From Pandoraea horticolens (GTDB lineage: Bacteria; Pseudomonadota; Gammaproteobacteria; Burkholderiales; Burkholderiaceae): a stretch of 64,000 bases of DNA. The position numbers and the translations under genes were made by a program. Below the pieces are notes generated by a model, which was given only the letters and a program-made list of their open reading frames with translations, was not told the origin of the DNA and did not search any database. Below, piece by piece: positions 1-64,000 of this stretch (position 1 is the first letter of the stretch; every line of letters begins with the position of its first letter). Location: positions 310,001 through 374,000 of the forward strand of contig NZ_CABPSM010000002.1 in NCBI RefSeq assembly GCF_902459555.1. Reading direction: 5' to 3'.

Positions 1-445
1 GCTTCATGTTCAGGTCGAGCGCTTTCTTCTCGCGGAAGTGATCGATCTGGACCGAGTGGTCGACCACCAGATCGACCGGCACGAGCGGCTCGATGCGCTT
101 CGGGTTTTTGCCCTGACGCTCGGCGACGTTGCGCATGGCGGCCAGGTCGGCCAGCAGCGGCACGCCGGTGAAATCCTGCAGCACGACGCGTGCCACGACG
201 AACGGGATTTCGTCCGTGCGCTCAGCGTTCGGCTTCCAGTTGACCAGTTGCTTGACGTGCTCTTCCGTGACTTTCTTGCCGTCGCAATTGCGCAGCACGG
301 ATTCGAGCACGATACGGATCGACACCGGCAGGCGCTCGACATTCACACCCAGGGCTTTTCCCAGTTGGGGCAGCGAGTAGAACTTGCCTTTCTTGTTGCC
401 GCTGAGTTTGAACTCTTTAAGCGTTTTGTGGAGGTTGTGGGCCAT
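1..445 (-). CDS. acnA: Aconitate hydratase A, N-terminal part (runs off the window edge)
   Basis: Only the first 148 residues are in the window. They read [20 protein letters not shown] and continue through a segment with the residues [24 protein letters not shown] and [13 protein letters not shown]. This is the typical start of AcnA-type aconitase, the cytoplasmic [4Fe-4S] enzyme that interconverts citrate and isocitrate. The cluster cysteines and the C-terminal swivel domain lie outside. The start ATG at 445 follows an AAGGAAAG ribosome site. The gene belongs to the TCA-cycle block that also holds mdh, sdh and gltA. The family call is firm. I cannot rule out an AcnD-like (methylcitrate) variant from the N-terminus alone. 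Confidence 0.9.
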
Positions 446-651
446 GATCTTTCCTTGAGTGATACAGAAAAACGAAGCGGTGGTGATGCGTCTAGCAGGG
501 GGCAGCATCGTGCGGGCACTCTCGAGGGTGCCCGCTGCGACGCCAGTGCGCCGGGTGTCCGGTGTACCGGGGACTACGAGTATGGCTGAGGCTGCAGCAG
601 GAAAGCGGCTGGCGCATCATGCGATCAGCGTCCGAGTCGACCGGACAAGCC

Positions 652-1140
652 TCAGTTGGTCACCTTGATCAGTTCGACCGATTGGGTCGGGGCGAGCTTG
701 TTTTGCTCCGCCATCGCTTGCGTCGCGCAATCGTCAGCCAGACGGCTGCCGCCTTCGCGGTGCGTGAACAGCATGGCCTTGGCCGGGATCACGACCAGAT
801 CCATTCCGCTTGCGGCATCGTAGAAACGGTCGGCGCCGGTCGTCGTCTGTTGACGCGGCAGCTTGTAGTTACGGCCATCGAAGAACATCGTGAGGATCTG
901 GTCGCGCTTCATGTCGCCCTTGATGAACAGCTTTTGGTTCTCCTTGCAGCTCCATTGTTCCGAGCCCTCGTCCGGTTGCACCGGTGCCGCAGCAACGGTC
1001 GCATTTTTCTTGGCCGATGCTCTCTTCTTCGGCGCGGGCTTCTTGGCCGTCTTGGCGGCCGGTTGCTCAGCGGCGAACGCAGCCGGCACAAGGGTAGCGG
1101 AACACAGGGCGACCAGTGCGGTCAGGCAAAGCTTTTTCAT
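652..1140 (-). CDS. Secreted MliC/PliC-like C-type lysozyme inhibitor family protein
   Basis: The protein has 162 residues. A clear Sec signal peptide (MKKLCLTALVALCSATLVPA, cleavage near AFA-AEQ) is followed by a Lys/Ala-rich linker of about 30 residues and a compact C-terminal domain. That domain has WSCKENQ, then FFDGRNYKLPRQQTTTGADR and finally DDC. This matches the layout of the MliC/PliC fold: a first Cys, a DGxxYxLP strand, an SASGA-like loop and a last Cys. Members sit in the periplasm or on the outer membrane and block host or environmental lysozyme. The inhibitor loop here is TTTGADRFYD rather than the usual SASGA(K/R)Y, so activity is uncertain. There is no lipobox. Confidence 0.6.
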   Translation of the reverse strand: MKKLCLTALVALCSATLVPAAFAAEQPAAKTAKKPAPKKRASAKKNATVAAAPVQPDEGSEQWSCKENQKLFIKGDMKRDQILTMFFDGRNYKLPRQQTTTGADRFYDAASGMDLVVIPAKAMLFTHREGGSRLADDCATQAMAEQNKLAPTQSVELIKVTN

Positions 1141-1751
1141 GGTGAATCTCCAAACAATGGGCGAGAGCCGACAAAAGCGCAGATTATCGTACGAAGTTTG
1201 CGTTGTTCGGCGTCACCATACAAATTTTTTCAATTCCTTTCCGCCAAGCACAGCGGGCGGCGGCGGTACGAACCGGCGTCGCTGGAGGGGTGTTGCGGTG
1301 CGGAATTCGGCATCACGCCGGATGGGACTACGCAGGCGCATGTTGCCGCCCTTGGGGACGGTCATGACGCGAAGCGGGCGGGATGCTTGGCGAAGCAAAC
1401 GCTGACGGGGGCGAGAAACGTTGCGCTGCACGGTCTCCGCAGACATTACGCACACGCCGGGCATCCGGTCCGGTGCGCTTTGTGCGGCAGTGAGGCGTTG
1501 CATTCGCTTGGCCAAGAAATCGCTCGGTATTCTCGGTATTGCCTGGGGCGGTGCCAGGGTCATGGTGCGATAGACGGCGCGGTCTTTTGCGCTAAATGTC
1601 GTCACTTCGATCATAGCTCTGGTCGACACGATGACTGCTGGAATCGTTCCCTCTATCGGGATTGGTTGCGCCGGCACTGGGGGTAGCCGCCGGCGCAGTT
1701 TCGGCCCCTTGCGACGCTTTTGGCATCGCGTGGGGCCGAGTCCCCGGGGGA
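1141..1751. other. 611-bp gap between the MliC-like gene and mdh with no convincing gene
   Basis: Long open frames exist on both strands here, as expected at high GC, but none has a recognisable domain. The best candidate is a minus-strand frame ending at 1213, with a possible start at 1614 (MIEVTTFSAKDRAVYR) and a basic C-terminal half. Its codon third positions are less GC-biased than in the neighbouring genes and its ribosome site is poor. The stretch 1190-1240 is AT-rich and probably carries the promoter of the MliC-like gene. I see no terminator of good quality after mdh. Confidence 0.4.
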
Positions 1752-2735
1752 TTAGCCCAGCAGATGTGCCACGCCGGCGCGCTCTTCTTCAAGCTCGTTC
1801 AGCGTGATGTTCATCTTCTCACGCGAGTAGGCATCGATCTCGAGGCCTTCCACGCGCTTGTATTTGCCATTTTCGCAGGTCACCGGCACGCCGTAGATCA
1901 CATCTTCCGGAATGCCGTACGAGCCGTCCGACGGGATACCCATCGTCACCCACTTGCCGTTCGTGCCCAGCACCCAGTCATGGATGTGGTCGATGGCGGC
2001 GTTGGCAGCCGAAGCGGCCGACGACAGACCACGGGCTTCGATGATGGCGGCGCCGCGCTTGCCAACCGTCGGCAGGAACACGTCGTTGTTCCACACGTCG
2101 TCGTTGATCATCGACTTCACGTTCTTGCCGTCGATCGTGGCGAAGCGGTAGTCGGCGTACATCGTCGGCGAGTGGTTGCCCCACACGGCCAGCTTTTCGA
2201 TGCTGGCGACCGGCTTGCCGGTCTTGGCGGCGATCTGCGACAGGGCACGGTTGTGATCCAGACGCAGCATTGCGGTGAAGTTTTCCTTCGGCAGATTCGG
2301 TGCCGACTTCATGGCGATGTAGGCGTTGGTGTTAGCCGGATTGCCGACCACGAGCACCTTGACGTCGCGCTTGGCGACTTCGTCCAGGGCCTTACCTTGC
2401 ACCGTGAAGATGGCGCCGTTGGCTTCGAGCAAATCCTTGCGCTCCATGCCCTTCGAACGCGGACGGGCACCAACCAGCAGGGCGACGTCGGCATCCTTGA
2501 AGGCGACCTTCGGGTCGTCGGTCACGACCACACCAGCGAGCAGCGGGAACGCGCAGTCTTCCAGCTCCATCACGACGCCCTTGACGGCGGCTTGAGCTTG
2601 CGGGAGGTCGAGCAGTTGCAGGATGACGGGCTGATCCTTGCCGAGCATGTCGCCATTGGCGATGCGGAACAGCAGGGAGTAGCCAATTTGGCCAGCGGCG
2701 CCGGTGACGGCGACACGCATTGCGGGTTTTGCCAT
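1752..2735 (-). CDS. mdh: Malate dehydrogenase (NAD)
   Basis: The protein has 327 residues and interconverts malate and oxaloacetate in the TCA cycle. The nucleotide fold [12 protein letters not shown] lies at residues 7-18. The substrate arginines occur in [15 protein letters not shown], and the catalytic histidine in [15 protein letters not shown]. It is the long-chain bacterial/cytosolic MDH type. The start at 2735 ([10 protein letters not shown]) follows a GGAGA ribosome site; an upstream in-frame ATG at 2759 would add eight residues and looks unlikely. It is transcribed away from the GntR regulator at 3076, and the two share a 340-bp divergent region. Confidence 0.96.
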
Positions 2736-3075
2736 GAGAATCTCTCCAGACGTGTACAAATTCCTGCGAAGCTTAAAGTAAGCTCGCCGTCCGGGTGGCT
2801 TTTTTGCCAGGCTGACAGCGCCGCGTCACATAAAGCTTCTAAAATTCCTTGACCTACGGAAGCTTGCGGGCTGCGGGGTGTGCTGCCGTTGACGAGTGCG
2901 AAGCACCGGACTCTCTTATATGATAGCCGTGCTGCGGCTGCAGGCCCCTGTTAGCCCGCGTCAGTGTAGGAGCCGTCACAACGAATGTCAACTCTATCTT
3001 ATGTCTTATATAAGACATAGGATTATTGCTGTTATTCGATGGACGAAGGCCTTGATTTGTGGTCAAATCGCCGCC
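2736..3075. promoter_or_regulatory. Divergent mdh/GntR control region
   Basis: This 340-bp space between two divergent genes has no open gene of its own. It is richer in A+T than its flanks, especially at 2905-2925 and 2985-3035. It contains a perfect 20-bp palindrome at 3000-3019 and a partial copy (TCTTATATGATA) at 2914-2925. Both lie where promoters of the GntR gene and mdh would be expected. No clear -35/-10 pair could be fixed for mdh. Confidence 0.5.
3000..3019. promoter_or_regulatory. Perfect 20-bp palindrome, probable GntR operator
   Basis: The sequence TATGTCTTATATAAGACATA is a perfect inverted repeat 57 bp upstream of the GntR start codon. GntR-family dimers bind short inverted repeats and often autoregulate, so this is the natural operator. 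The A+T-rich core could also overlap the promoter's -10 region. Binding by the adjacent regulator is inferred from position only. Confidence 0.6.
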
Positions 3076-3918
3076 ATGAATGCGAACGTTCGCGACACAT
3101 CCAACACTACGCCGCCTGTCGATGCCCCGCAGCGACAGGACAGCACGCGCGACGCCGCACCGGCCTCCCAGGCCCCGCAGGGTGCCGCCGCCCCGGGAGC
3201 GTCGCCGACCTTCAGTCCGCTGTATCAGCAGATCAAGGGGCTCATTACGCAGAGCCTGCAGGCCGGCGAATGGAAGCCCGGCGAAATCATTCCCAGTGAA
3301 GTCGATCTGGCCGCCCGCTATAAGGTGAGTCAGGGAACGGTGCGCAAAGCCATCGACGAGTTGGCCGCCGAGAATCTGCTGGTGCGCCGGCAAGGGCGCG
3401 GCACGTTCGTCGCGACTCATCATGAAGACCGGGTGCAATTCCGGTTTCTGCGTCTTGCGCCCGATTCGGGCGAACCCCATCATCCGCCCAGTCGCCTGAT
3501 CGAATGCCGCCGCATGCGTGCGCCGGCAGAAATCGCACGTCAGCTTGATCTGCGTGCGGGCGATGGTGTCATTCTCATTCGCCGCATGATGGATTTCTCG
3601 GACCGTCCGACGGTGCTCGACGAAATCTGGCTGCCGGGCGCGCTGTTCCGCGGATTGACGGCAGAGCGGCTCAATGATTACAAGGGGCCGATGTACGGCC
3701 TGTTCGAGGATGAATTCGGTACCCGCATGATCCGTGCCGTGGAGAAAGTCCGCGCTGTGGGCGCAGACGACGTGACTGCGGATCTGCTCAAGGTGCCGAA
3801 GGGGTTCCCGCTGCTGAGTGTGGAGCGCGTTTCCTACACTTATGGGGACAAACCGGTGGAAGTGCGCCGGGGCTGGTACGTCACCACGGAACATCACTAC
3901 CAGAACGAATTGAGTTGA
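3076..3918 (+). CDS. GntR-family transcriptional regulator, HutC/UTRA subfamily
   Basis: The protein has 280 residues. A Pro/Ala-rich leader of about 45 residues precedes a winged helix (LYQQIKGLITQSLQAGEWKP, then PSEVDLAARYKVSQGTVRKA and RRQGRGTF, about residues 48-115). A C-terminal UTRA ligand domain follows (about 135-275, ending in VSYTYGDKPVEVRRGWYVT). The family uses small metabolites as effectors. Position between mdh and sdhC suggests a role in TCA-cycle or organic-acid control, which is inference. The start at 3076 was chosen because the next upstream in-frame ATG (3001) lies inside the palindrome. Confidence 0.9.
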   Translation: MNANVRDTSNTTPPVDAPQRQDSTRDAAPASQAPQGAAAPGASPTFSPLYQQIKGLITQSLQAGEWKPGEIIPSEVDLAARYKVSQGTVRKAIDELAAENLLVRRQGRGTFVATHHEDRVQFRFLRLAPDSGEPHHPPSRLIECRRMRAPAEIARQLDLRAGDGVILIRRMMDFSDRPTVLDEIWLPGALFRGLTAERLNDYKGPMYGLFEDEFGTRMIRAVEKVRAVGADDVTADLLKVPKGFPLLSVERVSYTYGDKPVEVRRGWYVTTEHHYQNELS

Positions 3919-4043
3919 GAGGGCAGGGCGACTTCTCAGGTGCGAGCCGGCGTCGTGGCCGGTGAGTGCCTGAAAGTCTAGGCATGAGGGGCGGCGTGTC
4001 GTGCGCCGTTAGCGGGAATTTCCGGAGCATTGGAACCGGTATG

Positions 4044-4072
4044 GTGCAACGCACTAGAATCGGCGCTAAAAT
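4044..4072 (+). promoter_or_regulatory. Candidate sdhC promoter
   Basis: GTGCAA (4044-4049) and TAAAAT (4067-4072) are 17 bp apart and lie 31 bp upstream of the sdhC start. The -10 is good. The -35 matches consensus at only three positions. No other promoter is visible down to gltA, so it may drive sdhCDAB-sdhE. Confidence 0.4.
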
Positions 4073-4103
4073 CCGGGGCTGATGTAACTACATGGGGTCT
4101 AGC

Positions 4104-4517
4104 ATGGCTGAAGTGGTAAAAAAAGAGCGGCCAGTCTACAGGAATATCGGTATCGGACAGATTGTCACGTACCGTCTCCCGCCGGCTGGTATCGTTTCCA
4201 TTCTGCACCGTATTGCCGGTGTGATCTTGTTCCTTCTGTTGCCGTTCGCGCTTTATTTGTTCGAACAGAGCCTCACGTCGGAACTCAGCTTCGACGTTCT
4301 GCGAAGCATCGCCTCCAACTGGTTTGTCAAACTTGTCATCCTGGCATTGTCGTGGGGCTTCCTGCACCACTTCTGCGCCGGCTTGCGCCATCTGCGCATG
4401 GACTTCAATCACGACGCGGTGAGCAAGGAAGGCGGTAAGAATTCGGCAGTGGTCGTTCTGGCCGTGTCGCTGGTGCTGACGCTGGCCGTCGCCCTCAAGC
4501 TGTTCGGAGCGTTCTAA
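4104..4517 (+). CDS. sdhC: Succinate dehydrogenase cytochrome b556 subunit
   Basis: The protein has 137 residues with three hydrophobic membrane spans. It anchors the SdhAB catalytic dimer and shapes the quinone and haem b site. Diagnostic segments are TYRLPPAGIVSILHRIAGV, with the Ser/Arg quinone-site region, and WGFLHHFCAGLRHLRMDF, which carries the likely haem-ligand histidine. The start at 4104 (MAEVVKKERP) has a GGGG ribosome site at the right distance; an ATG at 4092 would add four residues. It is the first gene of sdhCDAB-sdhE and is one base from sdhD. Confidence 0.95.
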   Translation: MAEVVKKERPVYRNIGIGQIVTYRLPPAGIVSILHRIAGVILFLLLPFALYLFEQSLTSELSFDVLRSIASNWFVKLVILALSWGFLHHFCAGLRHLRMDFNHDAVSKEGGKNSAVVVLAVSLVLTLAVALKLFGAF

Positions 4518-4518
4518 G

Positions 4519-4884
4519 ATGGCACAGAACAATATCGGTTCGAAGCGCCTTGTCGTCGGCGCGCACTATGGCTTGCGCGACTGGATTGCGCAGCGCATGA
4601 CTGCGGTCATCATGGCCGTGTACACCGTGATCCTGTTGGTGTGGTTCTTTGCCGCCAAGGATTTCTCCTACGAAGGCTGGGCTGGCATCTTCGCGCATCA
4701 GTGGATGAAGCTGGCCACGTTCGTTACGCTGCTCGCGCTGTTCTATCACGCGTGGGTCGGCGTTCGCGACATCTGGATGGACTACGTCAAGCCCGTCGGT
4801 GTGCGACTGGCGCTGTACGCGCTGACGATCGTCTGGCTGCTGGCTTGTGCCGGCTATGCCGCACAGATTCTGTGGAGAGTGTAA
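4519..4884 (+). CDS. sdhD: Succinate dehydrogenase membrane anchor subunit
   Basis: The protein has 121 residues with three membrane spans. It is the second membrane anchor of complex II. GAHYGLRDWIAQRMTAVIM near the N-terminus and FYHAWVGVRDIWMDYVKPVG in the second half are typical SdhD segments; the latter carries the His and Asp/Tyr residues near haem and quinone. It starts one base after the sdhC stop and ends three bases before sdhA, so translation is probably coupled. Confidence 0.95.
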   Translation: MAQNNIGSKRLVVGAHYGLRDWIAQRMTAVIMAVYTVILLVWFFAAKDFSYEGWAGIFAHQWMKLATFVTLLALFYHAWVGVRDIWMDYVKPVGVRLALYALTIVWLLACAGYAAQILWRV

Positions 4885-4887
4885 AGA

Positions 4888-6663
4888 ATGGCTGCAATTA
4901 AAAATTCGCTGCCGCGCCGCCGCTTTGACGTCGTCATCGTGGGCGCAGGTGGTTCGGGCATGCGCGCGTCGCTGCAACTGGCCAAGGCCGGTCTGTCGGT
5001 GGCTGTGCTGTCCAAGGTGTTCCCCACCCGTTCGCATACCGTTGCCGCTCAGGGCGGCATTGGCGCTTCGCTCGGCAACATGAGCGAAGACAACTGGCAT
5101 TACCACTTCTACGACACGATCAAGGGTTCCGACTGGCTCGGCGACCAGGATGCGATCGAGTTCATGTGCCGTCAGGCACCGAACGCCGTCTACGAGTTGG
5201 AACATTTCGGCATGCCGTTCGACCGTAACCCGGACGGCACGATTTACCAGCGCCCGTTCGGCGGCCACACGGCCAACTACGGCGAGAAGCCTGTCCAGCG
5301 CGCTTGCGCGGCCGCTGACCGTACCGGTCACGCCCTGCTGCACACGCTGTATCAGCAAAACGTGGCAGCCAAGACCCACTTCTTCGTGGAGTGGATGGCG
5401 CTCGATCTGATCCGTAATGAAGAGGGCGATGTCCTCGGCGTGTCGGCACTGGAACTCGAAACCGGCGACGTCTACCTGCTCGAAGGCAAGTGCACGTTGT
5501 TCGCAACTGGCGGTGCCGGCCGTGTGTACGCCGCTTCGACCAACGCGTTCATCAACACCGGTGACGGTCTGGGCATGGCCGCGCGTGCGGGCATTCCGCT
5601 CGAAGACATGGAATTCTGGCAATTCCACCCGACCGGCGTGGCCGGCGCGGGCGTGCTGATTACCGAAGGCGTGCGCGGCGAAGGCGGTATTCTGCGTAAC
5701 TCGAACGGCGAGCGCTTCATGGAGCGTTATGCTCCGACGCTGAAGGATCTGGCGCCGCGTGACTTCGTGTCGCGTTCGATGGACCAGGAAATCAAGGAAG
5801 GCCGTGGCTGCGGCCCGAACGGCGACTACGTGCTGCTCGACCTCTCGCACATCGGTGCCGAGACGATCATGAAGCGCCTGCCGTCGATTCGCGAAATCGC
5901 GCTGAAGTTCGCCAACGTCGACGCGATCAAGGAACCGATTCCCGTCGTGCCGACCATCCACTATCAGATGGGCGGTATTCCGACGAACTACAACGGTCAG
6001 GTCGTCCTGCAGAAGGACGGCGCATCGACCCCGGTCAACGGCTTCTACGCTGTGGGCGAATGCTCGTGCGTGTCGGTCCACGGTGCGAACCGTCTGGGCA
6101 CGAACTCGCTGCTCGACCTGGTGGTGTTCGGCCGTGCGGCCGGCAACCACATCGTCGACTTCGTGAAGAATCACGGCGACCACAAGCCGCTGCCCGCCGA
6201 TGCCGGCGAGAACGCACTGGCGCGTCTGGGCCGTCTGGAAGCCTCCAGCTCGGGCGAGTACGCACAGGACATCGCCAACGACATCCGTGCAACGATGCAG
6301 AAACACGCGGGTGTGTTCCGTACGTCGGATCTGCTCAAGGAAGGCGTGGACGAGATCAAGCAAGTGGCCGAGCGTGTGTCGCACGTCCACCTGAAGGACA
6401 AGTCGAAGGTGTTCAACACGGCGCGTATGGAAGCGCTGGAAGTCGACAACCTGATCGAAGTGGCCAAGGCCACCATGATCGCGGCCGAAGCCCGCAAGGA
6501 AAGCCGCGGGGCGCACGCGCACAGCGACTATCCGGAGCGCGACGACGCCAACTGGATGCGCCACTCGCTGTTCTTCAGCGAAGGCAACCGTCTGGATTAC
6601 AAGCCGGTGCAGTTGAAGCCGCTGACCGTCGACTCGGTTCCGCCCAAGGCGCGGACGTTCTAA
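4888..6663 (+). CDS. sdhA: Succinate dehydrogenase flavoprotein subunit
   Basis: The protein has 591 residues, the normal length. It oxidises succinate to fumarate at the inner-membrane face. The FAD Rossmann motif VVIVGAGGSGMRASL is at residues 13-27. The histidine that binds FAD covalently is in RSHTVAAQGGIGASL (about residue 50). FWQFHPTG and HGANRLGTNSLLDLVVFGRA carry active-site residues. The C-terminus is intact (SVPPKARTF). FAD attachment is probably helped by SdhE, encoded two genes downstream. Confidence 0.98.
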   Translation: MAAIKNSLPRRRFDVVIVGAGGSGMRASLQLAKAGLSVAVLSKVFPTRSHTVAAQGGIGASLGNMSEDNWHYHFYDTIKGSDWLGDQDAIEFMCRQAPNAVYELEHFGMPFDRNPDGTIYQRPFGGHTANYGEKPVQRACAAADRTGHALLHTLYQQNVAAKTHFFVEWMALDLIRNEEGDVLGVSALELETGDVYLLEGKCTLFATGGAGRVYAASTNAFINTGDGLGMAARAGIPLEDMEFWQFHPTGVAGAGVLITEGVRGEGGILRNSNGERFMERYAPTLKDLAPRDFVSRSMDQEIKEGRGCGPNGDYVLLDLSHIGAETIMKRLPSIREIALKFANVDAIKEPIPVVPTIHYQMGGIPTNYNGQVVLQKDGASTPVNGFYAVGECSCVSVHGANRLGTNSLLDLVVFGRAAGNHIVDFVKNHGDHKPLPADAGENALARLGRLEASSSGEYAQDIANDIRATMQKHAGVFRTSDLLKEGVDEIKQVAERVSHVHLKDKSKVFNTARMEALEVDNLIEVAKATMIAAEARKESRGAHAHSDYPERDDANWMRHSLFFSEGNRLDYKPVQLKPLTVDSVPPKARTF

Positions 6664-6678
6664 GGGATTCGCAAGATC

Positions 6679-7380
6679 ATGAAACGCATTTTTGAAGTCT
6701 ACCGCTACGATCCGGACAAGGACGCCGCACCGTACATGCAGACCTACGAGGTCGAACTCGACGGTCACGAGCGCATGCTGCTCGACGCCCTGGTCAAGCT
6801 CAAGAAGCTCGACGAAGGCATCGCCTTTCGCCGCTCGTGCCGCGAAGGTGTGTGCGGTTCGGACGCGATGAACATCAACGGCAAGAATGGTCTGGCCTGC
6901 CTGACCAACATGAACGATCTGCCGAACAAGATCGTTCTGAAGCCGCTGCCGGGTCTGCCCGTCATTCGCGATCTGATCGTCGACATGACGCACTTCTTCA
7001 ACCAGTACCACTCGATCAAGCCGTACCTGATCAACCCCGAGCCGGCACCGGAGAAGGAGCGTCTTCAATCGCCCGAGCAACGTGATGAGCTTGATGGCCT
7101 GTACGAGTGTATTCTGTGCGCATCGTGCTCCACGTCGTGCCCGAGCTTCTGGTGGAACCCCGACAAGTTCGTCGGCCCGGCCGGTCTTCTGCAGGCCTAC
7201 CGCTTCATCGCCGACAGCCGCGATACGGCGACCAGCGAGCGTCTGGACAACCTGGAAGATCCGTATCGTCTGTTCCGCTGCCACACGATCATGAACTGCG
7301 TGGATGTGTGCCCGAAGGGTCTGAACCCGACGAAGGCCATCGGCAAGATCAAGGAGCTGATGGTGCGCCGCGCCGTCTGA
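6679..7380 (+). CDS. sdhB: Succinate dehydrogenase iron-sulfur subunit
   Basis: The protein has 233 residues and carries electrons from FAD to quinone. The plant-ferredoxin [2Fe-2S] motif is RSCREGVCGSDAMNINGKNG followed by LAC (about residues 53-75). The [4Fe-4S] and [3Fe-4S] ligands lie in CILCASCSTSCPSFWW and CHTIMNCVDVCPKGLNP. All expected cysteines are present. It lies 15 bp after sdhA in the same operon. Confidence 0.98.
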   Translation: MKRIFEVYRYDPDKDAAPYMQTYEVELDGHERMLLDALVKLKKLDEGIAFRRSCREGVCGSDAMNINGKNGLACLTNMNDLPNKIVLKPLPGLPVIRDLIVDMTHFFNQYHSIKPYLINPEPAPEKERLQSPEQRDELDGLYECILCASCSTSCPSFWWNPDKFVGPAGLLQAYRFIADSRDTATSERLDNLEDPYRLFRCHTIMNCVDVCPKGLNPTKAIGKIKELMVRRAV

Positions 7381-7390
7381 CCAAGCGATC

Positions 7391-7663
7391 ATGCCGGATA
7401 CCAATCACCAGTCCGATCCGGTCAAGCGTGCCCGCCTTCGCTGGCGGGCACGCCGCGGTTTGCTGGAAAACGACCTCATCCTCGAACGATTCTTCGCCAG
7501 GTACGAAGCCTCGATGACTGACGAGGATGTGGGCGCCCTCACGAAGCTGCTCGATTTGAGCGACAACGATTTGATGGATCTGCTACTAGCGCGTAAAGAG
7601 CCCGAGGCGGATCTGGACGGGCCGGACGTGCGGCGCCTGTTGGCGCTTTTGCGTGCCGTGTAG
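7391..7663 (+). CDS. sdhE: Succinate dehydrogenase FAD assembly factor
   Basis: The protein has 90 residues. RARLRWRARRGLLENDLILE contains the RGxxExD signature of the SdhE/Sdh5 family, which promotes covalent flavinylation of SdhA. The rest is a small helical bundle (LTKLLDLSDNDLMDLLLAR). Its place 10 bp after sdhB and just before gltA fits the role. An in-frame upstream start is absent. Confidence 0.92.
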   Translation: MPDTNHQSDPVKRARLRWRARRGLLENDLILERFFARYEASMTDEDVGALTKLLDLSDNDLMDLLLARKEPEADLDGPDVRRLLALLRAV

Positions 7664-7692
7664 GGGTTTAAGTATTTTTTTGAGGAAGCGAT

Positions 7693-8994
7693 ATGACTCC
7701 GTCTGATGTTAAAGCCACCCTATCTTTCTCTGACGGTTCGCCCAGCGTCGAACTGCCGATCTATCAGGGAACGATGGGCCCGGATGTAATCGACATCCGC
7801 AAGCTGTACGGCCAGACCGGCAAGTTTACGTATGACCCGGGCTTTATGTCGACGGCGTCGTGCAATTCCGCCATCACCTACATCGATGGCGACAAGGGTG
7901 AACTGCTGTACCGCGGTTACCCGATCGAGCAGTTGGCCACCAACTGCGACTTCCTCGAGACCTCGTATCTGTTGCTCAAGGGCGAACTGCCCAACGCAAA
8001 GGATAAGGAAGAGTTCGTCAAGACCGTGACCCGTCACACGATGGTGCACGAGCAGATGAACTTCTTCTTCCGTGGTTTCCGTCGCGATGCCCACCCGATG
8101 GCGGTGCTGACCGGTTCGGTCGGTGCATTGTCGGCGTTCTATCACGACTCGCTGGACATCAACAATCCGACGCACCGCGAAGTCTCGGCCATCCGCCTGA
8201 TCGCCAAGCTGCCGACGCTCGTCGCCATGGCGTACAAGTACAGCATCGGCCAGCCGTTCGTGTACCCGCGTAACGACCTGTCGTACAGCGCGAACTTCAT
8301 GCGCATGATGTTCGCCAACCCGTGCGAAGAGTACGAAGTCAACGACGTGCTGGTGCGCGCCCTCGACCGTATCCTGATCCTGCACGCCGATCACGAGCAG
8401 AACGCTTCGACGTCGACCGTCCGTCTGGCCGGTTCGTCGGGTGCGAACCCGTTCGCCTGTATCGCTGCCGGTATCGCATGTCTGTGGGGCCCGGCGCACG
8501 GTGGTGCGAACGAAGCCGCGCTGAATATGCTCGAGCAGATCGGTTCGCCGGATAAGATCCCCGAATTCATCAAGCAAGTGAAGGACAAGAACTCGGGTGT
8601 GAAGCTCATGGGCTTCGGTCACCGCGTGTACAAGAACTACGACCCGCGCGCCAAGCTCATGCGCGAGACGTGCTACGAAGTGCTCAACGAACTCGGTCTG
8701 CACGACGACCCGCTGTTCAAGCTGGCCATGCAGCTCGAGAAGATCGCTCTGGAAGACGAATACTTCGTGTCGCGCAAGCTGTACCCGAACGTCGACTTCT
8801 ACTCGGGTATCGTTCAGCGCGCGCTCGGCATTCCGACGTCGATGTTCACCTGCATTTTCGCCCTGGCACGTACCGTGGGCTGGATCGCGCAGTGGAACGA
8901 GATGATCGGCGAGCCGGATCAGAAGATCGGCCGTCCGCGTCAGCTGTTCATCGGCCACACGCCGCGCGAAGTCGCGTCGATCGACAAGCGCTAA
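7693..8994 (+). CDS. gltA: Citrate synthase, type II
   Basis: The protein has 433 residues and condenses acetyl-CoA with oxaloacetate. The catalytic histidines are in [15 protein letters not shown] and [12 protein letters not shown], and [15 protein letters not shown] carries the third active-site segment. The N-terminal extension of about 60 residues and the overall length fit the hexameric, NADH-sensitive type II enzyme of Gram-negative bacteria. It sits 29 bp after sdhE and may be read with the sdh operon; no strong separate promoter was found. Confidence 0.97.
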
Positions 8995-9010
8995 GCCTGT
9001 CGAGGCGTCC

Positions 9011-9069
9011 GGCACGGCCCCTGCTTGCCGTGCCGGCACCGCAACCTTGCCGAATCGGCAAGGCGGTGC
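9011..9069 (+). terminator. Two hairpins after gltA, possible terminator
   Basis: A short stem GGCACGGC (9011-9018)/GCCGTGCC (9027-9034) is followed by a longer one. In the second, GCACCG (9036-9041) and CCTTGCCGA (9045-9053) pair with TCGGCAAGG (9055-9063) and CGGTGC (9064-9069). There is no T run afterwards, so this is not a classic intrinsic terminator. It may act with Rho or stabilise the mRNA end. Confidence 0.4.
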
Positions 9070-9220
9070 GGCCCGCAACGCGCCCTCGTTGCGTTATATT
9101 CGAAGCCACGGCACAAGCTGCCGTGATTCGCACAAATCCCCGGTTGATCGTGCGTTTACCGCCCGGTTTCCCGGGGATTTTGTATTCCGCCGGCGCGAAA
9201 GCGCTATGGCATAATCAAAA

Positions 9221-9253
9221 GTTCACAGAACGATATTTGTTCTCGGAACGATA
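9221..9253 (+). promoter_or_regulatory. Tandem GTTCnnnGAACGATA boxes upstream of leuC
   Basis: GTTCACAGAACGATA (9221-9235) and GTTCTCGGAACGATA (9239-9253) repeat with an 18-bp period. Each contains the inverted repeat GTTC-nnn-GAAC. The second box ends 21 bp before the leuC start codon. The arrangement fits a regulator that binds as two dimers on one DNA face. IclR-type proteins are one possibility, but no regulator gene is adjacent. Confidence 0.45.
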
Positions 9254-9274
9254 ATTTAGCCCCGCGTTTTTATC

Positions 9275-10684
9275 ATGGCCAAGACGCTGTATGACAAATT
9301 GTGGGATGCACATATCGTGCATACCGAGGACGATGGCACTACGTTGCTCTACATCGATCGTCACCTGTTGCACGAGGTGACCAGTCCGCAGGCGTTTGAG
9401 GGGCTAAAACTCGCGCAGCGTCCGGTCTGGCGTCTTTCCGCCAATCTCGCAGTGTCGGACCACAACGTGCCGACCACCGATCGTACGCAAGGCATTGCCG
9501 ATCCGATTTCGCGTTTGCAGGTCGACACGCTCGATACCAACTGCGACAACTTCGGCATCACCCAATTCAAGATGAACGACGTGCGTCAGGGCATCGTGCA
9601 CGTGATCGGCCCGGAGCAGGGCGCCACGCTGCCCGGCATGACGGTGGTTTGCGGCGACTCGCACACGTCCACGCATGGCGCGTTCGGCGCGCTGGCGTTC
9701 GGCATCGGCACGTCGGAAGTCGAGCACACGCTCGCCACGCAAACCTTGCTCATGAAAAAGAGCAAGAACATGCTCGTGAAGGTTGAGGGCACGCTGCCGC
9801 GCGGTTGTTCCGCCAAGGACATCGTGCTGGCCGTCATCGGCCGGATCGGCACTGCGGGCGGCACGGGCTACACGATCGAATTCGCCGGCTCGGCGATCCG
9901 CTCGCTCACGATGGAAGGTCGCATGACCGTGTGCAACATGGCTATCGAGGCCGGTGCGCGCGCCGGTCTGGTGGCCGTGGACGATACGACGATCAACTAT
10001 GTGAAGGGCCGTCCGTTCGCGCCTACGGGCGTGGAGTTCCAGCAGGCCGAAGCCTACTGGCGTACGTTCCACACCGATCCGGGGGCGCATTTCGACCATG
10101 TGGTCGAGATCGATGCGAATGCGCTGGTTCCGCAGGTGAGCTGGGGAACGTCGCCGGAAATGGTCGTGAGCATAGAAGACCGCGTGCCCGATCCCGAGAA
10201 GGAGAAGGACCCGGTCAAGCGTAGCGCCATGGAGCGCGCGCTTGAGTACATGGCGCTCACGCCCGATACACCGATGGCGAGTATCAACGTCGACAAGGTG
10301 TTCATCGGCTCGTGCACCAACTCGCGCATCGAAGATATTCGTGCGGCGGCTTACGTCGTGAAGACGCTCGGCCGTCGTGTGGCGTCGAATGTGCGCCTGG
10401 CGATGGTGGTGCCGGGCTCGGGGCTGGTGAAGCGTCAGGCCGAGCAAGAAGGGCTGGATCAGGTCTTCAAGGCCGCAGGCTTCGAATGGCGCGAACCGGG
10501 CTGCTCGATGTGTCTGGCGATGAATGCCGACCGTCTGGAGCCGGGTGAGCGCTGCGCGTCGACCTCGAACCGCAACTTCGAAGGCCGTCAGGGCGCGGGT
10601 GGGCGTACGCACCTCGTGAGCCCGGCGATGGCTGCGGCGGCTGCCATCGAAGGTCATTTCGTCGACGTGCGACGTCTCATCTGA
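9275..10684 (+). CDS. leuC: 3-isopropylmalate dehydratase large subunit
   Basis: The protein has 469 residues. With LeuD it isomerises 2-isopropylmalate to 3-isopropylmalate in leucine synthesis. It belongs to the aconitase superfamily. The [4Fe-4S] ligands are in [16 protein letters not shown] and [15 protein letters not shown]. The N-terminal [20 protein letters not shown] is characteristic. The start at 9275 is supported by the family alignment. It is the first gene of a leuC-entericidin-leuD-leuB-asd set. Confidence 0.97.
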
Positions 10685-10739
10685 CGCTTTAGCATCGGTT
10701 TAACCGTCGTTTGACATCGTTTTTGACAGAGAAAGAATC

Positions 10740-10868
10740 ATGAAAAAACTGTGGATGCTGATCGGTGCGGTGCTGGTGCTGGGTGTGGCGGGTTGTAACA
10801 CGATGGCGGGCCTCGGCAAGGATACCCAAGCCGCTGGCTCGGCCCTCGAGAACGCCGCGAAGAAGTGA
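10740..10868 (+). CDS. Entericidin-type small lipoprotein (42 residues)
   Basis: The peptide starts MKKLWMLIGAVLVLGVAGCN, a lipoprotein signal with the lipobox VAGC (Cys19). The mature part (NTMAGLGKDTQAAGSALENA) has the GxGKDxQxxGxAxExA pattern of the entericidin A/B (EcnA/EcnB) family. E. coli entericidins form an antidote/toxin pair of membrane lipoproteins linked to stationary-phase lysis. Only one member is present here, so no toxin-antidote pair is visible. It is placed between leuC and leuD, with AGAAAGA as the ribosome site, and is probably cotranscribed with them. Confidence 0.85.
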   Translation: MKKLWMLIGAVLVLGVAGCNTMAGLGKDTQAAGSALENAAKK

Positions 10869-10989
10869 TGCGACGGTGCGTGTCGTGCGGGCAAGCGCCT
10901 CGCGCATGCGCCTACGAAATTTCCGGCTTTGACGGCTCCGGTTTTCCGGGGCCGTGCGTAGCCGAACTGTTTTGATCAGGTGGTTCATG

Positions 10990-11640
10990 ATGGAAAAATT
11001 TACTGTCCATACGGGGTTGGTGGCACCGCTGGATCGCGAAAACGTCGATACCGACGCGATCATCCCCAAGCAATTCCTGAAGTCGATCAAGCGTACGGGC
11101 TTCGGCCAGAATCTGTTCGACGAGTGGCGTTATCTCGATGTCGGTCAACCGGGGCAGGATTGCAGCACGCGTCCGCTCAATCCGAACTTCGTGCTGAACC
11201 AGCCTCGGTATCAGGGCGCGACGATTCTGCTCGCCCGCAAGAACTTCGGCTGTGGCAGCTCGCGCGAGCACGCGCCGTGGGCGTTGCAGCAATACGGCTT
11301 TCGCGCCGTCATTGCGCCGAGTTTTGCCGACATCTTCTTCAATAACTGCTACAAGAACGGGCTGCTGCCGATCGCGCTGTCCGAGTTGCAGGTTGACCAT
11401 CTGTTCAACGAGACGGCAGCGTTCAACGGCTACCAGTTGACGATCGATCTGGACAAGCAGGCAGTGGTGACGTCCGATGGCCGCGCTTATGCGTTCGATA
11501 TCGCGCCGTTCCGCAAGTACTGCATGGTGAACGGATTCGACGACATCGGCCTGACGCTGCGTCACGCCGACAAGATTCGCGCCTACGAGGCCGAGCGGCT
11601 CACGAAGCAGCCGTGGCTCGCAACGCGCTTGCCGGGCTGA
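10990..11640 (+). CDS. leuD: 3-isopropylmalate dehydratase small subunit
   Basis: The protein has 216 residues. It is the swivel-domain partner of LeuC. Typical segments are [20 protein letters not shown] near the start, [15 protein letters not shown] in the middle and [11 protein letters not shown] near the end. Two adjacent ATG codons (10987 and 10990) are possible starts; the AGGTGG ribosome site is better spaced for 10990. It follows the entericidin gene by 121 bp and precedes leuB by 36 bp. Confidence 0.96.
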
Positions 11641-11676
11641 GTCCCGAGCACTCAAGGCTCAATCCAAGGAGATTGC

Positions 11677-12744
11677 ATGAAAATCGCTGTGTTGCCGGGT
11701 GACGGCATTGGTCCGGAAATCGTGACGGAAGCCGTCAACGTGTTGAACGCACTTGGCGAAAAGTTCGAGCTGGAAGAGGCGCCCGTCGGCGGCGCTGGCT
11801 ATGCGGCCACGGGGCACCCGCTGCCGGACGCCACACTCAAGCTCGCGAAGGAGGCGGACGCCATTCTGTTCGGTGCCGTGGGCGACTGGAAGTACGATTC
11901 GCTCGAGCGTGCGCTGCGTCCCGAGCAGGCGATTCTGGGGTTGCGCAAGCATCTTCAACTGTTCGCCAACTTCCGTCCTGCCATTCTGTACAAGGAATTG
12001 GCCGACGCGTCGAGCCTGAAGCCGGAAATCGTGGCAGGGCTGGATATCCTGATCATTCGCGAGCTGAACGGTGACATTTACTTCGGTCAGCCGAAGGGTT
12101 TCCGCCAGTCGCCGGACGGTGCTTTCGAAGGGGCGCGCGAAGGTTTTGATACCATGCGCTATAGCGTGCCCGAAGTGGAGCGTATCGCGCACGTCGCATT
12201 TCAGGCCGCAGCCAAGCGTGACAAGCGTTTGTGCTCGGTCGACAAGGCCAATGTGCTAGAGACGTCGCAACTGTGGCGTGACACGATGATCGAGGTCGCG
12301 AAGCAGTATCCGGAAGTCGAACTGTCGCATATGTACGTCGATAACGCCGCGATGCAACTGGTCAAGGCGCCGAAGAACTTCGACGTGGTGGTGACTGGCA
12401 ACATGTTCGGCGATATTCTCTCGGATGAGGCGGCCATGCTGACGGGCTCGATCGGCATGCTGCCGTCGGCGTCGCTCGATGCCAACAACAAGGGGCTGTA
12501 CGAACCGTCGCATGGTTCGGCTCCCGATATCGCCGGCAAGGGCGTGGCCAATCCGTTGGCGACGATTCTGTCGGCGGCCATGATGCTGCGTTACACGTTC
12601 GGCCTCGCGGAACAGGCCGACCGCGTGGAGAACGCAGTGAAGAAGGTGCTGGCGCAAGGCTTGCGTACACCCGACATCTGGCGGGAAGGCGCAACCAAGG
12701 TCGGTACGCGCGAAATGGGCGCGGCGGTCGTCGCCGCGCTTTAA
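11677..12744 (+). CDS. leuB: 3-isopropylmalate dehydrogenase
   Basis: The protein has 355 residues. It oxidises and decarboxylates 3-isopropylmalate with [16 protein letters not shown] at the N-terminus, [20 protein letters not shown] for substrate binding, and [12 protein letters not shown] for metal and cofactor binding are all present. AAGGAG lies just upstream of the ATG. It is directly downstream of leuD, completing the isomerase-dehydrogenase part of leucine synthesis; leuA is not in the window. Confidence 0.97.
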
Positions 12745-12751
12745 CGCCGAC

Positions 12752-12771
12752 GGGGCGTCGTGAGACGCCCC
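12752..12771 (+). terminator. GC-rich hairpin between leuB and asd
   Basis: GGGGCGTC (12752-12759), loop GTGA and GACGCCCC (12764-12771) form a perfect 8-bp stem. There is no T run, so it may only attenuate transcription or protect the leuB mRNA end. The asd start follows at 12805. Confidence 0.35.
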
Positions 12772-12804
12772 TCTGCGCAATTGCAACGATAAGAGAGTGG
12801 ATAA

Positions 12805-13935
12805 ATGAAAACCGTAGGTCTGGTAGGTTGGCGGGGCATGGTCGGTTCGGTTCTGATGCAGCGCATGCAGCAGGAGAACGACTTTGCTTTGATCGAGCCG
12901 GTGTTTTTCAGCACCAGCAACGCGGGCGGCAAAGCCCCGTCGACGGCGAAGAACGAGACTTCGCTGAAAGACGCCAATGATGTCAACGAGCTGAAAAAAT
13001 GCGACATCATTATTACCTGCCAGGGCGGTGACTATACAACCGAGATCTTCCCGAAGCTGCGCGCTGCGGGTTGGAACGGCTATTGGATCGACGCAGCCTC
13101 GACGCTGCGCATGAAGGACGATGCCATCATCGTTCTCGATCCGGTCAACCTCGATGTGATCAAGAATTCGCTGACGAAGGGCACCAAGAACTTCGTCGGC
13201 GGCAATTGCACCGTGAGCTGCATGCTGATGGGCCTGGGGGGTCTCTTCCAGCACGGTCTGGTCGACTGGCTGACGTCGATGACGTATCAGGCTGCATCGG
13301 GCGGTGGCGCACAGCACATGCGCGAACTGCTCACGCAGTTCGGCAGCATCAACGCAGAAGTCAAGGCGCTGCTGGACGACCCGCACTCGGCCATTCTGGA
13401 GATCGACCGTAAGGTGCTCGCGAAGCAACACGCGCTCACCGCCGACGAGACCAAACAGTTCGGCGTGCCGCTGGGCGGTAACCTGATTCCCTGGATCGAC
13501 AAGGATCTGGGCAACGGCCAATCGAAGGAAGAATGGAAGGGCGGAGCCGAGACCAACAAGATTCTGGGGCTGGGCGACGGTTTCCCTGGTACGCGCGCCA
13601 TTCCGGTGGACGGTCTGTGCGTGCGCATCGGTGCGATGCGCTGTCACAGCCAGGCGCTGACCATCAAGCTTACGAAGGATGTGCCGTTAGATGAACTGAC
13701 CGACATCATCGGCCAGGCCAATGACTGGGTGAAGGTGGTGCCGAACACACGTGAGGCGTCGGTGAAGGATTTGACGCCTGCCGCCGTGACCGGCACGATG
13801 ACCATTCCGGTGGGCCGTCTGCGCAAGATGTCGATGGGGCCGGAGTACCTGTCGGCATTCACGGTGGGCGATCAACTGTTGTGGGGCGCAGCGGAACCGC
13901 TGCGTCGCATGCTACGCATCCTGCTCGACGCTTGA
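12805..13935 (+). CDS. asd: Aspartate-semialdehyde dehydrogenase
   Basis: The protein has 376 residues. It reduces aspartyl phosphate to aspartate semialdehyde, the branch point to lysine, threonine, methionine and diaminopimelate. The NADP site is [15 protein letters not shown]. The nucleophilic cysteine is Cys135 in [15 protein letters not shown]. The later active-site histidine lies in [15 protein letters not shown]. It is the long Gram-negative type. Its partner lysC is at 52656. It follows leuB by 60 bp, a common betaproteobacterial order. Confidence 0.97.
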
Positions 13936-14059
13936 GCGTCGACGCGTATTGGTAAGGCGTGAAGAACGGCGGCCTGCGGGGCCGCCGTCCGCGCTTTGGG
14001 AGGCGCCCCATTTGCTGGGGCGTCCAGAGAAAAACGACTGACAGGCTTGACAAGACACA

Positions 14060-17000
14060 GTGCGGAAATACTCGATCGGCAAGCGTGCAAACTCGTCCCA
14101 TAACTCGTTTCGCCTGAGCGCGGCGGCGGCCGTCTTGTGGAGCCTCGGGCTTCTCAATGCCGGTGCTGCAGAGTTCGGCCCGCAGCAGGTGCGCTCGGGT
14201 CCGGGCCAGCCGCTGCGCGCAGTGATCGTGCTGGGCAACGTGTCGCAAGCCGAAGCCGACGGATTGTCGGTGAAGCTCGCACCGCGCGATGCCTTCAGGC
14301 AGGCAGGTCTGCGCTATGACCCCACGCTCGAGAAGCTCTCCGTCTCGGTCACGCCGACCGCAGGACGCGAACCGGGGTACAGCGGCACGTATCTCGTCCA
14401 TGTCGATTCGGCTGAGCCGGTCACTACCTCGTTCCTCGATCTGTTGCTGGTGCTCGAATGGCGCACCGGCCGGCAGTCCAACGCGCTCACGCTGTCCGCC
14501 ATCCCGGAAGCCAGCGCTGCGCAACCGCAGGCGGTTGTGCCCGCGCAGACGTCGGATCGCGGGACTCCCGCGACGGCTACCTCTCCCGTGTCTTCCCCGG
14601 CGCCGGCTCCTGCGGCGTCTGCTCAGCCAGGCAACGCATCGTCGGGGGCGGCCGCAGAGGGGGCGCGTAAGGTGGGCCGGGGAGATTCACTCTCGTCGAT
14701 TGCCCGTGAATTCACGAGCGGCGAAGGTGGTACAACGCTCGCGCAGATGATGACCGCGCTGTTCGAATCGAACCGCTCGGCGTTCATCGGTGACGATCCG
14801 AACCGGCTGCGTCAGGGGGCGACGTTGACACGCCCGGCCGATGCGCAGGTGCAGAGTATTCCTCCCGCCCAGGCACGCAAGTTCGTGTCTTCGGCGCGGG
14901 AACAGTTTGACGCGTATCGCGCGCGGCTGGCCGAATCGACGACGCGGCAGGCAGCACCGGCCGGTGGCCGCAGTGCACAAGGCGCGATCGAAGCGGGCAA
15001 GGCACCGGAAGCAGCCGCCCCCGCCACGCGCGATGAATTGAAGCTGTCGCGACCCGGCAAGGGTGGGGCGGGCGGCACGGCCGGTCGCACCGGCGGCAGC
15101 GAGGAAGAGCAAATCGCCCAGGGCAAGGCGCAAGCCGAGGCGCAGGGCAGGGTGAATGAGTTGCAGAAGAACGTAGCAGATCTCCAGAAGCTGTTGGCGA
15201 TGAAGAATCAGGCTGTCGCCAATCTGGAGGAGCAGGCCGCCGCCGCTTCCGGGGCGACCGCACAGGACAAGACGGCGAAATCCGCCGACGGCAAGACCAA
15301 GACACCAGCGGCGGCTGCGACTGCCGCTGCGGTACCGAATGCCGCCAAGGGTGTGGCTGACTCGAAGGACGCCGCCGCAACTGACAGTCCGGCCACGGTG
15401 GCCGTAGCGTCGGAGGCTGCGGCCACCGATGCTGCCTCTGCCGCATCGGCGAGTGTGACGGCCTCGGACGCTGCGGCCGCCGTGGCGGCATCGGCTAGCG
15501 AGGTCGTAGCGGCATCGGCCGCCAGCGCGCCGGCAGCCGAGTCGAAGCCCGCGCCCAATGCCGCCATGAATTGGCGTGCTGTGACTCAGAATCCGTATGT
15601 GCTGCCGGGGGCTGGCGCGCTGGTGGTGCTGCTCGGTCTGTGGTGGCTGATGCGTCGCCGCCGTGCCGAGACACCGGCCGGGCAGCCCGGCCCGTATGAC
15701 GATGGGCACGACGCTCATGCAGGCCAGGATCAGGATGCGCCGCACGATGGCCCGCAAGCTGACGAGTCGGCATCAGGTGTGGCAACGGCGGGTGCCGTGG
15801 CGGCTGCCGGTGCCGTAGGCGCTGCCGCGCTGTATGCAGCCAATCAGGCGGAAGCCGACGAACATTTGCATCCTGCTGCCGATGACACACGGTCGGCGTC
15901 GGACGTTGGTGCCGCTGCCGTCGAAGACGAGCAGCCGGCCCCCGAGGCTGCCGAAGCCGGCGTGCCGGAAGAATGGGATGTCGAGCCGTCGCCTTTGGCC
16001 GATGCGTCGGCCGACGCGGCTCACGCCGAAGGTCCGGACAACTCGCCGGTGACATTCGAGGCGTCGGAAGCGCCCGCTGAACCGGTCGTCGACGAGGTGG
16101 CGCCCCATGTGCTGGAAGCCTCGCCGGAAGCTGCCCGCGAGCCGGAAATCGATTGGAATGCCGCGTTTGCCGAGCAGGCTGGGGAGGCCGGCGAAGTACC
16201 CGCCGCGCATGACGATCCGGCGACGGCCACCTTGTCGTCGCTGGAAGCGCTTGGCGCTGCGGCGGCCATTGGCGGCGCCGCTGCTGCGCACACGGCACAA
16301 GTCGAGCCAACGCCCGCCGCGCAGGCAGAAACGGCAGAAAACATTGCGCCGATTGCCGGCGCGACGCCTGACGGCGGTGTGGCAGGCATGGTGGGCGATC
16401 TGGATCTGGCGATTCCGGGGCAGCCGGCGCATGTAGGTACGATTTCTAGCGATGCGTTGCCTTCCCTGAGCAAGGGGCTGGGCTCTGTGCAGTTCAAGAT
16501 GGAGCCTAAGGACGGTCCGATCCATCAGCAAACCGGCGCGGATGAGGAGGGCGACGACGCCTATCCCGAACTGAGCGACGCCGATTTCGACGCCGCGATG
16601 GAGCAGGCAAATCGGCCCCCCGAAGCGCCGCGCAGCTACACCGATGAAGCACACGAAGCGCCGTCGCTCAAGCCACTGTCGTTCGATCTGTCGGACTTCA
16701 GCCTCGATCTGAAGGGCGACGAGGCATCAGCCGCACCGGCGTTCGTCAGCGCGCCGACGCTGCCCGCTGACATCGGCGTGGAGGCGTTGGTCGAGCACGA
16801 GACGCTGGATTCGACGCCGCCGGAGACGCCGTTTGCGGCCGAACCCGCTGCGCCGCAGGTGCCGCAAGTGATCGTGCCGACGCCGGAGCCGATCGTCGCG
16901 GGATCGTCCGCAGAGTCCGCTGCGTCCGCCACGCCGAACGTGCCTGACGAATTCCATACGAAACTCGAACTGGCCGCCGCGTACCAGACCATCGGCGACG

Positions 17001-17098
17001 ACGATGGCGCGCGAGAATTGCTTGAAGAAGTGATCGCCGGAGGGGATGCGGCACAGCAGTCCGCCGCTCGCACACGGCTGGCCGAGCTAGGCAAGTGA
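14060..17098 (+). CDS. fimV: FimV/HubP-like polar scaffold protein
   Basis: The protein has 1012 residues and a GTG start. A signal peptide and the FimV N-terminal domain (LNAGAAEFGPQQVRSGPGQP, VIVLGNVSQAEADGL) come first. A LysM peptidoglycan-binding module follows at about 202-260 (VGRGDSLSSIAREF), then a coiled coil at about 348-397. A single membrane span (LPGAGALVVLLGLWWLMRRR) lies at about 513-532. A long acidic Ala-rich cytoplasmic region ends in a TPR-like FimV C-terminal motif (ELAAAYQTIGDDDGARELLE). The family marks cell poles and supports type IV pilus assembly and twitching. The low-complexity middle parts are probably disordered. Confidence 0.9.
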   Translation: MRKYSIGKRANSSHNSFRLSAAAAVLWSLGLLNAGAAEFGPQQVRSGPGQPLRAVIVLGNVSQAEADGLSVKLAPRDAFRQAGLRYDPTLEKLSVSVTPTAGREPGYSGTYLVHVDSAEPVTTSFLDLLLVLEWRTGRQSNALTLSAIPEASAAQPQAVVPAQTSDRGTPATATSPVSSPAPAPAASAQPGNASSGAAAEGARKVGRGDSLSSIAREFTSGEGGTTLAQMMTALFESNRSAFIGDDPNRLRQGATLTRPADAQVQSIPPAQARKFVSSAREQFDAYRARLAESTTRQAAPAGGRSAQGAIEAGKAPEAAAPATRDELKLSRPGKGGAGGTAGRTGGSEEEQIAQGKAQAEAQGRVNELQKNVADLQKLLAMKNQAVANLEEQAAAASGATAQDKTAKSADGKTKTPAAAATAAAVPNAAKGVADSKDAAATDSPATVAVASEAAATDAASAASASVTASDAAAAVAASASEVVAASAASAPAAESKPAPNAAMNWRAVTQNPYVLPGAGALVVLLGLWWLMRRRRAETPAGQPGPYDDGHDAHAGQDQDAPHDGPQADESASGVATAGAVAAAGAVGAAALYAANQAEADEHLHPAADDTRSASDVGAAAVEDEQPAPEAAEAGVPEEWDVEPSPLADASADAAHAEGPDNSPVTFEASEAPAEPVVDEVAPHVLEASPEAAREPEIDWNAAFAEQAGEAGEVPAAHDDPATATLSSLEALGAAAAIGGAAAAHTAQVEPTPAAQAETAENIAPIAGATPDGGVAGMVGDLDLAIPGQPAHVGTISSDALPSLSKGLGSVQFKMEPKDGPIHQQTGADEEGDDAYPELSDADFDAAMEQANRPPEAPRSYTDEAHEAPSLKPLSFDLSDFSLDLKGDEASAAPAFVSAPTLPADIGVEALVEHETLDSTPPETPFAAEPAAPQVPQVIVPTPEPIVAGSSAESAASATPNVPDEFHTKLELAAAYQTIGDDDGARELLEEVIAGGDAAQQSAARTRLAELGK

Positions 17099-17141
17099 CG
17101 CCACGGCGCATCGACGATCACACCGCTGATTGACCGTAGTT

Positions 17142-17178
17142 TGGGGCGCTCGTAGGTTGGGCGCCCATTTTTCTTTTT
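17142..17178 (+). terminator. Intrinsic terminator after fimV
   Basis: TGGGGCGC (from 17142) pairs, with one bulge, with GCGCCCA (17161-17167), and a T-rich run TTTTTCTTTTT follows at 17168-17178. It ends just before the truA start codon at 17182, so truA must either be read through or start from within this region. Confidence 0.6.
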
Positions 17179-17181
17179 CAT

Positions 17182-17982
17182 ATGCGAATTGCACTGGGCA
17201 TCCATTACGACGGCGCGGCGTTCTCCGGCTGGCAATCGCAGCCGCATGGCAACACCGTGCAGCAGACGCTCGAGGCCGCACTGCGCGAGTTCGGCGGCGT
17301 AGCGCTGCCCACGACGGTTGCAGGACGCACCGACACCGGCGTGCATGGCATCGGTCAGGTGGTGCATTTCGACACTGAACTCGATCGTGCGATGTTCTCG
17401 TGGGTGCGGGGCGTGAACGCCTTTTTGCCCAAGACGGTTGCCGTGCAATGGGCGCAAGCGATGCCCGACGACTTCCATGCGCGTTTTGCCGCCTTCGAGC
17501 GCACGTATTTCTACGTGCTATACGTGCATCCCGTGCGTTCGCCCTTGCTCGAGGGCCGTTGCGGCTGGCTGCACACCCCGCTCGATCTCGACGCGATGCG
17601 CACCGCGAGTCAGGCGCTGGTGGGCGAGCACGACTTCTCGGCGTTCCGCTCGTCGGAGTGCCAGGCCAAGACGCCGGTCAAGCACCTGTACGCCATCGAT
17701 ATCGAGCAGCAGGGACATTTCTTTGTATTCCGCTTCCGGGCGAGCGCGTTTTTGCATCACATGGTGCGCAACATCATGGGGTGTCTGGTCGCCATCGGCC
17801 GGGGACGTCAGCCCGCGAGCTGGATGTCGCAGGTGCTCGCGAGTCTCGACCGGCGTCAGGCCGCCCCGACGTTCATGCCGGACGGCCTGTATCTGGCCCG
17901 TGTGGGGTATCCTGAGCGTTTCGCCGTACCCGAGCCCAACTGGGCCGCGTGGCCGTTCCCGATGCCGTGGGCAAGCTCATGA
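17182..17982 (+). CDS. truA: tRNA pseudouridine(38-40) synthase
   Basis: The protein has 266 residues. It makes pseudouridine at positions 38-40 of tRNA anticodon stems. The catalytic aspartate is Asp51 in [35 protein letters not shown] and [20 protein letters not shown] are family segments. The stop codon overlaps the trpF start in an ATGA arrangement, implying translational coupling to tryptophan synthesis genes. Confidence 0.96.
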
Positions 17983-18635
17983 AATCCCGTACCCGAATCA
18001 AGATTTGCGGCCTGTCGCAGCCGGCGGATATCGATCATGCCGTGGCGCTGGGCGTCGACGCCATCGGCCTGGTGTTCTACCCGCCGAGCCCGCGCTACGT
18101 GGATCTGGCGCGTGCGGCCGAACTCGCCCGCCGGGTGCCACCTTACGTGAGTCTGGTCGGCTTGTTCGTCAATGTGACGGCCGACGAGATCGCGCGTACC
18201 GTCGAGACAGTGCCGCTGACGACGCTGCAGTTCCACGGCGACGAAACGCCCGAGGAATGCGCGACGCTGTCGGCGGCGGCGGGCAACCGTCCGTACATGC
18301 GCGCCATGCGTATCGGCCCTGAGACGAAAGACAGCGGCGATTTGCTACAATTCGCCAACGCATACACCGCCGCACAAGGCATCTTGCTAGATGCTCTGGT
18401 TGAGGGCTATGGCGGTGGAGGAAAGGTTTTCGATTGGTCACTTATTCCAAAAGACATCGCGCGTCGGGCCGTTTTGAGTGGTGGCTTGAACGCACACAAC
18501 GTTGCTGAAGCCATCGGCCGGGTGACGCCTTACGCCGTCGACGTGTCGAGTGGTGTGGAGGCGTCGCGGGGCGTGAAGGATCACGCCCGCATGACGGCGT
18601 TCGTGCAGGCAGTGCGTGCCGCCGACGCCGAATAA
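17979..18635 (+). CDS. trpF: Phosphoribosylanthranilate isomerase
   Basis: The protein has 218 residues and a TIM-barrel fold. It converts phosphoribosylanthranilate to CdRP in tryptophan synthesis. The catalytic cysteine is in [13 protein letters not shown] at the N-terminus. [40 protein letters not shown] and [16 protein letters not shown] are the phosphate-binding and active-site loops. The start at 17979 overlaps the truA stop. An in-frame ATG upstream at 17949 lies inside truA and is less likely. Confidence 0.96.
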
Positions 18636-18692
18636 GCAACCCGCCGGGGCGCCCATCAGGGCCGCTCACCGGTAATGCGAAGAGTGACGACC

Positions 18693-19895
18693 ATGTACGA
18701 TTTACCTGACGCCCGAGGCCATTTCGGCCAGTACGGCGGTGTCTTTGTGGCTGAGACGCTGATTCACGCGCTCGACGAACTGCGCGAGGCCTATGCCAAG
18801 TATCAGAATGATCCGGCTTTCCTCGAAGAATTCCATTACGAACTGAAGCACTACGTCGGCCGTCCGTCGCCGATTTATCACGCCAAGCGCTGGAGCAGCG
18901 AACTGGGCGGTGCACAGGTGTACCTCAAGCGCGAAGACCTGAACCACACCGGCGCGCACAAGGTGAACAACGTGATCGGGCAGGCGCTGCTGGCGCGTCG
19001 CATGGGCAAACGCCGTGTGATCGCCGAGACCGGCGCCGGTCAGCACGGGGTGGCCACGGCGACCATCGCCGCGCGCTTCGACATGGAGTGCGTGGTGTAT
19101 ATGGGCGCTGAGGACGTGAAGCGTCAGGCGGCCAACGTCTATCGCATGCAGTTGCTCGGCGCGACCGTGGTGCCCGTGGAGTCGGGTTCGAAAACCCTCA
19201 AGGATGCGCTCAACGAAGCCATGCGCGACTGGGTCACGAATGTCGAGAGCACGTTCTACATCATCGGTACCGTGGCCGGGCCGCATCCGTATCCGATGCT
19301 CGTGCGCGATTTCCAGAGCGTGATCGGCGAAGAGTGCAAGGTGCAGATGCCCGAACTGACCGGACGCCAGCCGGATTACGTGCTCGCCTGCGTGGGCGGC
19401 GGCTCGAACGCCATGGGCATTTTCTATCCGTACATCGACGAGCCGAACGTGAAGCTCGTGGGCGTGGAAGCGGCCGGCGACGGCATCGAGACCGGCCGTC
19501 ATGCGGCGTCGATCCTCGGCGGCACGCCTGGCGTGCTACACGGCAACCGCACCTATTTGCTGCAGGACGCCAACGGGCAGATCACCGAGACGCATTCGAT
19601 TTCGGCGGGGCTGGACTACCCCGGGGTGGGGCCCGAACACGCGTGGCTGCACGACATCAAGCGCGCCGAGTATGTGGGCATTACCGATACCGAAGCGCTT
19701 CGGGCGTTCCATGACTGCTGCCGGATCGAGGGCATCATCCCGGCATTGGAGTCGAGCCATGCGCTCGCTTACGCGTGCAAGTTGGCGCCGACGCTGCCGA
19801 GCGACCAGATCGTGCTGGTCAATCTTTCGGGCCGCGGCGACAAAGACATGCACACCGTGATGGCGCTGGCCAAGCCGGCGCCTGCGGGCGCGTAA
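18693..19895 (+). CDS. trpB: Tryptophan synthase beta chain
   Basis: The protein has 400 residues. It joins indole and serine to make tryptophan using PLP. The PLP lysine is in [30 protein letters not shown] and [10 protein letters not shown] bind substrate and the PLP phosphate. The start at 18693 ([16 protein letters not shown]) is the usual family start; an ATG at 18675 would add six residues. The partner trpA is separated from it by a DNA methyltransferase gene. Confidence 0.97.
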
Positions 19896-19964
19896 GCGGC
19901 GCTGCGAGATGCCATTGACCCCTAGGTCCCAGTTCCCAGATCCGTTGAGGACACCAGAACCAGC

Positions 19965-20894
19965 ATGACCGATCTGACTGATCGCAAGGCACAAAATGAC
20001 ATCCACGGGGCAGAGCGCCCCGTGGACGCCACCGAAGCCGCCGCCGCGCGTCTCGAGGCCATGGAAGCGGCCGGGGAGCTGCGTGCGCGTTGGGCGCCGG
20101 GCGACATCACATTGCGTCATGCCGACTTCCTGCATCACTTGCACGAACTGGAAGACGGCAGCGTCGACCTGATTCTTGCCGATCCGCCTTACGGACTCGG
20201 GAAGGACTACGGCAACGACTCCGACAAGCGCTCCGGCGAGGACTTCCTCGGCTGGACGTATGGCTGGCTCGAGGCGGCGGTTCCGAAGCTTGCGCCGCGC
20301 GGCTCGCTTTACCTGTTCTGCACGTGGCAGTACGCCCCGGAGCTGTTCGTATTTCTGAAGCGGCGCATGCTGATGATCAACGAGATCATCTGGGATCGCC
20401 GCGTGCCCAGCATGGGCGGCAGCACCCGGCGGTTTTCGTCGGTCCACGACAACATCGGCTTTTTCGCGGTTTCGAAGGATTACTACTTCGACCTCGATGC
20501 CGTGCGCGTGCCGTATGACGCCGCAACGAAGAAGGCGCGCTCGCGCCGTATCTTCGAGGGCAGCAAGTGGCTGGAGCTGGGTTACAACCCCAAGGATCTG
20601 TGGTCGATCTCGCGATTGCACCGGCAAGACCCCGAACGCGTCGATCATCCGACGCAGAAACCGCTGCATATCATCGAGCGCATGGTGCTGGCCAGTTGCC
20701 CGCCCGGCGGCCTCGTGCTCGACCCGTTCATGGGCAGCGGCACGACTGCCGTGGCTTGCGCGCTGCACGGCCGGCGATTCGTCGGCTACGAGCTGAACGC
20801 ACATTACCATGCGCTCGCCAATCAAAGACTTCAGAGACTTTCCGATCATGTCCCGCATTCAAGCGACATTCCAAGCCTTGCAAGCGCAGGGTAA
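19965..20894 (+). CDS. Orphan site-specific DNA adenine methyltransferase (beta class)
   Basis: The protein has 309 residues. Motif [12 protein letters not shown] is at about residue 72 and the SAM-binding motif [20 protein letters not shown] at about 250. This order places it in the beta group, normally N6-adenine or N4-cytosine; DPPY favours adenine. [14 protein letters not shown] is the usual motif X/I lead-in. No restriction endonuclease gene is nearby. The gene sits between trpB and trpA and overlaps trpA by 47 nt. From memory, a gene in this context in Burkholderia cenocepacia has been linked to GTWWAC methylation; I could not check this. Confidence 0.9.
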
Positions 20895-21672
20895 GAAGGG
20901 CCTCATTCCGTTCATCACCGCCGGCGATCCCGAGCCGGGCTGGACGGTCAAACTGATGCATGCGCTGGCCGACAACGGCGCCGACGTCATCGAACTCGGT
21001 GTGCCGTTCTCCGACCCGATGGCCGATGGCCCGGTGATTCAGCGCGCCTCGGAGCGTGCACTGGCCCGTGGCGTGAGCCTGGCCGAGGTGCTCGGCTATG
21101 TGGCCGTGTTCCGCCAGACCAACGACCGCACGCCGGTCGTCCTCATGGGCTACGCCAATCCGATCGAGGCGATGGGCCTCGACACTTTCGCCGAGCGTGC
21201 CGCGACGGCCGGTGTGGACGGCGTGCTGGTGGTCGACTACCCGCCAGAGGAAGCCGAGGCGTATGCGAGCGCCGTGCGTGCCCGCAGTATCGATCCGATC
21301 TTCCTGCTCGCGCCGACATCGACCGATGCACGTATCGCCGCCGTGGCGCGTCAGGCGAGCGGCTATCTGTATTACGTCTCCCTCAAGGGGGTGACGGGTG
21401 CCGCGAGCCTGGATATGGACAGCGTTGCTGCGAAGATTCCCCAGATCAAGGCCGCCGCGGCCCTGCCGGTGGGCGTGGGCTTCGGTATTCGCGACGCCGC
21501 AACGGCCCGCGCCGTGGCGAATGTGGCGGACGCCGTGGTCATCGGCAGCGCCATCGTCCAGCGACTGGAAAACACGCCGCGTGATCTGACGGGCCAGAAC
21601 GCGGTAAAATCGCTGGCTGAATTCATCGGTGGCATTCGCCAGGCGCTCGACGAGGGCGCCAAATCGGCGTAA
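20848..21672 (+). CDS. trpA: Tryptophan synthase alpha chain
   Basis: The protein has 274 residues. It cleaves indole-3-glycerol phosphate to indole, which is channelled to Trp[21 protein letters not shown] carries the two catalytic acids. [15 protein letters not shown] and [13 protein letters not shown] form the phosphate site. The start [12 protein letters not shown] at 20848 lies inside the 3' end of the methyltransferase gene, so trpA translation is probably coupled to it. Confidence 0.97.
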
Positions 21673-21745
21673 ATTCGCGGCGTAATTTTGCCGCACCGTC
21701 CGGTGAAACGCTGAATTGAAACGGCCGTGTCATACGGTCGCCCCG

Positions 21746-21775
21746 AAACGCCCGCCCCTGAGGGTGCGGGCGTTT
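21746..21775 (+). terminator. Hairpin with A and T flanks between trpA and accD
   Basis: AAACGCCCGC (21746-21755) and GCGGGCGTTT (21766-21775) form a perfect 10-bp stem around a CCCTGAGGGT loop. The T run is short (TTT). It lies 15 bp before the accD start, so some readthrough into accD is likely. Confidence 0.55.
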
Positions 21776-21789
21776 GCCAAGGAGAAACT

Positions 21790-22665
21790 ATGAGCTGGCT
21801 CGATAAGCTGCTGCCCCCGAAGATCAAGCAAACCGATCCGACGCAGCGCAACAAGAGCATCCCGGAAGGGCTGTGGATCAAGTGCCCGTCATGCGAAGCC
21901 GTGCTGTATCGCAACGACGTGGAAGCGAATCTGCACGTTTGCCCGAAGTGTGACCATCATATGCGCATTGGCGCGCGTGCGCGTCTCGATGCGCTGCTCG
22001 ATCCGGAAGGCCGTTACGAACTCGGCCAGGAGATCGTGCCGGTCGATGCGTTGAAGTTCAAGGACAGCCGCAAATATCCGGATCGCATCAAGGAAGCGAT
22101 GGACGACACCGGCGAGACCGATGCGATGGTCGTCATGGGCGGTGCCATCCACACGCTGCCGGTCGTGGTCGCGTGCTTCGAGTTCTCGTTCATGGCCGGC
22201 TCGATGGGTTCGGTGGTCGGCGAGCGCTTCGTGCGCGGCGCACAGAATGCACTGGAGCAGGGGGTGCCGTTCATCTGCGTAACCGCTTCGGGCGGTGCAC
22301 GTATGCAGGAAAGCCTGCTCTCGCTCATGCAGATGGCCAAGACCACGGCCATGCTCACCAAGCTGGCCAACGCCAAGCTGCCGTTCATCTCCGTGCTCAC
22401 CGACCCGACGATGGGCGGTGTGTCCGCCAGCTTCGCTTTCCTCGGCGATGTGGTGATGGCCGAGCCCAAGGCGCTGATCGGCTTCGCCGGCCCGCGCGTG
22501 ATCGAGCAGACCGTGCGCGAGAAGCTGCCGGAAGGCTTCCAGCGTTCGGAGTTCCTGTTGCAGAAGGGCGCGATCGACATGATCGTCGACCGTCGCAAGA
22601 TGCGTGAGGAGATCGCTCGCCTGATCGCTTTGATGCAGTGTCAGCCGGCCGACGCGGTCGCCTGA
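21790..22665 (+). CDS. accD: Acetyl-CoA carboxylase carboxyltransferase beta subunit
   Basis: The protein has 291 residues. With AccA (49902) it moves the carboxyl group from biotin to acetyl-CoA, the committed step of fatty acid synthesis. An N-terminal C4 zinc finger (CPSCEAV ... CPKCDHH, about residues 34-57) and the crotonase-like core ([48 protein letters not shown]) are present. AAGGAGA lies upstream of the ATG. Confidence 0.97.
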
Positions 22666-22745
22666 GCACGGCAAATTCACGCGTGCGATGGCGCGGCGCT
22701 CGCCGCTGCAGTGTCCCCAAGGGCGGTGCAACAGCGTAGAATTAC

Positions 22746-22855
22746 GCAACGCCACGCAACGCAACGCCACGCAACGCCACGCAACGCCACGCAACGCCAC
22801 GCAACGCCACGCAACGCCACGCAACGCCACGCAACGCAACGCCACGCAACGCCAC
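22746..22855. repeat. GC(A/C)AC pentanucleotide tandem repeat, 22 units
   Basis: Twenty-two uninterrupted 5-bp units, each GCAAC or GCCAC, fill 22746-22855 and decay afterwards (GCAGT, GCCGC). Most units alternate, giving a 10-bp GCAACGCCAC period, with two places where GCAAC occurs twice in a row. The repeat lies outside genes, 80 bp after the accD stop. All units are equal length and there are no unique spacers, so it is not a CRISPR array. Confidence 0.97.
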
Positions 22856-22904
22856 GCAGTGCCGCGCGAGCGGCGCTTGAACGCATCACTTAGCAGGAAT
22901 GAAG

Positions 22905-22938
22905 CGCGGACGTTAGTGACGTCCGCGTTTTTGTTTTT
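22905..22938 (+). terminator. Intrinsic terminator upstream of folC
   Basis: CGCGGACGT (22905-22913), loop TAGTG and ACGTCCGCG (22919-22927) form a perfect 9-bp stem followed by TTTTTGTTTTT. It lies immediately before folC, so it should end accD transcription and leaves little room for a separate folC promoter. Confidence 0.8.
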
Positions 22939-22953
22939 CTGCCTCGCACATCC

Positions 22954-24252
22954 ATGCCGACATACTCCACTCTCGACGCCTGGCTCGCCCATCTCGAAAC
23001 CGCTCACCCCGTGGGCATTGACATGGGCCTCACGCGCATTGGCCGCGTGAAAGAGGCGCTCGGACTGCAATTCCCGTGCCCCGTTTTCACGATAGGCGGC
23101 ACCAACGGCAAGGGTTCGACCTGCGCGATCATCGAAGCCATTCTGCTTTCTGCGGGGTACCGCGTTGGTTGCCATACGTCGCCGCATCTGCTGACCTTTA
23201 ACGAACGCGCGCGTCTGAACGGCGAGGTCGTCGACGACGCCACACTGCTGCCGCACTTCGAAGCGGTCGAAGCCGCGCGCACGAGCTTCGATACGCCGGT
23301 CTCGCTCACGTACTTCGAGTTCACCACGCTGGCGATCATGCACATGTTCGCCACGGCCGGCCTCGACGCCGTGATTCTCGAAGTCGGTCTGGGCGGACGA
23401 CTCGACGCGGTGAATATCGTCGATGCCGACTGTGCCGTGATCACGAGCATCGACATCGATCACGCGCAGTATCTGGGCAATACGCGCGAGGCGATCGCCA
23501 TCGAGAAGGCCGGCATTTTCCGGCCCGGGAAGCCGGCGATTTGCGGCGATCCCATGCCGCCGGCCACGCTTGTAGCCGAGGCGGAGCGCATCGGTGCAGA
23601 CCTATGGCTGTTCGGCCGCGATTTCAACTATCAGGGCGACAAGCAGCAATGGAGCTACGGCGGACGTCAGATGCGCCGTCCGGCGTTGGCGTATCCGGCG
23701 CTGCGCGGCGCGAACCAGTTGCTCAACGCGTCGGCGGCACTTGCCGCGCTCGAGTCGATGCGTGATCGGCTGCCGGTCTCGGCGCAGGACATTCGTCTGG
23801 GTCTTGCATCGGTCGAACTGCCGGGACGTTTCCAGGTGCTGCCGGGGCGTCCGGCCGTGGTGCTTGACGTCGCGCACAACCCACATGCGGCCGCAGCGCT
23901 TGGCCACAATCTCGATGGCATGGGCTTCTTCCCGTACACGTATGCCGTGTTCGGTGCGATGGCCGACAAGGACGTCGAAGGCGTGCTGCGTCATCTCGTC
24001 GACAGGGTCGATCACTGGCGTCTGTGTGCGCTGCCGACCGAGCGTGCCGCCACACCGGCGTTGCTTGAAGAGAAGTTGCGGGCCGCAGGGTTCGCGGAAG
24101 ATGCCGATCATTCGGTCGAAACCTTCGAATCCCCCGAGAAAGCCTATGCCGCCGCGCTCGAGCAGTGCGGGGAGAATGATAGAATTGTGGTTTTTGGATC
24201 GTTCTTTACGGTGGCGGGTGTGATGTCGCACCGCAAATTACAGCGCCACTGA
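22954..24252 (+). CDS. folC: Bifunctional dihydrofolate synthase / folylpolyglutamate synthase
   Basis: The protein has 432 residues. It adds glutamate to dihydropteroate and to tetrahydrofolate. The Mur-ligase-type P-loop is FTIGGTNGKGSTCAIIE (about residues 45-61). VILEVGLGGRLDAVN, SIDIDHAQYLG and VLDVAHNPHAAAAL are family motifs. The order accD-folC-dedD-cvpA-purF matches E. coli. A strong terminator and the 5-bp repeat lie in its upstream region. Confidence 0.95.
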   Translation: MPTYSTLDAWLAHLETAHPVGIDMGLTRIGRVKEALGLQFPCPVFTIGGTNGKGSTCAIIEAILLSAGYRVGCHTSPHLLTFNERARLNGEVVDDATLLPHFEAVEAARTSFDTPVSLTYFEFTTLAIMHMFATAGLDAVILEVGLGGRLDAVNIVDADCAVITSIDIDHAQYLGNTREAIAIEKAGIFRPGKPAICGDPMPPATLVAEAERIGADLWLFGRDFNYQGDKQQWSYGGRQMRRPALAYPALRGANQLLNASAALAALESMRDRLPVSAQDIRLGLASVELPGRFQVLPGRPAVVLDVAHNPHAAAALGHNLDGMGFFPYTYAVFGAMADKDVEGVLRHLVDRVDHWRLCALPTERAATPALLEEKLRAAGFAEDADHSVETFESPEKAYAAALEQCGENDRIVVFGSFFTVAGVMSHRKLQRH

Positions 24253-24366
24253 GGTGTGAAGGTGCGTTTGCCGTGACATTTTCTTACGAGAAATGTCATG
24301 CGCATGACGCACCACATGCGCGATGATCAGTCCAACGACGCGAGTTACGACCTGAGCCAAGGCCCT

Positions 24367-25326
24367 ATGGGATTGTTTTCCTTCCGCAAGAAAGACGCCG
24401 AAGCCGTTCCCCCGAAGCGCGGTAGCCGCAGGAGCGGCCGAACCGGCACCCGTACGGCGGGAGGGGGCGAGTACAGCGAGCACGAGCAACTCGACCCGCT
24501 GCTGCCCGAGAAGCAACGCGCGCGCCGCCGTCTGGTCGGCGCGTTGGCGTTGGTGCTCGCGGCCGTCATCATTTTGCCGATGGTACTCGCACCCGAACCG
24601 AAACCGGCCGCCGACGACATCGCCATCCAGATCCCCGGAAAGGATGCCAACTCGCCGCCCGTGCGCGTGAAGCCGAAAGCGGCGGTTGCCGTTACGCCGC
24701 CGTCCGACGCTTCGCTCGACAAGGGTGAGGAAGCGGTCGACAGCAGCACGCTGGCCGGTGCCAACCCGGCCAAGCCCGCGCCGACGCCGGCCCCTGCACC
24801 GACGGCGGTGCCCCCGGCCGCCGCCGTGGCGCCTGCTCCTGCTCCTGCACCGAGCGCCGTGCCGGAACCGCAGGTGGCGCAAGCGAAGCCGGAGCACAAG
24901 CCGGACGTCAAGCCCGATGTCAAGAAGCCCGCTGCGAAGCCGGACTCGCACGACACGGCCAAGGCGCAGGCCAAGCCGCAGCCGAATAACAACGTGGCCG
25001 ACCCGATTGCGCAGTTCGCGCAGAACAATACGACGTCCAAGGCGACCAAACCGGCCGATAGCCACGACAACGCGCAGAAACCGGCGTCGTCGGGTGGCAA
25101 GTATCTGGTGCGCATCGGCGCTTTCTCGACGCAGGATCGCGCACAGGCATGGCTCGTCAAACTGAAGCTCGTGAATGTGCCGAGCTACATGGTGAAGAGT
25201 ACGGTCGACGGCCGTGAGTTGTATCTGCTGCGCGCGGGGCCGTTCCCCGATCGCAACAGCGCCGAAGCGGCCGGCAAGAAGATCCGTGACGCCGGACTGA
25301 CGGCGCAGGTCGCCGAGGCGGGCTGA
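24367..25326 (+). CDS. dedD: SPOR-domain cell-division protein, DedD-like
   Basis: The protein has 319 residues. A short basic cytoplasmic part (MGLFSFRKKDAE) comes first, then one membrane span (LVGALALVLAAVIILPMVL, about 55-75). A long Pro/Ala/Lys-rich periplasmic linker follows, and a C-terminal SPOR domain (about 245-319, YLVRIGAFSTQDRAQAWLVK). SPOR domains bind denuded glycan strands at the septum. The start at 24367 was chosen because the family begins MGLFSF; an ATG at 24298 would add 23 unlike residues. Its place between folC and cvpA equals dedD of E. coli. Confidence 0.85.
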   Translation: MGLFSFRKKDAEAVPPKRGSRRSGRTGTRTAGGGEYSEHEQLDPLLPEKQRARRRLVGALALVLAAVIILPMVLAPEPKPAADDIAIQIPGKDANSPPVRVKPKAAVAVTPPSDASLDKGEEAVDSSTLAGANPAKPAPTPAPAPTAVPPAAAVAPAPAPAPSAVPEPQVAQAKPEHKPDVKPDVKKPAAKPDSHDTAKAQAKPQPNNNVADPIAQFAQNNTTSKATKPADSHDNAQKPASSGGKYLVRIGAFSTQDRAQAWLVKLKLVNVPSYMVKSTVDGRELYLLRAGPFPDRNSAEAAGKKIRDAGLTAQVAEAG

Positions 25327-25354
25327 GTTGGGCGATACGGTGCATAGCGGTCTG

Positions 25355-26152
25355 ATGACTGTCGTGGATTACGCGGCGATTGCCATTCTGATCGGCTCGA
25401 TGCTGCTGGGCATGCTGCGCGGACTCGTGCGCGAGCTGTTCAATCTGGTCGGCTGGGTGGTGGCGTTCTTCGTGGCGCGCGCGTTCGGCCCGGCGGTGGC
25501 GCACTGGTTACCCGCCGACCTGCCCGGTGGCGAGATGACGCAGGGCGCACTCGGTTTCCTGCTGGTGCTGGTCGCGGTGGTATTCGGCGCAGGCATCGTC
25601 AGCGCGCTCGTGGGCCGCATGACCGATATGATCGGCTTGCGCCCGGCTGACCGCGGTTTAGGGATGTTATTCGGTATCGTTCGCGGCATTCTGCTCTTGA
25701 TGTTGTTGATGGTCGCCGCCAAGTTAACGGCATTGCCGCAACAACCGGTGTGGCAGCACTCGCTGGTGCGCCCGTGGGTGGACGCGGGGCTGGAGCGTCT
25801 CATGCCTTACCTGCCCGAGCCTGTGCAGCACTACCTGCACAAGCCTGAGGCCGCGATGCCGAGCGTCAATCCGCTGGGAACGGCAATTCCTTTGCCACAA
25901 CTGGAACCCTATCGGGGAACGCCGGACGCCGGCGGGCAGGGCGGTAACGGTACACAGGGACATTCGGGCAGCCAGAGCGGCGGCGCGATGTCCGGCGTGT
26001 CGAGCCTGATGGGCGGTGGCGCCCTTCGGGGTGGCAGCGCCGGCAACGGTTTGGCGGGCGATGGCCTGGGCGGTGCGCAGCAGCAGGGGTGGGGCATGCG
26101 CAGCAGCGGATCGGGCGCGCCGTCGACCGGCCTGCACAAGGTTGCCGAATGA
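25355..26152 (+). CDS. cvpA: CvpA family inner-membrane protein (colicin V production type)
   Basis: The protein has 265 residues with four predicted membrane spans (VDYAAIAILIGSMLLGMLRG, LFNLVGWVVAFFVARAF, GALGFLLVLVAVVFGAGIV, LGMLFGIVRGILLLMLLMVA). CvpA proteins support purine-linked growth, colicin V secretion and envelope function by an unknown mechanism. About 80 C-terminal residues are an unusual Gly/Ser/Gln-rich tail. The start at 25355 (MTVVDY) fits the family; a TTG at 25328 is possible. It is 58 bp ahead of purF, its usual partner. Confidence 0.85.
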   Translation: MTVVDYAAIAILIGSMLLGMLRGLVRELFNLVGWVVAFFVARAFGPAVAHWLPADLPGGEMTQGALGFLLVLVAVVFGAGIVSALVGRMTDMIGLRPADRGLGMLFGIVRGILLLMLLMVAAKLTALPQQPVWQHSLVRPWVDAGLERLMPYLPEPVQHYLHKPEAAMPSVNPLGTAIPLPQLEPYRGTPDAGGQGGNGTQGHSGSQSGGAMSGVSSLMGGGALRGGSAGNGLAGDGLGGAQQQGWGMRSSGSGAPSTGLHKVAE

Positions 26153-26210
26153 CGGATAATACGGTCCTCCGTTTGACACAGATTTCGCTGTTTTTTGAAG
26201 GATTTATGCC

Positions 26211-27731
26211 ATGTGTGGCATCGTCGGTGTAGTCTCCAAGTCCCCTGTCAACCAGTTCATCTACGATAGCTTACTGCTGCTGCAGCACCGCGGGCAGGAC
26301 GCCGCCGGTATCGCCACGACGGACGGTCAGTCGTTCTACATGCACAAGGGCAACGGCATGGTGCGTGACGTGTTCCGCACGCGCAACATGCGCGACTTGC
26401 CGGGCACGGTCGGTATCGGTCAGGTACGTTACCCGACGGCCGGTTCGTCGAGCGCCGCACAAGCCCAGCCGTTCTACGTGAATGCACCCTACGGCATTGT
26501 GCTCGCGCACAACGGCAACCTGACGAACTGGGAGCAGCTCAAGGACGAGATGTTCCGCGTCGACCGCCGCCACATCAACACCACCTCCGATTCCGAAGTG
26601 CTGCTCAATGTGCTCGCACACGAATTGCAGCAAAGCGCGCGCGACGGTCTGAACGTCGCGTCGCTGTTCGAAGCGGTGGGCAAGGTGCACGGCCGTCTGC
26701 GCGGCTCGTATGCCATCGTCTCGATCATCTCCGGCTTCGGGCTGCTCGCGTTCCGCGATCCGAACGGTATCCGTCCGTTGTGCATCGGCCGCTTCGATGG
26801 CCCGAATGGCACGGAGTGGATGGTGGCGTCGGAGTCGGTGGCGCTTGAAGGCATGGGCTTCGCGTTCGAGCGCGACGTCAAGCCGGGCGAGGCGGTCTTC
26901 ATCAGCAACGACGGTGAACTGGTGTCGCAGCAGTGTTCCGAGTCGGTGTCGATGCACCCGTGCATTTTCGAACTCGTGTATCTGGCGCGTCCGGATTCCG
27001 TGCTCGACGGCGTGGCGGTCTACGACGCGCGTCTGCGCATGGGCGACTACCTTGCCGAGAAGATTCGCCGCGAGATCGACTATCAGGACATCGACGTCGT
27101 GATGCCGATTCCGGACTCGAGCCGTCCGGCGGCCATGCAGGTTGCCAAGCGACTGGGCCTGAACTATCGCGAAGGCTTCTTCAAGAACCGTTACGTTGGC
27201 CGTACCTTCATCATGCCCGGCCAGGCGATGCGCAAGAAGTCGGTGCGCCAGAAGCTCAACGCCATGCGCGTCGAGTTCAAGGACAAGAACGTGCTGATCG
27301 TGGACGACTCGATCGTGCGCGGTACCACCAGCCAGGAAATCGTGCAGATGGCGCGTGACGCCGGTGCGCGCAAGGTGATCTTCGCGTCGGCTGCACCGCC
27401 GGTGAAGTTCCCGAACGTGTACGGCATCGACATGCCCACGCGCAGCGAATTGGTGGCCTATGATCGCAGCGACGAAGAAGTGGCGCGCATCATCGGTGCC
27501 GACGAACTGATTTATCAGGATGTCGAGGACATGAAGGCCGCAGTTCGTGACATCAATCCGGCGCTGACCGATTTCGATGCGTCGTGCTTCGACGGGAAGT
27601 ACATCACGGGCGATGTGACGACCGAGTACCTGAACCGTCTGGAGCAACAACGCAAGGCACCGAAGGCACCGGTTGTGGAAGCCAGCGAGGGCGACGATAA
27701 CGAGCCGCGCGGGGCTCAGCTTGGCCTCTGA
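26211..27731 (+). CDS. purF: Amidophosphoribosyltransferase
   Basis: The protein has 506 residues. It makes phosphoribosylamine from PRPP and glutamine, the first step of purine synthesis. The N-terminal nucleophile Cys2 is in MCGIVGVVS, directly after the initiator Met, so no propeptide is present (E. coli type). The PRPP-binding loop is VLIVDDSIVRGTTSQEIV. It follows cvpA as in many proteobacteria. Confidence 0.97.
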   Translation: MCGIVGVVSKSPVNQFIYDSLLLLQHRGQDAAGIATTDGQSFYMHKGNGMVRDVFRTRNMRDLPGTVGIGQVRYPTAGSSSAAQAQPFYVNAPYGIVLAHNGNLTNWEQLKDEMFRVDRRHINTTSDSEVLLNVLAHELQQSARDGLNVASLFEAVGKVHGRLRGSYAIVSIISGFGLLAFRDPNGIRPLCIGRFDGPNGTEWMVASESVALEGMGFAFERDVKPGEAVFISNDGELVSQQCSESVSMHPCIFELVYLARPDSVLDGVAVYDARLRMGDYLAEKIRREIDYQDIDVVMPIPDSSRPAAMQVAKRLGLNYREGFFKNRYVGRTFIMPGQAMRKKSVRQKLNAMRVEFKDKNVLIVDDSIVRGTTSQEIVQMARDAGARKVIFASAAPPVKFPNVYGIDMPTRSELVAYDRSDEEVARIIGADELIYQDVEDMKAAVRDINPALTDFDASCFDGKYITGDVTTEYLNRLEQQRKAPKAPVVEASEGDDNEPRGAQLGL

Positions 27732-27783
27732 GCGGTGCCTGAGGCCGGCCAGCCGGGCAAATGCCCAGTGGGCGGGGGGGATT

Positions 27784-27812
27784 TTCCTTCCTCGCCTGCA
27801 ACGTGCTACACT
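27784..27812 (+). promoter_or_regulatory. Candidate metZ promoter
   Basis: TACACT (27807-27812) is a fair -10 element. TTCCTT (27784-27789) sits 17 bp upstream as a weak -35. Transcription would start near 27819, just at the first paired base of the riboswitch aptamer, which supports the assignment. Confidence 0.4.
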
Positions 27813-27818
27813 GCATTT

Positions 27819-27881
27819 CACGTCGATTTGATTTCAGCTTGCGGACGTGGGGGAACATCCCCGAAACAGCTAAAGCGAGGC
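27819..27881 (+). ncRNA. SAM-II-type riboswitch aptamer upstream of metZ
   Basis: P1 is CACGTC (27819-27824) with GACGTG (27844-27849). The loop starts GATTTG, a conserved SAM-II element. A small extra stem GGGG/CCCC (27850-27862) is followed by GAAACAGCTAAAGCGAGG, which contains the conserved GCTAAA. Loop bases TTTC (27832-27835) can pair with GAAA (27863-27866), and CTTGC (27838-27842) with GCGAG (27875-27879), giving the H-type pseudoknot of SAM-II. The downstream gene is metZ, a methionine-synthesis gene, as expected for a SAM sensor. The call rests on motif and gene context without a covariance search. Confidence 0.8.
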
Positions 27882-27899
27882 CTAGACAGATGGATTTCG

Positions 27900-27940
27900 A
27901 GCCCGTTTTGCTGAATAGCGAAACGGGCTTTTCTTTTTTT
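27900..27940 (+). terminator. Intrinsic terminator between the riboswitch and metZ
   Basis: AGCCCGTTTTGCT (27900-27912), loop GAAT and AGCGAAACGGGCT (27917-27929) form a 13-bp stem followed by TTTCTTTTTTT. It lies upstream of the metZ start (27978), so it acts as a leader attenuator: SAM binding would favour it and cut off metZ expression. It cannot be the purF terminator only, because it follows the aptamer. Confidence 0.85.
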
Positions 27941-27977
27941 GGCCGGCGATCGGGCCAACCCAATCACGAGATACACG

Positions 27978-29165
27978 ATGGACTCCTTCGACTTCGATAC
28001 CCTGGCGGTGCGCGCGGGCACGCAGCGCTCCGAGTTTGGTGAGCATTCCGAGGCGCTTTACCTGACCTCGAGTTTCGTATTCAAGAGCGCGGCCGAGGCC
28101 GCCGAACGCTTCGCGCATTCGGAGGAGGGATTCACCTACTCGCGCTTCACCAATCCCACCGTGTCGATGTTTCAGGACCGTCTGGCGGCGCTCGAAGGCG
28201 GCGAGGCCTGCATGGCGACCGCCTCGGGCATGAGCGCCATTGTCTCGGTTGTCATGGCCACCCTCTCGGCGGGGGATCACCTCGTCAGCTCGCAGAGCAT
28301 TTTCGGCTCCACGCTGAACGTCTTCTCCACGATTTTCAGCCGCTTCGGTGTCGAGACGACCTTCGTCGATCCGACCGATCTCGACGCGTGGCGCGCCGCG
28401 ATTCGTCCGAACACGAAGATGTTCTTCCTCGAAACGCCGTCCAACCCGCTCACGGATATCGCCGATATCACCGCCATCGGCAAGATCGCCAAGGAAGCGG
28501 GCGCCCTGTTCGTCGTCGACAACTGCTTCTGTACGCCGGCATTGCAGCGCCCCATCGAGTATGGTGCGGACGTCGTCGTGCACTCGGCAACGAAGTACCT
28601 CGACGGGCAAGGCCGTGTGCTGGGCGGCGCGATCGTCGGCAAGAAAGACTTCATCATGGGCAAGATTTTCACGTTCGTGCGCAGCGCGGGTCCGACCCTC
28701 TCGGCGTTCAACGCCTGGGTGTTGCTCAAGGGCTTGGAGACGCTGTCGCTGCGCATCGAGAAGCAATCGGCCAATGCGCTCGCCATTGCGCAATGGCTGG
28801 AACAGCAACCGCAGGTGGCTCGCGTGTTCTACCCCGGGCTGCCGTCGCATCCGCAGTATGAACTTGCGCAGCATCAGCAGAAGGCGGGCGGGGCGATTGT
28901 CGCGTTCGAACTCAAGGGGGCGACGCCCGCCGAGCAGCGCGAGAACGCATGGCGCGTGATCGACAACACGCGCGTGTGCTCGATTACCGGCAACCTGGGC
29001 GATACGCGTACGACGATCACGCACCCGGCGAGCACGACGCACGGTCGCATCACGCCGGAAGCACGCGCCGCCGCGGGCATCACGGAAGGTCTGATTCGTC
29101 TGGCGGTGGGACTGGAGTCGCCCGCCGACATTCGGGCCGATCTGGCTCGCGGTTTCGTTAGCTGA
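27978..29165 (+). CDS. metZ: O-succinylhomoserine sulfhydrylase
   Basis: The protein has 395 residues. It is a PLP enzyme of the Cys/Met metabolism family that makes homocysteine directly from O-succinylhomoserine and sulfide. The PLP lysine is in [19 protein letters not shown], where the DGQGR variant is typical of MetZ rather than MetB/MetC. The start [14 protein letters not shown] at 27978 lies after the leader terminator; an upstream in-frame ATG at 27939 overlaps the end of the T run. Control by SAM through the upstream riboswitch is inferred. Confidence 0.92.
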
Positions 29166-29179
29166 GCGGAGCCGTCTTC

Positions 29180-30250
29180 ATGAGTCGATTCTGGAGTGCG
29201 GGCGTTGCCGATCTGACGCCCTATGTCCCCGGTGAGCAGCCGCAGATGCAGCGTCTCATCAAGCTCAATACCAACGAGAATCCGTACGGTCCGTCGCCGC
29301 GTGTGCTGGCTGCGATTCGCGAGGCGCTCGGCAGCGATGCCGACGCGCTCAAGCTGTATCCCGATCCCGACGCGCGCCGTTTCAAGCAGGCCATCGCCAC
29401 GCGCTTCGGGCTCGAAGTGGCCAACGTGCACGTGGGCAATGGGTCGGACGAAGTCCTGGCGAATGTCTTTCAGGGGTTGCTGAAGCACGACAAGCCGATT
29501 CTGTTTCCGGACATCACGTACAGCTTCTACCCGGTGTATTGCGGGCTTTACGGCGTGGCGTTCGAGAACGTGCCGCTGACCGAGACGTTCGAGATTCGCG
29601 TCGACGATTATCTCAAGCCGAATGGCGGCGTCATTTTCCCGAATCCGAACGCGCCGACAGGCCGCGTGCTGGCCTCCGGCGAGATCGAGCGCCTGTTGGC
29701 GGGGAATCCGGATTCTGTCGTGGTGATCGACGAGGCCTATATCGACTTCGGCGGCGAGAGCGCTGCGGGGCTGATCGCGAAGTATCCGAACCTGCTGGTG
29801 GTGCAAACGCTGTCGAAATCGCGCTCGCTGGCCGGCTTGCGCCTGGGCTTCGCCATCGGGCATCCGGATCTGATCGAAGCGCTCGAGCGCGTGAAGAACA
29901 GCTTCAACTCGTACCCGCTTGACCGTCTCGCGCAGGCGGCCGGTGTCGCGGCCGTCGAAGACGACGCGTATTTCGAACAGACCCGTCAGGCCGTGATCGC
30001 AAGCCGAGAGGGATTGGTGACGCGTCTGGAAGCGCTTGGCTTCGACGTGCTGCCGTCGACGGCGAACTTCGTGTTCGCGCGTCACCCGTCGCACGATGCG
30101 GCACAACTGGCCGCTGCCCTGCGGGAGCGCTCGATCATCGTGCGGCACTTCAAGCACGCGCGCGTGGCGCAGTTCCTGCGCATCACCGTGGGCACCGAGG
30201 CCGAGTGCCAGACCTTCACACAGGCATTGAAGGAAATTCTGGCGGGCTGA
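29180..30250 (+). CDS. hisC: Histidinol-phosphate aminotransferase
   Basis: The protein has 356 residues and is a fold-type I PLP aminotransferase in histidine synthesis. [45 protein letters not shown] and the PLP lysine in [17 protein letters not shown] are present. It follows metZ by 14 bp, so it is probably cotranscribed with it and may share SAM control. Some HisC paralogues act on aromatic amino acids, which cannot be excluded. Confidence 0.9.
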
Positions 30251-30316
30251 GACGTGGTCCGGGTGTTTCGATGCCTTGTCACTGAAGGCAAGACCGCGTA
30301 GCCCGAGCCCACGAGG

Positions 30317-30365
30317 GCCGGTAGCGTTGGGGGGAGACACTCCCTGCGCTGCCGGCTTTTTTTTT
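30317..30365 (+). terminator. Intrinsic terminator after hisC
   Basis: GCCGGTAGCG (30317-30326) pairs with CGCTGCCGGC (30347-30356) and is followed by nine T residues. It closes the metZ-hisC unit. Confidence 0.88.
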
Positions 30366-30482
30366 CGTTTTCATGTGACGACATGGTTGCCCACGCCGCC
30401 GCGCACGGCTGCGGTGGGAGGGCAACAGGAATCTCTAGCCTGCGTTATTCTGTCGGGCGTGTTGCCAACCGGAGACTTCAGC

Positions 30483-31916
30483 ATGTCGCACAACGTAGAA
30501 CTTTTCATCAATGGACAGTGGAAGGCGGGCGCGGAAGGCCTCACGCTGCCGATCGAGAACCCGGCTACGGGCGAGATCATCGGTACGGTGGCGCGCGCTA
30601 CCCAGCCGGACCTGGACGCCGCCCTGGCCGCCGCCGAAGCCGGCTTTGCCAAGTGGCGCGAAATCGCCCCGTTCGAGCGCGCGAAACTCATGCGTAAGGC
30701 TGCCGGTCTGCTGCGCGAGCGTGTCGGCGATATCGCGCGTCAGATGACGATGGAGCAGGGCAAGCCCATTGGCGAAGCCAAGGGCGAAGTGCTTTCGGCT
30801 GCCGACATCATCGAATTTTTCGCGGAAGAAGGTAAGCGTGCCTACGGGCGACTGATCCCGGCGCGTGTGCCGAACGTCTACCAGATGGTGATCCAGTCGC
30901 CGGTCGGCGCGGTGGCGGCATTCACGCCGTGGAATTTCCCGGTCAATCAAGTCGTGCGCAAGGTCTCGGCTGCCTTGGCTGCCGGTTGTTCGGTGATCGT
31001 GAAGGCCGCGGAAGAGACGCCTGCGTCGCCGGCCGCTCTGATTCGCGCCTTCGCGGATGCCGGTCTGCCCGACGGTGTGCTCAACCTCGTGTACGGCGTG
31101 CCGGCTGAAATTTCGTCGTACCTGATTCCGCACCCGACCGTCCGCAAGGTGTCGTTCACGGGCTCCACGCCGGTGGGCAAGCAACTGGCCGCGATGGCCG
31201 GTCTGCACATGAAGCGCGTGACGATGGAACTCGGCGGTCATGCCCCGGCGCTGATTTTCAACGACGCGGACATCGCGGCGGCCGTGCGCAACCTCGCCGC
31301 AGGCAAGTTCCGCAACGCCGGCCAGGTCTGTGTCGCCCCGACGCGTTTTCTCGTGCAACGCGGTGTCTACGATCAGTTCGTCGACGCCTTCGTGAAGGCC
31401 GCCGAATCGTTGCGCGTGGGTAACGGCCTCGACCCGGAGACGACCATGGGCCCGCTGGTCAACGGCAAGCGTTTCGAAGCGATCAGCGCCATCGTGGACG
31501 ACGCCGTCGCCAACGGTGCGCAGCTCAAGACCGGCGGCAAGCGTGCGGCCGAAGGCGGCCACTTCTACGCGCCAACGGTGCTGTGCAACGTGCCGATGAG
31601 CGCGAAGATCATGCATGAAGAGCCGTTCGGCCCGGTAGCCATCGTCAACCCGTTCGATACGGAAGAGGAAGCCATTGCCGAGGCGAACCGTCTGCCGTAT
31701 GGTTTGGCGGCCTACGCGTACACGACGTCGCAAGGCACGGCGCATCGTCTGTCGGCGCGCGTCGAGAGCGGTATGCTGACGATCAACCATGCGGGTCTGG
31801 CGTTGCCGGAAGTGCCGTTCGGCGGCGTGAAGGATAGCGGTTACGGTTCGGAGGGGGGGCCGGAAGCCCTCGAGGCGTATCTGCAGCCGAAGTTCGTGAC
31901 GCGTCTGGAAGTCTGA
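30483..31916 (+). CDS. NAD(P)-dependent aldehyde dehydrogenase, succinate-semialdehyde type
   Basis: The protein has 477 residues and belongs to the aldehyde dehydrogenase superfamily. The catalytic glutamate is in [12 protein letters not shown] and the catalytic cysteine in [29 protein letters not shown] and [12 protein letters not shown] are cofactor segments. The sequence style and length resemble succinate-semialdehyde dehydrogenases (GabD/Sad). Related enzymes use other short semialdehydes, so the substrate is uncertain. The start at 30483 has GGAG upstream. It is monocistronic between two strong terminators. Confidence 0.8.
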
Positions 31917-31938
31917 CGCGTACCTGCTAAGGGAGAAG

Positions 31939-31969
31939 GCCGATGCGAGCAATCGCATCGGCTTTTTTT
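31939..31969 (+). terminator. Intrinsic terminator after the aldehyde dehydrogenase
   Basis: GCCGATGCGA (31939-31948), loop GCAA and TCGCATCGGC (31953-31962) form a perfect 10-bp stem followed by seven T residues. Confidence 0.92.
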
Positions 31970-32017
31970 GTCGCCGCTTGCCGGCGACGGGCCGTTAACT
32001 GGGCAGGCGGGCTCGCC

Positions 32018-33643
32018 TCAGTAGGCTTGCCCGTTGATGCTGCGCGGGCGTGGCCGGAACGTGTCGCTCAACACATCGTGCGAGGCGTCGTAGTACGCCG
32101 AGTCGATATCGAGCATGCCCAGTATCGTGTGTTCGATCTGGTCGGTCTGATACGGCCGCGATTCAAGCGCGGCGCGTGTTTGCGAATCGATCTTGTCGCG
32201 AGTCCAGACAAGCATCGGAATTTCGTAGCCCGAGGCATCTGCGACTGACTGCCCCGTATGATTGCGCGTATGACCGACTTCCTGTGCATGATCGGAACTG
32301 AACAGCAGGCTGGCGTCGGTCGATGCCGTGGCCGACATGGTCTTGCGGATCAGATTGGCAACGACGTAATCGTTGTACGCCATCGCGTTGTCGTACTCGT
32401 TGCGCAGACGTCGTACCCACAGCGAGCGGCCTTGTGCCTCGAGTGCGGTCATGACGGCGTCGTCGCTGTTGTCGAAGCGCGCGAACTCCTCGGGGTAGCG
32501 CATATCGTAGGTCGGATGCGCGCCCAGCAAATGTACGATGATGAGCTTGCGAGGCGCGTCGCTCGAGAGCGCGGTGTCGAAGTCGGGCAGCAGATTGCCA
32601 TCGAAATTGTTCTCGCCCCGCCCAAACCCCTTGTTGATGAAGACGCGCTCGTCGGCGCGATTGGCCACCAGCCCGAGCCAGCCGTCGTTGGGCACCTGAT
32701 TCGAGATCCAATAGGTGCGATACCCGGCTTCCCGGGCGAGCATTACGAGATCGGGCTGACGCGTCCAGGCCTCGGGATCGTCGAGGCTCGCCGGCGTGAG
32801 CATCTTCATGAGCGACGCCATCGTCGCCGGCTCCGACGACACCACATCGCGGAACACGGTGAGGTCGTCGCGCATCGAGTTGAGCATCGGCGTGGTATTT
32901 CGCGCGTAGCCGTAGAGCGACATGTTATCGCGGTTCAGGCTCTCGCCGATCACCCACACGACAGTCTTGCGCTCAGGCCCGTGATATTGCACGCGCCAGT
33001 CGGCGCGCTGCGCCATGTTGCGCTCGAGTTCGCGTTGCAGCTTGTCGGCGTGGGCCAACTGTCCCTGATAGTCGAGATAGCGAATGGGCCAGTAGAGCAA
33101 CGGGTTCTCCTTGGCCATCGTCGGATTCAGGTGCAGCGCGAGGAAGCCGGTGAGCAGGCTGGCAACGGCGATCTTGCCGCTGCGGCGCAGCGAAGGCGGG
33201 GCGCTCGTCGCCTCAATGCGCGACAGGCGGCGCTCCAGCACGATCACGGCCGACATCAGCATCACGAAGACGGCGCTCGCCTCGGCGATGTCGCGCCAGT
33301 TGTGACGAAAGAACTCGCCAGTCTCCGACGGGTTGGTGTTGAACACCGCCTGCAACACCAGCAGATGATTCGGACGCAGGCCGAAGTAATCGCGCAGGAA
33401 CCCTTTGGTCGCCGCGTCGAGGAAGAAGGTGGCAATGACGCAGAGCGTTGTCGCGCTCAGCCACGCCGCACGCGCGCGTAATAGCAGGCAAAGGCCGGCG
33501 AGTCCCGGCAGGGCCGTCGCCATGAGCGCCGCGCTCTTGCCGTATTCGCTGGCGCCGAGCATGCCGAGCGCCCAGAACAGGGCGAGTCCGCCCAGCCCGA
33601 GACAAAGGCGGTAAAGCAGTGATTTCAAGATGATGTCCCCCAT
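32018..33643 (-). CDS. Inner-membrane phosphoethanolamine-transferase-like sulfatase-fold enzyme
   Basis: The protein has 541 residues. About five N-terminal membrane spans (residues 1-170) are followed by a periplasmic sulfatase/alkaline-phosphatase domain. VIGESLNRDNMSLYGYARNT carries the metal-site Glu, and the next residues (TPML) include the likely Thr nucleophile. LLGAHPTYDMRYPEEF and LLFSSDHAQEVG are the other metal-site segments. This is the EptA/CptA/OpgE plan: transfer of phosphoethanolamine from phosphatidylethanolamine to lipid A, core or glucan. The acceptor is unknown. The start is uncertain: ATG at 33643, ATG at 33655, or a TTG a few codons in with GGGGGA upstream. Confidence 0.82.
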   Translation of the reverse strand: MGDIILKSLLYRLCLGLGGLALFWALGMLGASEYGKSAALMATALPGLAGLCLLLRARAAWLSATTLCVIATFFLDAATKGFLRDYFGLRPNHLLVLQAVFNTNPSETGEFFRHNWRDIAEASAVFVMLMSAVIVLERRLSRIEATSAPPSLRRSGKIAVASLLTGFLALHLNPTMAKENPLLYWPIRYLDYQGQLAHADKLQRELERNMAQRADWRVQYHGPERKTVVWVIGESLNRDNMSLYGYARNTTPMLNSMRDDLTVFRDVVSSEPATMASLMKMLTPASLDDPEAWTRQPDLVMLAREAGYRTYWISNQVPNDGWLGLVANRADERVFINKGFGRGENNFDGNLLPDFDTALSSDAPRKLIIVHLLGAHPTYDMRYPEEFARFDNSDDAVMTALEAQGRSLWVRRLRNEYDNAMAYNDYVVANLIRKTMSATASTDASLLFSSDHAQEVGHTRNHTGQSVADASGYEIPMLVWTRDKIDSQTRAALESRPYQTDQIEHTILGMLDIDSAYYDASHDVLSDTFRPRPRSINGQAY

Positions 33644-33742
33644 GATTTCGCGCACGTCGTTGCGTGCCTGTCTATCGCCGGCGGACCGGGATCGGCCGAC
33701 GTCGGAATTCGACCGAAGATTGGGGATTTGGTGTCATACGTC

Positions 33743-33788
33743 CAGAAATTTTCTGACGAATGCCATTCGGTATTCGGATGTTTCCGAA
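33743..33788. promoter_or_regulatory. Two inverted repeats upstream of the phosphoethanolamine-transferase-like gene
   Basis: CAGAAATTTTCTG (33743-33755) and TTCGGATGTTTCCGAA (33773-33788) lie 100-145 bp upstream of the minus-strand start, in an A+T-richer stretch of the 214-bp gap after csaA. ATTCGG is also directly repeated at 33765-33777. They look like regulator binding sites. No regulator is known. Confidence 0.35.
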
Positions 33789-33857
33789 CGGATCGCCCGG
33801 CGGCCTGCCGTGGCCGTTGATGGTCGGCAATGACCTTCGTGGCCCCGGGCAGTCCGG

Positions 33858-34196
33858 TTAGTGCAGACGCGCGCCGTTGGGGACGGCGCGTTCTACCCCC
33901 GCGAGGACGATGGCGCCAGTGGTGTCGGCAAAGCCGGTCACCAGCACTTCCGAGACAACGCCGGCGATGCGCTTGGGCGCGAAATTGCACACGCACAGCA
34001 CCTGTCTGCCGACGAGCGCCTCTGGGGTGTAATGGACGGTGAGCTGCGCGCTGGATGTCTTCACGCCCAAGTCCCCCAGATTGACGTCCAGCACGTAGGC
34101 GGGCTTCTTCGCTTTCTCATTGACGCGGGCCGCCACAATCGTGCCCACGCGCAAATCGATCTTCTCGAAGTCCTGCCACTCGATGGTCTCGGCCAT
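33858..34196 (-). CDS. csaA: CsaA-like tRNA-binding domain protein
   Basis: The protein has 112 residues and is a single OB-fold tRNA-binding domain. IEWQDFEKIDLRVGTIVAAR at the N-terminus, TSSAQLTVHYTPEALVGRQV in the middle and NFAPKRIAGVVSEVLVTGF after it match CsaA. CsaA is a small dimer that binds tRNA and has been described as a chaperone or secretion helper in Bacillus. The start at 34196 matches family length; an upstream in-frame ATG would add 37 unlike residues. Confidence 0.88.
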   Translation of the reverse strand: MAETIEWQDFEKIDLRVGTIVAARVNEKAKKPAYVLDVNLGDLGVKTSSAQLTVHYTPEALVGRQVLCVCNFAPKRIAGVVSEVLVTGFADTTGAIVLAGVERAVPNGARLH

Positions 34197-34321
34197 GTCC
34201 TGTTCCCTATTTCTTTGTCGATGGATGAATAGGCGCAAAGCGTAGCGTGTTGCGGCCGGGCCTGGCTTGTGAATTTCGGCAGACGGAAGCCGGCCCGGGC
34301 GGCGCAACGGGCGCAGTCGGA

Positions 34322-35107
34322 TCAGTTGACTGAGGCGGTGACGCCGCCCCCGGTGTGTTCGCGACGCCAGATAGCGGGCGTTTGATGGAAGTGCCGACGG
34401 AAGGCGTGGGTGAGGGCGCTCTGGTCGTTGAACCCCACATCGAGTGCGATGTCGGCGAGCGTTGCGTCGCTATTCGTCAGCAGCGACGCGGCGCGCGCGA
34501 GCCGAAGGCGCATCAGATGCCGGTGAGGTGTCTCGCCGGTCATCGCCACGAAGCAATCGTGAAAATGCCGCACGCTCATTCCAGCTTCCTGTGCCAGCGT
34601 AGCCGTATCGAGCGGCGTGGCCAGTTCGGCTTGCAGCCGCGCGTCGATGCGCGCCAGATCTAGCCGGACAGAGCGTAACGCGGGCCGCGCCGGGGCCAGG
34701 CGCGCCATAAGCGCGGCAAGCCACTCACACACGACCGGATCGTCCGCGCTCAGGGGGCATCCGTCGTCCACGCGCGCGCTTACCTGTTGGACCAGTGCCA
34801 GCAGCTTTGCGTCGAGCGCAAAAAACGCCTCGTATGAGAACGCCCGTTCTGTGCCTGTCATTGTGGCGAGGTGCGACGGCACATCCAGCACGACCTGTCG
34901 ATTGGGCCCGTCGCCCCGATAGTCGTGCCGCACGCCCGCCGGGATCACGACACCGTTACGCGCCCCGACACGACCGGATTGCGTGGCGTCGCCGTCCAGC
35001 GAAATCGACATGCGCCCCGAGAGTCCGATCACGACCTGATGAAAATCGTGCGTGTCGGTGCTGTCGGTCGGGCGGTACTCGCGCAGTTCGAGGATCGGGG
35101 CAGACAT
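34322..35107 (-). CDS. AraC-family transcriptional regulator
   Basis: The protein has 261 residues. An N-terminal cupin-like sensor (about 20-100, FHQVVIGLSGRMSI, GVVIPAGVRHDYRG) precedes two helix-turn-helix units (about 160-255, LAQEAGMSVRHFHDCFVAMT, then DIALDVGFNDQSALTHAFRR). It diverges from the ssu operon with a 288-bp shared region, so it could regulate it. However, sulfonate genes in related bacteria are usually under LysR control (CysB/SsuR type). The ligand is unknown. Confidence 0.85.
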   Translation of the reverse strand: MSAPILELREYRPTDSTDTHDFHQVVIGLSGRMSISLDGDATQSGRVGARNGVVIPAGVRHDYRGDGPNRQVVLDVPSHLATMTGTERAFSYEAFFALDAKLLALVQQVSARVDDGCPLSADDPVVCEWLAALMARLAPARPALRSVRLDLARIDARLQAELATPLDTATLAQEAGMSVRHFHDCFVAMTGETPHRHLMRLRLARAASLLTNSDATLADIALDVGFNDQSALTHAFRRHFHQTPAIWRREHTGGGVTASVN

Positions 35108-35395
35108 GATGGGGTGATGTGAAAACGGCAAACGCTGGGGAATCAAACGTTAGCACCGTCCTGAGGAATAAGTCGCGGAAGGTGCATGACTTCAGGTTAT
35201 GAAAAAACGCGCAAAGCAATCCCGGATTCATTGGTTCGGGTGCGCAGGGCGGATCGCTACACTGATTCTCCAGTAGCCGGGACGATCCGGTCAGCACCGT
35301 GCGAGCCGCCCGTCGGGCCGTTATGCGCCCGGTGCGCTTCGATTCCTCAGGGCCAGCGTGCCAGCACGCGTACGGCCCGTCTTTGGCAGGGAAGT

Positions 35396-35998
35396 ATGAC
35401 ATACGCCGTCACGATCTCGGGCAGCCCGTCGGCCGCCTCGCGCAGCGCCCGTTTGCTGCGTTTTGTCGAATCCGAACTGGCTGCGGCCGGCATTGCGGTG
35501 CGCCGCATCGACATTCGCGCGCTCTCGCCGGCAGCGCTGCTCGCCGCCGACACGTCGCACGACGACCTTCGCCATGCGCTTGCGCAAGTCGCGGGTGCGC
35601 AAGCCGTGATTGTCGCGACGCCGGTGTACAAGGCCGCCTACAGCGGCCTGCTCAAAGCCTTTCTCGATGTGCTGCCGCAAGACGGTCTTGCCGACAAGCT
35701 GGTTGCACCGTTTGCCACAGGGGGCAGCCCTGCGCATCTGCTCGCGCTCGATTACGCACTCAAGCCGGTGCTTTCCGCTCTTGGCGCGCAGCACATTCTG
35801 CGCGGCGTGTTCGCTGTCGATCAGCAGGTGCCGAAGGAAGAGGGCGCCACGCTCGATGCGCCGATCGCCGAGCGTCTGGGCACCACGGTCGATCAGCTCT
35901 CGCAGTGGCTGCATGAACGCGAGGTGATTCGTCAGTGGCCGGCCACGGCGGCCGCTGCCGCGCGCACTGCCGCAGCCCGGGCAACGCTCGCCGCCTGA
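35396..35998 (+). CDS. ssuE: NADPH-dependent FMN reductase of the alkanesulfonate system
   Basis: The protein has 200 residues and a flavodoxin-like fold. It supplies FMNH2 to Ssu[21 protein letters not shown] is the FMN-phosphate loop and [20 protein letters not shown] and [10 protein letters not shown]-like residues ([18 protein letters not shown]) shape the flavin site. An Ala-rich tail follows. The start at 35396 ([11 protein letters not shown]) has GGGAAG upstream; the frame is open further upstream without family similarity. It is the first gene of ssuEDCB. Confidence 0.92.
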
Positions 35999-36012
35999 GT
36001 GCCGGAGTTCGC

Positions 36013-37164
36013 ATGCAAGTCTTCTGGTTCATTCCGACGCACGGCGATACGCGTTACCTGGGGACATCCGACGGCGGACGGGTGTTCGATTTCGATTACG
36101 CGCGGCAGATCGCCAGCGCCGTCGATTCGCTCGGATACGAGGGGGTGTTGCTGCCCACCGGGCGTTCTTGCGAAGACGCCTGGGTGACGGCATCGAGCCT
36201 CATCGGCGCCACGCGCCATCTGAAGTTTCTCGTCGCCGTACGCCCGGGGATTGCTTCGCCCGCGCTTACTGCGCGCATGGCGTCGACGTTCGATCGCCTG
36301 TCGGGGGGCAGGCTGTTGATCAACGTCGTCACAGGCGGTGACGCGGGCGAACTCGAAGGCGACGGCTTCTTCGCCGACCACGCCGAGCGTTACGCCGTCA
36401 CCGACGAGTTCCTGCGCATCTGGCGTTCACTGTTCGAGAAATCGCACAGCGGCGAGAGCGTCGATTTCGAAGGCAAGCATCTGCGAGCCAAGGGCGCGAA
36501 GCTGTTCTTTCCGCCGGTGCAAACGCCGCATCCGCCGCTGTACTTCGGTGGCTCGTCGGAGGTGGCGCGTCAGATCGCGGCCGAGCAACTCGACGTCTAT
36601 CTGACGTGGGGTGAGCCGCTGGCCGACGTGGCCGAGAAGATCGCCGATGTGCGTGCGCGTGCCGCCAGACTGGGACGCACGTTGCGCTTCGGCTTGCGTC
36701 TGCATGTGATCGTGCGTGAGACGGAAGACGACGCGTGGCGCGCGGCCGATACCCTTATCAGCAAGCTCGACGACGAGACCATCGCGCGTGTTCAGGCGCA
36801 GTTCGCGAAGATGGATTCGGAAGGCCAGCGGCGCATGGCGGCGCTGCATGGCGGACGCCGCGACAAGCTCGTGATCGCGCCGAATCTGTGGGCGGGCGTG
36901 GGGCTCGTGCGCGGCGGGGCAGGCACGGCACTCGTGGGCGACGGGCCGACTGTGGCGCAGCGTCTGCGCGAGTACGCCGATCTGGGCATCGATACCTTCA
37001 TTCTGTCGGGATATCCGCATCTCGAAGAGGCGTATCGCTTCGCCGAACGGGTGTTCCCGCATTTACCGCGCAATGTGCGCGAACGGCTCGGCAATGTCCC
37101 GCTGGCAGGGCCAGTTGGCGAGGTCATGGCCAACAACATCGTGCCGAAGGCGTCGCAAAGCTGA
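36013..37164 (+). CDS. ssuD: FMNH2-dependent alkanesulfonate monooxygenase
   Basis: The protein has 383 residues and is a luciferase-like TIM barrel. It uses FMNH2 and oxygen to release sulfite from alkanesulfonates. [20 protein letters not shown] at the start, VNVVTGGD-type residues ([18 protein letters not shown]), [17 protein letters not shown] and [13 protein letters not shown] are hallmarks. It follows ssuE by 14 bp. In many relatives ssuA lies between these two genes; here it is absent. Confidence 0.95.
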
Positions 37165-37251
37165 ACGCGCGGCATGCGCTGCACAGCGTCGAACCCGCCT
37201 CACCATGAATTGAAGAGAAGCGAGGCCGCGATGCCTCGGGGAGAAATTTGT

Positions 37252-38103
37252 ATGACGCAATCCACCTTGACCGATACACAGGCTGCGGTCCCCATCGCTA
37301 GCGGCGGAGGTGCGCTGCAACGCTACCGGCGCACGGTAGCGAGACGGCTTGCGCCGTGGGCCGTGCCCATCGTGCTGGTGGCGCTCTGGCAATTGGCCGC
37401 GCAGCAAGGCTGGCTGTCGACACGGGTGCTGCCCGCGCCGTCGGCCGTGGTCGACGCTGCCTGGCAACTCGCCGCGAGCGGCCAGATCTGGCGTGACATC
37501 GGCGTGTCGACCGGTCGCGCAGTGATCGGCTTTCTGATCGGCGGTGGCCTCGGTCTGTTGCTCGGCATGCTGACCGGCTTGTCGCGTGTGGCGGAAACGG
37601 CACTCGATTCGTCGTTCCAGATGCTGCGCAACATCCCGCATCTGGCACTCATTCCGCTTGTGATCCTGTGGTTCGGCATCGATGAGAAGGCCAAGCTGTT
37701 CCTGGTGTCCATCGGGGTGTTCTTCCCGATGTATCTGAATACGTATGCAGGCATTCGTGCCGTCGATCCGGCGCTGGTGGAGATGGCGCGCAGTTACGGT
37801 TTGCGGGGATGGGCGCTGTATCGAGATGTGATTCTGCCCGGCGCGCTACCGTCGATTCTGGTGGGCGTGCGCTTCTCGCTGGGCTTGATGTGGGTGACGC
37901 TGATCGTTGCGGAAACCATCTCGGCGCAGTCGGGTATCGGTTATCTGACGATGAACGCCCGGGAGTTTCTCCAGACCGACATCGTGCTCGTGGGGATTCT
38001 GCTGTACGCCTTGCTCGGCAAGCTGGCCGATGTGCTGGCCAAAGAACTGGAATTTCGCTGGTTGCGTTGGCATCCGGCCTTTCAACGAGGAGCCGCCGCA
38101 TGA
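37252..38103 (+). CDS. ssuC: Alkanesulfonate ABC transporter permease
   Basis: The protein has 283 residues with about six membrane spans. It is a BPD-type permease of the nitrate/sulfonate/taurine family. [20 protein letters not shown] is the EAA-type loop that contacts the ATPase, and [20 protein letters not shown] is a family hallmark. GGGGAG precedes the ATG at 37252. The stop overlaps the ssuB start as ATGA. Confidence 0.94.
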
Positions 38104-39113
38104 GTGCACAACAATTGGCCCCGGTCTCGGGCGTCGACATCGAGGCCGAATGGACGGCCGAGCAGCGCGCCGCAGGCCGCTTGCCGCTCGATCCGCAAGC
38201 CGATCCGTTCGGCACGCAACTGCCGCTCGGTCCGAACGTTGCCGGCCACGCCGTGCCGCGCACTGCACCGGGGACGAATCTTAAAGTGGTGCATCCGGCG
38301 AGCGACATGGATGCCCCGGCATCGACGGCTGGCCTGCGTATCGACAGTGTCGGCAAGCGTTACGGCGCTCGTCCGGTGCTCTCCGACTTCTCACTGACCA
38401 TTCCGCGCGGCGGGTTTGCCGCCATCGTGGGGCGCAGCGGCTGCGGCAAGTCGACACTGCTGCGACTGATCGCGGGCCTCGAGACGCCCGACGCGGGGCG
38501 CATTACGCTCGACGGACGTGCGCTCGGTGGTGCGTCCGGCGCGGTGTCCACACGCATCATGTTTCAGGACGCGCGTCTGCTGCCGTGGCGCACGGTGCTG
38601 GAAAACGTCGCGCTCGGGCTGCCGAAATCGTCGCACGCCAAGGCACTGGACGTGCTGGGCGAAGTCGGTCTGGCCGAGCGCGCAAACGACTGGCCGAGTC
38701 AGTTGTCGGGCGGCCAGCGCCAGCGCGTGGCGCTCGCACGCGCCTTGGTGCATCAACCCGACTTGCTGCTGCTGGACGAGCCGCTCGGTGCGCTCGACGC
38801 GCTCACGCGTATCGAAATGCATGCCCTGATTGAACGTCTGTGGCGTGCCCATGGCTTCACGGCATTGCTTGTCACGCACGATGTGCAGGAGGCGGTGGCG
38901 CTGGCCGATCGCGTGGTGCTCATCGAGCAAGGGCAGTTGGGTCTTGATCAATCGGTGTCGCTGGCGCGTCCGCGCGCTCGCGGCAGTGTCGAGTTTGCCG
39001 GACTTGAGGCCCGGGTACTCGCACGTGTGCTCCAAACCGAACCCTCAGCCGGCGCCCACATTCCCGCACCCGAGCCGCTGTGGCCGGCGGCAACCGTGCG
39101 CTGGGCTGTCTGA
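38100..39113 (+). CDS. ssuB: Alkanesulfonate ABC transporter ATP-binding protein with N-terminal extension
   Basis: The protein has 337 residues. Walker [10 protein letters not shown] is at about residue 111, the signature [15 protein letters not shown] follows, and Walker B is [12 protein letters not shown]. An N-terminal segment of about 75 residues ([20 protein letters not shown] and onward) precedes the usual start of the ATPase domain, longer than E. coli SsuB (about 255 residues). The start codon overlaps the ssuC stop, which supports the long form. Confidence 0.93.
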
Positions 39114-39166
39114 CGGCATCCGTTCATTCGTTTCTTCGCTCTCTTTTCCGAACACAGGAGTTCATC

Positions 39167-39382
39167 ATGGGTATCACCGCTATCAACGTCCGTAACCAGT
39201 TCAAGGGCCGTATTCGAGAAATCCTGCGCGGCCCGGTGCTGTCCGAAGTGGATGTCGAAACGCCAAGCGGCATCGTGACGTCGGTCATCACCACGCGCTC
39301 GATCGACGAACTGCGGCTGGACGTCGGCTCCGAAGTCGTGGCCCTCGTCAAGGCGACCGAGGTCTCGCTCGCCAAGCTCTGA
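39167..39382 (+). CDS. TOBE-domain (molbindin-like) small protein
   Basis: The protein has 71 residues and is a single TOBE/Mop domain (MGITAINVRNQFKGRIREIL, then VTSVITTRSIDELRLDVGSE). Free molbindins store molybdate or tungstate oxyanions. As the last gene after ssuB it may bind an oxyanion linked to sulfur uptake, which is inference. ACAGGAG precedes the ATG. Confidence 0.88.
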   Translation: MGITAINVRNQFKGRIREILRGPVLSEVDVETPSGIVTSVITTRSIDELRLDVGSEVVALVKATEVSLAKL

Positions 39383-39537
39383 AACCTTGGCACGGCGTCG
39401 CGTCCAGCGGCGTTTTGCCGGGCATCGTTCCGAGGTGACGGGGCCGCATCGGACGCGCGCGGGGGGCGGCGTCCGACGCGGATGGAGGGAAATTCCGATC
39501 CCGCGCTCGGACTGTGCCGCGAATGCACGCACTCGGC

Positions 39538-39546
39538 TGATATAAT
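39538..39546 (+). promoter_or_regulatory. Extended -10 promoter of gltX
   Basis: TGATATAAT is a perfect extended -10 (TG at 39538-39539, TATAAT at 39541-39546) with no good -35. It would start RNA near 39553, upstream of a terminator-like hairpin and 86 nt before gltX. Confidence 0.7.
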
Positions 39547-39560
39547 GACGGCTTCCGAAT

Positions 39561-39617
39561 GTTGGCGACCCGCCTGCGCGAGACCCTCCGCCGCGGGCGT
39601 TTTTGTTTGTTGCCAAC
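39561..39617 (+). promoter_or_regulatory. gltX leader hairpin, possible attenuator
   Basis: CGCCTGCG (39571-39578) pairs with CGCGGGCG (39592-39599), followed by TTTTTGTTTGTTG, a terminator-like signal inside the leader. An outer stem GTTGGC (39561-39566)/GCCAAC (39612-39617) closes around it. The two structures together suggest conditional termination ahead of gltX. Confidence 0.5.
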
Positions 39618-39638
39618 GCGATGCACCGAAGCCAAACC

Positions 39639-41030
39639 ATGACCACTGTCCGCACCCGCTTTGCGCCTAGCCCGACCGGATTCATCCATCTGGGCAATAT
39701 TCGTTCCGCTCTCTATCCGTGGGCTTTTGCGCGTCACAACAAAGGCACGTTCGTGCTGCGCATCGAAGACACCGATCTCGAGCGCTCGACCCCGGAAGCC
39801 GTGCAGGTCATTCTCGAAGGCATGGAATGGCTCGGCCTCGATTACGACGAAGGCCCGTTCTACCAGATGCAGCGCATGGATCGCTACCGCGAAGTGCTCG
39901 CGCAACTGAAGACGGCCGGGCATGTTTATCCGTGCTACATGAGCGTGGAAGAACTCGACGAGTTGCGCGAGCAGCAGCGTGCGCGCGGCGAGAAGCCGCG
40001 TTACGACGGCCGCTGGCGTCCGGAACCGGGCAAGGTGCTGCCCGAGCCACCTGCTGGCGTGCAGCCGGTGCTGCGCTTCAAGAACCCGCTCAGCGGCAGC
40101 GTGGTGTGGGAAGATGCGGTGAAGGGCCGCATCGAGATCTCGAACGAAGAACTCGACGACCTCGTGATCGCGCGCCCGGACGGCACGCCGACGTACAACT
40201 TCTGCGTCGTGGTCGACGACATCGACATGGACATCACGCACGTGATTCGCGGCGACGACCATGTGAACAACACGCCGCGTCAGATCAACATCTTTGAAGC
40301 GCTCGGCAAGCAGCCGCCGGTGTATGCGCACTTGCCCACGGTGCTCAACGACCAGGGCGAGAAGATGTCCAAGCGCAATGGCGCCATGAGCGTGGTTCAG
40401 TATCGCGAAGAGGGGTTCCTGCCTGAAGCCGTGGTGAATTACCTGGCGCGTCTGGGCTGGGCGCACGGCGATGCGGAAGTCTTCACGCGCGAGCAGTTCG
40501 TTGCGTGGTTCGATCTCGAACATCTGGGCAAGTCGCCGGCGCAGCACAATCCCGAAAAGCTGCTGTGGCTGAACAACCAGTATCTGAAACAGGCCGACAA
40601 CGAGCGTTTGGCCGGGCTGACCGATCCGTTCTTGCAAAAGGCGGGTGTGTCAGTCGAAGGCGGCCCGTCGCTCGCCGGTGTGGTCGCGCTGTTCAAGGAT
40701 CGTGCGAACACGATCAAGGACATCGCGCAAAGCGCCGAAATGTTCTACCGCAAGCCTGTGCCGTCGGAAGCCGATCTGGCCCAGCACATGACGGATGCCG
40801 CGCGTGCGGCGGTGAAGGATCTGGCCACCGCACTGGCGGCGCTGCCGGAGTGGAAGAAGGAAGCGATTTCGCCCGCTTTCAAGGCTACGCTCGCGCAGCA
40901 CGGCATGAAGATGCCGCAGCTCGCGATGCCGGTGCGTCTGCTGGTGGTCGGCACGACGCACACGCCGGCCATCGACGCCGTGCTAGAGCTGCTCGGCCGC
41001 GATACGGTGCTCACGCGTCTGGGCGCGTAA
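39639..41030 (+). CDS. gltX: Glutamyl-tRNA synthetase
   Basis: The protein has 463 residues and is a class I synthetase. The HIGH-type motif is [18 protein letters not shown] and the KMSKS motif is [27 protein letters not shown] and FVLRIEDTD fit the GluRS/GlnRS catalytic core. The anticodon-binding C-terminal part is complete. The start at 39639 ([12 protein letters not shown]) matches the family; an ATG at 39621 is possible. Confidence 0.97.
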
Positions 41031-41084
41031 GGCGTTACGTGTGAGTCGTTCCGGGGCTGCCTGTAGCCGCTCCGGAAACCAAAA

Positions 41085-41120
41085 AACCCCGGGATGCGCG
41101 AGCATCGCCGGGGTTTTTTT
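41085..41120. terminator. Bidirectional intrinsic terminator between gltX and suhB
   Basis: AACCCCGG (41085-41092) and GATGC (41093-41097) pair with GCATC (41102-41106) and CCGGGGTT (41108-41115), with T residues to 41120. An A run on the other side (41081-41086) serves the converging suhB gene. Confidence 0.92.
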
Positions 41121-41152
41121 ACAGGGGGGCGTCATGCCCCCGTATGCGCTTC

Positions 41153-42013
41153 TTACGACTGTGCGCTGTCTTGCGTGGCCGCGCTGCTGCTGGCGCGTGC
41201 CGGCGTGGCCGGACGTTTGGCGCGCGAATAGCCTTCAAGCAGCTTGACCATCTGCGCGTAGATCTTCGGGTTGCCCGCGAGGATTTCGCCTTCGAACAGG
41301 AAGTCCGACTCGCCGGTGTAGTTCCCGACCAGACCACCGGCTTCGGTAATCAGCAGGCTGCCGGCGGCCATGTCCCACGCGTTCAGGCCTTGCTCGAAGA
41401 AGCCGTCCATGCGTCCGGCAGCGACGTTGGCCAAGTCGAGTGCCGCAGCACCCGGACGGCGGATGCCGGCGCAATGCTCGGTCATCGTGCCGAACATCTT
41501 CAGATAGTTTTCAACGCCTTGCAGATCGCGGAACGGGAAACCGGTGCCGATCAGGCCGTCGGCCAGACGATCGCGGCGCGACACGCGAATACGCTTGCCG
41601 TCGAGGAATGCACCGCGCCCACGCGAGGCGGTGAAGAGTTCGTTGCGGGTCGGATCGTAGACCACGGCTTGCGAGACGATACCTCTGTGCGCGAGGGCGA
41701 TCGACGTGCAGTAGTAGGGCAGGCCGTGAATGAAGTTGGTGGTGCCGTCGAGCGGATCGATGATCCACTGGTATTCCGAACCCGTCTTGCCGTGCTCCTC
41801 GCCCGTTTCTTCGGCGAGGATGGCGTGGTCCGGATAGGCTTGCAGGAGGGTTTCGATGATCGCCAGCTCAGCTGCTTTGTCCACTTCCGTCACGAAGTCG
41901 TTGTGCTGCTTCTTGCTGACCTTGATGGTGTCGATGTCGAGAGAGGCGCGGCTGATGATGTTGCCGGCGCGGCGCGCGGCCTTCACCGCGATATTGAGCA
42001 TGGGATGCTGCAT
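41153..42013 (-). CDS. suhB: Inositol-1-monophosphatase family protein
   Basis: The protein has 286 residues and is a Mg/Li-sensitive phosphatase. The metal-binding motif is [27 protein letters not shown] and [17 protein letters not shown] are the other metal-site motifs. Besides phosphatase activity, SuhB of E. coli joins the rRNA antitermination complex. The C-terminus has an Ala/Ser-rich tail. Starts at 42013 (MQHPMLN) or 42001 (MLNIAVK) are both possible. Confidence 0.94.
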
Positions 42014-42410
42014 GACAGATTCCTGTTAAGGCCATTGCCGACGGTACACGCGACCCTTTCTGGGCCGGACGGCAGGCATGGCAGACAAAGCGAACAAATT
42101 GAGCAAGAGCGATGCCCCGCAAGCGCCGCGCACTGGGTGGCGGCTCGTTTGCAAGGACGAAAACGCGTATTTTAGCAAAAACGCGGCCCGTGCGCTGTGT
42201 CGTCTTTGTCTTCTGACCCCTTTTCATCGAAGGGGTCTTCCCGCGCGTGGTGCGGTGCGACGACACGCAGCGCTCGCGATTCAGGGCAAAATAGCGACGT
42301 TTGCCGCTGTGCCGCCCGTTGTGCTGCAATGTCGTTGCGCCGATCCACGGCCGGCGTTTTCTGCTGCGCCATTCCGTTCACTGCCTCTGGTTTCTCATCT
42401 CCGCTGCCTC
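42014..42410. other. 397-bp divergent region between suhB and trmJ
   Basis: No gene is visible. The most A+T-rich part is at 42160-42182. It contains TAAAAT on the minus strand (42169-42174), a plausible -10 for suhB, inside an imperfect CGCGT...ACGCG inverted repeat. A second possible -10 (CAAAAT, near 42288) could serve trmJ. No good -35 elements were found. Confidence 0.35.
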
Positions 42411-43238
42411 ATGTCCCAATCTGCTGCTGCCATACCGTCGCCACGGTTGTTCGATCAAGTGCGTTTCGTGCTCAACGAGACCAGCCACCCCGGCAACGTC
42501 GGTTCGGCGGCGCGCGCGATCAAGACGATGGGCTTTGGCCAGTTGGTGCTGGTCGCGCCGCGCGCCGGGGAGGCCGTGCTCCGTGATCCGGAAGCCGCGG
42601 CGCTCGCGAGCGGCGCAGACGACGTGCTGGCGAACGCGCGAATCGTGCCCGATCTGGGGGCGGCGTTACAGGGCGTGAACTGGGCCGTGGCCCTTTCGGC
42701 GCGTTCGCGTGAATACGGCCCGCCCAATGCCGAGCCGCGCGAGAGTGCCGCGATGGCCGTGCAGCATGCGGCGCAGGGCGAGGCGGTGGCGTTTGTCTTT
42801 GGCAGCGAGCGTACGGGCCTGTCGAATACGGACGTGGAGCGTTGCAATGCACTCGTGCATATTCCGGCCAACCCGGTGTACAGCTCACTGAATCTTTCGC
42901 AGGCAGTGCAGTTGATCGCCTACGAAGTGCGCATGGCGTGTCTGGCGCGAGAGCGCGGCGAGGCGCCTCCCGTCGCGGCGGCGGTGGCGATGGCGTCGCT
43001 GCCGTCAGGGCTGGATGCGCAAACTCCGGAGGCGCTCGCCACCCGTGACGACGTCGAGGGCATGCTGTCTCATCTGGAGCGAGCGCTCGTCGACCTCGAT
43101 TTCCTCGATCCCGATAATCCGAAGAAGCTGATGACGCGCCTGCGCCGGCTTTTCGCGAAGAGTCATCTGGAGCGCGAGGAAGTCAACATTCTGCGCGGCA
43201 TCGCGAAACACATTCTCGAGCGCAAGCGCCGGCATTGA
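42411..43238 (+). CDS. trmJ: tRNA (cytidine/uridine-2'-O-)-methyltransferase TrmJ
   Basis: The protein has 275 residues and is a SPOUT-class methyltransferase that modifies position 32 of tRNA. VRFVLNETSHPGNVGSAARA binds RNA, and ALVHIPANPVYSSLNLSQAV is part of the trefoil-knot SAM site. VAFVFGSERTGLSNTDVERC lies between. The frame is open far upstream; 42411 (MSQSAAAIPSPRLFDQ) fits the family. Confidence 0.92.
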   Translation: MSQSAAAIPSPRLFDQVRFVLNETSHPGNVGSAARAIKTMGFGQLVLVAPRAGEAVLRDPEAAALASGADDVLANARIVPDLGAALQGVNWAVALSARSREYGPPNAEPRESAAMAVQHAAQGEAVAFVFGSERTGLSNTDVERCNALVHIPANPVYSSLNLSQAVQLIAYEVRMACLARERGEAPPVAAAVAMASLPSGLDAQTPEALATRDDVEGMLSHLERALVDLDFLDPDNPKKLMTRLRRLFAKSHLEREEVNILRGIAKHILERKRRH

Positions 43239-43331
43239 TGCGACACTCTCTCATGCCGCTCGCTTTCCGGTAATTTCGCAGCGATCCGCCCGAAGACGGC
43301 CGGACGCAAACGACAGGATCGAATCACGCTC

Positions 43332-44111
43332 ATGTTTACCCATCTTCGCGAAGACATCGCCGCCATTCGGCAAAAGGACCCTGCGGCCCGCAGCAACTGG
43401 GAGGTCTTCACCTGCTATCCCGGCCTGCACGCGGTGATGCTGCACCGGGTGGCGCATGGCTGCTGGCAGTCTGGCTTCAAGTGGCTCGGCCGCTATGTGT
43501 CGCAGTACGCACGCTTTCTCACGGGCATCGAGATTCATCCCGGTGCGACGCTTGGCCGCCGCGTCTTCATCGATCACGGCATGGGGGTGGTGATTGGCGA
43601 GACGGCGGTGATTGGCGACGATTGCACCATTTATCAGGGCGTCACGCTTGGCGGCACGTCGTTGTCGCGCGGTGCAAAGCGTCACCCGACGCTCGAATCC
43701 GGTGTGATCGTCGGCGCCGGGGCCAAGGTGCTCGGTGGCTTCACGGTAGGCGAGGGTGCGAAAATCGGCTCGAACGCCGTGGTCGTGAAAGCGGTGCCTG
43801 CCGGTGGCACGGCAGTGGGCAATCCCGCGCGCATCATTCGTCCCGATACGCCTCGCGAGGGGGGCGAGGCCAAGTCTCAGGGCAGCGGTCGCAAGACGGA
43901 ATTCTCTGCGTACGGCATCACCCCGAACGCCGACGATCCTGTCTCGCTTGCCATCCACGGGTTGATCGAAAATGCCACCGATCAGTCGCACAAGATCGAC
44001 GTGATGGTGGCGGCGCTCAACCAGCTTGGTGCCCATCTCGAAGCCCTCGGCGCGAGCAAGATCGACACCGCCGAACTGCGCAAGCTCGGCAAGGAAATTC
44101 AGGATATGTGA
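43332..44111 (+). CDS. cysE: Serine O-acetyltransferase
   Basis: The protein has 259 residues. It acetylates serine to O-acetylserine, the precursor of cysteine. An N-terminal helical part precedes the left-handed beta-helix of hexapeptide repeats (about 65-180). [20 protein letters not shown] and [18 protein letters not shown] carry active-site residues. The C-terminal tail (about 80 residues) is longer than in the short CysE type and ends LGKEIQDM, without the usual terminal Ile that binds CysK. Confidence 0.93.
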
Positions 44112-44141
44112 GGCGATACGGGGCAACATCGTCGATAGACC

Positions 44142-44170
44142 AACGGCCCGTCATCAGCACGGGCCGTTTT
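44142..44170. terminator. Terminator between converging cysE and lpxH
   Basis: AACGGCCCGT (44142-44151) and ACGGGCCGTT (44159-44168) form a perfect 10-bp stem around ATCAGC-type loop bases, ending in TTTT. It sits between two converging genes and could serve both. Confidence 0.75.
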
Positions 44171-44184
44171 GCATCGAGACCGGC

Positions 44185-45057
44185 TTAGACGCTTGACGTC
44201 GTGGAAGGGGCGAGATCGATGGCGCGCAGACCGTGCGCGTCCCATTGCAGATACCCGCCGCGCGGCGGCTCCACGTCGAACTCCCAGTCGGGCAGCACCC
44301 AGCGCACGCGACGGCCATCGGCGTGCCGCGCCGGACGATGTGTGTGCCCATGCACGAGGGTGCGTTCGCCGGCGGCGTCGAGCAGGGCTGCGATGGCGTT
44401 CGCATTGGCATCGGCGTAGGCCATGCGATGCGCGCCCTTGGCGGCGCTGCGTCTGCGGATGCGGTTAGCAATGGCCATGCGCAATCGCAGCGGAAGTCTC
44501 AGGAAAAACGCCTTGCCGAGCGGCGAATGGGCGACGCGGCGAAAGCGCTGATAGCCCACATCGTCGGTACATAACTGGTCGCCGTGGCTGAGCACCAGCG
44601 CCTGCCCGAGAAACGAGAAGACGCACGGGTCGTCGAGCATGACGGCACCGGCGGCACGTGCAAATCGCTCGCCGAGCAGGAAATCGCGGTTGCCGCGCAT
44701 CACGGCGATGGGCACGCCGCTCGCCGACAATTCGGCCATGGCCGCCGTCATCCGGCGGGCGAACGCGCCGAGGGGTTCTGCGGCGGGCGATGTGCGGGGG
44801 GCAGCGGCGACGTTGGTACCGTTCGTGGCGGCCGGCGCGTCGACATCGAGCATGTCGTCGCCGATCCAGTATTCGAACAGATCGCCGAGGATGAACAGAA
44901 CGGACGCTTCACGCGCAGGGCCGCGAAGGAAGTCCTCGAAGACTTGCACCGTGCCCGGCAGCGCCGGCGACAAGTGAAGATCGGAAATGAAAAGCGCGGG
45001 CCCGTCGCCCCGGGGTGTTACGGGGCATTGCGGGCACCGCGCAGTCGATACTGGCAT
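44185..45057 (-). CDS. lpxH: UDP-2,3-diacylglucosamine diphosphatase
   Basis: The protein has 290 residues. It releases lipid X in lipid A synthesis. Metallophosphoesterase motifs are LFISDLHLSPAL, ILGDLFEYWIGDD, VMRGNRDFLLGERF, LSHGDQLCTDD and VHGHTHRPARH. About 30 Ala/Pro-rich residues (DAPAATNGTNVAAAPRTSPA) are inserted after GDLFEYWIGDDM compared with E. coli LpxH. The order lpxH-ppiB-...-cysS resembles that of E. coli. Confidence 0.94.
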   Translation of the reverse strand: MPVSTARCPQCPVTPRGDGPALFISDLHLSPALPGTVQVFEDFLRGPAREASVLFILGDLFEYWIGDDMLDVDAPAATNGTNVAAAPRTSPAAEPLGAFARRMTAAMAELSASGVPIAVMRGNRDFLLGERFARAAGAVMLDDPCVFSFLGQALVLSHGDQLCTDDVGYQRFRRVAHSPLGKAFFLRLPLRLRMAIANRIRRRSAAKGAHRMAYADANANAIAALLDAAGERTLVHGHTHRPARHADGRRVRWVLPDWEFDVEPPRGGYLQWDAHGLRAIDLAPSTTSSV

Positions 45058-45085
45058 CGAATATCGCAGTTGGCGGTGGCGGCGC

Positions 45086-45580
45086 TTACGCGACGATCAC
45101 GGCCTTTTCGATGACGACGTCGTCAACCGGCACGTCCTGGTGGAAGCCCTTCGAGCCGGTCTTCACGCCCTTGATCTGGTCGACGATACCCTGACCTTCG
45201 ATGACCTTGCCGAACACGGCGTAGCCCCAGCCTTGCGGCGTTGGCGCGCTGTGGTTCAGGAAGTCGTTGTCGCTGACGTTGATGAAGAACTGTGCCGTGG
45301 CCGAGTGCGGATCGTTCGTGCGCGCCATGGCCAGGGTGTACTTGTCGTTCTTCAGGCCGTTGTTGGCCTCGTTCTCGATCGGTGCTTCGGTCGGCTTTTG
45401 CTTCATGCCCGGTTCAAAGCCGCCGCCCTGGATCATGAAGCCATTGATCACGCGATGGAAAACGGTGTTGTCGTAGAAGCCGTTCTTGACGTAGTTGAGG
45501 AAGTTCTCGACCGTCTTCGGGGCCTTGTTTGCGTCGAGTTCGATGCGAATGACGCCGTGATTGGTGTGCAGTTCAACCAT
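45086..45580 (-). CDS. ppiB: Cytoplasmic cyclophilin peptidyl-prolyl isomerase
   Basis: The protein has 164 residues without a signal peptide. [20 protein letters not shown] carries the catalytic Arg and Phe, and [20 protein letters not shown] completes the proline pocket. It is 44 bp after a second cyclophilin (ppiA-like) on the same strand, with lpxH 28 bp downstream. Confidence 0.95.
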
Positions 45581-45624
45581 GATGCTTTCCTTCTGATGAA
45601 ATGGTTCCGATGGGCCGGCGGATT

Positions 45625-46221
45625 TCAGTGCTTGACGACGCTAGCCGATTCGATCACGACTGGCGTGGCCGGCACGTCGTCGTACATGCCCTTGCGGGTC
45701 GTGGCAACGCCCTTGATCTTCTCGACGGTATCCATGCCGGACACCACCTTACCGAATACCGTATAGCCGTAGCCGTCCGGGCTGGGGTAATCCAGTGACG
45801 CATTATCCTTCACATTGATGAAGAATTGCGCGGTCGCCGAATTCGGGTTCGACGTCCGGGCCATGGCAATGGCGCCTTTCACGTTTTTCAGACCGTTCTG
45901 CGATTCGCTGGGAATCGGCGCGCGCGTGGTCTTTTCATTCATCTCGGGCGTGAAACCGCCGCCCTGAATCATGAAGTTGTTCATGACGCGGTGGAAGATC
46001 GTGCCGTTATAAAAGCCACCGTTGACGTATTGAAGGAAGTTCTCGACCGTCTTCGGGGCTGCCTTCGGGTTGAGTTCGACCACGAAGTTGCCGGCCGACG
46101 TCTTGAACTGCACCTGCGGCTGGACGCTTTGCGCGAACGCGCACAGGCTCGTGCCCGACAGGGCGGCCGCAGCAATCACGCTGCCGAGCAGCGCGCGCCG
46201 CAGGCGATTCGGAAAGGACAT
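45625..46221 (-). CDS. ppiA: Periplasmic cyclophilin peptidyl-prolyl isomerase
   Basis: The protein has 198 residues. A signal peptide ([20 protein letters not shown], cleavage near AFA-QSV) precedes a full cyclophilin domain ([40 protein letters not shown]). It is the exported twin of PpiB and probably arose by tandem duplication. The start at 46221 has AAAGGA upstream; an ATG further up would add 25 residues before the signal. Confidence 0.94.
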
Positions 46222-46273
46222 GCGTGTCTCCGTATGCAATGAGGGTTCGGTTCGAGGGAAGACGCGGAGCGTC

Positions 46274-47002
46274 TCAGTTGCCGGACTTGCCGACATTCTT
46301 GAGCGCGGCGTCGTCGCTGGCCTTGGCCGGTGCCGGCGTCTGGCTCACGGGCGCTGCGCGTTGCGGGGCAAGCATGTTGGACAGGATTTTTTCGCGGTTC
46401 GATACGCGTGCCGTCGGCGCGAGCTTCAGCGATTTCTGGTAAGCCTGCTGGGCGAGCTTGGCATAGATGTCGCCAAGGTTTGAGTAGGCCACGGCGAAGC
46501 CCGGATTGTTGCGAATCGCGCTCTCGAGCGCTGCACGCGCCTTATCGTACTCACCTGCCTGCGCGTAGAGCGCCGCGAGGTTGTTGAACGGCTCGGGCAG
46601 TTCCGGGAAGTCCTGCGTGAGGGCGGTGAAGGCGTCGATGGCTTCGGCGTTGCGACCCATCTCCATGAGCACGCGACCGCGTGTAAAGCGCACCTGCGCG
46701 TCGCGCGGATACTGTTTGAGATGATCGTCGATCTTCGCCAGCGCATCGCTGAACTTGCCTGCGCCGACCAGCTTGTTGATGGCCGATTCGCTGGCTTGCT
46801 GCGGCGTTTGCAGCGGGGCGGGCGGCGGCGGATCGATGATGGCCTGAGCACCGGCGGGCAATGCGAACAACGTGCCCGCGAGGCCGAGGGTGGCACCCGT
46901 AAGCGCCAGCACACGGGCGCTGCGTACAGCAGCCGCGACCGGGCGGAGTCGGGAGACAAGGCGCGTTGCGGGGGACAAAAGTGACCGGCTTCGTTGCGTC
47001 AT
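46274..47002 (-). CDS. Secreted tetratricopeptide-repeat protein
   Basis: The protein has 242 residues. A long basic N-region and hydrophobic segment (LALTGATLGLAGTLFALPAG) act as signal peptide or anchor. Three TPR units follow at about 75-180 (ALAKIDDHLKQYPRDAQVRF, AIDAFTALTQDFPELPEPFN, KARAALESAIRNNPGFAVAY). The C-terminus is low complexity. It is upstream of ppiA in the same orientation, suggesting an envelope role. No specific function can be assigned. Confidence 0.8.
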   Translation of the reverse strand: MTQRSRSLLSPATRLVSRLRPVAAAVRSARVLALTGATLGLAGTLFALPAGAQAIIDPPPPAPLQTPQQASESAINKLVGAGKFSDALAKIDDHLKQYPRDAQVRFTRGRVLMEMGRNAEAIDAFTALTQDFPELPEPFNNLAALYAQAGEYDKARAALESAIRNNPGFAVAYSNLGDIYAKLAQQAYQKSLKLAPTARVSNREKILSNMLAPQRAAPVSQTPAPAKASDDAALKNVGKSGN

Positions 47003-47039
47003 AGTGGGTGCTTGGGATGCCTGAGAGGTGCGCAAGAGA

Positions 47040-47048
47040 TGCTATACT
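47040..47048 (+). promoter_or_regulatory. Extended -10 promoter of cysS
   Basis: TGCTATACT (47040-47048) is a good extended -10 without a clear -35. It lies 200 bp upstream of cysS, so the message would have a leader of about 195 nt. I saw no defined hairpin in that leader. Confidence 0.5.
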
Positions 47049-47248
47049 CGGCCGCATTCTAACAAAACACCTGCGCCCGGCCCGCGCCATTTCTCGTAGT
47101 GGCGGTGGATGTGGTTCGCAAGTTCGTTTTTTCTACCGCACGGCGCGCAGCCCGCCTCGCGATGTCGCTCTCGTCACGAAGTCCGTGACGTCCCCGAGAA
47201 CATCGTCGCAGCGTCCGGCGCTGTTGCCGCCCGGTCAAGCGCTTATCT

Positions 47249-48652
47249 ATGGATTCACTCCGTGTCTACAACTCGCTCGCGCGAGACAAACAACCGTTCG
47301 TACCCCTCGTTCCCGGCGAAGTCCGCATGTATGTCTGCGGTATGACGGTGTATGACTACTGTCACATTGGTCATGCGCGCGTGATGGTGGTGTTCGACAT
47401 GGTGCAGCGCTGGCTGCGTACGCTTGGGTATCAGGTGACCTACGTACAAAACATTACCGACATCGACGACAAGATCATCAAGCGTGCTGTCGAGAACGGC
47501 GAGACGATGCGCGAACTGACGACGCGTTTCATCGCGGCAATGCATGAAGATGCCAGCGCGCTTGGCGTCCAGCGCCCCGATCACGAGCCGCGTGCGACCG
47601 ACTTCATCCCGCAGATGGTCGACATGATCGGTGCGCTGCAACGCAACGGTTACGCCTATCAGGCCGAAGACGGCGACGTGAACTATGCCGTGCGCAAGTT
47701 CTCCCGCTACGGCCAGCTGTCGGGCAAGTCCATCGAGGATCTGCGTGCCGGTGAGCGCGTTGCCGCCAATACCGCGAAGCAGGACCCGCTCGACTTCGTG
47801 TTGTGGAAGCGCGCGAAAGACACCGAGCCCGACGAATCGAAATGGGCCTCGCCCTGGGGCGCGGGCCGACCGGGCTGGCATATCGAATGCTCCGCGATGA
47901 GCTGCCAGTTGCTGGGCAATCATTTCGACATTCACGGCGGCGGGGCCGATCTGCAATTCCCCCATCACGAGAACGAGATCGCGCAGAGCGAAGGCGCCAC
48001 GGGCGAGACGTTCGTGAATTACTGGATGCACAACGGCTTCGTGCGCGTGGACAACGAGAAGATGTCCAAGTCGCTCGGCAACTTCTTCACGATTCGCGAA
48101 GTGCTCGCGAAGTTCGACGCGGAAGTCGTGCGCTTCTTCATTCTGCGAGCCCAATACCGCAGCCCGCTCAATTACAGCGATGCGCATCTGGACGACGCGC
48201 GCGGCGGCCTCACGCGTCTGTACACGGCGCTCAAGGACGCGGCAGGCGACGGGGCGCCGCTCGACTGGAACGAGCCATACGCGCAGCGCTTCGCTACGGC
48301 GATGAATGACGATTTCAACACGCCGGTAGCGATTTCCGTGCTGTTCGAACTCGCCGGCGAAATCAACAAGCAGCGCGATCCGATGCTCGTGCGTCAGTTG
48401 CAGGGGCTTGCCGGTACGCTGGGGTTGCTCGGCCGTGACCCGCAATCGTTCCTGCAAGGGGCGGCGGGCGGCGAGGACGCGGGCGATGGCGATGCGTTAC
48501 GTATCTCCGTCGAAGTGCGCGTCGAGGCGCGCGCCCAAGCCAAGCGCGAACGCAATTTCGCTGAAGCCGATCGCATTCGCGCCGAACTGCTGGCCGAAGG
48601 CATCGTGCTGGAAGACCGTCCCGGAGGCGCCACCGAATGGCGTCGTGCCTGA
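47249..48652 (+). CDS. cysS: Cysteinyl-tRNA synthetase
   Basis: The protein has 467 residues and is a class I synthetase. [20 protein letters not shown] has the zinc-ligand Cys and the HIGH motif. [11 protein letters not shown] and [20 protein letters not shown] supply other zinc and active-site residues. The KMSKS motif is [12 protein letters not shown]. It diverges from the TPR gene. Confidence 0.97.
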
Positions 48653-48676
48653 GCGCGGCGCATCGAGGCAAATCTC

Positions 48677-49747
48677 ATGGTGACTCGTAAATCCGTGGCC
48701 GCTAAGGTTGCAACCAAGACCGCTGCGGCCAAGACAGCGCAGAAGGCGACCAAGGCCGTCAAATCGGCGACGGCCGGCGAGAGCGCACGTCGCACGCCGG
48801 CCAAGGCAGCCGTCGGCAAGCCTGCGGCTGTCAAGACCGGCAGGAAGACCGCCGCCGGCAAGACGACCGAAAAGGCGGCGAAAACCAGTGTCGCCCGCAA
48901 GGCTGCACAGCCGGCGGCATCGAAGGTCGCGCAAAAGGCGGTGCCGAAGTCCGCAGGGAAGGTCGCGCGCAAGGCGCCTGCGAAGTCAGCGCCCGCGACC
49001 TCGCATCGCCTTATCGCCAAGCGCGATGGCGAGACGCGCATCGTGACGCCGGAGATCGCGCGAATCGATCACGACGTCATCGAGCAGGTCGTGACCGGTG
49101 TGGTGCCGCTGCCGGTGGCCTCGGGCGCGACGCGTCCCGGCTTCTGGGATCAGGCGTGTGCCGATCTGATGAAGCGCGACCGCATTCTCAAAAAACTGAT
49201 TCCGCAATTTGGCCCGGCGCATCTGACCGGACGCGGCGAACCGTTCGTCACGCTCGCGCGCTCGATCGTCGGCCAGCAGATCTCCGTGAAAGCGGCACAG
49301 GCCGTATGGGATCGGGTGGTAGCGGTCTGCCCGAAGCTCACGCCAGCCCAGTTCATCAAGGCCGGGCACGACGCGCTCGCCGGTTGCGGGCTGTCGCGCC
49401 GCAAGGCGGAGTACATCCTCGATCTGGCCACGCACTTCAAATCGGGCGTGCTGCACGTCGACGCCTGGGCGAGCATGGACGACGAGGCCGTCATCGCCGA
49501 GTTGACCGGCATTCGCGGTATCGGCCGCTGGACCGCCGAGATGTTCCTGATGTTCAACCTGATGCGCCCCGACGTGTTGCCGCTCGACGATGTCGGGCTG
49601 ATCAACGCGATCAGCGTCAACTATTTCAGCGGCGAGCCCGTCACGCGCAGCGAAGCGCGGGAAGTGGCCGCCAATTGGGAGCCGTGGCGCTCCGTTGCCA
49701 CCTGGTACATGTGGCGCAGTCTCGAACCGGTGCCGGTGGAATACTGA
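48677..49747 (+). CDS. DNA-3-methyladenine glycosylase II with a histone-H1-like N-terminal tail
   Basis: The protein has 356 residues. Residues 1 to about 110 are Lys/Ala/Thr-rich and contain only two acidic residues (KSVAAKVATKTAAAKTAQKA and similar), like a bacterial H1-type DNA-binding tail. The rest is an AlkA-type HhH-GPD glycosylase: LARSIVGQQISVKAAQAVWD, ELTGIRGIGRWTAEMFLM (helix-hairpin-helix), and the catalytic Asp in VLPLDDVGLINAI. It removes alkylated bases from DNA. The tail may tether it to DNA. It lies 24 bp after cysS. Confidence 0.88.
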   Translation: MVTRKSVAAKVATKTAAAKTAQKATKAVKSATAGESARRTPAKAAVGKPAAVKTGRKTAAGKTTEKAAKTSVARKAAQPAASKVAQKAVPKSAGKVARKAPAKSAPATSHRLIAKRDGETRIVTPEIARIDHDVIEQVVTGVVPLPVASGATRPGFWDQACADLMKRDRILKKLIPQFGPAHLTGRGEPFVTLARSIVGQQISVKAAQAVWDRVVAVCPKLTPAQFIKAGHDALAGCGLSRRKAEYILDLATHFKSGVLHVDAWASMDDEAVIAELTGIRGIGRWTAEMFLMFNLMRPDVLPLDDVGLINAISVNYFSGEPVTRSEAREVAANWEPWRSVATWYMWRSLEPVPVEY

Positions 49748-49764
49748 TTGTTCTGCCGAGGACG

Positions 49765-49770
49765 TATAAT
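49765..49770 (+). promoter_or_regulatory. Candidate -10 element upstream of accA
   Basis: A perfect TATAAT is found 137 bp before the accA start, without a good -35 at the right distance. A second -10-like TACAAT lies near 49870. Either could drive accA. Confidence 0.35.
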
Positions 49771-49901
49771 CCGCGTCCATTCCGTCTCATTCAGTCATTA
49801 TTGGCGTCTATTGCGGGTTGAATGACAATGAAAGTTGTCTATCTCGGCCGGGTAGACGTTGCCGGCGGTACAATACGCTGCCGCATTTCCGGGGAAACCT
49901 G

Positions 49902-50870
49902 ATGAAGAACACCTTTTTGGATTTTGAACAGCCGATCGCCGAACTCGAAGCGAAGATTGAAGAGCTGCGCTTCGTGCAAGACGATTCAGCCGTCGACATT
50001 TCCGAAGAGATCGAGCGCCTCTCGAAGAAGAGCCAGCAGCTCACCAAGGACATCTACACGAACCTGTCTCCGTGGCAGGTTTCGCAAATTTCGCGTCATC
50101 CGCAGCGTCCCTATACGCTCGATTATGTTCGCGACATCTTTACCGACTTCCACGAACTGCATGGCGATCGCGCCTTCTCTGACGATCACGCCATTGTGGG
50201 TGGCATGGCGCGTTTCAACGGCCAGGCCTGCATGGTCATCGGTCACCAGAAGGGCCGCGACACGAAGGAGCGTGCGCTGCGCAACTTCGGCATGCCGCGT
50301 CCCGAGGGGTATCGCAAGGCCATGCGCCTGATGAAGCTCGCCGAGAAGTTCGGTCTGCCCATCTTCACGTTCGTCGATACGCCGGGCGCTTATCCGGGGA
50401 TCGACGCCGAAGAGCGCGGCCAGTCGGAAGCCATCGGTCACAACCTGTACGTGATGGCCGAACTCAAGACGCCGATCATCACCACGATCATCGGCGAGGG
50501 CGGTTCAGGCGGTGCGCTGGCTGTTGCCGTGGCCGATACGGTCATGATGCTTCAGTTCTCGACGTACTCGGTGATCTCGCCGGAGGGTTGCGCGTCGATT
50601 CTGTGGAAGAGCGCTGCCAAGGCGCCCGAGGCGGCCGAAGCGCTGGGTCTGACGGCTCACCGTCTGAAGGCACTGGGGTTGATCGACAAGATCATCAACG
50701 AGCCGCTGGGTGGTGCGCATCGCGACCCGCTCGGCATGGCCGGCATGCTCAAGCGTGGACTGGCCGACTCGCTGCGCCAGTTCCAGGGCATCAGCCACAA
50801 GGAACTGCTCGAGCGTCGCTTCGAGCGTCTGATGAGCTATGGCAAATTCAAGGAAGCCGGCGCGAAGTAA
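49902..50870 (+). CDS. accA: Acetyl-CoA carboxylase carboxyltransferase alpha subunit
   Basis: The protein has 322 residues. [20 protein letters not shown] is the typical N-terminus. [20 protein letters not shown] and [20 protein letters not shown] are crotonase-fold core motifs. It pairs with AccD (21790) to form the carboxyltransferase. The start at 49902 has GGGGAAACC upstream. The annotated end is close to tilS, whose frame opens within accA. Confidence 0.97.
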
Positions 50871-50904
50871 AGCGTCCGTCATTGCGTCGTCGCCTGTCGT
50901 GGCG

Positions 50905-52458
50905 ATGACGCCGAATCCGATGCCTCATCACGATTCTTCCGCTGCCGCGTTCGCATCTGCCCGATGCGACGCGGCAGTTGCACATGTGGACGTCGCTTTG
51001 CGTATGGCGCTGGCGGCGCACGTCACCGCTTGCGACGCACTCGCACCCGGCAGCCCCTTCGCTCTCGCGCTGAGCGGCGGCCTCGATTCGATGGTGCTGC
51101 TCGATGCGCTGGCACATTGGGTTCAGACGCGTCGTGAAGCCGGCGAGGCGATTGCGCCGCCGCTGGCCATCCACATTCATCACGGACTGTCCGAACACGC
51201 GGACGACTGGGTCGTCGTGTGTGAGCGCGAAGCGCGTTTGCGCGGCTTTGTGTTTGAGGCGCGGCGCGTGAGTGTGCCGCGCGACGCGCGCCAGGGTATA
51301 GAAGGCGCGGCACGTGCGGCGCGCTATGAAGCCCTCGCGGCGTCTTGCGTCGCGCATGGCGTGGGATGGCTTCTGAGTGCTCATCACGCGAACGATCAGG
51401 CAGAGACGGTACTGCTGCAAATGTTGCGTGGCGCTGGGCTGCCCGGCGTGGCGGCGATGGCGGTGGAAGGCGCGCTGCCCGCTGTGGGCGGCGAGGTGGG
51501 CGAATCGGGCGAATCGGGCGAATCGGGCGAATCGGGCGAGCCGTGTCGCGTGCGCTTGCTGCGCCCGCTGCTCGACATCTCGCGCGAGACGATGCGTGCA
51601 TATGCAAAGGCGCGTTCGCTATCGTGGGTCGAAGATCCGTCCAACGACGATCGTCACTACCTGCGTAATGCGTTGCGTCACGATGTGATGCCTGCGATCG
51701 CGGCGCATGTCCCCGCGTACCGGGAGACCTTGGCGCGGTTCGCGCGGCATGCCGCACAGGCGCAGTCGCTGCTCGACCAACTCGCACAAGCCGATTTCGA
51801 CATGGCGCGCTCGCCATCTGCCAATGGAGACGAGCGTTTGCAGCGCAGCCGTTTGCAGGCATTGGCCTCATCTCGACTGGCGAATCTTCTGCGGTACTGG
51901 ACTGCGCGCCGCGGGTTGGCTATGCCGCCGGAAGCGCGGCTGGACGAGTGGGTGCGGCAGATTCGCGATGCGCAGGCCGACGCTTCGCTCGAGTTGCCAC
52001 ATGGCGACGCCGTCTTGCGGTTGTATCGCGACGAACTGCAATGGACAGCGGTCTACGGTTCGGCACATCGAGACGATGCGGCGCCTGACGCCGTATTGCG
52101 ATGGTCGGGCCAGCGGGAATGGCCTTTGCCGCAATGGCAGGGGCACATCGTGTTTACGCCGGTCGCCGAGGGTGAGTCTGTCGAGGACACCGTCGACGAG
52201 CGCATGTTGCGTGCCCATCCCCTTGTGGCAAGGTCGCGTGCGGGCGGCGAGAGATGGCGCGAGCGTGCGGGTGGCCATTCGCGCTCGCTCAAGCACTGGT
52301 ACCAAAGTCGCGGGGTCGCCGCGTGGTTGCGGCAGGTGCCGATCGTCTGGCAGGGGAGCGAGATTGTCTTCGTTGCACGTCTGGGGATCGATGGCGCGGC
52401 ACAAAGTGACGAGAGTACCGGCGTACGCTGGCGGATGATGTGGCGCGACGAAGCATAG
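50905..52458 (+). CDS. tilS: tRNA(Ile)-lysidine synthase
   Basis: The protein has 517 residues. It changes C34 of tRNA-Ile(CAU) to lysidine so that it reads AUA. The PP-loop is ALALSGGLDSMVLLDAL. SAHHANDQAETVLLQMLRGA and WVEDPSNDDRHYLRNALRHD are family motifs. The C-terminal substrate domain is present. A GES tripeptide repeat at about residues 199-211 comes from a 9-bp DNA repeat. The start is uncertain (50905 or 50920; the frame is open back to 50839 inside accA). Confidence 0.93.
   Translation: MTPNPMPHHDSSAAAFASARCDAAVAHVDVALRMALAAHVTACDALAPGSPFALALSGGLDSMVLLDALAHWVQTRREAGEAIAPPLAIHIHHGLSEHADDWVVVCEREARLRGFVFEARRVSVPRDARQGIEGAARAARYEALAASCVAHGVGWLLSAHHANDQAETVLLQMLRGAGLPGVAAMAVEGALPAVGGEVGESGESGESGESGEPCRVRLLRPLLDISRETMRAYAKARSLSWVEDPSNDDRHYLRNALRHDVMPAIAAHVPAYRETLARFARHAAQAQSLLDQLAQADFDMARSPSANGDERLQRSRLQALASSRLANLLRYWTARRGLAMPPEARLDEWVRQIRDAQADASLELPHGDAVLRLYRDELQWTAVYGSAHRDDAAPDAVLRWSGQREWPLPQWQGHIVFTPVAEGESVEDTVDERMLRAHPLVARSRAGGERWRERAGGHSRSLKHWYQSRGVAAWLRQVPIVWQGSEIVFVARLGIDGAAQSDESTGVRWRMMWRDEA
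51498..51540 (+). repeat. In-frame 9-bp tandem repeat inside tilS
   Basis: GGGCGAATC is repeated four times without change (51498-51533) followed by a partial fifth unit (GGGCGAG). It encodes Gly-Glu-Ser repeats in a loop between the PP-loop domain motifs. Changes in copy number would keep the frame. Confidence 0.95.
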
Positions 52459-52552
52459 GGCGCGAAAAACAGCATAATCTGCTGCCGGATGCGGCATCTC
52501 GTGGCAATGGCAGCGCAATCTGCGCCAAACCGGCTCAGGCGCGATACATTCG

Positions 52553-52561
52553 TGCGATAAT
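52553..52561 (+). promoter_or_regulatory. Candidate extended -10 promoter of lysC
   Basis: TGCGATAAT resembles an extended -10 and is followed by an A+T-rich stretch leading to lysC at 52656. No good -35 is visible. The gap 52459-52655 shows nothing else. Confidence 0.35.
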
Positions 52562-52655
52562 TAAAAGTTCCGCGAATCGAAACGTCACCGATATCCATTG
52601 GCGGGTATCTGCGCAGGATTCATAAACGGTTTTAAATCAATGTGTTAGCAATGTT

Positions 52656-53906
52656 ATGGCTCTGATCGTACACAAATACGGCGGCACGTCGATGGGCTCG
52701 GTGGAGCGCATCAAGAATGTCGCCAAGCGCGTGGCCAAGTGGCATAAGGCCGGTCACAAGATGGTGGTGGTGCCGTCGGCGATGTCCGGCGAGACCAATC
52801 GTCTGCTGGGTCTGGCCAAAGAAATTTCGGCTCACCCCGATCCGCGCGAACTCGACGCTATTGCCGCCACGGGCGAGCAAGTGAGCGTTGGCCTGCTGGC
52901 GATAGCACTCAAGGAAGCCGGCGTCGATGCCGTGAGCTACGCCGGTTGGCAAGTACCGATCAAGACCGACAGCGCTTTTACCAAAGCCCGCATTTCGGAA
53001 ATCGACGACACACGCGTGATGGCCGATCTCAATGCCGGCCGCGTGGTGGTCATTACCGGCTTCCAGGGGATCGATCCGAACGGCAACGTGACCACGCTGG
53101 GTCGCGGGGGCTCGGACACGTCGGCAGTGGCGGTGGCTGCTGCGCTGAAGGCCGATGAGTGCCTGATCTACACTGACGTCGACGGCGTGTACACGACCGA
53201 CCCGCGTGTGGTCGACGAAGCGCGCCGCCTCGACAAGGTCACTTTCGAAGAGATGCTGGAAATGGCCAGTCTCGGCTCGAAGGTGCTGCAGATCCGTTCG
53301 GTGGAATTCGCCGGCAAGTACCAGGTCAAGACGCGCGTGCTCTCGAGCCTGACCGATCCGATGATTGCGCTCGACCAAGAAGCGCGCTCGGGCACGCTGA
53401 TTACTTTTGAGGAAGACGAACAAATGGAAAAGGCCATCATCTCGGGTATCGCATTCCAGCGCGACGAGGCCAAGATCACCGTGCGCGGCGTGCCGGACCG
53501 CCCGGGCATCGCGTACCAGATCCTCGGCCCGATCGCCGACGCGAACATCGATGTCGACATGATCATCCAGAACCTGAGCGTGGAAGGTAAGACCGACTTC
53601 ACGTTCACCGTGCCGCGCGGCGACTATCAGCGTGCCATGGCGCTGCTGCAAAACGATGTGCAAGCTCACATCGGCGCTGCCGAAGTCGTGGGCGACCCGA
53701 AGGTCTCGAAGGTGTCCATCGTCGGCGTGGGCATGCGCTCGCACGTCGGTATCGCCAGCAAGGCCTTCCGCACGCTGTCGGAAGAGGGCATCAACATCCA
53801 GCTCATCTCGACCTCGGAGATCAAGATCTCCGTGTTGATCGACGAGAAGTACATGGAGCTGGCGGTGCGTGCGCTGCATAAGGCGTTCGAACTCGATCAG
53901 GCGTAA
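52656..53906 (+). CDS. lysC: Aspartate kinase with two ACT domains
   Basis: The protein has 416 residues. It phosphorylates aspartate, the first step to lysine, threonine and methionine. The N-terminal kinase has LIVHKYGGTSMGSVERIKNV and TTLGRGGSDTSAVAVAAALK. Two ACT regulatory domains occupy about 265-416 (ITVRGVPDRPGIAYQILGPI, VSIVGVGMRSHVGIASKAFR), implying feedback control by lysine and threonine. An internal in-frame ATG at 53424 preceded by GAGGAAG may make a separate beta subunit, as in Corynebacterium. Confidence 0.95.
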   Translation: MALIVHKYGGTSMGSVERIKNVAKRVAKWHKAGHKMVVVPSAMSGETNRLLGLAKEISAHPDPRELDAIAATGEQVSVGLLAIALKEAGVDAVSYAGWQVPIKTDSAFTKARISEIDDTRVMADLNAGRVVVITGFQGIDPNGNVTTLGRGGSDTSAVAVAAALKADECLIYTDVDGVYTTDPRVVDEARRLDKVTFEEMLEMASLGSKVLQIRSVEFAGKYQVKTRVLSSLTDPMIALDQEARSGTLITFEEDEQMEKAIISGIAFQRDEAKITVRGVPDRPGIAYQILGPIADANIDVDMIIQNLSVEGKTDFTFTVPRGDYQRAMALLQNDVQAHIGAAEVVGDPKVSKVSIVGVGMRSHVGIASKAFRTLSEEGINIQLISTSEIKISVLIDEKYMELAVRALHKAFELDQA

Positions 53907-53986
53907 ACGCCCTCGGTCGAGTCGCACGGCGTGTCGCGTGCTTGCGTGGAGCATGCGGCGCACAGCGCGAATTTCGCGATGTGATG

Positions 53987-54002
53987 CGGGGAAAACTCCC
54001 CG
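53987..54002 (+). terminator. Small hairpin after lysC
   Basis: CGGGGA (53987-53992), loop AAAC and TCCCCG (53997-54002) form a 6-bp stem without a following T run. It is only a weak terminator candidate. Confidence 0.3.
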
Positions 54003-54060
54003 AACGTGTCGAGTGCATGACACCCGTGCAAAAAATGTTGGATTTTGATGCGCATAATGT

Positions 54061-54089
54061 TTGACGGCATCGAGAACAGTAGGTAATAT
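54061..54089 (+). promoter_or_regulatory. tRNA-Ser promoter
   Basis: TTGACG (54061-54066) and TAATAT (54084-54089) are separated by 17 bp, a near-consensus sigma-70 promoter 44 bp upstream of the tRNA gene. Confidence 0.8.
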
Positions 54090-54132
54090 CACGCCTTCGT
54101 TGCATCACCTCCCTGATGTGACGACAAGTTTG

Positions 54133-54226
54133 GGAGACGTGGCCGAGAGGTCGAAGGCACTCCCCTGCTAAGGGAGCATCTGGGCCAAAACCTGGATCGA
54201 GGGTTCGAATCCCTCCGTCTCCGCCA
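54133..54226 (+). tRNA. tRNA-Ser (anticodon GCU)
   Basis: The 94-nt gene has acceptor stem GGAGACG/CGTCTCC, discriminator G and an encoded CCA. The anticodon stem-loop is CTCCC-CTGCTAA-GGGAG, giving anticodon GCT. A long variable arm (CATCTGGGCC...GGATC region) is typical of class II tRNA-Ser. The T loop GGTTCGAATCC is standard. Confidence 0.97.
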
Positions 54227-54244
54227 AGTCGCCTTGGCGGAACA

Positions 54245-54278
54245 CCCCCGGCTCTTCGCGGAGAGCCGGGGGTTTTTT
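54245..54278 (+). terminator. Intrinsic terminator after tRNA-Ser
   Basis: CCCCCGGCTCT (54245-54255) and AGAGCCGGGGG (54262-54272) form a perfect 11-bp stem followed by six T residues. Confidence 0.95.
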
Positions 54279-54347
54279 CTTTCCCGAGTTCGCGCGTTGG
54301 CGATACCTCGCGCGTCGATACCATCTCTTCTTCCAGCGAGGACAACG

Positions 54348-54689
54348 ATGTCGACTATCACCACCGATTCCGGCCTGCAATACGACGATCTGCAAGTGGG
54401 CGACGGCACCGAAGCCACGCCGGGCAAGACCGTCACCGTTCACTACACGGGTTGGCTGACCGACGGCAAGAAATTCGATTCCAGCAAAGACCGTAACGAC
54501 CCGTTCGCCTTCGTGCTTGGTGGCGGCATGGTCATTCGCGGTTGGGACGAAGGCGTTGCCGGCATGAAGGTCGGCGGCAAGCGCAAGCTGGTCATTCCGC
54601 CCGAACTGGGCTACGGCGCACGCGGCGCCGGCGGCGTGATTCCGCCTAACGCGACGCTGGTCTTCGAGGTCGAACTGTTGGACGTCTGA
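54348..54689 (+). CDS. FKBP-type peptidyl-prolyl isomerase
   Basis: The protein has 113 residues with one FKBP domain and no signal peptide. [40 protein letters not shown] and [18 protein letters not shown] are family hallmarks. It is a small cytoplasmic FkbP-like foldase. The start at 54348 has GCGAGGAC upstream. It stands alone between two strong terminators. Confidence 0.95.
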
Positions 54690-54731
54690 ACGATCGAATG
54701 CCGTAACGCAAACGGCATCACCGGTACCACA

Positions 54732-54773
54732 GACACCCCCGGTGCCTCGCAGGCACCGGGGGTGTCGTTTTTT
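54732..54773 (+). terminator. Intrinsic terminator after the FKBP gene
   Basis: GACACCCCCGGTGCC (54732-54746), loop TCGCA and GGCACCGGGGGTGTC (54752-54766) form a perfect 15-bp stem followed by GTTTTTT. Confidence 0.95.
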
Positions 54774-54821
54774 CGAAGGTCATCGTCATGCGCGCTGGCC
54801 TTTCATAGGAGCCTTTACGAG

Positions 54822-56048
54822 GTGTCTCACTCAGTCGCGCCGGTTTCCAGATTCTGGTTTCCCTTCTCGCTTGTGCTCTTCGAGTTTGCCGTCTATATCT
54901 CGAACGACATGATCATGCCCGGCATGCCGCTGGTAACGCGCGAGTTCGGCGCGTCGGCGGACATGACCACGCTGGCGCTCACCGCCGCCATGCTCGGCAA
55001 CGCCAGCCTGCAATGGCTGCTCGGACCGCTGGCCGATCGCTTCGGACGCCGTCGCGTGCTGCTCTGCGGCCTCGCGATGTTTGTCGTGGCGTGTCTGGCG
55101 ATGCACTACGTACAGACGATGCCGCAATTCATCCTGCTGCGTTTCTTGCAGGGCATGGGCTGCTGCTTCGTGCTGACGGTGGGGTATCCGACCGTGCACG
55201 AAGCTTTCGAAGAGAAGACGGCGGTCCGTGTCATGGCGCTCATGGCGAACGTGTCGCTGCTCTCGCCGTTGTTCGGACCGCTGGCGGGCGCTGCGGTCGT
55301 GTCGTATTGGCCGTGGCGCAGTATCTTCTGGCTGATCGCCATCGTGGCCGTGTTCTCGTTCATCGGGTTGTATCGCACCATGCCGGAACTCTCGCGCCAT
55401 GATCGCGGTGCGTTGAACGCGAAGCAACTCTGGGCGGGCTACAAGCTGCCGCTCTCGAGTGCACGTTTCTGGCGTGGCGCCGTGCTGACGGGGCTTGCCG
55501 TGACGCCGCTGCTCACCTGGATCGCACTGGGTCCGGTGTTCCTGATCGAGCGCGCCGGTTTGTCGCAGATGCAGTACGCCGTGCTGCAAGTGCCGGTGTT
55601 CGCGGCGTTGATTCTCGGCAACGTGTTGCTCGCACGTCAGGTCGGCCGCTGGTCCAATGGCCGGTTGCTGGCGACCGGCGTGGCGGCCATGTTGATCGGT
55701 GCGGCGGTATCGCTGATTGGAACGGCGATTCTCGCGCCGGGTTATCCGGCGTTGCTCGTCGGCACGTCGCTGCATGCGTTCGGGATGGGTATGTGTTACG
55801 GCGTGGTCTATCGGCAGTCGTTATTCGCCGTCGACAGTCCCAATCGCGCCACGGTGGCCGGCATGCTCAGCATGATCACCATCGTTGTCGCGGTCGCCGT
55901 GATCGAGGCGATGAAGGTAGCGTATCTGCGTTTTGGGGATTCCGCGCTCGGCATTGGCGCGATGATGGCCGCGGCGCTCGTTGCGGTGCTGGCGGCGAAC
56001 TTCGTGCCGCCGCCCGCGCAGGACGCGCTTGCCCAACCCGGACGGTAG
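54822..56048 (+). CDS. MdfA-like major facilitator drug/cation exporter
   Basis: The protein has 408 residues with 12 membrane spans. VLFEFAVYISNDMIMPGMPL contains the acidic residue and YxxNDM pattern typical of MdfA, and GPLADRFGRRRVLLCGLAMF is the MFS motif A. RFLQGMGCCFVLTVGYPTVH also matches MdfA. E. coli MdfA exports chloramphenicol, cationic drugs and alkali cations; the substrate here is unknown. The start was set at GTG 54822 with AGGAG ten bases upstream; an open frame back to 54762 runs through the terminator. Confidence 0.85.
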   Translation: MSHSVAPVSRFWFPFSLVLFEFAVYISNDMIMPGMPLVTREFGASADMTTLALTAAMLGNASLQWLLGPLADRFGRRRVLLCGLAMFVVACLAMHYVQTMPQFILLRFLQGMGCCFVLTVGYPTVHEAFEEKTAVRVMALMANVSLLSPLFGPLAGAAVVSYWPWRSIFWLIAIVAVFSFIGLYRTMPELSRHDRGALNAKQLWAGYKLPLSSARFWRGAVLTGLAVTPLLTWIALGPVFLIERAGLSQMQYAVLQVPVFAALILGNVLLARQVGRWSNGRLLATGVAAMLIGAAVSLIGTAILAPGYPALLVGTSLHAFGMGMCYGVVYRQSLFAVDSPNRATVAGMLSMITIVVAVAVIEAMKVAYLRFGDSALGIGAMMAAALVAVLAANFVPPPAQDALAQPGR

Positions 56049-56070
56049 TCGGCAGTCAGGCCCGAAATAA

Positions 56071-56104
56071 AAAACGCCAGCGGAAAGTTCGCTGGCGTTT
56101 TTTT
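56071..56104. terminator. Bidirectional terminator between converging mdfA-like gene and lpxO-like gene
   Basis: AAAACGCCAGCG (56071-56082) and CGCTGGCGTTTT (56090-56101) form a 12-bp stem with an A run before it and a T run after it, so it can work on both strands. Confidence 0.93.
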
Positions 56105-56115
56105 GTGTGCGGGGT

Positions 56116-57024
56116 TTAACCGTGTGCGCGTTCGTCAGCGACGGCTTGCGCTCGATGCGAGTCCGCATGTTCGGCATGTTCGACCTGCTCGACCTGTGCC
56201 GCTGGAGTGACCTCGGGCGCGTTTGCCGCCGGTATGTTGGCAGCGCGCTGCGTGGTCGCGGCGGGCGTGGCGTAGTAGTCGCGCTCCCACTTTTCGTGAT
56301 TGGTCTTGGCCTGCTGCAACTCCGGTGTTAGCGGGGCGAAGGCGAGCAGCAATTTGTTGAGCCAGGACACCGGCGCTTTGCATGGGCGCTCGAAATCGAC
56401 GAACAGCACCACGCGGGTCTCATCCGTATCGTTATGCACCTGATGCGGGTACGCGTCGTCGAAGATTACTGCGTGATTCGTTTGCCAGACATAGCGTTGG
56501 CCATCGACTTCGATCCAGCAATTCTCGCGTTGGCGCGGCACTTTCAGCGCGAGATGCAAGCGCAGCACGCCGTTGTAAGGTCCGCGATGCAGCGGGATCT
56601 GCTTGCCGGGCGAGAGGATGGAGAAGAACGCAGTGCGCAGACCGGGAATGTCTTCGAGGGCGGCTGCCGTGGCCGGGCAACGTGAGAGATTGCGTTCGGC
56701 ACGCATGCCGTAGCCGAGAAAGACAAAGGTCTGCCACTGATGGTCTTGCGTGATGGTGGCGACATCGGGCGAGATCTCGTGAAATGCGGGCAGGCGTCCG
56801 GGGGTAGCCAGGATGGTTTCGAGTTCTTTGGCGATTGCCGGGGCCTGTGCTTCGATGGCTTCGACCCAGGGGAACTGGGCGTTATCGAAGATGGGTTTGT
56901 CGCCGACCAGCGAGCTGCGAGCAATGCGGCGTTGCGCGGCTTCGACACACTGAAAGAAAAATCTGGCGAGCCAGCGGGGAAGAGTACGGTTGGGGTTCTG
57001 CACGGGCGATCGTGTAGCACTCAA
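56116..57024 (-). CDS. lpxO: LpxO-like aspartyl/asparaginyl beta-hydroxylase family protein
   Basis: The protein has 302 residues and is a Fe(II)/2-oxoglutarate dioxygenase. IPLHRGPYNGVLRLHLALKV and IFDDAYPHQVHNDTDETRVV carry the iron histidines and 2-oxoglutarate residues. LpxO adds a 2-hydroxyl to a lipid A acyl chain. An N-terminal basic helix and an Ala/Glu-rich C-terminal tail of about 50 residues flank the domain. The start was set at TTG 57024, which has GGAGG six bases upstream; a GTG at 57003 lacks a ribosome site. Confidence 0.8.
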   Translation of the reverse strand: MSATRSPVQNPNRTLPRWLARFFFQCVEAAQRRIARSSLVGDKPIFDNAQFPWVEAIEAQAPAIAKELETILATPGRLPAFHEISPDVATITQDHQWQTFVFLGYGMRAERNLSRCPATAAALEDIPGLRTAFFSILSPGKQIPLHRGPYNGVLRLHLALKVPRQRENCWIEVDGQRYVWQTNHAVIFDDAYPHQVHNDTDETRVVLFVDFERPCKAPVSWLNKLLLAFAPLTPELQQAKTNHEKWERDYYATPAATTQRAANIPAANAPEVTPAAQVEQVEHAEHADSHRAQAVADERAHG

Positions 57025-57271
57025 CGTCGGCCTCCAGGGCGGAAATAAGGGAACCGGGCCGGCGGGCAAATGCCTTTCAGTGCGGTGAACGCCGGGCTTT
57101 TGGGTACAATTGTCGCGCGGTCCGACCGTGCCGCCAACCCTCATGCGGGAAATGTGCGTGACGGTGTGGTTACGAGACGTTACCAGATGTCGCGGCGGAG
57201 CGAAGGGGAGGGGGCTGGATGCGTCCGGGCCCCGACAGTCTGGCGCACGCGCCGACCAACACAGGAGACGC

Positions 57272-59239
57272 ATGAACGCGCGCACCACACGGCATCCACA
57301 CACAACGCGGGGCTCGCTCCGTGGCTTCGTGTTTTCCCTGACGGTTGTTCCGGTGCTTGCCGCAGGCCTGTTGCTGGCCCCCGCGGCCTACGCCAAGTAC
57401 GCCATCGCGCAATACGGTGAGCCCAAGTATCCGCAGGGGTTCACGCACTTCGATTACGTCAATCCCGACGCGCCGCGTGGCGGCACATTGACATTGGCGA
57501 ACCCCGACCGCCGCACCAGCTTCGACAAGTTCAACCCGTTCACGCTGCGCGGCACGTCGCCGCCGGGGGTGCTCGGTCTCATGTTCGAGACGCTCGGCAT
57601 TGGCAGTGCGGACGAACCCGCGACCGTCTACGGTCTGCTCGCCGACGACATCGCCGTGGCCCCCGATGGCACCTCGGTCACGTTCCACATCAATCCGGCG
57701 GCGCGTTTCAACAATGGCGATCCGGTGACGGCGCAGGACGTCAAGTATTCCTTCGATACCCTGATGGGTCCGCAGTCCGCGCCGGGTTTCAAGGTCATGC
57801 TCTCGGACGTGAAGGGCGCGACTGTCCTCGACAAGCGCCGCGTGCGCTTCGACTTTCGTCGCGTGAGCCCTGATCTGCCGCTGCTCGTGGCAACGGTGCC
57901 GGTGTTCTCACCCAAGTGGGGGGCAGGCGCCGATGGCAAGCGCAAGGCATTCGACGCTCTGACGTTCGAGACACCGATTGCGAGTGGCCCCTATCTGATC
58001 GAGTCGTACGACGGCGGGCGGCGTATTACTTTCCGGCGCGATCCGAAGTATTGGGGGCGCGAGCTGCCGGTACGACGGGGCACGTACAACTTCGATCGCA
58101 TCGTCTACAAGCTCTACTCCGACGACATCGTGCGACTCGAAGGCTTCAAGGCGGGCGAGTTCGATGCGACCACCGAGTTCCGCGCCCGAAGCTGGGTGCG
58201 CAGTTACGTGGGCAAGCGCTTTCGCGATGGCGAACTGATCAAGCGCGAGTTCGCGCATCACAATGCGGCCGGCATGCAGGGCTTCATCCTGAACGTGCGC
58301 CGCGACATGTTCCGCGACGTGCGTGTGCGCCGCGCGCTGGGCCTCGCGCTGGACTATCAGTGGCTCAACCGGCAACTGTTCTACAACCAGTATCAGCGCA
58401 TCTACAGCTACTTCACCAACAGCGATCTCGCGGCGCGCGGCATGCCGAGCGAGGCGGAGTTGAAGCTGCTCGAGCCATTGCGCAAGAAGCTCGATCCGGC
58501 CGTGTTCGGGCCGATGGTCGTGCAGCCCACGACGAACCCGCCTGCGAGTCTGCGCGAGAACCTGCGCGAGGCGCGGCAACTGCTGGCGCAAGCGGGCTGG
58601 ACTTATCGCGATGGCGCTTTGCGTAACGCGAAGGGGGAGCCGTTCGTATTTGAGTTTCTCGACGACGGCGGTGCGATGGGACCGGTCGCGTCGGCTTACG
58701 CGCGCAATCTCGCGAAGCTCGGCATCACACTGAACTTCCGCACGAGCGACTTTGCGTTGTATCAGAAGCGTATCGAGACCTTTGACTTCGACATGATTTC
58801 GTTGCGCTATCCCGATTCACAGATCCCCGGCACGGAGTTGATCGATCGCTTCGGCAGTCAGTCGGCCAATGTGGACGGCTCGGACAACGTCATTGGTCTG
58901 AAAGACCCGGCCGTCGATGCGCTCGTGGCTTCGCTCGTGCGCGCGCATACCTATGAAGACCTCGTGGCCTCCGCGCGCGCGCTCGACCGGGTGCTGATGC
59001 ACGGCTACTACATCGTCCCGAACTGGTTCTCGTCGACGCATCGCATGGCTTACCGGCAATATCTGCGTTTCCCGGAAAAACTACCGCAGTACTACACCGC
59101 GGAAGGCTGGCTCGTGTCGATGTGGTGGGATTCGCGCGTCGGGCAGGGCAAGGCGGTAACGTCCGCTGCGTCTGAGGTGCCTGAGGCGTCCGGTGCGCCT
59201 GTTCCCCCGGCCCCCGCCGCTTCTGCGGCGTCCCGATAG
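57272..59239 (+). CDS. yejA: Peptide ABC transporter substrate-binding protein, YejA-like
   Basis: The protein has 655 residues. A signal peptide (LTVVPVLAAGLLLAPAAYA, cleavage before KYAIAQYGEP) precedes a SBP_bac_5 periplasmic domain (GGTLTLANPDRRTSFDKFNP, YSFDTLMGPQSAPGFKVMLS, TEFRARSWVRSYVGKRF). It feeds oligopeptides or peptide-nucleotide antibiotics such as microcin C to YejBEF. An Ala/Pro-rich tail ends the protein. ACAGGAG precedes the ATG. It is the first gene of yejABEF. Confidence 0.93.
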   Translation: MNARTTRHPHTTRGSLRGFVFSLTVVPVLAAGLLLAPAAYAKYAIAQYGEPKYPQGFTHFDYVNPDAPRGGTLTLANPDRRTSFDKFNPFTLRGTSPPGVLGLMFETLGIGSADEPATVYGLLADDIAVAPDGTSVTFHINPAARFNNGDPVTAQDVKYSFDTLMGPQSAPGFKVMLSDVKGATVLDKRRVRFDFRRVSPDLPLLVATVPVFSPKWGAGADGKRKAFDALTFETPIASGPYLIESYDGGRRITFRRDPKYWGRELPVRRGTYNFDRIVYKLYSDDIVRLEGFKAGEFDATTEFRARSWVRSYVGKRFRDGELIKREFAHHNAAGMQGFILNVRRDMFRDVRVRRALGLALDYQWLNRQLFYNQYQRIYSYFTNSDLAARGMPSEAELKLLEPLRKKLDPAVFGPMVVQPTTNPPASLRENLREARQLLAQAGWTYRDGALRNAKGEPFVFEFLDDGGAMGPVASAYARNLAKLGITLNFRTSDFALYQKRIETFDFDMISLRYPDSQIPGTELIDRFGSQSANVDGSDNVIGLKDPAVDALVASLVRAHTYEDLVASARALDRVLMHGYYIVPNWFSSTHRMAYRQYLRFPEKLPQYYTAEGWLVSMWWDSRVGQGKAVTSAASEVPEASGAPVPPAPAASAASR

Positions 59240-59283
59240 ATTCTCCCTGAGCGCCAGACACCGACAGGAGCTGTCCCCCAACC

Positions 59284-60339
59284 ATGTGGTCCTACATACT
59301 CAAACGGTTGTTGATCATGATTCCGACACTGCTCGGCGTGATCACGCTGACCTTCGTCGTCATTCAATTCGTGCCGGGCGGCCCGGTCGAGCAGGTGATG
59401 CTCGAACTCAAGGGCCGCGCGGGCGGTGGCGGTGAGGCGAGCGGCGGAGGCGGTAGCGATTATCGCGGACGGCGCGGTATCGACGCGCAACAACTCGCGC
59501 AGATCAAGGCGCTCTATGGCTTCGACAAGACGCCGGCGGAGCGCTACTGGCTGATGCTCAAGCGCTTCGCGAAATTCGACCTGGGCGACAGTTACTTCCG
59601 TCACCAGAGCGTGTGGTCGCTCATCGTCTCGAAGTTGCCGGTGTCGATTTCTCTCGGGCTGTGGACGTTTTTCCTGACGTACCTGATATCGGTACCGTTG
59701 GGTATCGCCAAGGCGGTGCGTAACGGTTCCCGATTCGACACGCTCACGAGTCTGGTCGTGCTCGTCGGCTATGCCATCCCGGGCTTCGTGCTCGGGGTGC
59801 TGCTGCTCGTGCTCTTCGGCGGGGGCACGTTCTGGCAGTTGTTCCCGCTGCGCGAACTCGTCTCCGATAACTGGAGCGATCTGTCGTGGCCGGCAAAGAT
59901 CACCGATTATCTGTGGCACATCACGCTGCCGGTGACGGCGTCGGTCGTCGGCAGTTTCGCAGTGATTACCATGCTCACGAAGAACGCCTTCCTCGACGAG
60001 ATTCGCCGGCAGTACGTGCTGACCGCGCGCGCCAAAGGTCTCTCGGAGCGCAAGGTGCTGTTCAAGCATGTCTTTCGCAATGCGCTGATTCCGCTGATTA
60101 CCGGCTTTCCGGCGGCGTTCATCGGCGCATTCTTCGCTGGGAGTCTGCTGATCGAGACGCTGTTCTCGCTCGACGGACTCGGCCGCCTGTCGTACGAATC
60201 GGTTCAGCGTCGCGACTACCCGGTCGTGCTCGGCTCGCTGTATCTGTTCACACTCATCGGCTTGCTGACCAAGCTCATCTCCGACCTGTGCTACGTGCTG
60301 GTCGACCCGCGCATTCAATTCGATCGACTGGAGCACTGA
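59284..60339 (+). CDS. yejB: Peptide ABC transporter permease, YejB-like
   Basis: The protein has 351 residues with six membrane spans. MWSYILKRLLIMIPTLLGVI is the classic DppB/YejB N-terminus, and ARAKGLSERKVLFKHVFRNA is the EAA loop that docks the ATPase. FSLDGLGRLSYESVQRRDYP follows. A Gly-rich segment (GGGGEASGGGGSDYRGRRG-like) in the first periplasmic loop is also typical of YejB. It ends one base before yejE. Confidence 0.95.
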   Translation: MWSYILKRLLIMIPTLLGVITLTFVVIQFVPGGPVEQVMLELKGRAGGGGEASGGGGSDYRGRRGIDAQQLAQIKALYGFDKTPAERYWLMLKRFAKFDLGDSYFRHQSVWSLIVSKLPVSISLGLWTFFLTYLISVPLGIAKAVRNGSRFDTLTSLVVLVGYAIPGFVLGVLLLVLFGGGTFWQLFPLRELVSDNWSDLSWPAKITDYLWHITLPVTASVVGSFAVITMLTKNAFLDEIRRQYVLTARAKGLSERKVLFKHVFRNALIPLITGFPAAFIGAFFAGSLLIETLFSLDGLGRLSYESVQRRDYPVVLGSLYLFTLIGLLTKLISDLCYVLVDPRIQFDRLEH

Positions 60340-60340
60340 C

Positions 60341-61453
60341 GTGACCCGATCCGCCACGCCATCGCCACGCCCGTCGTCGTTCGCCTCAACGCCATCGCCT
60401 TCGCCATCGCGTTCGCCGCGCTGGCGCGTCTGGCGGCGCTTTCGCAGCCATCGAATGGGCTATTGGAGCCTTGTCGCGTTCGTCGTGCTGTTCGGCATCA
60501 GCCTCTTTGCCGAGGTGATTGCCAACGACAAACCGTGGGTCGTTCGCTACGACGGGCAGTGGTATTTCCCGCTCGTGAAGACGTATCCCGAATCGACCTT
60601 CGGCGGCGACTTCCCGACTCCGACCGATTACCTCGATCCCTTCATCGAAGGCCGTATCCGCGCAGGCGAGAACTTCGCGATCTATCCGCCGGTGCGCTAC
60701 AGTTACGACACCATCAACTATTTCGCGAAGGTGCCCAATCCGGCGCCGCCGTCGTCTGAGAACTGGCTTGGCACGGACGACCGCGGGCGCGACGTCTTCT
60801 CGCGGCTGCTCTACGGGTTCCGGCTATCGGTGATCTTCGCGCTGGCGCTGACCATCTCCGGCACCTTGCTTGGTATGCTGGCCGGTGCCGTGCAGGGCTA
60901 CTACGGCGGACGCATCGACCTGACGCTGCAACGCCTCATCGAAGTATGGGGATCGCTGCCCGAGCTGTATTTGCTCATCATTTTTGCGTCGATTTTCGAG
61001 CCTCATCTGTGGCTGCTCTTCGTACTGCTCTCGCTGTTCGGCTGGATCGGGTTATCTGATTATGTGCGTGCCGAGTTTCTGCGCAATCGTCAGCTCGATT
61101 ACGTTCGTGCGGCGCGGGCGATGGGGCTTTCGAACTGGCAGATCATCCGGCGTCACGTATTGCCCAACAGCATGACGCCAGTGATCACGTTCCTGCCGTT
61201 CCGCATGAGCGGAGCGATTCTGGCGCTCACGAGTCTCGACTTCCTCGGGCTTGGCGTGCCGCCGCCCACGCCAAGCCTCGGCGAGTTGCTCAATCAAGGG
61301 AAAGCGAATCTCGACGCGTGGTGGATTTCGCTGGCCACGTTCGTCGTGCTGGTGCTCACACTTCTGTTGCTCACGTTCATGGGAGACGCCTTGCGAAATG
61401 CGCTCGACACGCGTATCGCGGACAAACAGGCCGCGGCCGGGGGGGCGATGTGA
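60341..61453 (+). CDS. yejE: Peptide ABC transporter permease, YejE-like
   Basis: The protein has 370 residues and a GTG start. About 40 Ser/Pro/Arg-rich residues precede the first span (MGYWSLVAFVVLFGISLFAE). GTDDRGRDVFSRLLYGFRLS and AARAMGLSNWQIIRRHVLPN are permease hallmarks. The large periplasmic loop between spans 1 and 2 is a YejE trait. Its stop overlaps the yejF GTG start (ATGTGA). Confidence 0.95.
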   Translation: MTRSATPSPRPSSFASTPSPSPSRSPRWRVWRRFRSHRMGYWSLVAFVVLFGISLFAEVIANDKPWVVRYDGQWYFPLVKTYPESTFGGDFPTPTDYLDPFIEGRIRAGENFAIYPPVRYSYDTINYFAKVPNPAPPSSENWLGTDDRGRDVFSRLLYGFRLSVIFALALTISGTLLGMLAGAVQGYYGGRIDLTLQRLIEVWGSLPELYLLIIFASIFEPHLWLLFVLLSLFGWIGLSDYVRAEFLRNRQLDYVRAARAMGLSNWQIIRRHVLPNSMTPVITFLPFRMSGAILALTSLDFLGLGVPPPTPSLGELLNQGKANLDAWWISLATFVVLVLTLLLLTFMGDALRNALDTRIADKQAAAGGAM

Positions 61454-63045
61454 CCGCGCCGTTGCTCAGTATCGAAAACCTGTCGGTGCGCTTCGGCGAC
61501 ACTGAAGCGGTGAAGGGCGTGAGCCTCGCCATCGAGCGCGGCGAGCGCGTCGCGCTGGTCGGTGAGTCGGGTTCCGGCAAGAGCGTGACGGCACTGGCCA
61601 TCCTGCGTCTGTTGCAGGACGCACAGACTCAGGGACGCGTCATGCTCGACGGCGTGGATCTGGCGTCGTTGAGCGAGCGTGCCATGCGTGGGGTGCGCGG
61701 TAACGACGTCGCCATGATCTTTCAGGAGCCGATGACCGCGCTCAATCCGCTGTATCCGGTTGGTGAGCAGATTGCCGAGGCGCTCGAACTGCACGAGGGA
61801 CTCTCTTCCAGAGACGCCAAGACGCGTGCGGTGGAGTTGCTGCGCCGCACGGGCATCCCCGAGCCGGAACGCCGTGTGTCGCACTTCCCGCATGAGTTGT
61901 CCGGCGGCCAGCGCCAACGCGCCATGATCGCCATGGCGCTCGCCTGCCGTCCCAAGTTGCTGTTGGCGGACGAGCCGACCACGGCGCTCGACGTCACCAT
62001 TCGCGCACAGATCATCGAGCTGCTGCTCGAATTGCAGCGCGACGCCGCTGAGAAGCGCGGCATGGCCGTGCTGCTCATCACGCACGACCTGAATCTGGTG
62101 CGGCGGTTCGCGCAACGCGTGGCGGTAATGGAGAAGGGCATGCTCGTGGAGTGCGCCGATACCGAGACGCTCTTTGCGAATCCGCAGCATCCGTACACAA
62201 GGAAACTCATCGACAGCCGCCCGCAACGCGAGATTCATCCCGTGCTGCCGATTGCGCCGGTGTTGCTCGAAGCGCGTGGCGTCGCGGTGGATTATCCGAT
62301 CTCACAGCCCGGTATGCGCGGCTGGTTCCGGCGCGGGCGGTTCCGGGCGGTGCATCCGGTCGATCTGGCATTGCGTCAGGGAGAGACGCTTGGCGTGGTG
62401 GGCGAGTCGGGCTCCGGCAAGTCGACGCTCGCGATGGCGTTGCTCGGGCTTCAGCGCGCGAGCGCCGGACAGATCGAGTTTCAGGGCGAGCCGCTTTCGT
62501 CCTATCGTGGCACCGCGCAGCGCACGTTGCGCTCACGCATGCAGATCGTATTTCAAGACCCGTTCGGCTCGCTGTCGCCGCGTATGACCGTCGAGGAGAT
62601 TGTGGGGGAGGGGCTCGCGCTGCATCGTCCGCAGCAGACGGAGGACGAGCGGCGCACGCGCGTGGCGGACGTGTTGCGCGAGGTGGGGATCGATGTACGC
62701 GCCATGTCGCGTTATCCGCACGAGTTCTCGGGCGGCCAACGGCAGCGGATTGCCATTGCGCGCGCACTCGTCGTCGATCCGCAGATTCTCGTGCTCGACG
62801 AACCGACCAGCGCGCTCGACGTCTCGATTCAGCAGCAGGTGCTTCATCTGCTCGCCCAATTGCAGATCAAGTACAACCTGAGCTACCTCTTTATCAGTCA
62901 CGATCTGGCGGTAATGCGGGCTATGGCGCACCGCGTTCTGGTGTTTAAGGACGGACATCTGGTGGAGCAGGGGGATACGGAATCCGTATTTTTTGATCCG
63001 CAAAACGATTACACCCGGGAACTGGTCGCGGCGGCCATGTTGTAG
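61450..63045 (+). CDS. yejF: Peptide ABC transporter ATPase with two nucleotide-binding domains, YejF-like
   Basis: The protein has 531 residues and fuses two ABC domains. The first has Walker [14 protein letters not shown] and signature [15 protein letters not shown]. The second has Walker [14 protein letters not shown] and signature [15 protein letters not shown], each followed by a Walker B ([22 protein letters not shown]). Both sites look active. The GTG start at 61450 overlaps the yejE stop. It ends the yejABEF operon. Confidence 0.95.
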
Positions 63046-63064
63046 GCCCATGACGTAGCAATGA

Positions 63065-63090
63065 AACGTCACGTAACGTCGCGGAACGTC
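63065..63090 (+). repeat. Three AACGTC direct repeats with 10-bp period
   Basis: AACGTC occurs at 63065-63070, 63075-63080 and 63085-63090, separated by four unlike bases each time. The first overlaps an inverted repeat TGACGT (63051-63056)/ACGTCA (63066-63071). The helical-turn spacing is that of a binding-site array. Confidence 0.6.
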
Positions 63091-63161
63091 GGCTAAATCT
63101 CAAAGGCTTGATTGGTAATGAGAATTTTCTGGTTGTATTGATTGTTTTTTTCTATTACCTT

Positions 63162-63190
63162 TTGACATCATGTGACGTTCACATTACTAT
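63162..63190 (+). promoter_or_regulatory. Consensus sigma-70 promoter with an operator-like palindrome
   Basis: TTGACA (63162-63167), a 17-bp spacer and TACTAT (63185-63190) form a near-perfect promoter. The spacer contains the perfect inverted repeat ATGTGA-CGT-TCACAT (63170-63184), which fills the space between -35 and -10. A protein bound there should repress. Confidence 0.8.
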
Positions 63191-63356
63191 CGCCTACCAA
63201 TAAAGTTGAATATTCAACGAGTTAACAGGTCAGTTCAGACGACAAGTTCGGCGGTGGGTCTGGCCGGGCGTGACTCGATGGTATTCGACATGGCAGCATC
63301 CTGTTGCACCTGACGAGCTACTCATCGGCCATCCGACACACTCAACCCGGCGACCA

Positions 63357-64000
63357 ATGCAGACGACGACCCCTTCGCGCACCCGCAAGACTCTCCTTCT
63401 CGCGTTCACTGCCGCTGGCCTCGTCACCGCTTCGTTGACAGCGAAGGCTGACGATTACAACAATGGCCCGAGCCCCGCTGCTCGGGCAGCTGCCGCCGCC
63501 ATTCAGGCCGCCAACGCTTCCCAGAACGCCACGACCAACGCTGCCACGGCAGGCATGTCCGATGCCCCGCAGGCGGCTGTCGAAGAGTCGCGCGTGCAAC
63601 GTGCGCAGAAACTGCTCTCGAACGTTACCGACAAGGCATCAGACGTCGTACTTGGCGCGTTGAACTACATCGGCGTGCGCTACAAGTACGGCGGTAACAC
63701 GCCGGATAGCGGTCTGGATTGCAGTGGCTTCGTACGCTATGTGTTCCAGGACACGCTCAATTTCATGCTGCCGCGCCGCTCGGAAGAAATGAGCCAGGTG
63801 GGCGAGCGTATCGCCAAGACCGATCTAAAGCCGGGCGATCTGGTGTTCTTCAACACGATGCGCCGTAGCTTCTCGCACGTTGGCATCTATATTGGCGGCG
63901 ACAAGTTTGTGCACGCTCCGGCCACGGGCGGCAAGATTCGCGTGGAAGACCTGCGTGAGTCGTACTGGTCGGCCCGTTACAACGGCGCTCGCCGCGTCGA
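63357..64000 (+). CDS. Secreted NlpC/P60 (C40) cell-wall hydrolase, partial
   Basis: The first 214 residues are in the window. A signal peptide (LLLAFTAAGLVTASLTAKA) and an Ala-rich linker lead to an NlpC/P60 domain from about residue 95. The catalytic cysteine is in GLDCSGFVRYVFQ, the histidine in FSHVGIYIGGDKF, and the third polar residue in FVHAPATGG. Such enzymes cut the D-Glu-meso-DAP bond in peptidoglycan. The C-terminus runs off the window. It is driven by its own strong promoter. Confidence 0.92.
   Translation, partial: MQTTTPSRTRKTLLLAFTAAGLVTASLTAKADDYNNGPSPAARAAAAAIQAANASQNATTNAATAGMSDAPQAAVEESRVQRAQKLLSNVTDKASDVVLGALNYIGVRYKYGGNTPDSGLDCSGFVRYVFQDTLNFMLPRRSEEMSQVGERIAKTDLKPGDLVFFNTMRRSFSHVGIYIGGDKFVHAPATGGKIRVEDLRESYWSARYNGARRV

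Follow-up and report, generated by a model that had tools for sequence, protein, structure and literature searches.

What regulates metZ in Pandoraea horticolens, and what signal might the regulator read? The question is raised by the leader that separates purF from metZ in this 6.0-Mb genome, on the plus strand of the window (the whole 64,000-nucleotide stretch of DNA that was analysed). The leader consists, in this order, of a P1 stem, whose loop carries GATTTG and CTTGC, the 3' strand of P1, a hairpin, GAAACA, GCTAAAG, and a terminator (Table 1). A preliminary description of this DNA had reported P1, GATTTG, GCTAAA, pseudoknot pairing, an extra stem, and a 13-bp hairpin with a T run, and every one of these features could be located upstream of the metZ ATG at 27978. 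Comparison with related sequences provides good support for the element being a variant of the SAM-II riboswitch, whereas its ligand and its switching are presumed from the class. It is highly likely that the leader acts as a SAM-II riboswitch of the transcription-terminating type, which would shut off metZ when S-adenosylmethionine (SAM) is abundant.

Table 1. Features of the metZ leader and its neighbourhood (positions are those of the window)
Feature	Position	Strand	Basis and remarks
P1 stem, ACGTC/GACGT	27820-27824 with 27844-27848	+	Sequence and pair counts
P1 and loop	27820-27848	+	GATTTG at 27825-27830; P2 5' strand CTTGC at 27838-27842
Inserted hairpin ("P3"), GGGGGAACATCCCC	27849-27862	+	Stem 27850-27854 with 27858-27862
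A-rich joining segment, GAAACA	27863-27868	+	C27867 pairs with G27843
GCTAAAG, 3' strand of pseudoknot P2	27869-27875	+	SAM contact strand expected from published SAM-II/SAM-V structures
Antiterminator strand 1, CAGCTAAAGCG	27867-27877	+	Pairs with 27904-27913; in the MFE fold of 27818-27914
Antiterminator strand 2, CGTTTTGCTG	27904-27913	+	Within the 5' half of the terminator
Intrinsic terminator	27900-27940	+	Stem 27900-27912 with 27917-27929, 13 pairs; T-rich tail 27929-27940
Extended -10-like promoter, TGCTACACT	27804-27812	+	Predicted transcription start at about 27819
metZ, O-succinylhomoserine sulfhydrylase, predicted regulated gene	27978-29165	+	NF006003, 726 bits (cut-off 522); TIGR01325, 585 bits (cut-off 510)
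hisC	29180-30250	+	14 nt past metZ; TIGR01141, 311 bits (cut-off 277)
purF, upstream neighbour outside the switch	26211-27731	+	TIGR01134, 514 bits (cut-off 350)

The standard model does not recognise the element as a member of the class. Rfam SAM_alpha (RF00521) aligned to it only in part (model positions 10-42 of 79) and gave 13.4 bits against a cut-off of 36, a score below threshold being one of the two findings that, taken together, the preliminary description had regarded as speaking against SAM-II. The inserted hairpin is most likely the cause of this miss. Among relatives that lack the hairpin, three exceed the cut-off (L090, 45.2 bits; L117, 38.2 bits; L061, 36.2 bits); other relatives remain under it (e.g., L062, 28.5 bits; L066, 27.7 bits; L063, 23.3 bits; L118, 23.1 bits). 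The low score would also suit a separate class of RNA, the "metXZ element", sharing with SAM-II only the shape of the pseudoknot and sensing another ligand, for example, a methionine precursor; indeed, the text of Leyn 2014 (PMC4239095) treats metXZ as new and distinct from SAM_alpha, and a change of ligand has been published for some variants of SAM riboswitches (PMC10853860). However, such a separation is highly improbable given that the SAM-II and Burkholderiales models detect each other's members in both directions, that L061, L090, and L117, all from Burkholderiales, pass the SAM_alpha cut-off, and that the window element retains the extra long-range pair along with GATTTG, TTGC, and GCTAAA.

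The cross-detection was obtained with three further covariance models. The first, R1, contains the window together with short elements first found with SAM_alpha, and its scores are thus not independent evidence. The second, R2, was made from 22 SAM-II loci of another class without any Burkholderiales sequences and is independent of the window; the other-class loci (L031-L059; same phylum, different class) are taken to be alphaproteobacterial. The third, R3, was made from 25 hairpin-free Burkholderiales elements belonging to other families of the order than that of the window. R3 found the window element with 37.4 bits and an E-value of 2e-10, which is not fully independent and is biased towards likeness because the R3 loci are the best-scoring ones of the R1 collection and R1 includes the window; the runner-up place in the 64 kb reached 12.7 bits. 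The sole gap in the alignment is an 8-nt insertion at the hairpin. The same model detected all 25 hairpin-bearing loci at E < 1e-5, several across their first half only, as well as, at E <= 0.004, 21 of 24 other-class SAM-II loci (the 24 controls are what was used of 29 loci once near-duplicates had been dropped).

In the opposite direction, R2 matched 27 of 29 Burkholderiales loci, a subset of those collected, at E < 1e-4, and the two exceptions have long inserts (two partial matches in L080 and one in L104). On 21 hairpin-bearing loci its matches were weak (E from 0.006 to 1.4), and in the window it ranked the element first of the 64 kb, again weakly (15.1 bits, E 0.048); at E <= 0.01 it had no match in nine listed genomes of the family of the window, the window's own included. 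Judging from these sequence comparisons, homology of the class appears to run in two steps, i.e., from R2 to the Burkholderiales loci, and from the hairpin-free loci, through R3, to the window and to other-class SAM-II. The covariance models, together with a conserved long-range pair and the comparative context, uphold the SAM-II class that had been proposed. Two neighbouring families were also considered. SAM-V (RF01826) was not among the 13 Rfam matches to 27700-28100 at E <= 10. SAM-II long loops (RF01726) was rejected as an identity for the element, as it had no match in 27700-28100 or in the window's own genome, and its cut-off was exceeded in none of 200 genomes, compared with one of 14 control genomes.

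It should be noted that the elements were cut out with patterns demanding ATTTG, TTGC, and GCTAAA, and that the parser also demanded P1 pairing; conservation of these features is therefore partly by construction. Parsing succeeded for 186 of 189 loci (28 of the other class and 158 beta/gamma; L056, L067, and L105 were left out), close relatives and a few duplicate copies are among the elements counted, and a few parses look imperfect (a 0-nt joining segment, one element per group). Among 30 beta/gamma elements, two P1 pairs are altered on both sides (G-C to A-U and U-A to C-G). Two such pairs also arise in 143 of 500 shuffles and in one slid version, and the number of P1 pair types is not above that of shuffles. 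Double-change cells number nine (shuffled mean 1.4; at most 3 in slid versions), and the covariation score of P1 is 0.083 (at most 0.039 in slid versions). The four core P2 pairs are present in 30/30 elements and are invariant, so that covariation is no test of P2, which rests on conservation. The window has all three of the AUUU, UUGC, and GCUAAA segments, which, from published structures, we take to be the predicted SAM contacts. The long-range pair, G27843-C27867 in the window, joins the nucleotide after TTGC to the nucleotide two before GCTAAA, and it was not required by the parser. It is G-C in 156 of the 158 beta/gamma elements; of the 28 other-class ones, 24 have a Watson-Crick pair here (A-T 14, G-C 8, C-G 2). 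It fits the additional SAM-II pair predicted by Barrick and Breaker 2007 (PMC2258182). The P2a of the element is short; 5 bp has been reported for 60% of SAM-II (PMC6061858).

The hairpin inserted between P1 and GCTAAA had been singled out as unusual. The stem is real, but it is not confined to the window and is found in further lineages as well. In 98 of the 158 beta/gamma elements the joining segment measures 12 nt, and in 51 it has at least 16 nt; all 51 of the latter fold into a hairpin. A stem of at least 4 pairs lies beside P1 in 28 of 35 distinct long segments (mean 6.5 and maximum 12 in single-base shuffles). Inserts are also found outside the Burkholderiaceae metZ group, in L104, L163, L185, L187, and L192, and, in the window's own genome, before metX (L080); this scattered occurrence suggests that the hairpin may have been gained repeatedly. 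The metX locus, L080 (G000:C1:380011-380106, minus strand), is a second SAM-II-like element of this genome and the weaker of its R1 matches (32 bits). Its joining segment of 51 nt folds into a hairpin; within 190 nt of the element, no terminator was called.

A counterpart of the inserted hairpin is known from SAM-V. In its crystal structure (Huang and Lilley 2018, PMC6061858), a P3 stem-loop directly follows the 3' end of P1 and is itself followed by A residues facing the P1 minor groove, and the same paper describes P3 as absent from SAM-II. The window hairpin sits at the position of the SAM-V P3, with GAAACA behind it (together 27849-27868), and it would most likely stack on P1, away from the pocket. 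A short P2a is likewise shared with SAM-V, which, however, acts translationally, unlike the terminator platform predicted for the window element. It is possible, though somewhat doubtful, that the metZ leaders of Burkholderiaceae bridge the two classes by combining a SAM-II pocket, a transcriptional platform, a short P2a, and a SAM-V-like P3, the latter having arisen on several independent occasions among betaproteobacterial SAM-II riboswitches and tuning folding speed or SAM affinity. If this were true, SAM-II and SAM-V would be two ends of one family.

The coupling of the aptamer to an intrinsic terminator before metZ, as put forward in the preliminary description, is borne out by comparison: a terminator lies within 190 nt of 149 of the 158 beta/gamma elements, whereas the same rule, applied to the same loci, called one in 21 of 942 random background stretches. 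In the window, the terminator hairpin has a folding energy of -22.3 kcal/mol. Taken by itself, the aptamer has an ordinary fold energy (z -0.14), and a longer piece of the leader reaches z -2.9, which is probably due mainly to the terminator. As purF precedes this hairpin in the same orientation, and as the antiterminator described below is far less stable, the hairpin might simply end purF transcription without being controlled by the upstream motif. However, the gap between purF and the element holds a promoter-like box, the terminators that accompany the elements at the above frequency precede several different genes, and complementarity to the 3' strand of the aptamer is enriched in the 5' halves of these terminators. 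A simple purF terminator is thus a very unlikely explanation.

A strict sigma-70 scan called no promoter for the leader. The -10-like box emerges solely from comparison: of 153 distinct upstream regions from beta/gamma loci, 123 have TAnnnT ending 3-12 nt before P1 (mean 17 and maximum 31 in single-base shuffles). Transcription would start at or just before P1. The direction of transcription also bears on a small RNA from the opposite strand, as modelled by Rfam RF02424, which matches 27790-27933 of the window on the minus strand and whose candidate was confirmed, along with others, by RT-PCR in B. pseudomallei (PMC3521395). The match reaches 55.1 bits against a cut-off of 70, and the -10 box, the T-rich tail, and the met gene are all on the plus strand. 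In 30 of 30 loci (L001-L030), the RF02424 match runs opposite to the sense strand of the element, and the RT-PCR paper itself proposed a cis element for methionine genes. With the promoter box, the terminator, and metZ on the strand opposite to a match that stays below its cut-off, the antisense RNA was rejected, and we regard it as extremely improbable. RF02424 seems to represent a cis-regulatory leader read from the wrong strand.

If the leader is a terminating riboswitch, as we favour, an alternative pairing should compete with the terminator. Such a pairing is available between CAGCUAAAGCG (27867-27877) and CGUUUUGCUG (27904-27913), which form 10 pairs with one bulge at -11.7 kcal/mol, an energy equalled by 6 of 144 unrelated terminators and by none of 100 shuffles. 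A transcript ending at 27914-27917 folds into P1, P3, and the antiterminator (-31.3 kcal/mol). For the full leader, the terminator fold, with P1 and P3 kept, has -38.7 kcal/mol vs. -29.4 kcal/mol for the antiterminator, and the unconstrained fold breaks P1. As the complete terminator is better than the antiterminator by approx. 9 kcal/mol, the decision must fall during transcription, i.e., under kinetic control.

The same complementarity was sought in related leaders. Pairing of the GCTAAAG strand with the terminator 5' half falls within the best 10% relative to unrelated terminators in 43 of 119 distinct terminators, and wrong pairings do so in 6-25. Relative to shuffles it does so in 74 of 119, a control that is lenient, since four wrong pairings pass it in 28, 34, 54, and 22 of 119. 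In a clustered set, the antiterminator is in the best 10% in 19/41 cases against unrelated terminators and in 24/41 against shuffles, and in a hard-clustered set in 6/16 and 8/16, respectively; the signal is absent from 16 terminators of the other class. A TTTAGC motif is modestly enriched (23 of 119 own vs. 14 of 144 unrelated terminators). The loop segment CAGCTTGCGG, considered as an alternative antiterminator, was set aside because it is weaker: relative to unrelated terminators, 7/119 fall in the best 10% for the 5' half and 25/119 for the 3' half of the terminator, compared with 43/119 for GCTAAAG with the 5' half.

On this basis, the following mode of action may be proposed. The SAM pocket would be made up of P1, P3, and the pseudoknot between CTTGC and GCTAAAG, whose pairs are present in the sequence and whose binding of SAM is expected from the class. 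With SAM bound, GCTAAAG would be held in the pseudoknot, the terminator would fold, and an RNA of approx. 120 nt would be released. When SAM is scarce, the antiterminator, i.e., the pairing of the GCTAAAG region with the 5' half of the terminator, would form instead and metZ would be transcribed. In Pandoraea, hisC is probably transcribed along with metZ under these circumstances.

The genes downstream of the elements vary: the 158 beta/gamma elements precede metZ (90), metX (32), a MATE transporter (10), metH (7), metK (6), or a metY/B-like gene (3), and no gene was found after 10. The preliminary description had proposed that the aptamer controls metZ-hisC. Placement before metZ is supported, whereas hisC is next to metZ in only 8 of the 93 metZ loci with room (the rule missed a zero-gap case, L235), and hisC was rejected as a conserved target. 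It adjoins metZ in 9/9 metZ loci labelled as Pandoraea and in L333; as this arrangement is found mainly in Pandoraea, control of hisC is a matter of local gene order. SAM-II or SAM-II-like elements also lie directly before metK, which encodes SAM synthetase, in L064, L065, L092, L093, L097, and L207, from gammaproteobacteria and Burkholderiales.

The preliminary description had placed SAM-II leaders mainly in Alphaproteobacteria. Such leaders are, however, common in Burkholderiales, where, among 300 genomes and at E <= 0.01, R1 matches 213, many of them with 2-4 matches, and R2 matches 120, a distribution that is partly in print (Corbino 2005, Barrick and Breaker 2007, Leyn 2014). R1 had no match in a 1.2-Mb genome of the window's genus. 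Some loci carry SAM-II elements in tandem (L117, L118, L139, L153, L169-L172, L176, L178, L179, L181-L183, and L193; 14 recognised by pattern and L153 by eye). The second element follows the first by 97-168 nt and is of a distinct subtype, with GATTTA or GAGTTA, then ACTTGC or AATTGC, then GCTAAA; tandem SAM-II is already in print, with 44 examples (PMC9481103). In the tandem loci L194, L196-L198, L200, L201, L203, and L205, the second element is followed by the gene of a small protein, 95-118 aa long, in which MFDC or MYDC is found at the N-terminus or close to it, and a MATE-type transporter comes next in 7 of these 8. Scans of five of the small proteins gave no Pfam family at E <= 1, and their NCBIfam matches were at chance level. 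Near Burkholderiales metX loci, there are also matches to the manganese riboswitch under its cut-off of 45 (L062:768-950, plus strand, 35.9 bits; L063:2446-2578, minus strand, 44.1 bits).

How much of this is already known? With the SAM-II of Corbino 2005 (RF00521, PMC1273637), the window element shares P1, an H-type pseudoknot, GATTTG/TTGC/GCTAAA, the long-range pair, a promoter a few nt before P1, a terminator, and methionine genes; it differs in the hairpin after P1, the short P2a, the sub-cut-off score, and its beta lineage. A figure legend on SAM-II in the same paper names Bordetella bronchiseptica, and Barrick and Breaker 2007 (PMC2258182) noted SAM-II with terminators in alpha- and betaproteobacteria. 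The metZ SAM-II of S. meliloti (PMC9373788) likewise precedes metZ, with predicted transcription termination that yields a small RNA (RZ); it is alphaproteobacterial, and SAM-II is said to lack P3 (PMC6061858), whereas the window element has a P3-like hairpin.

The closest precedent is the "novel" metXZ element described by Leyn 2014 (PMC4239095) from 35 betaproteobacterial genomes, which is defined by six conserved blocks, two alternative folds, and a terminator before metX or metZ. It shares with the window element the betaproteobacterial lineage, the gene context, a pseudoknot (of regions 1-4 and 2-6), and the terminator, and the window element is very probably a metXZ element, identity at the level of letters being assumed from these features. 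In that paper, metXZ is separate from SAM_alpha and occurs in one copy per genome, whereas here it is assigned to SAM-II and many genomes have several R1 matches. The second precedent is Bp2_287 (RF02424), found at the same locus in Burkholderiaceae but modelled by Rfam on the strand opposite metZ; Khoo 2012 (PMC3521395) confirmed Bp2_Cand287 by RT-PCR and proposed that it acts in cis in methionine metabolism. BTH_s31 is an intergenic region with microarray expression, 143 nt between probes, whose flanking genes are on the same strand, and a 2024 review (PMC10987360) equates it with RIT77 (135 nt) and Bp2_287. The length of BTH_s31/RIT77, as given there, fits a terminated leader.

The finding is thus not wholly new, because the element is very probably the metXZ of 2014 and the opposite strand of Bp2_287, and betaproteobacterial SAM-II has been in print since 2005. 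A literature search, which covered main texts and mostly journals outside subscription, retrieved no paper that ties metXZ or Bp2_287 to SAM-II and none that reports a P3 in SAM-II. As far as these searches show, three things are new: the link between metXZ, Bp2_287, and SAM-II; a hairpin resembling P3 in a SAM-II element; and the antiterminator as mapped here. Although this is not a new kind of system, the result is useful in that it corrects two annotations. The orphan metXZ element receives a class and a likely ligand, and the Rfam sRNA family Bp2_287 (RF02424) is corrected as to its strand and probable function. Moreover, a common group of these riboswitches seems to be overlooked by the standard SAM-II model on account of a short inserted hairpin.
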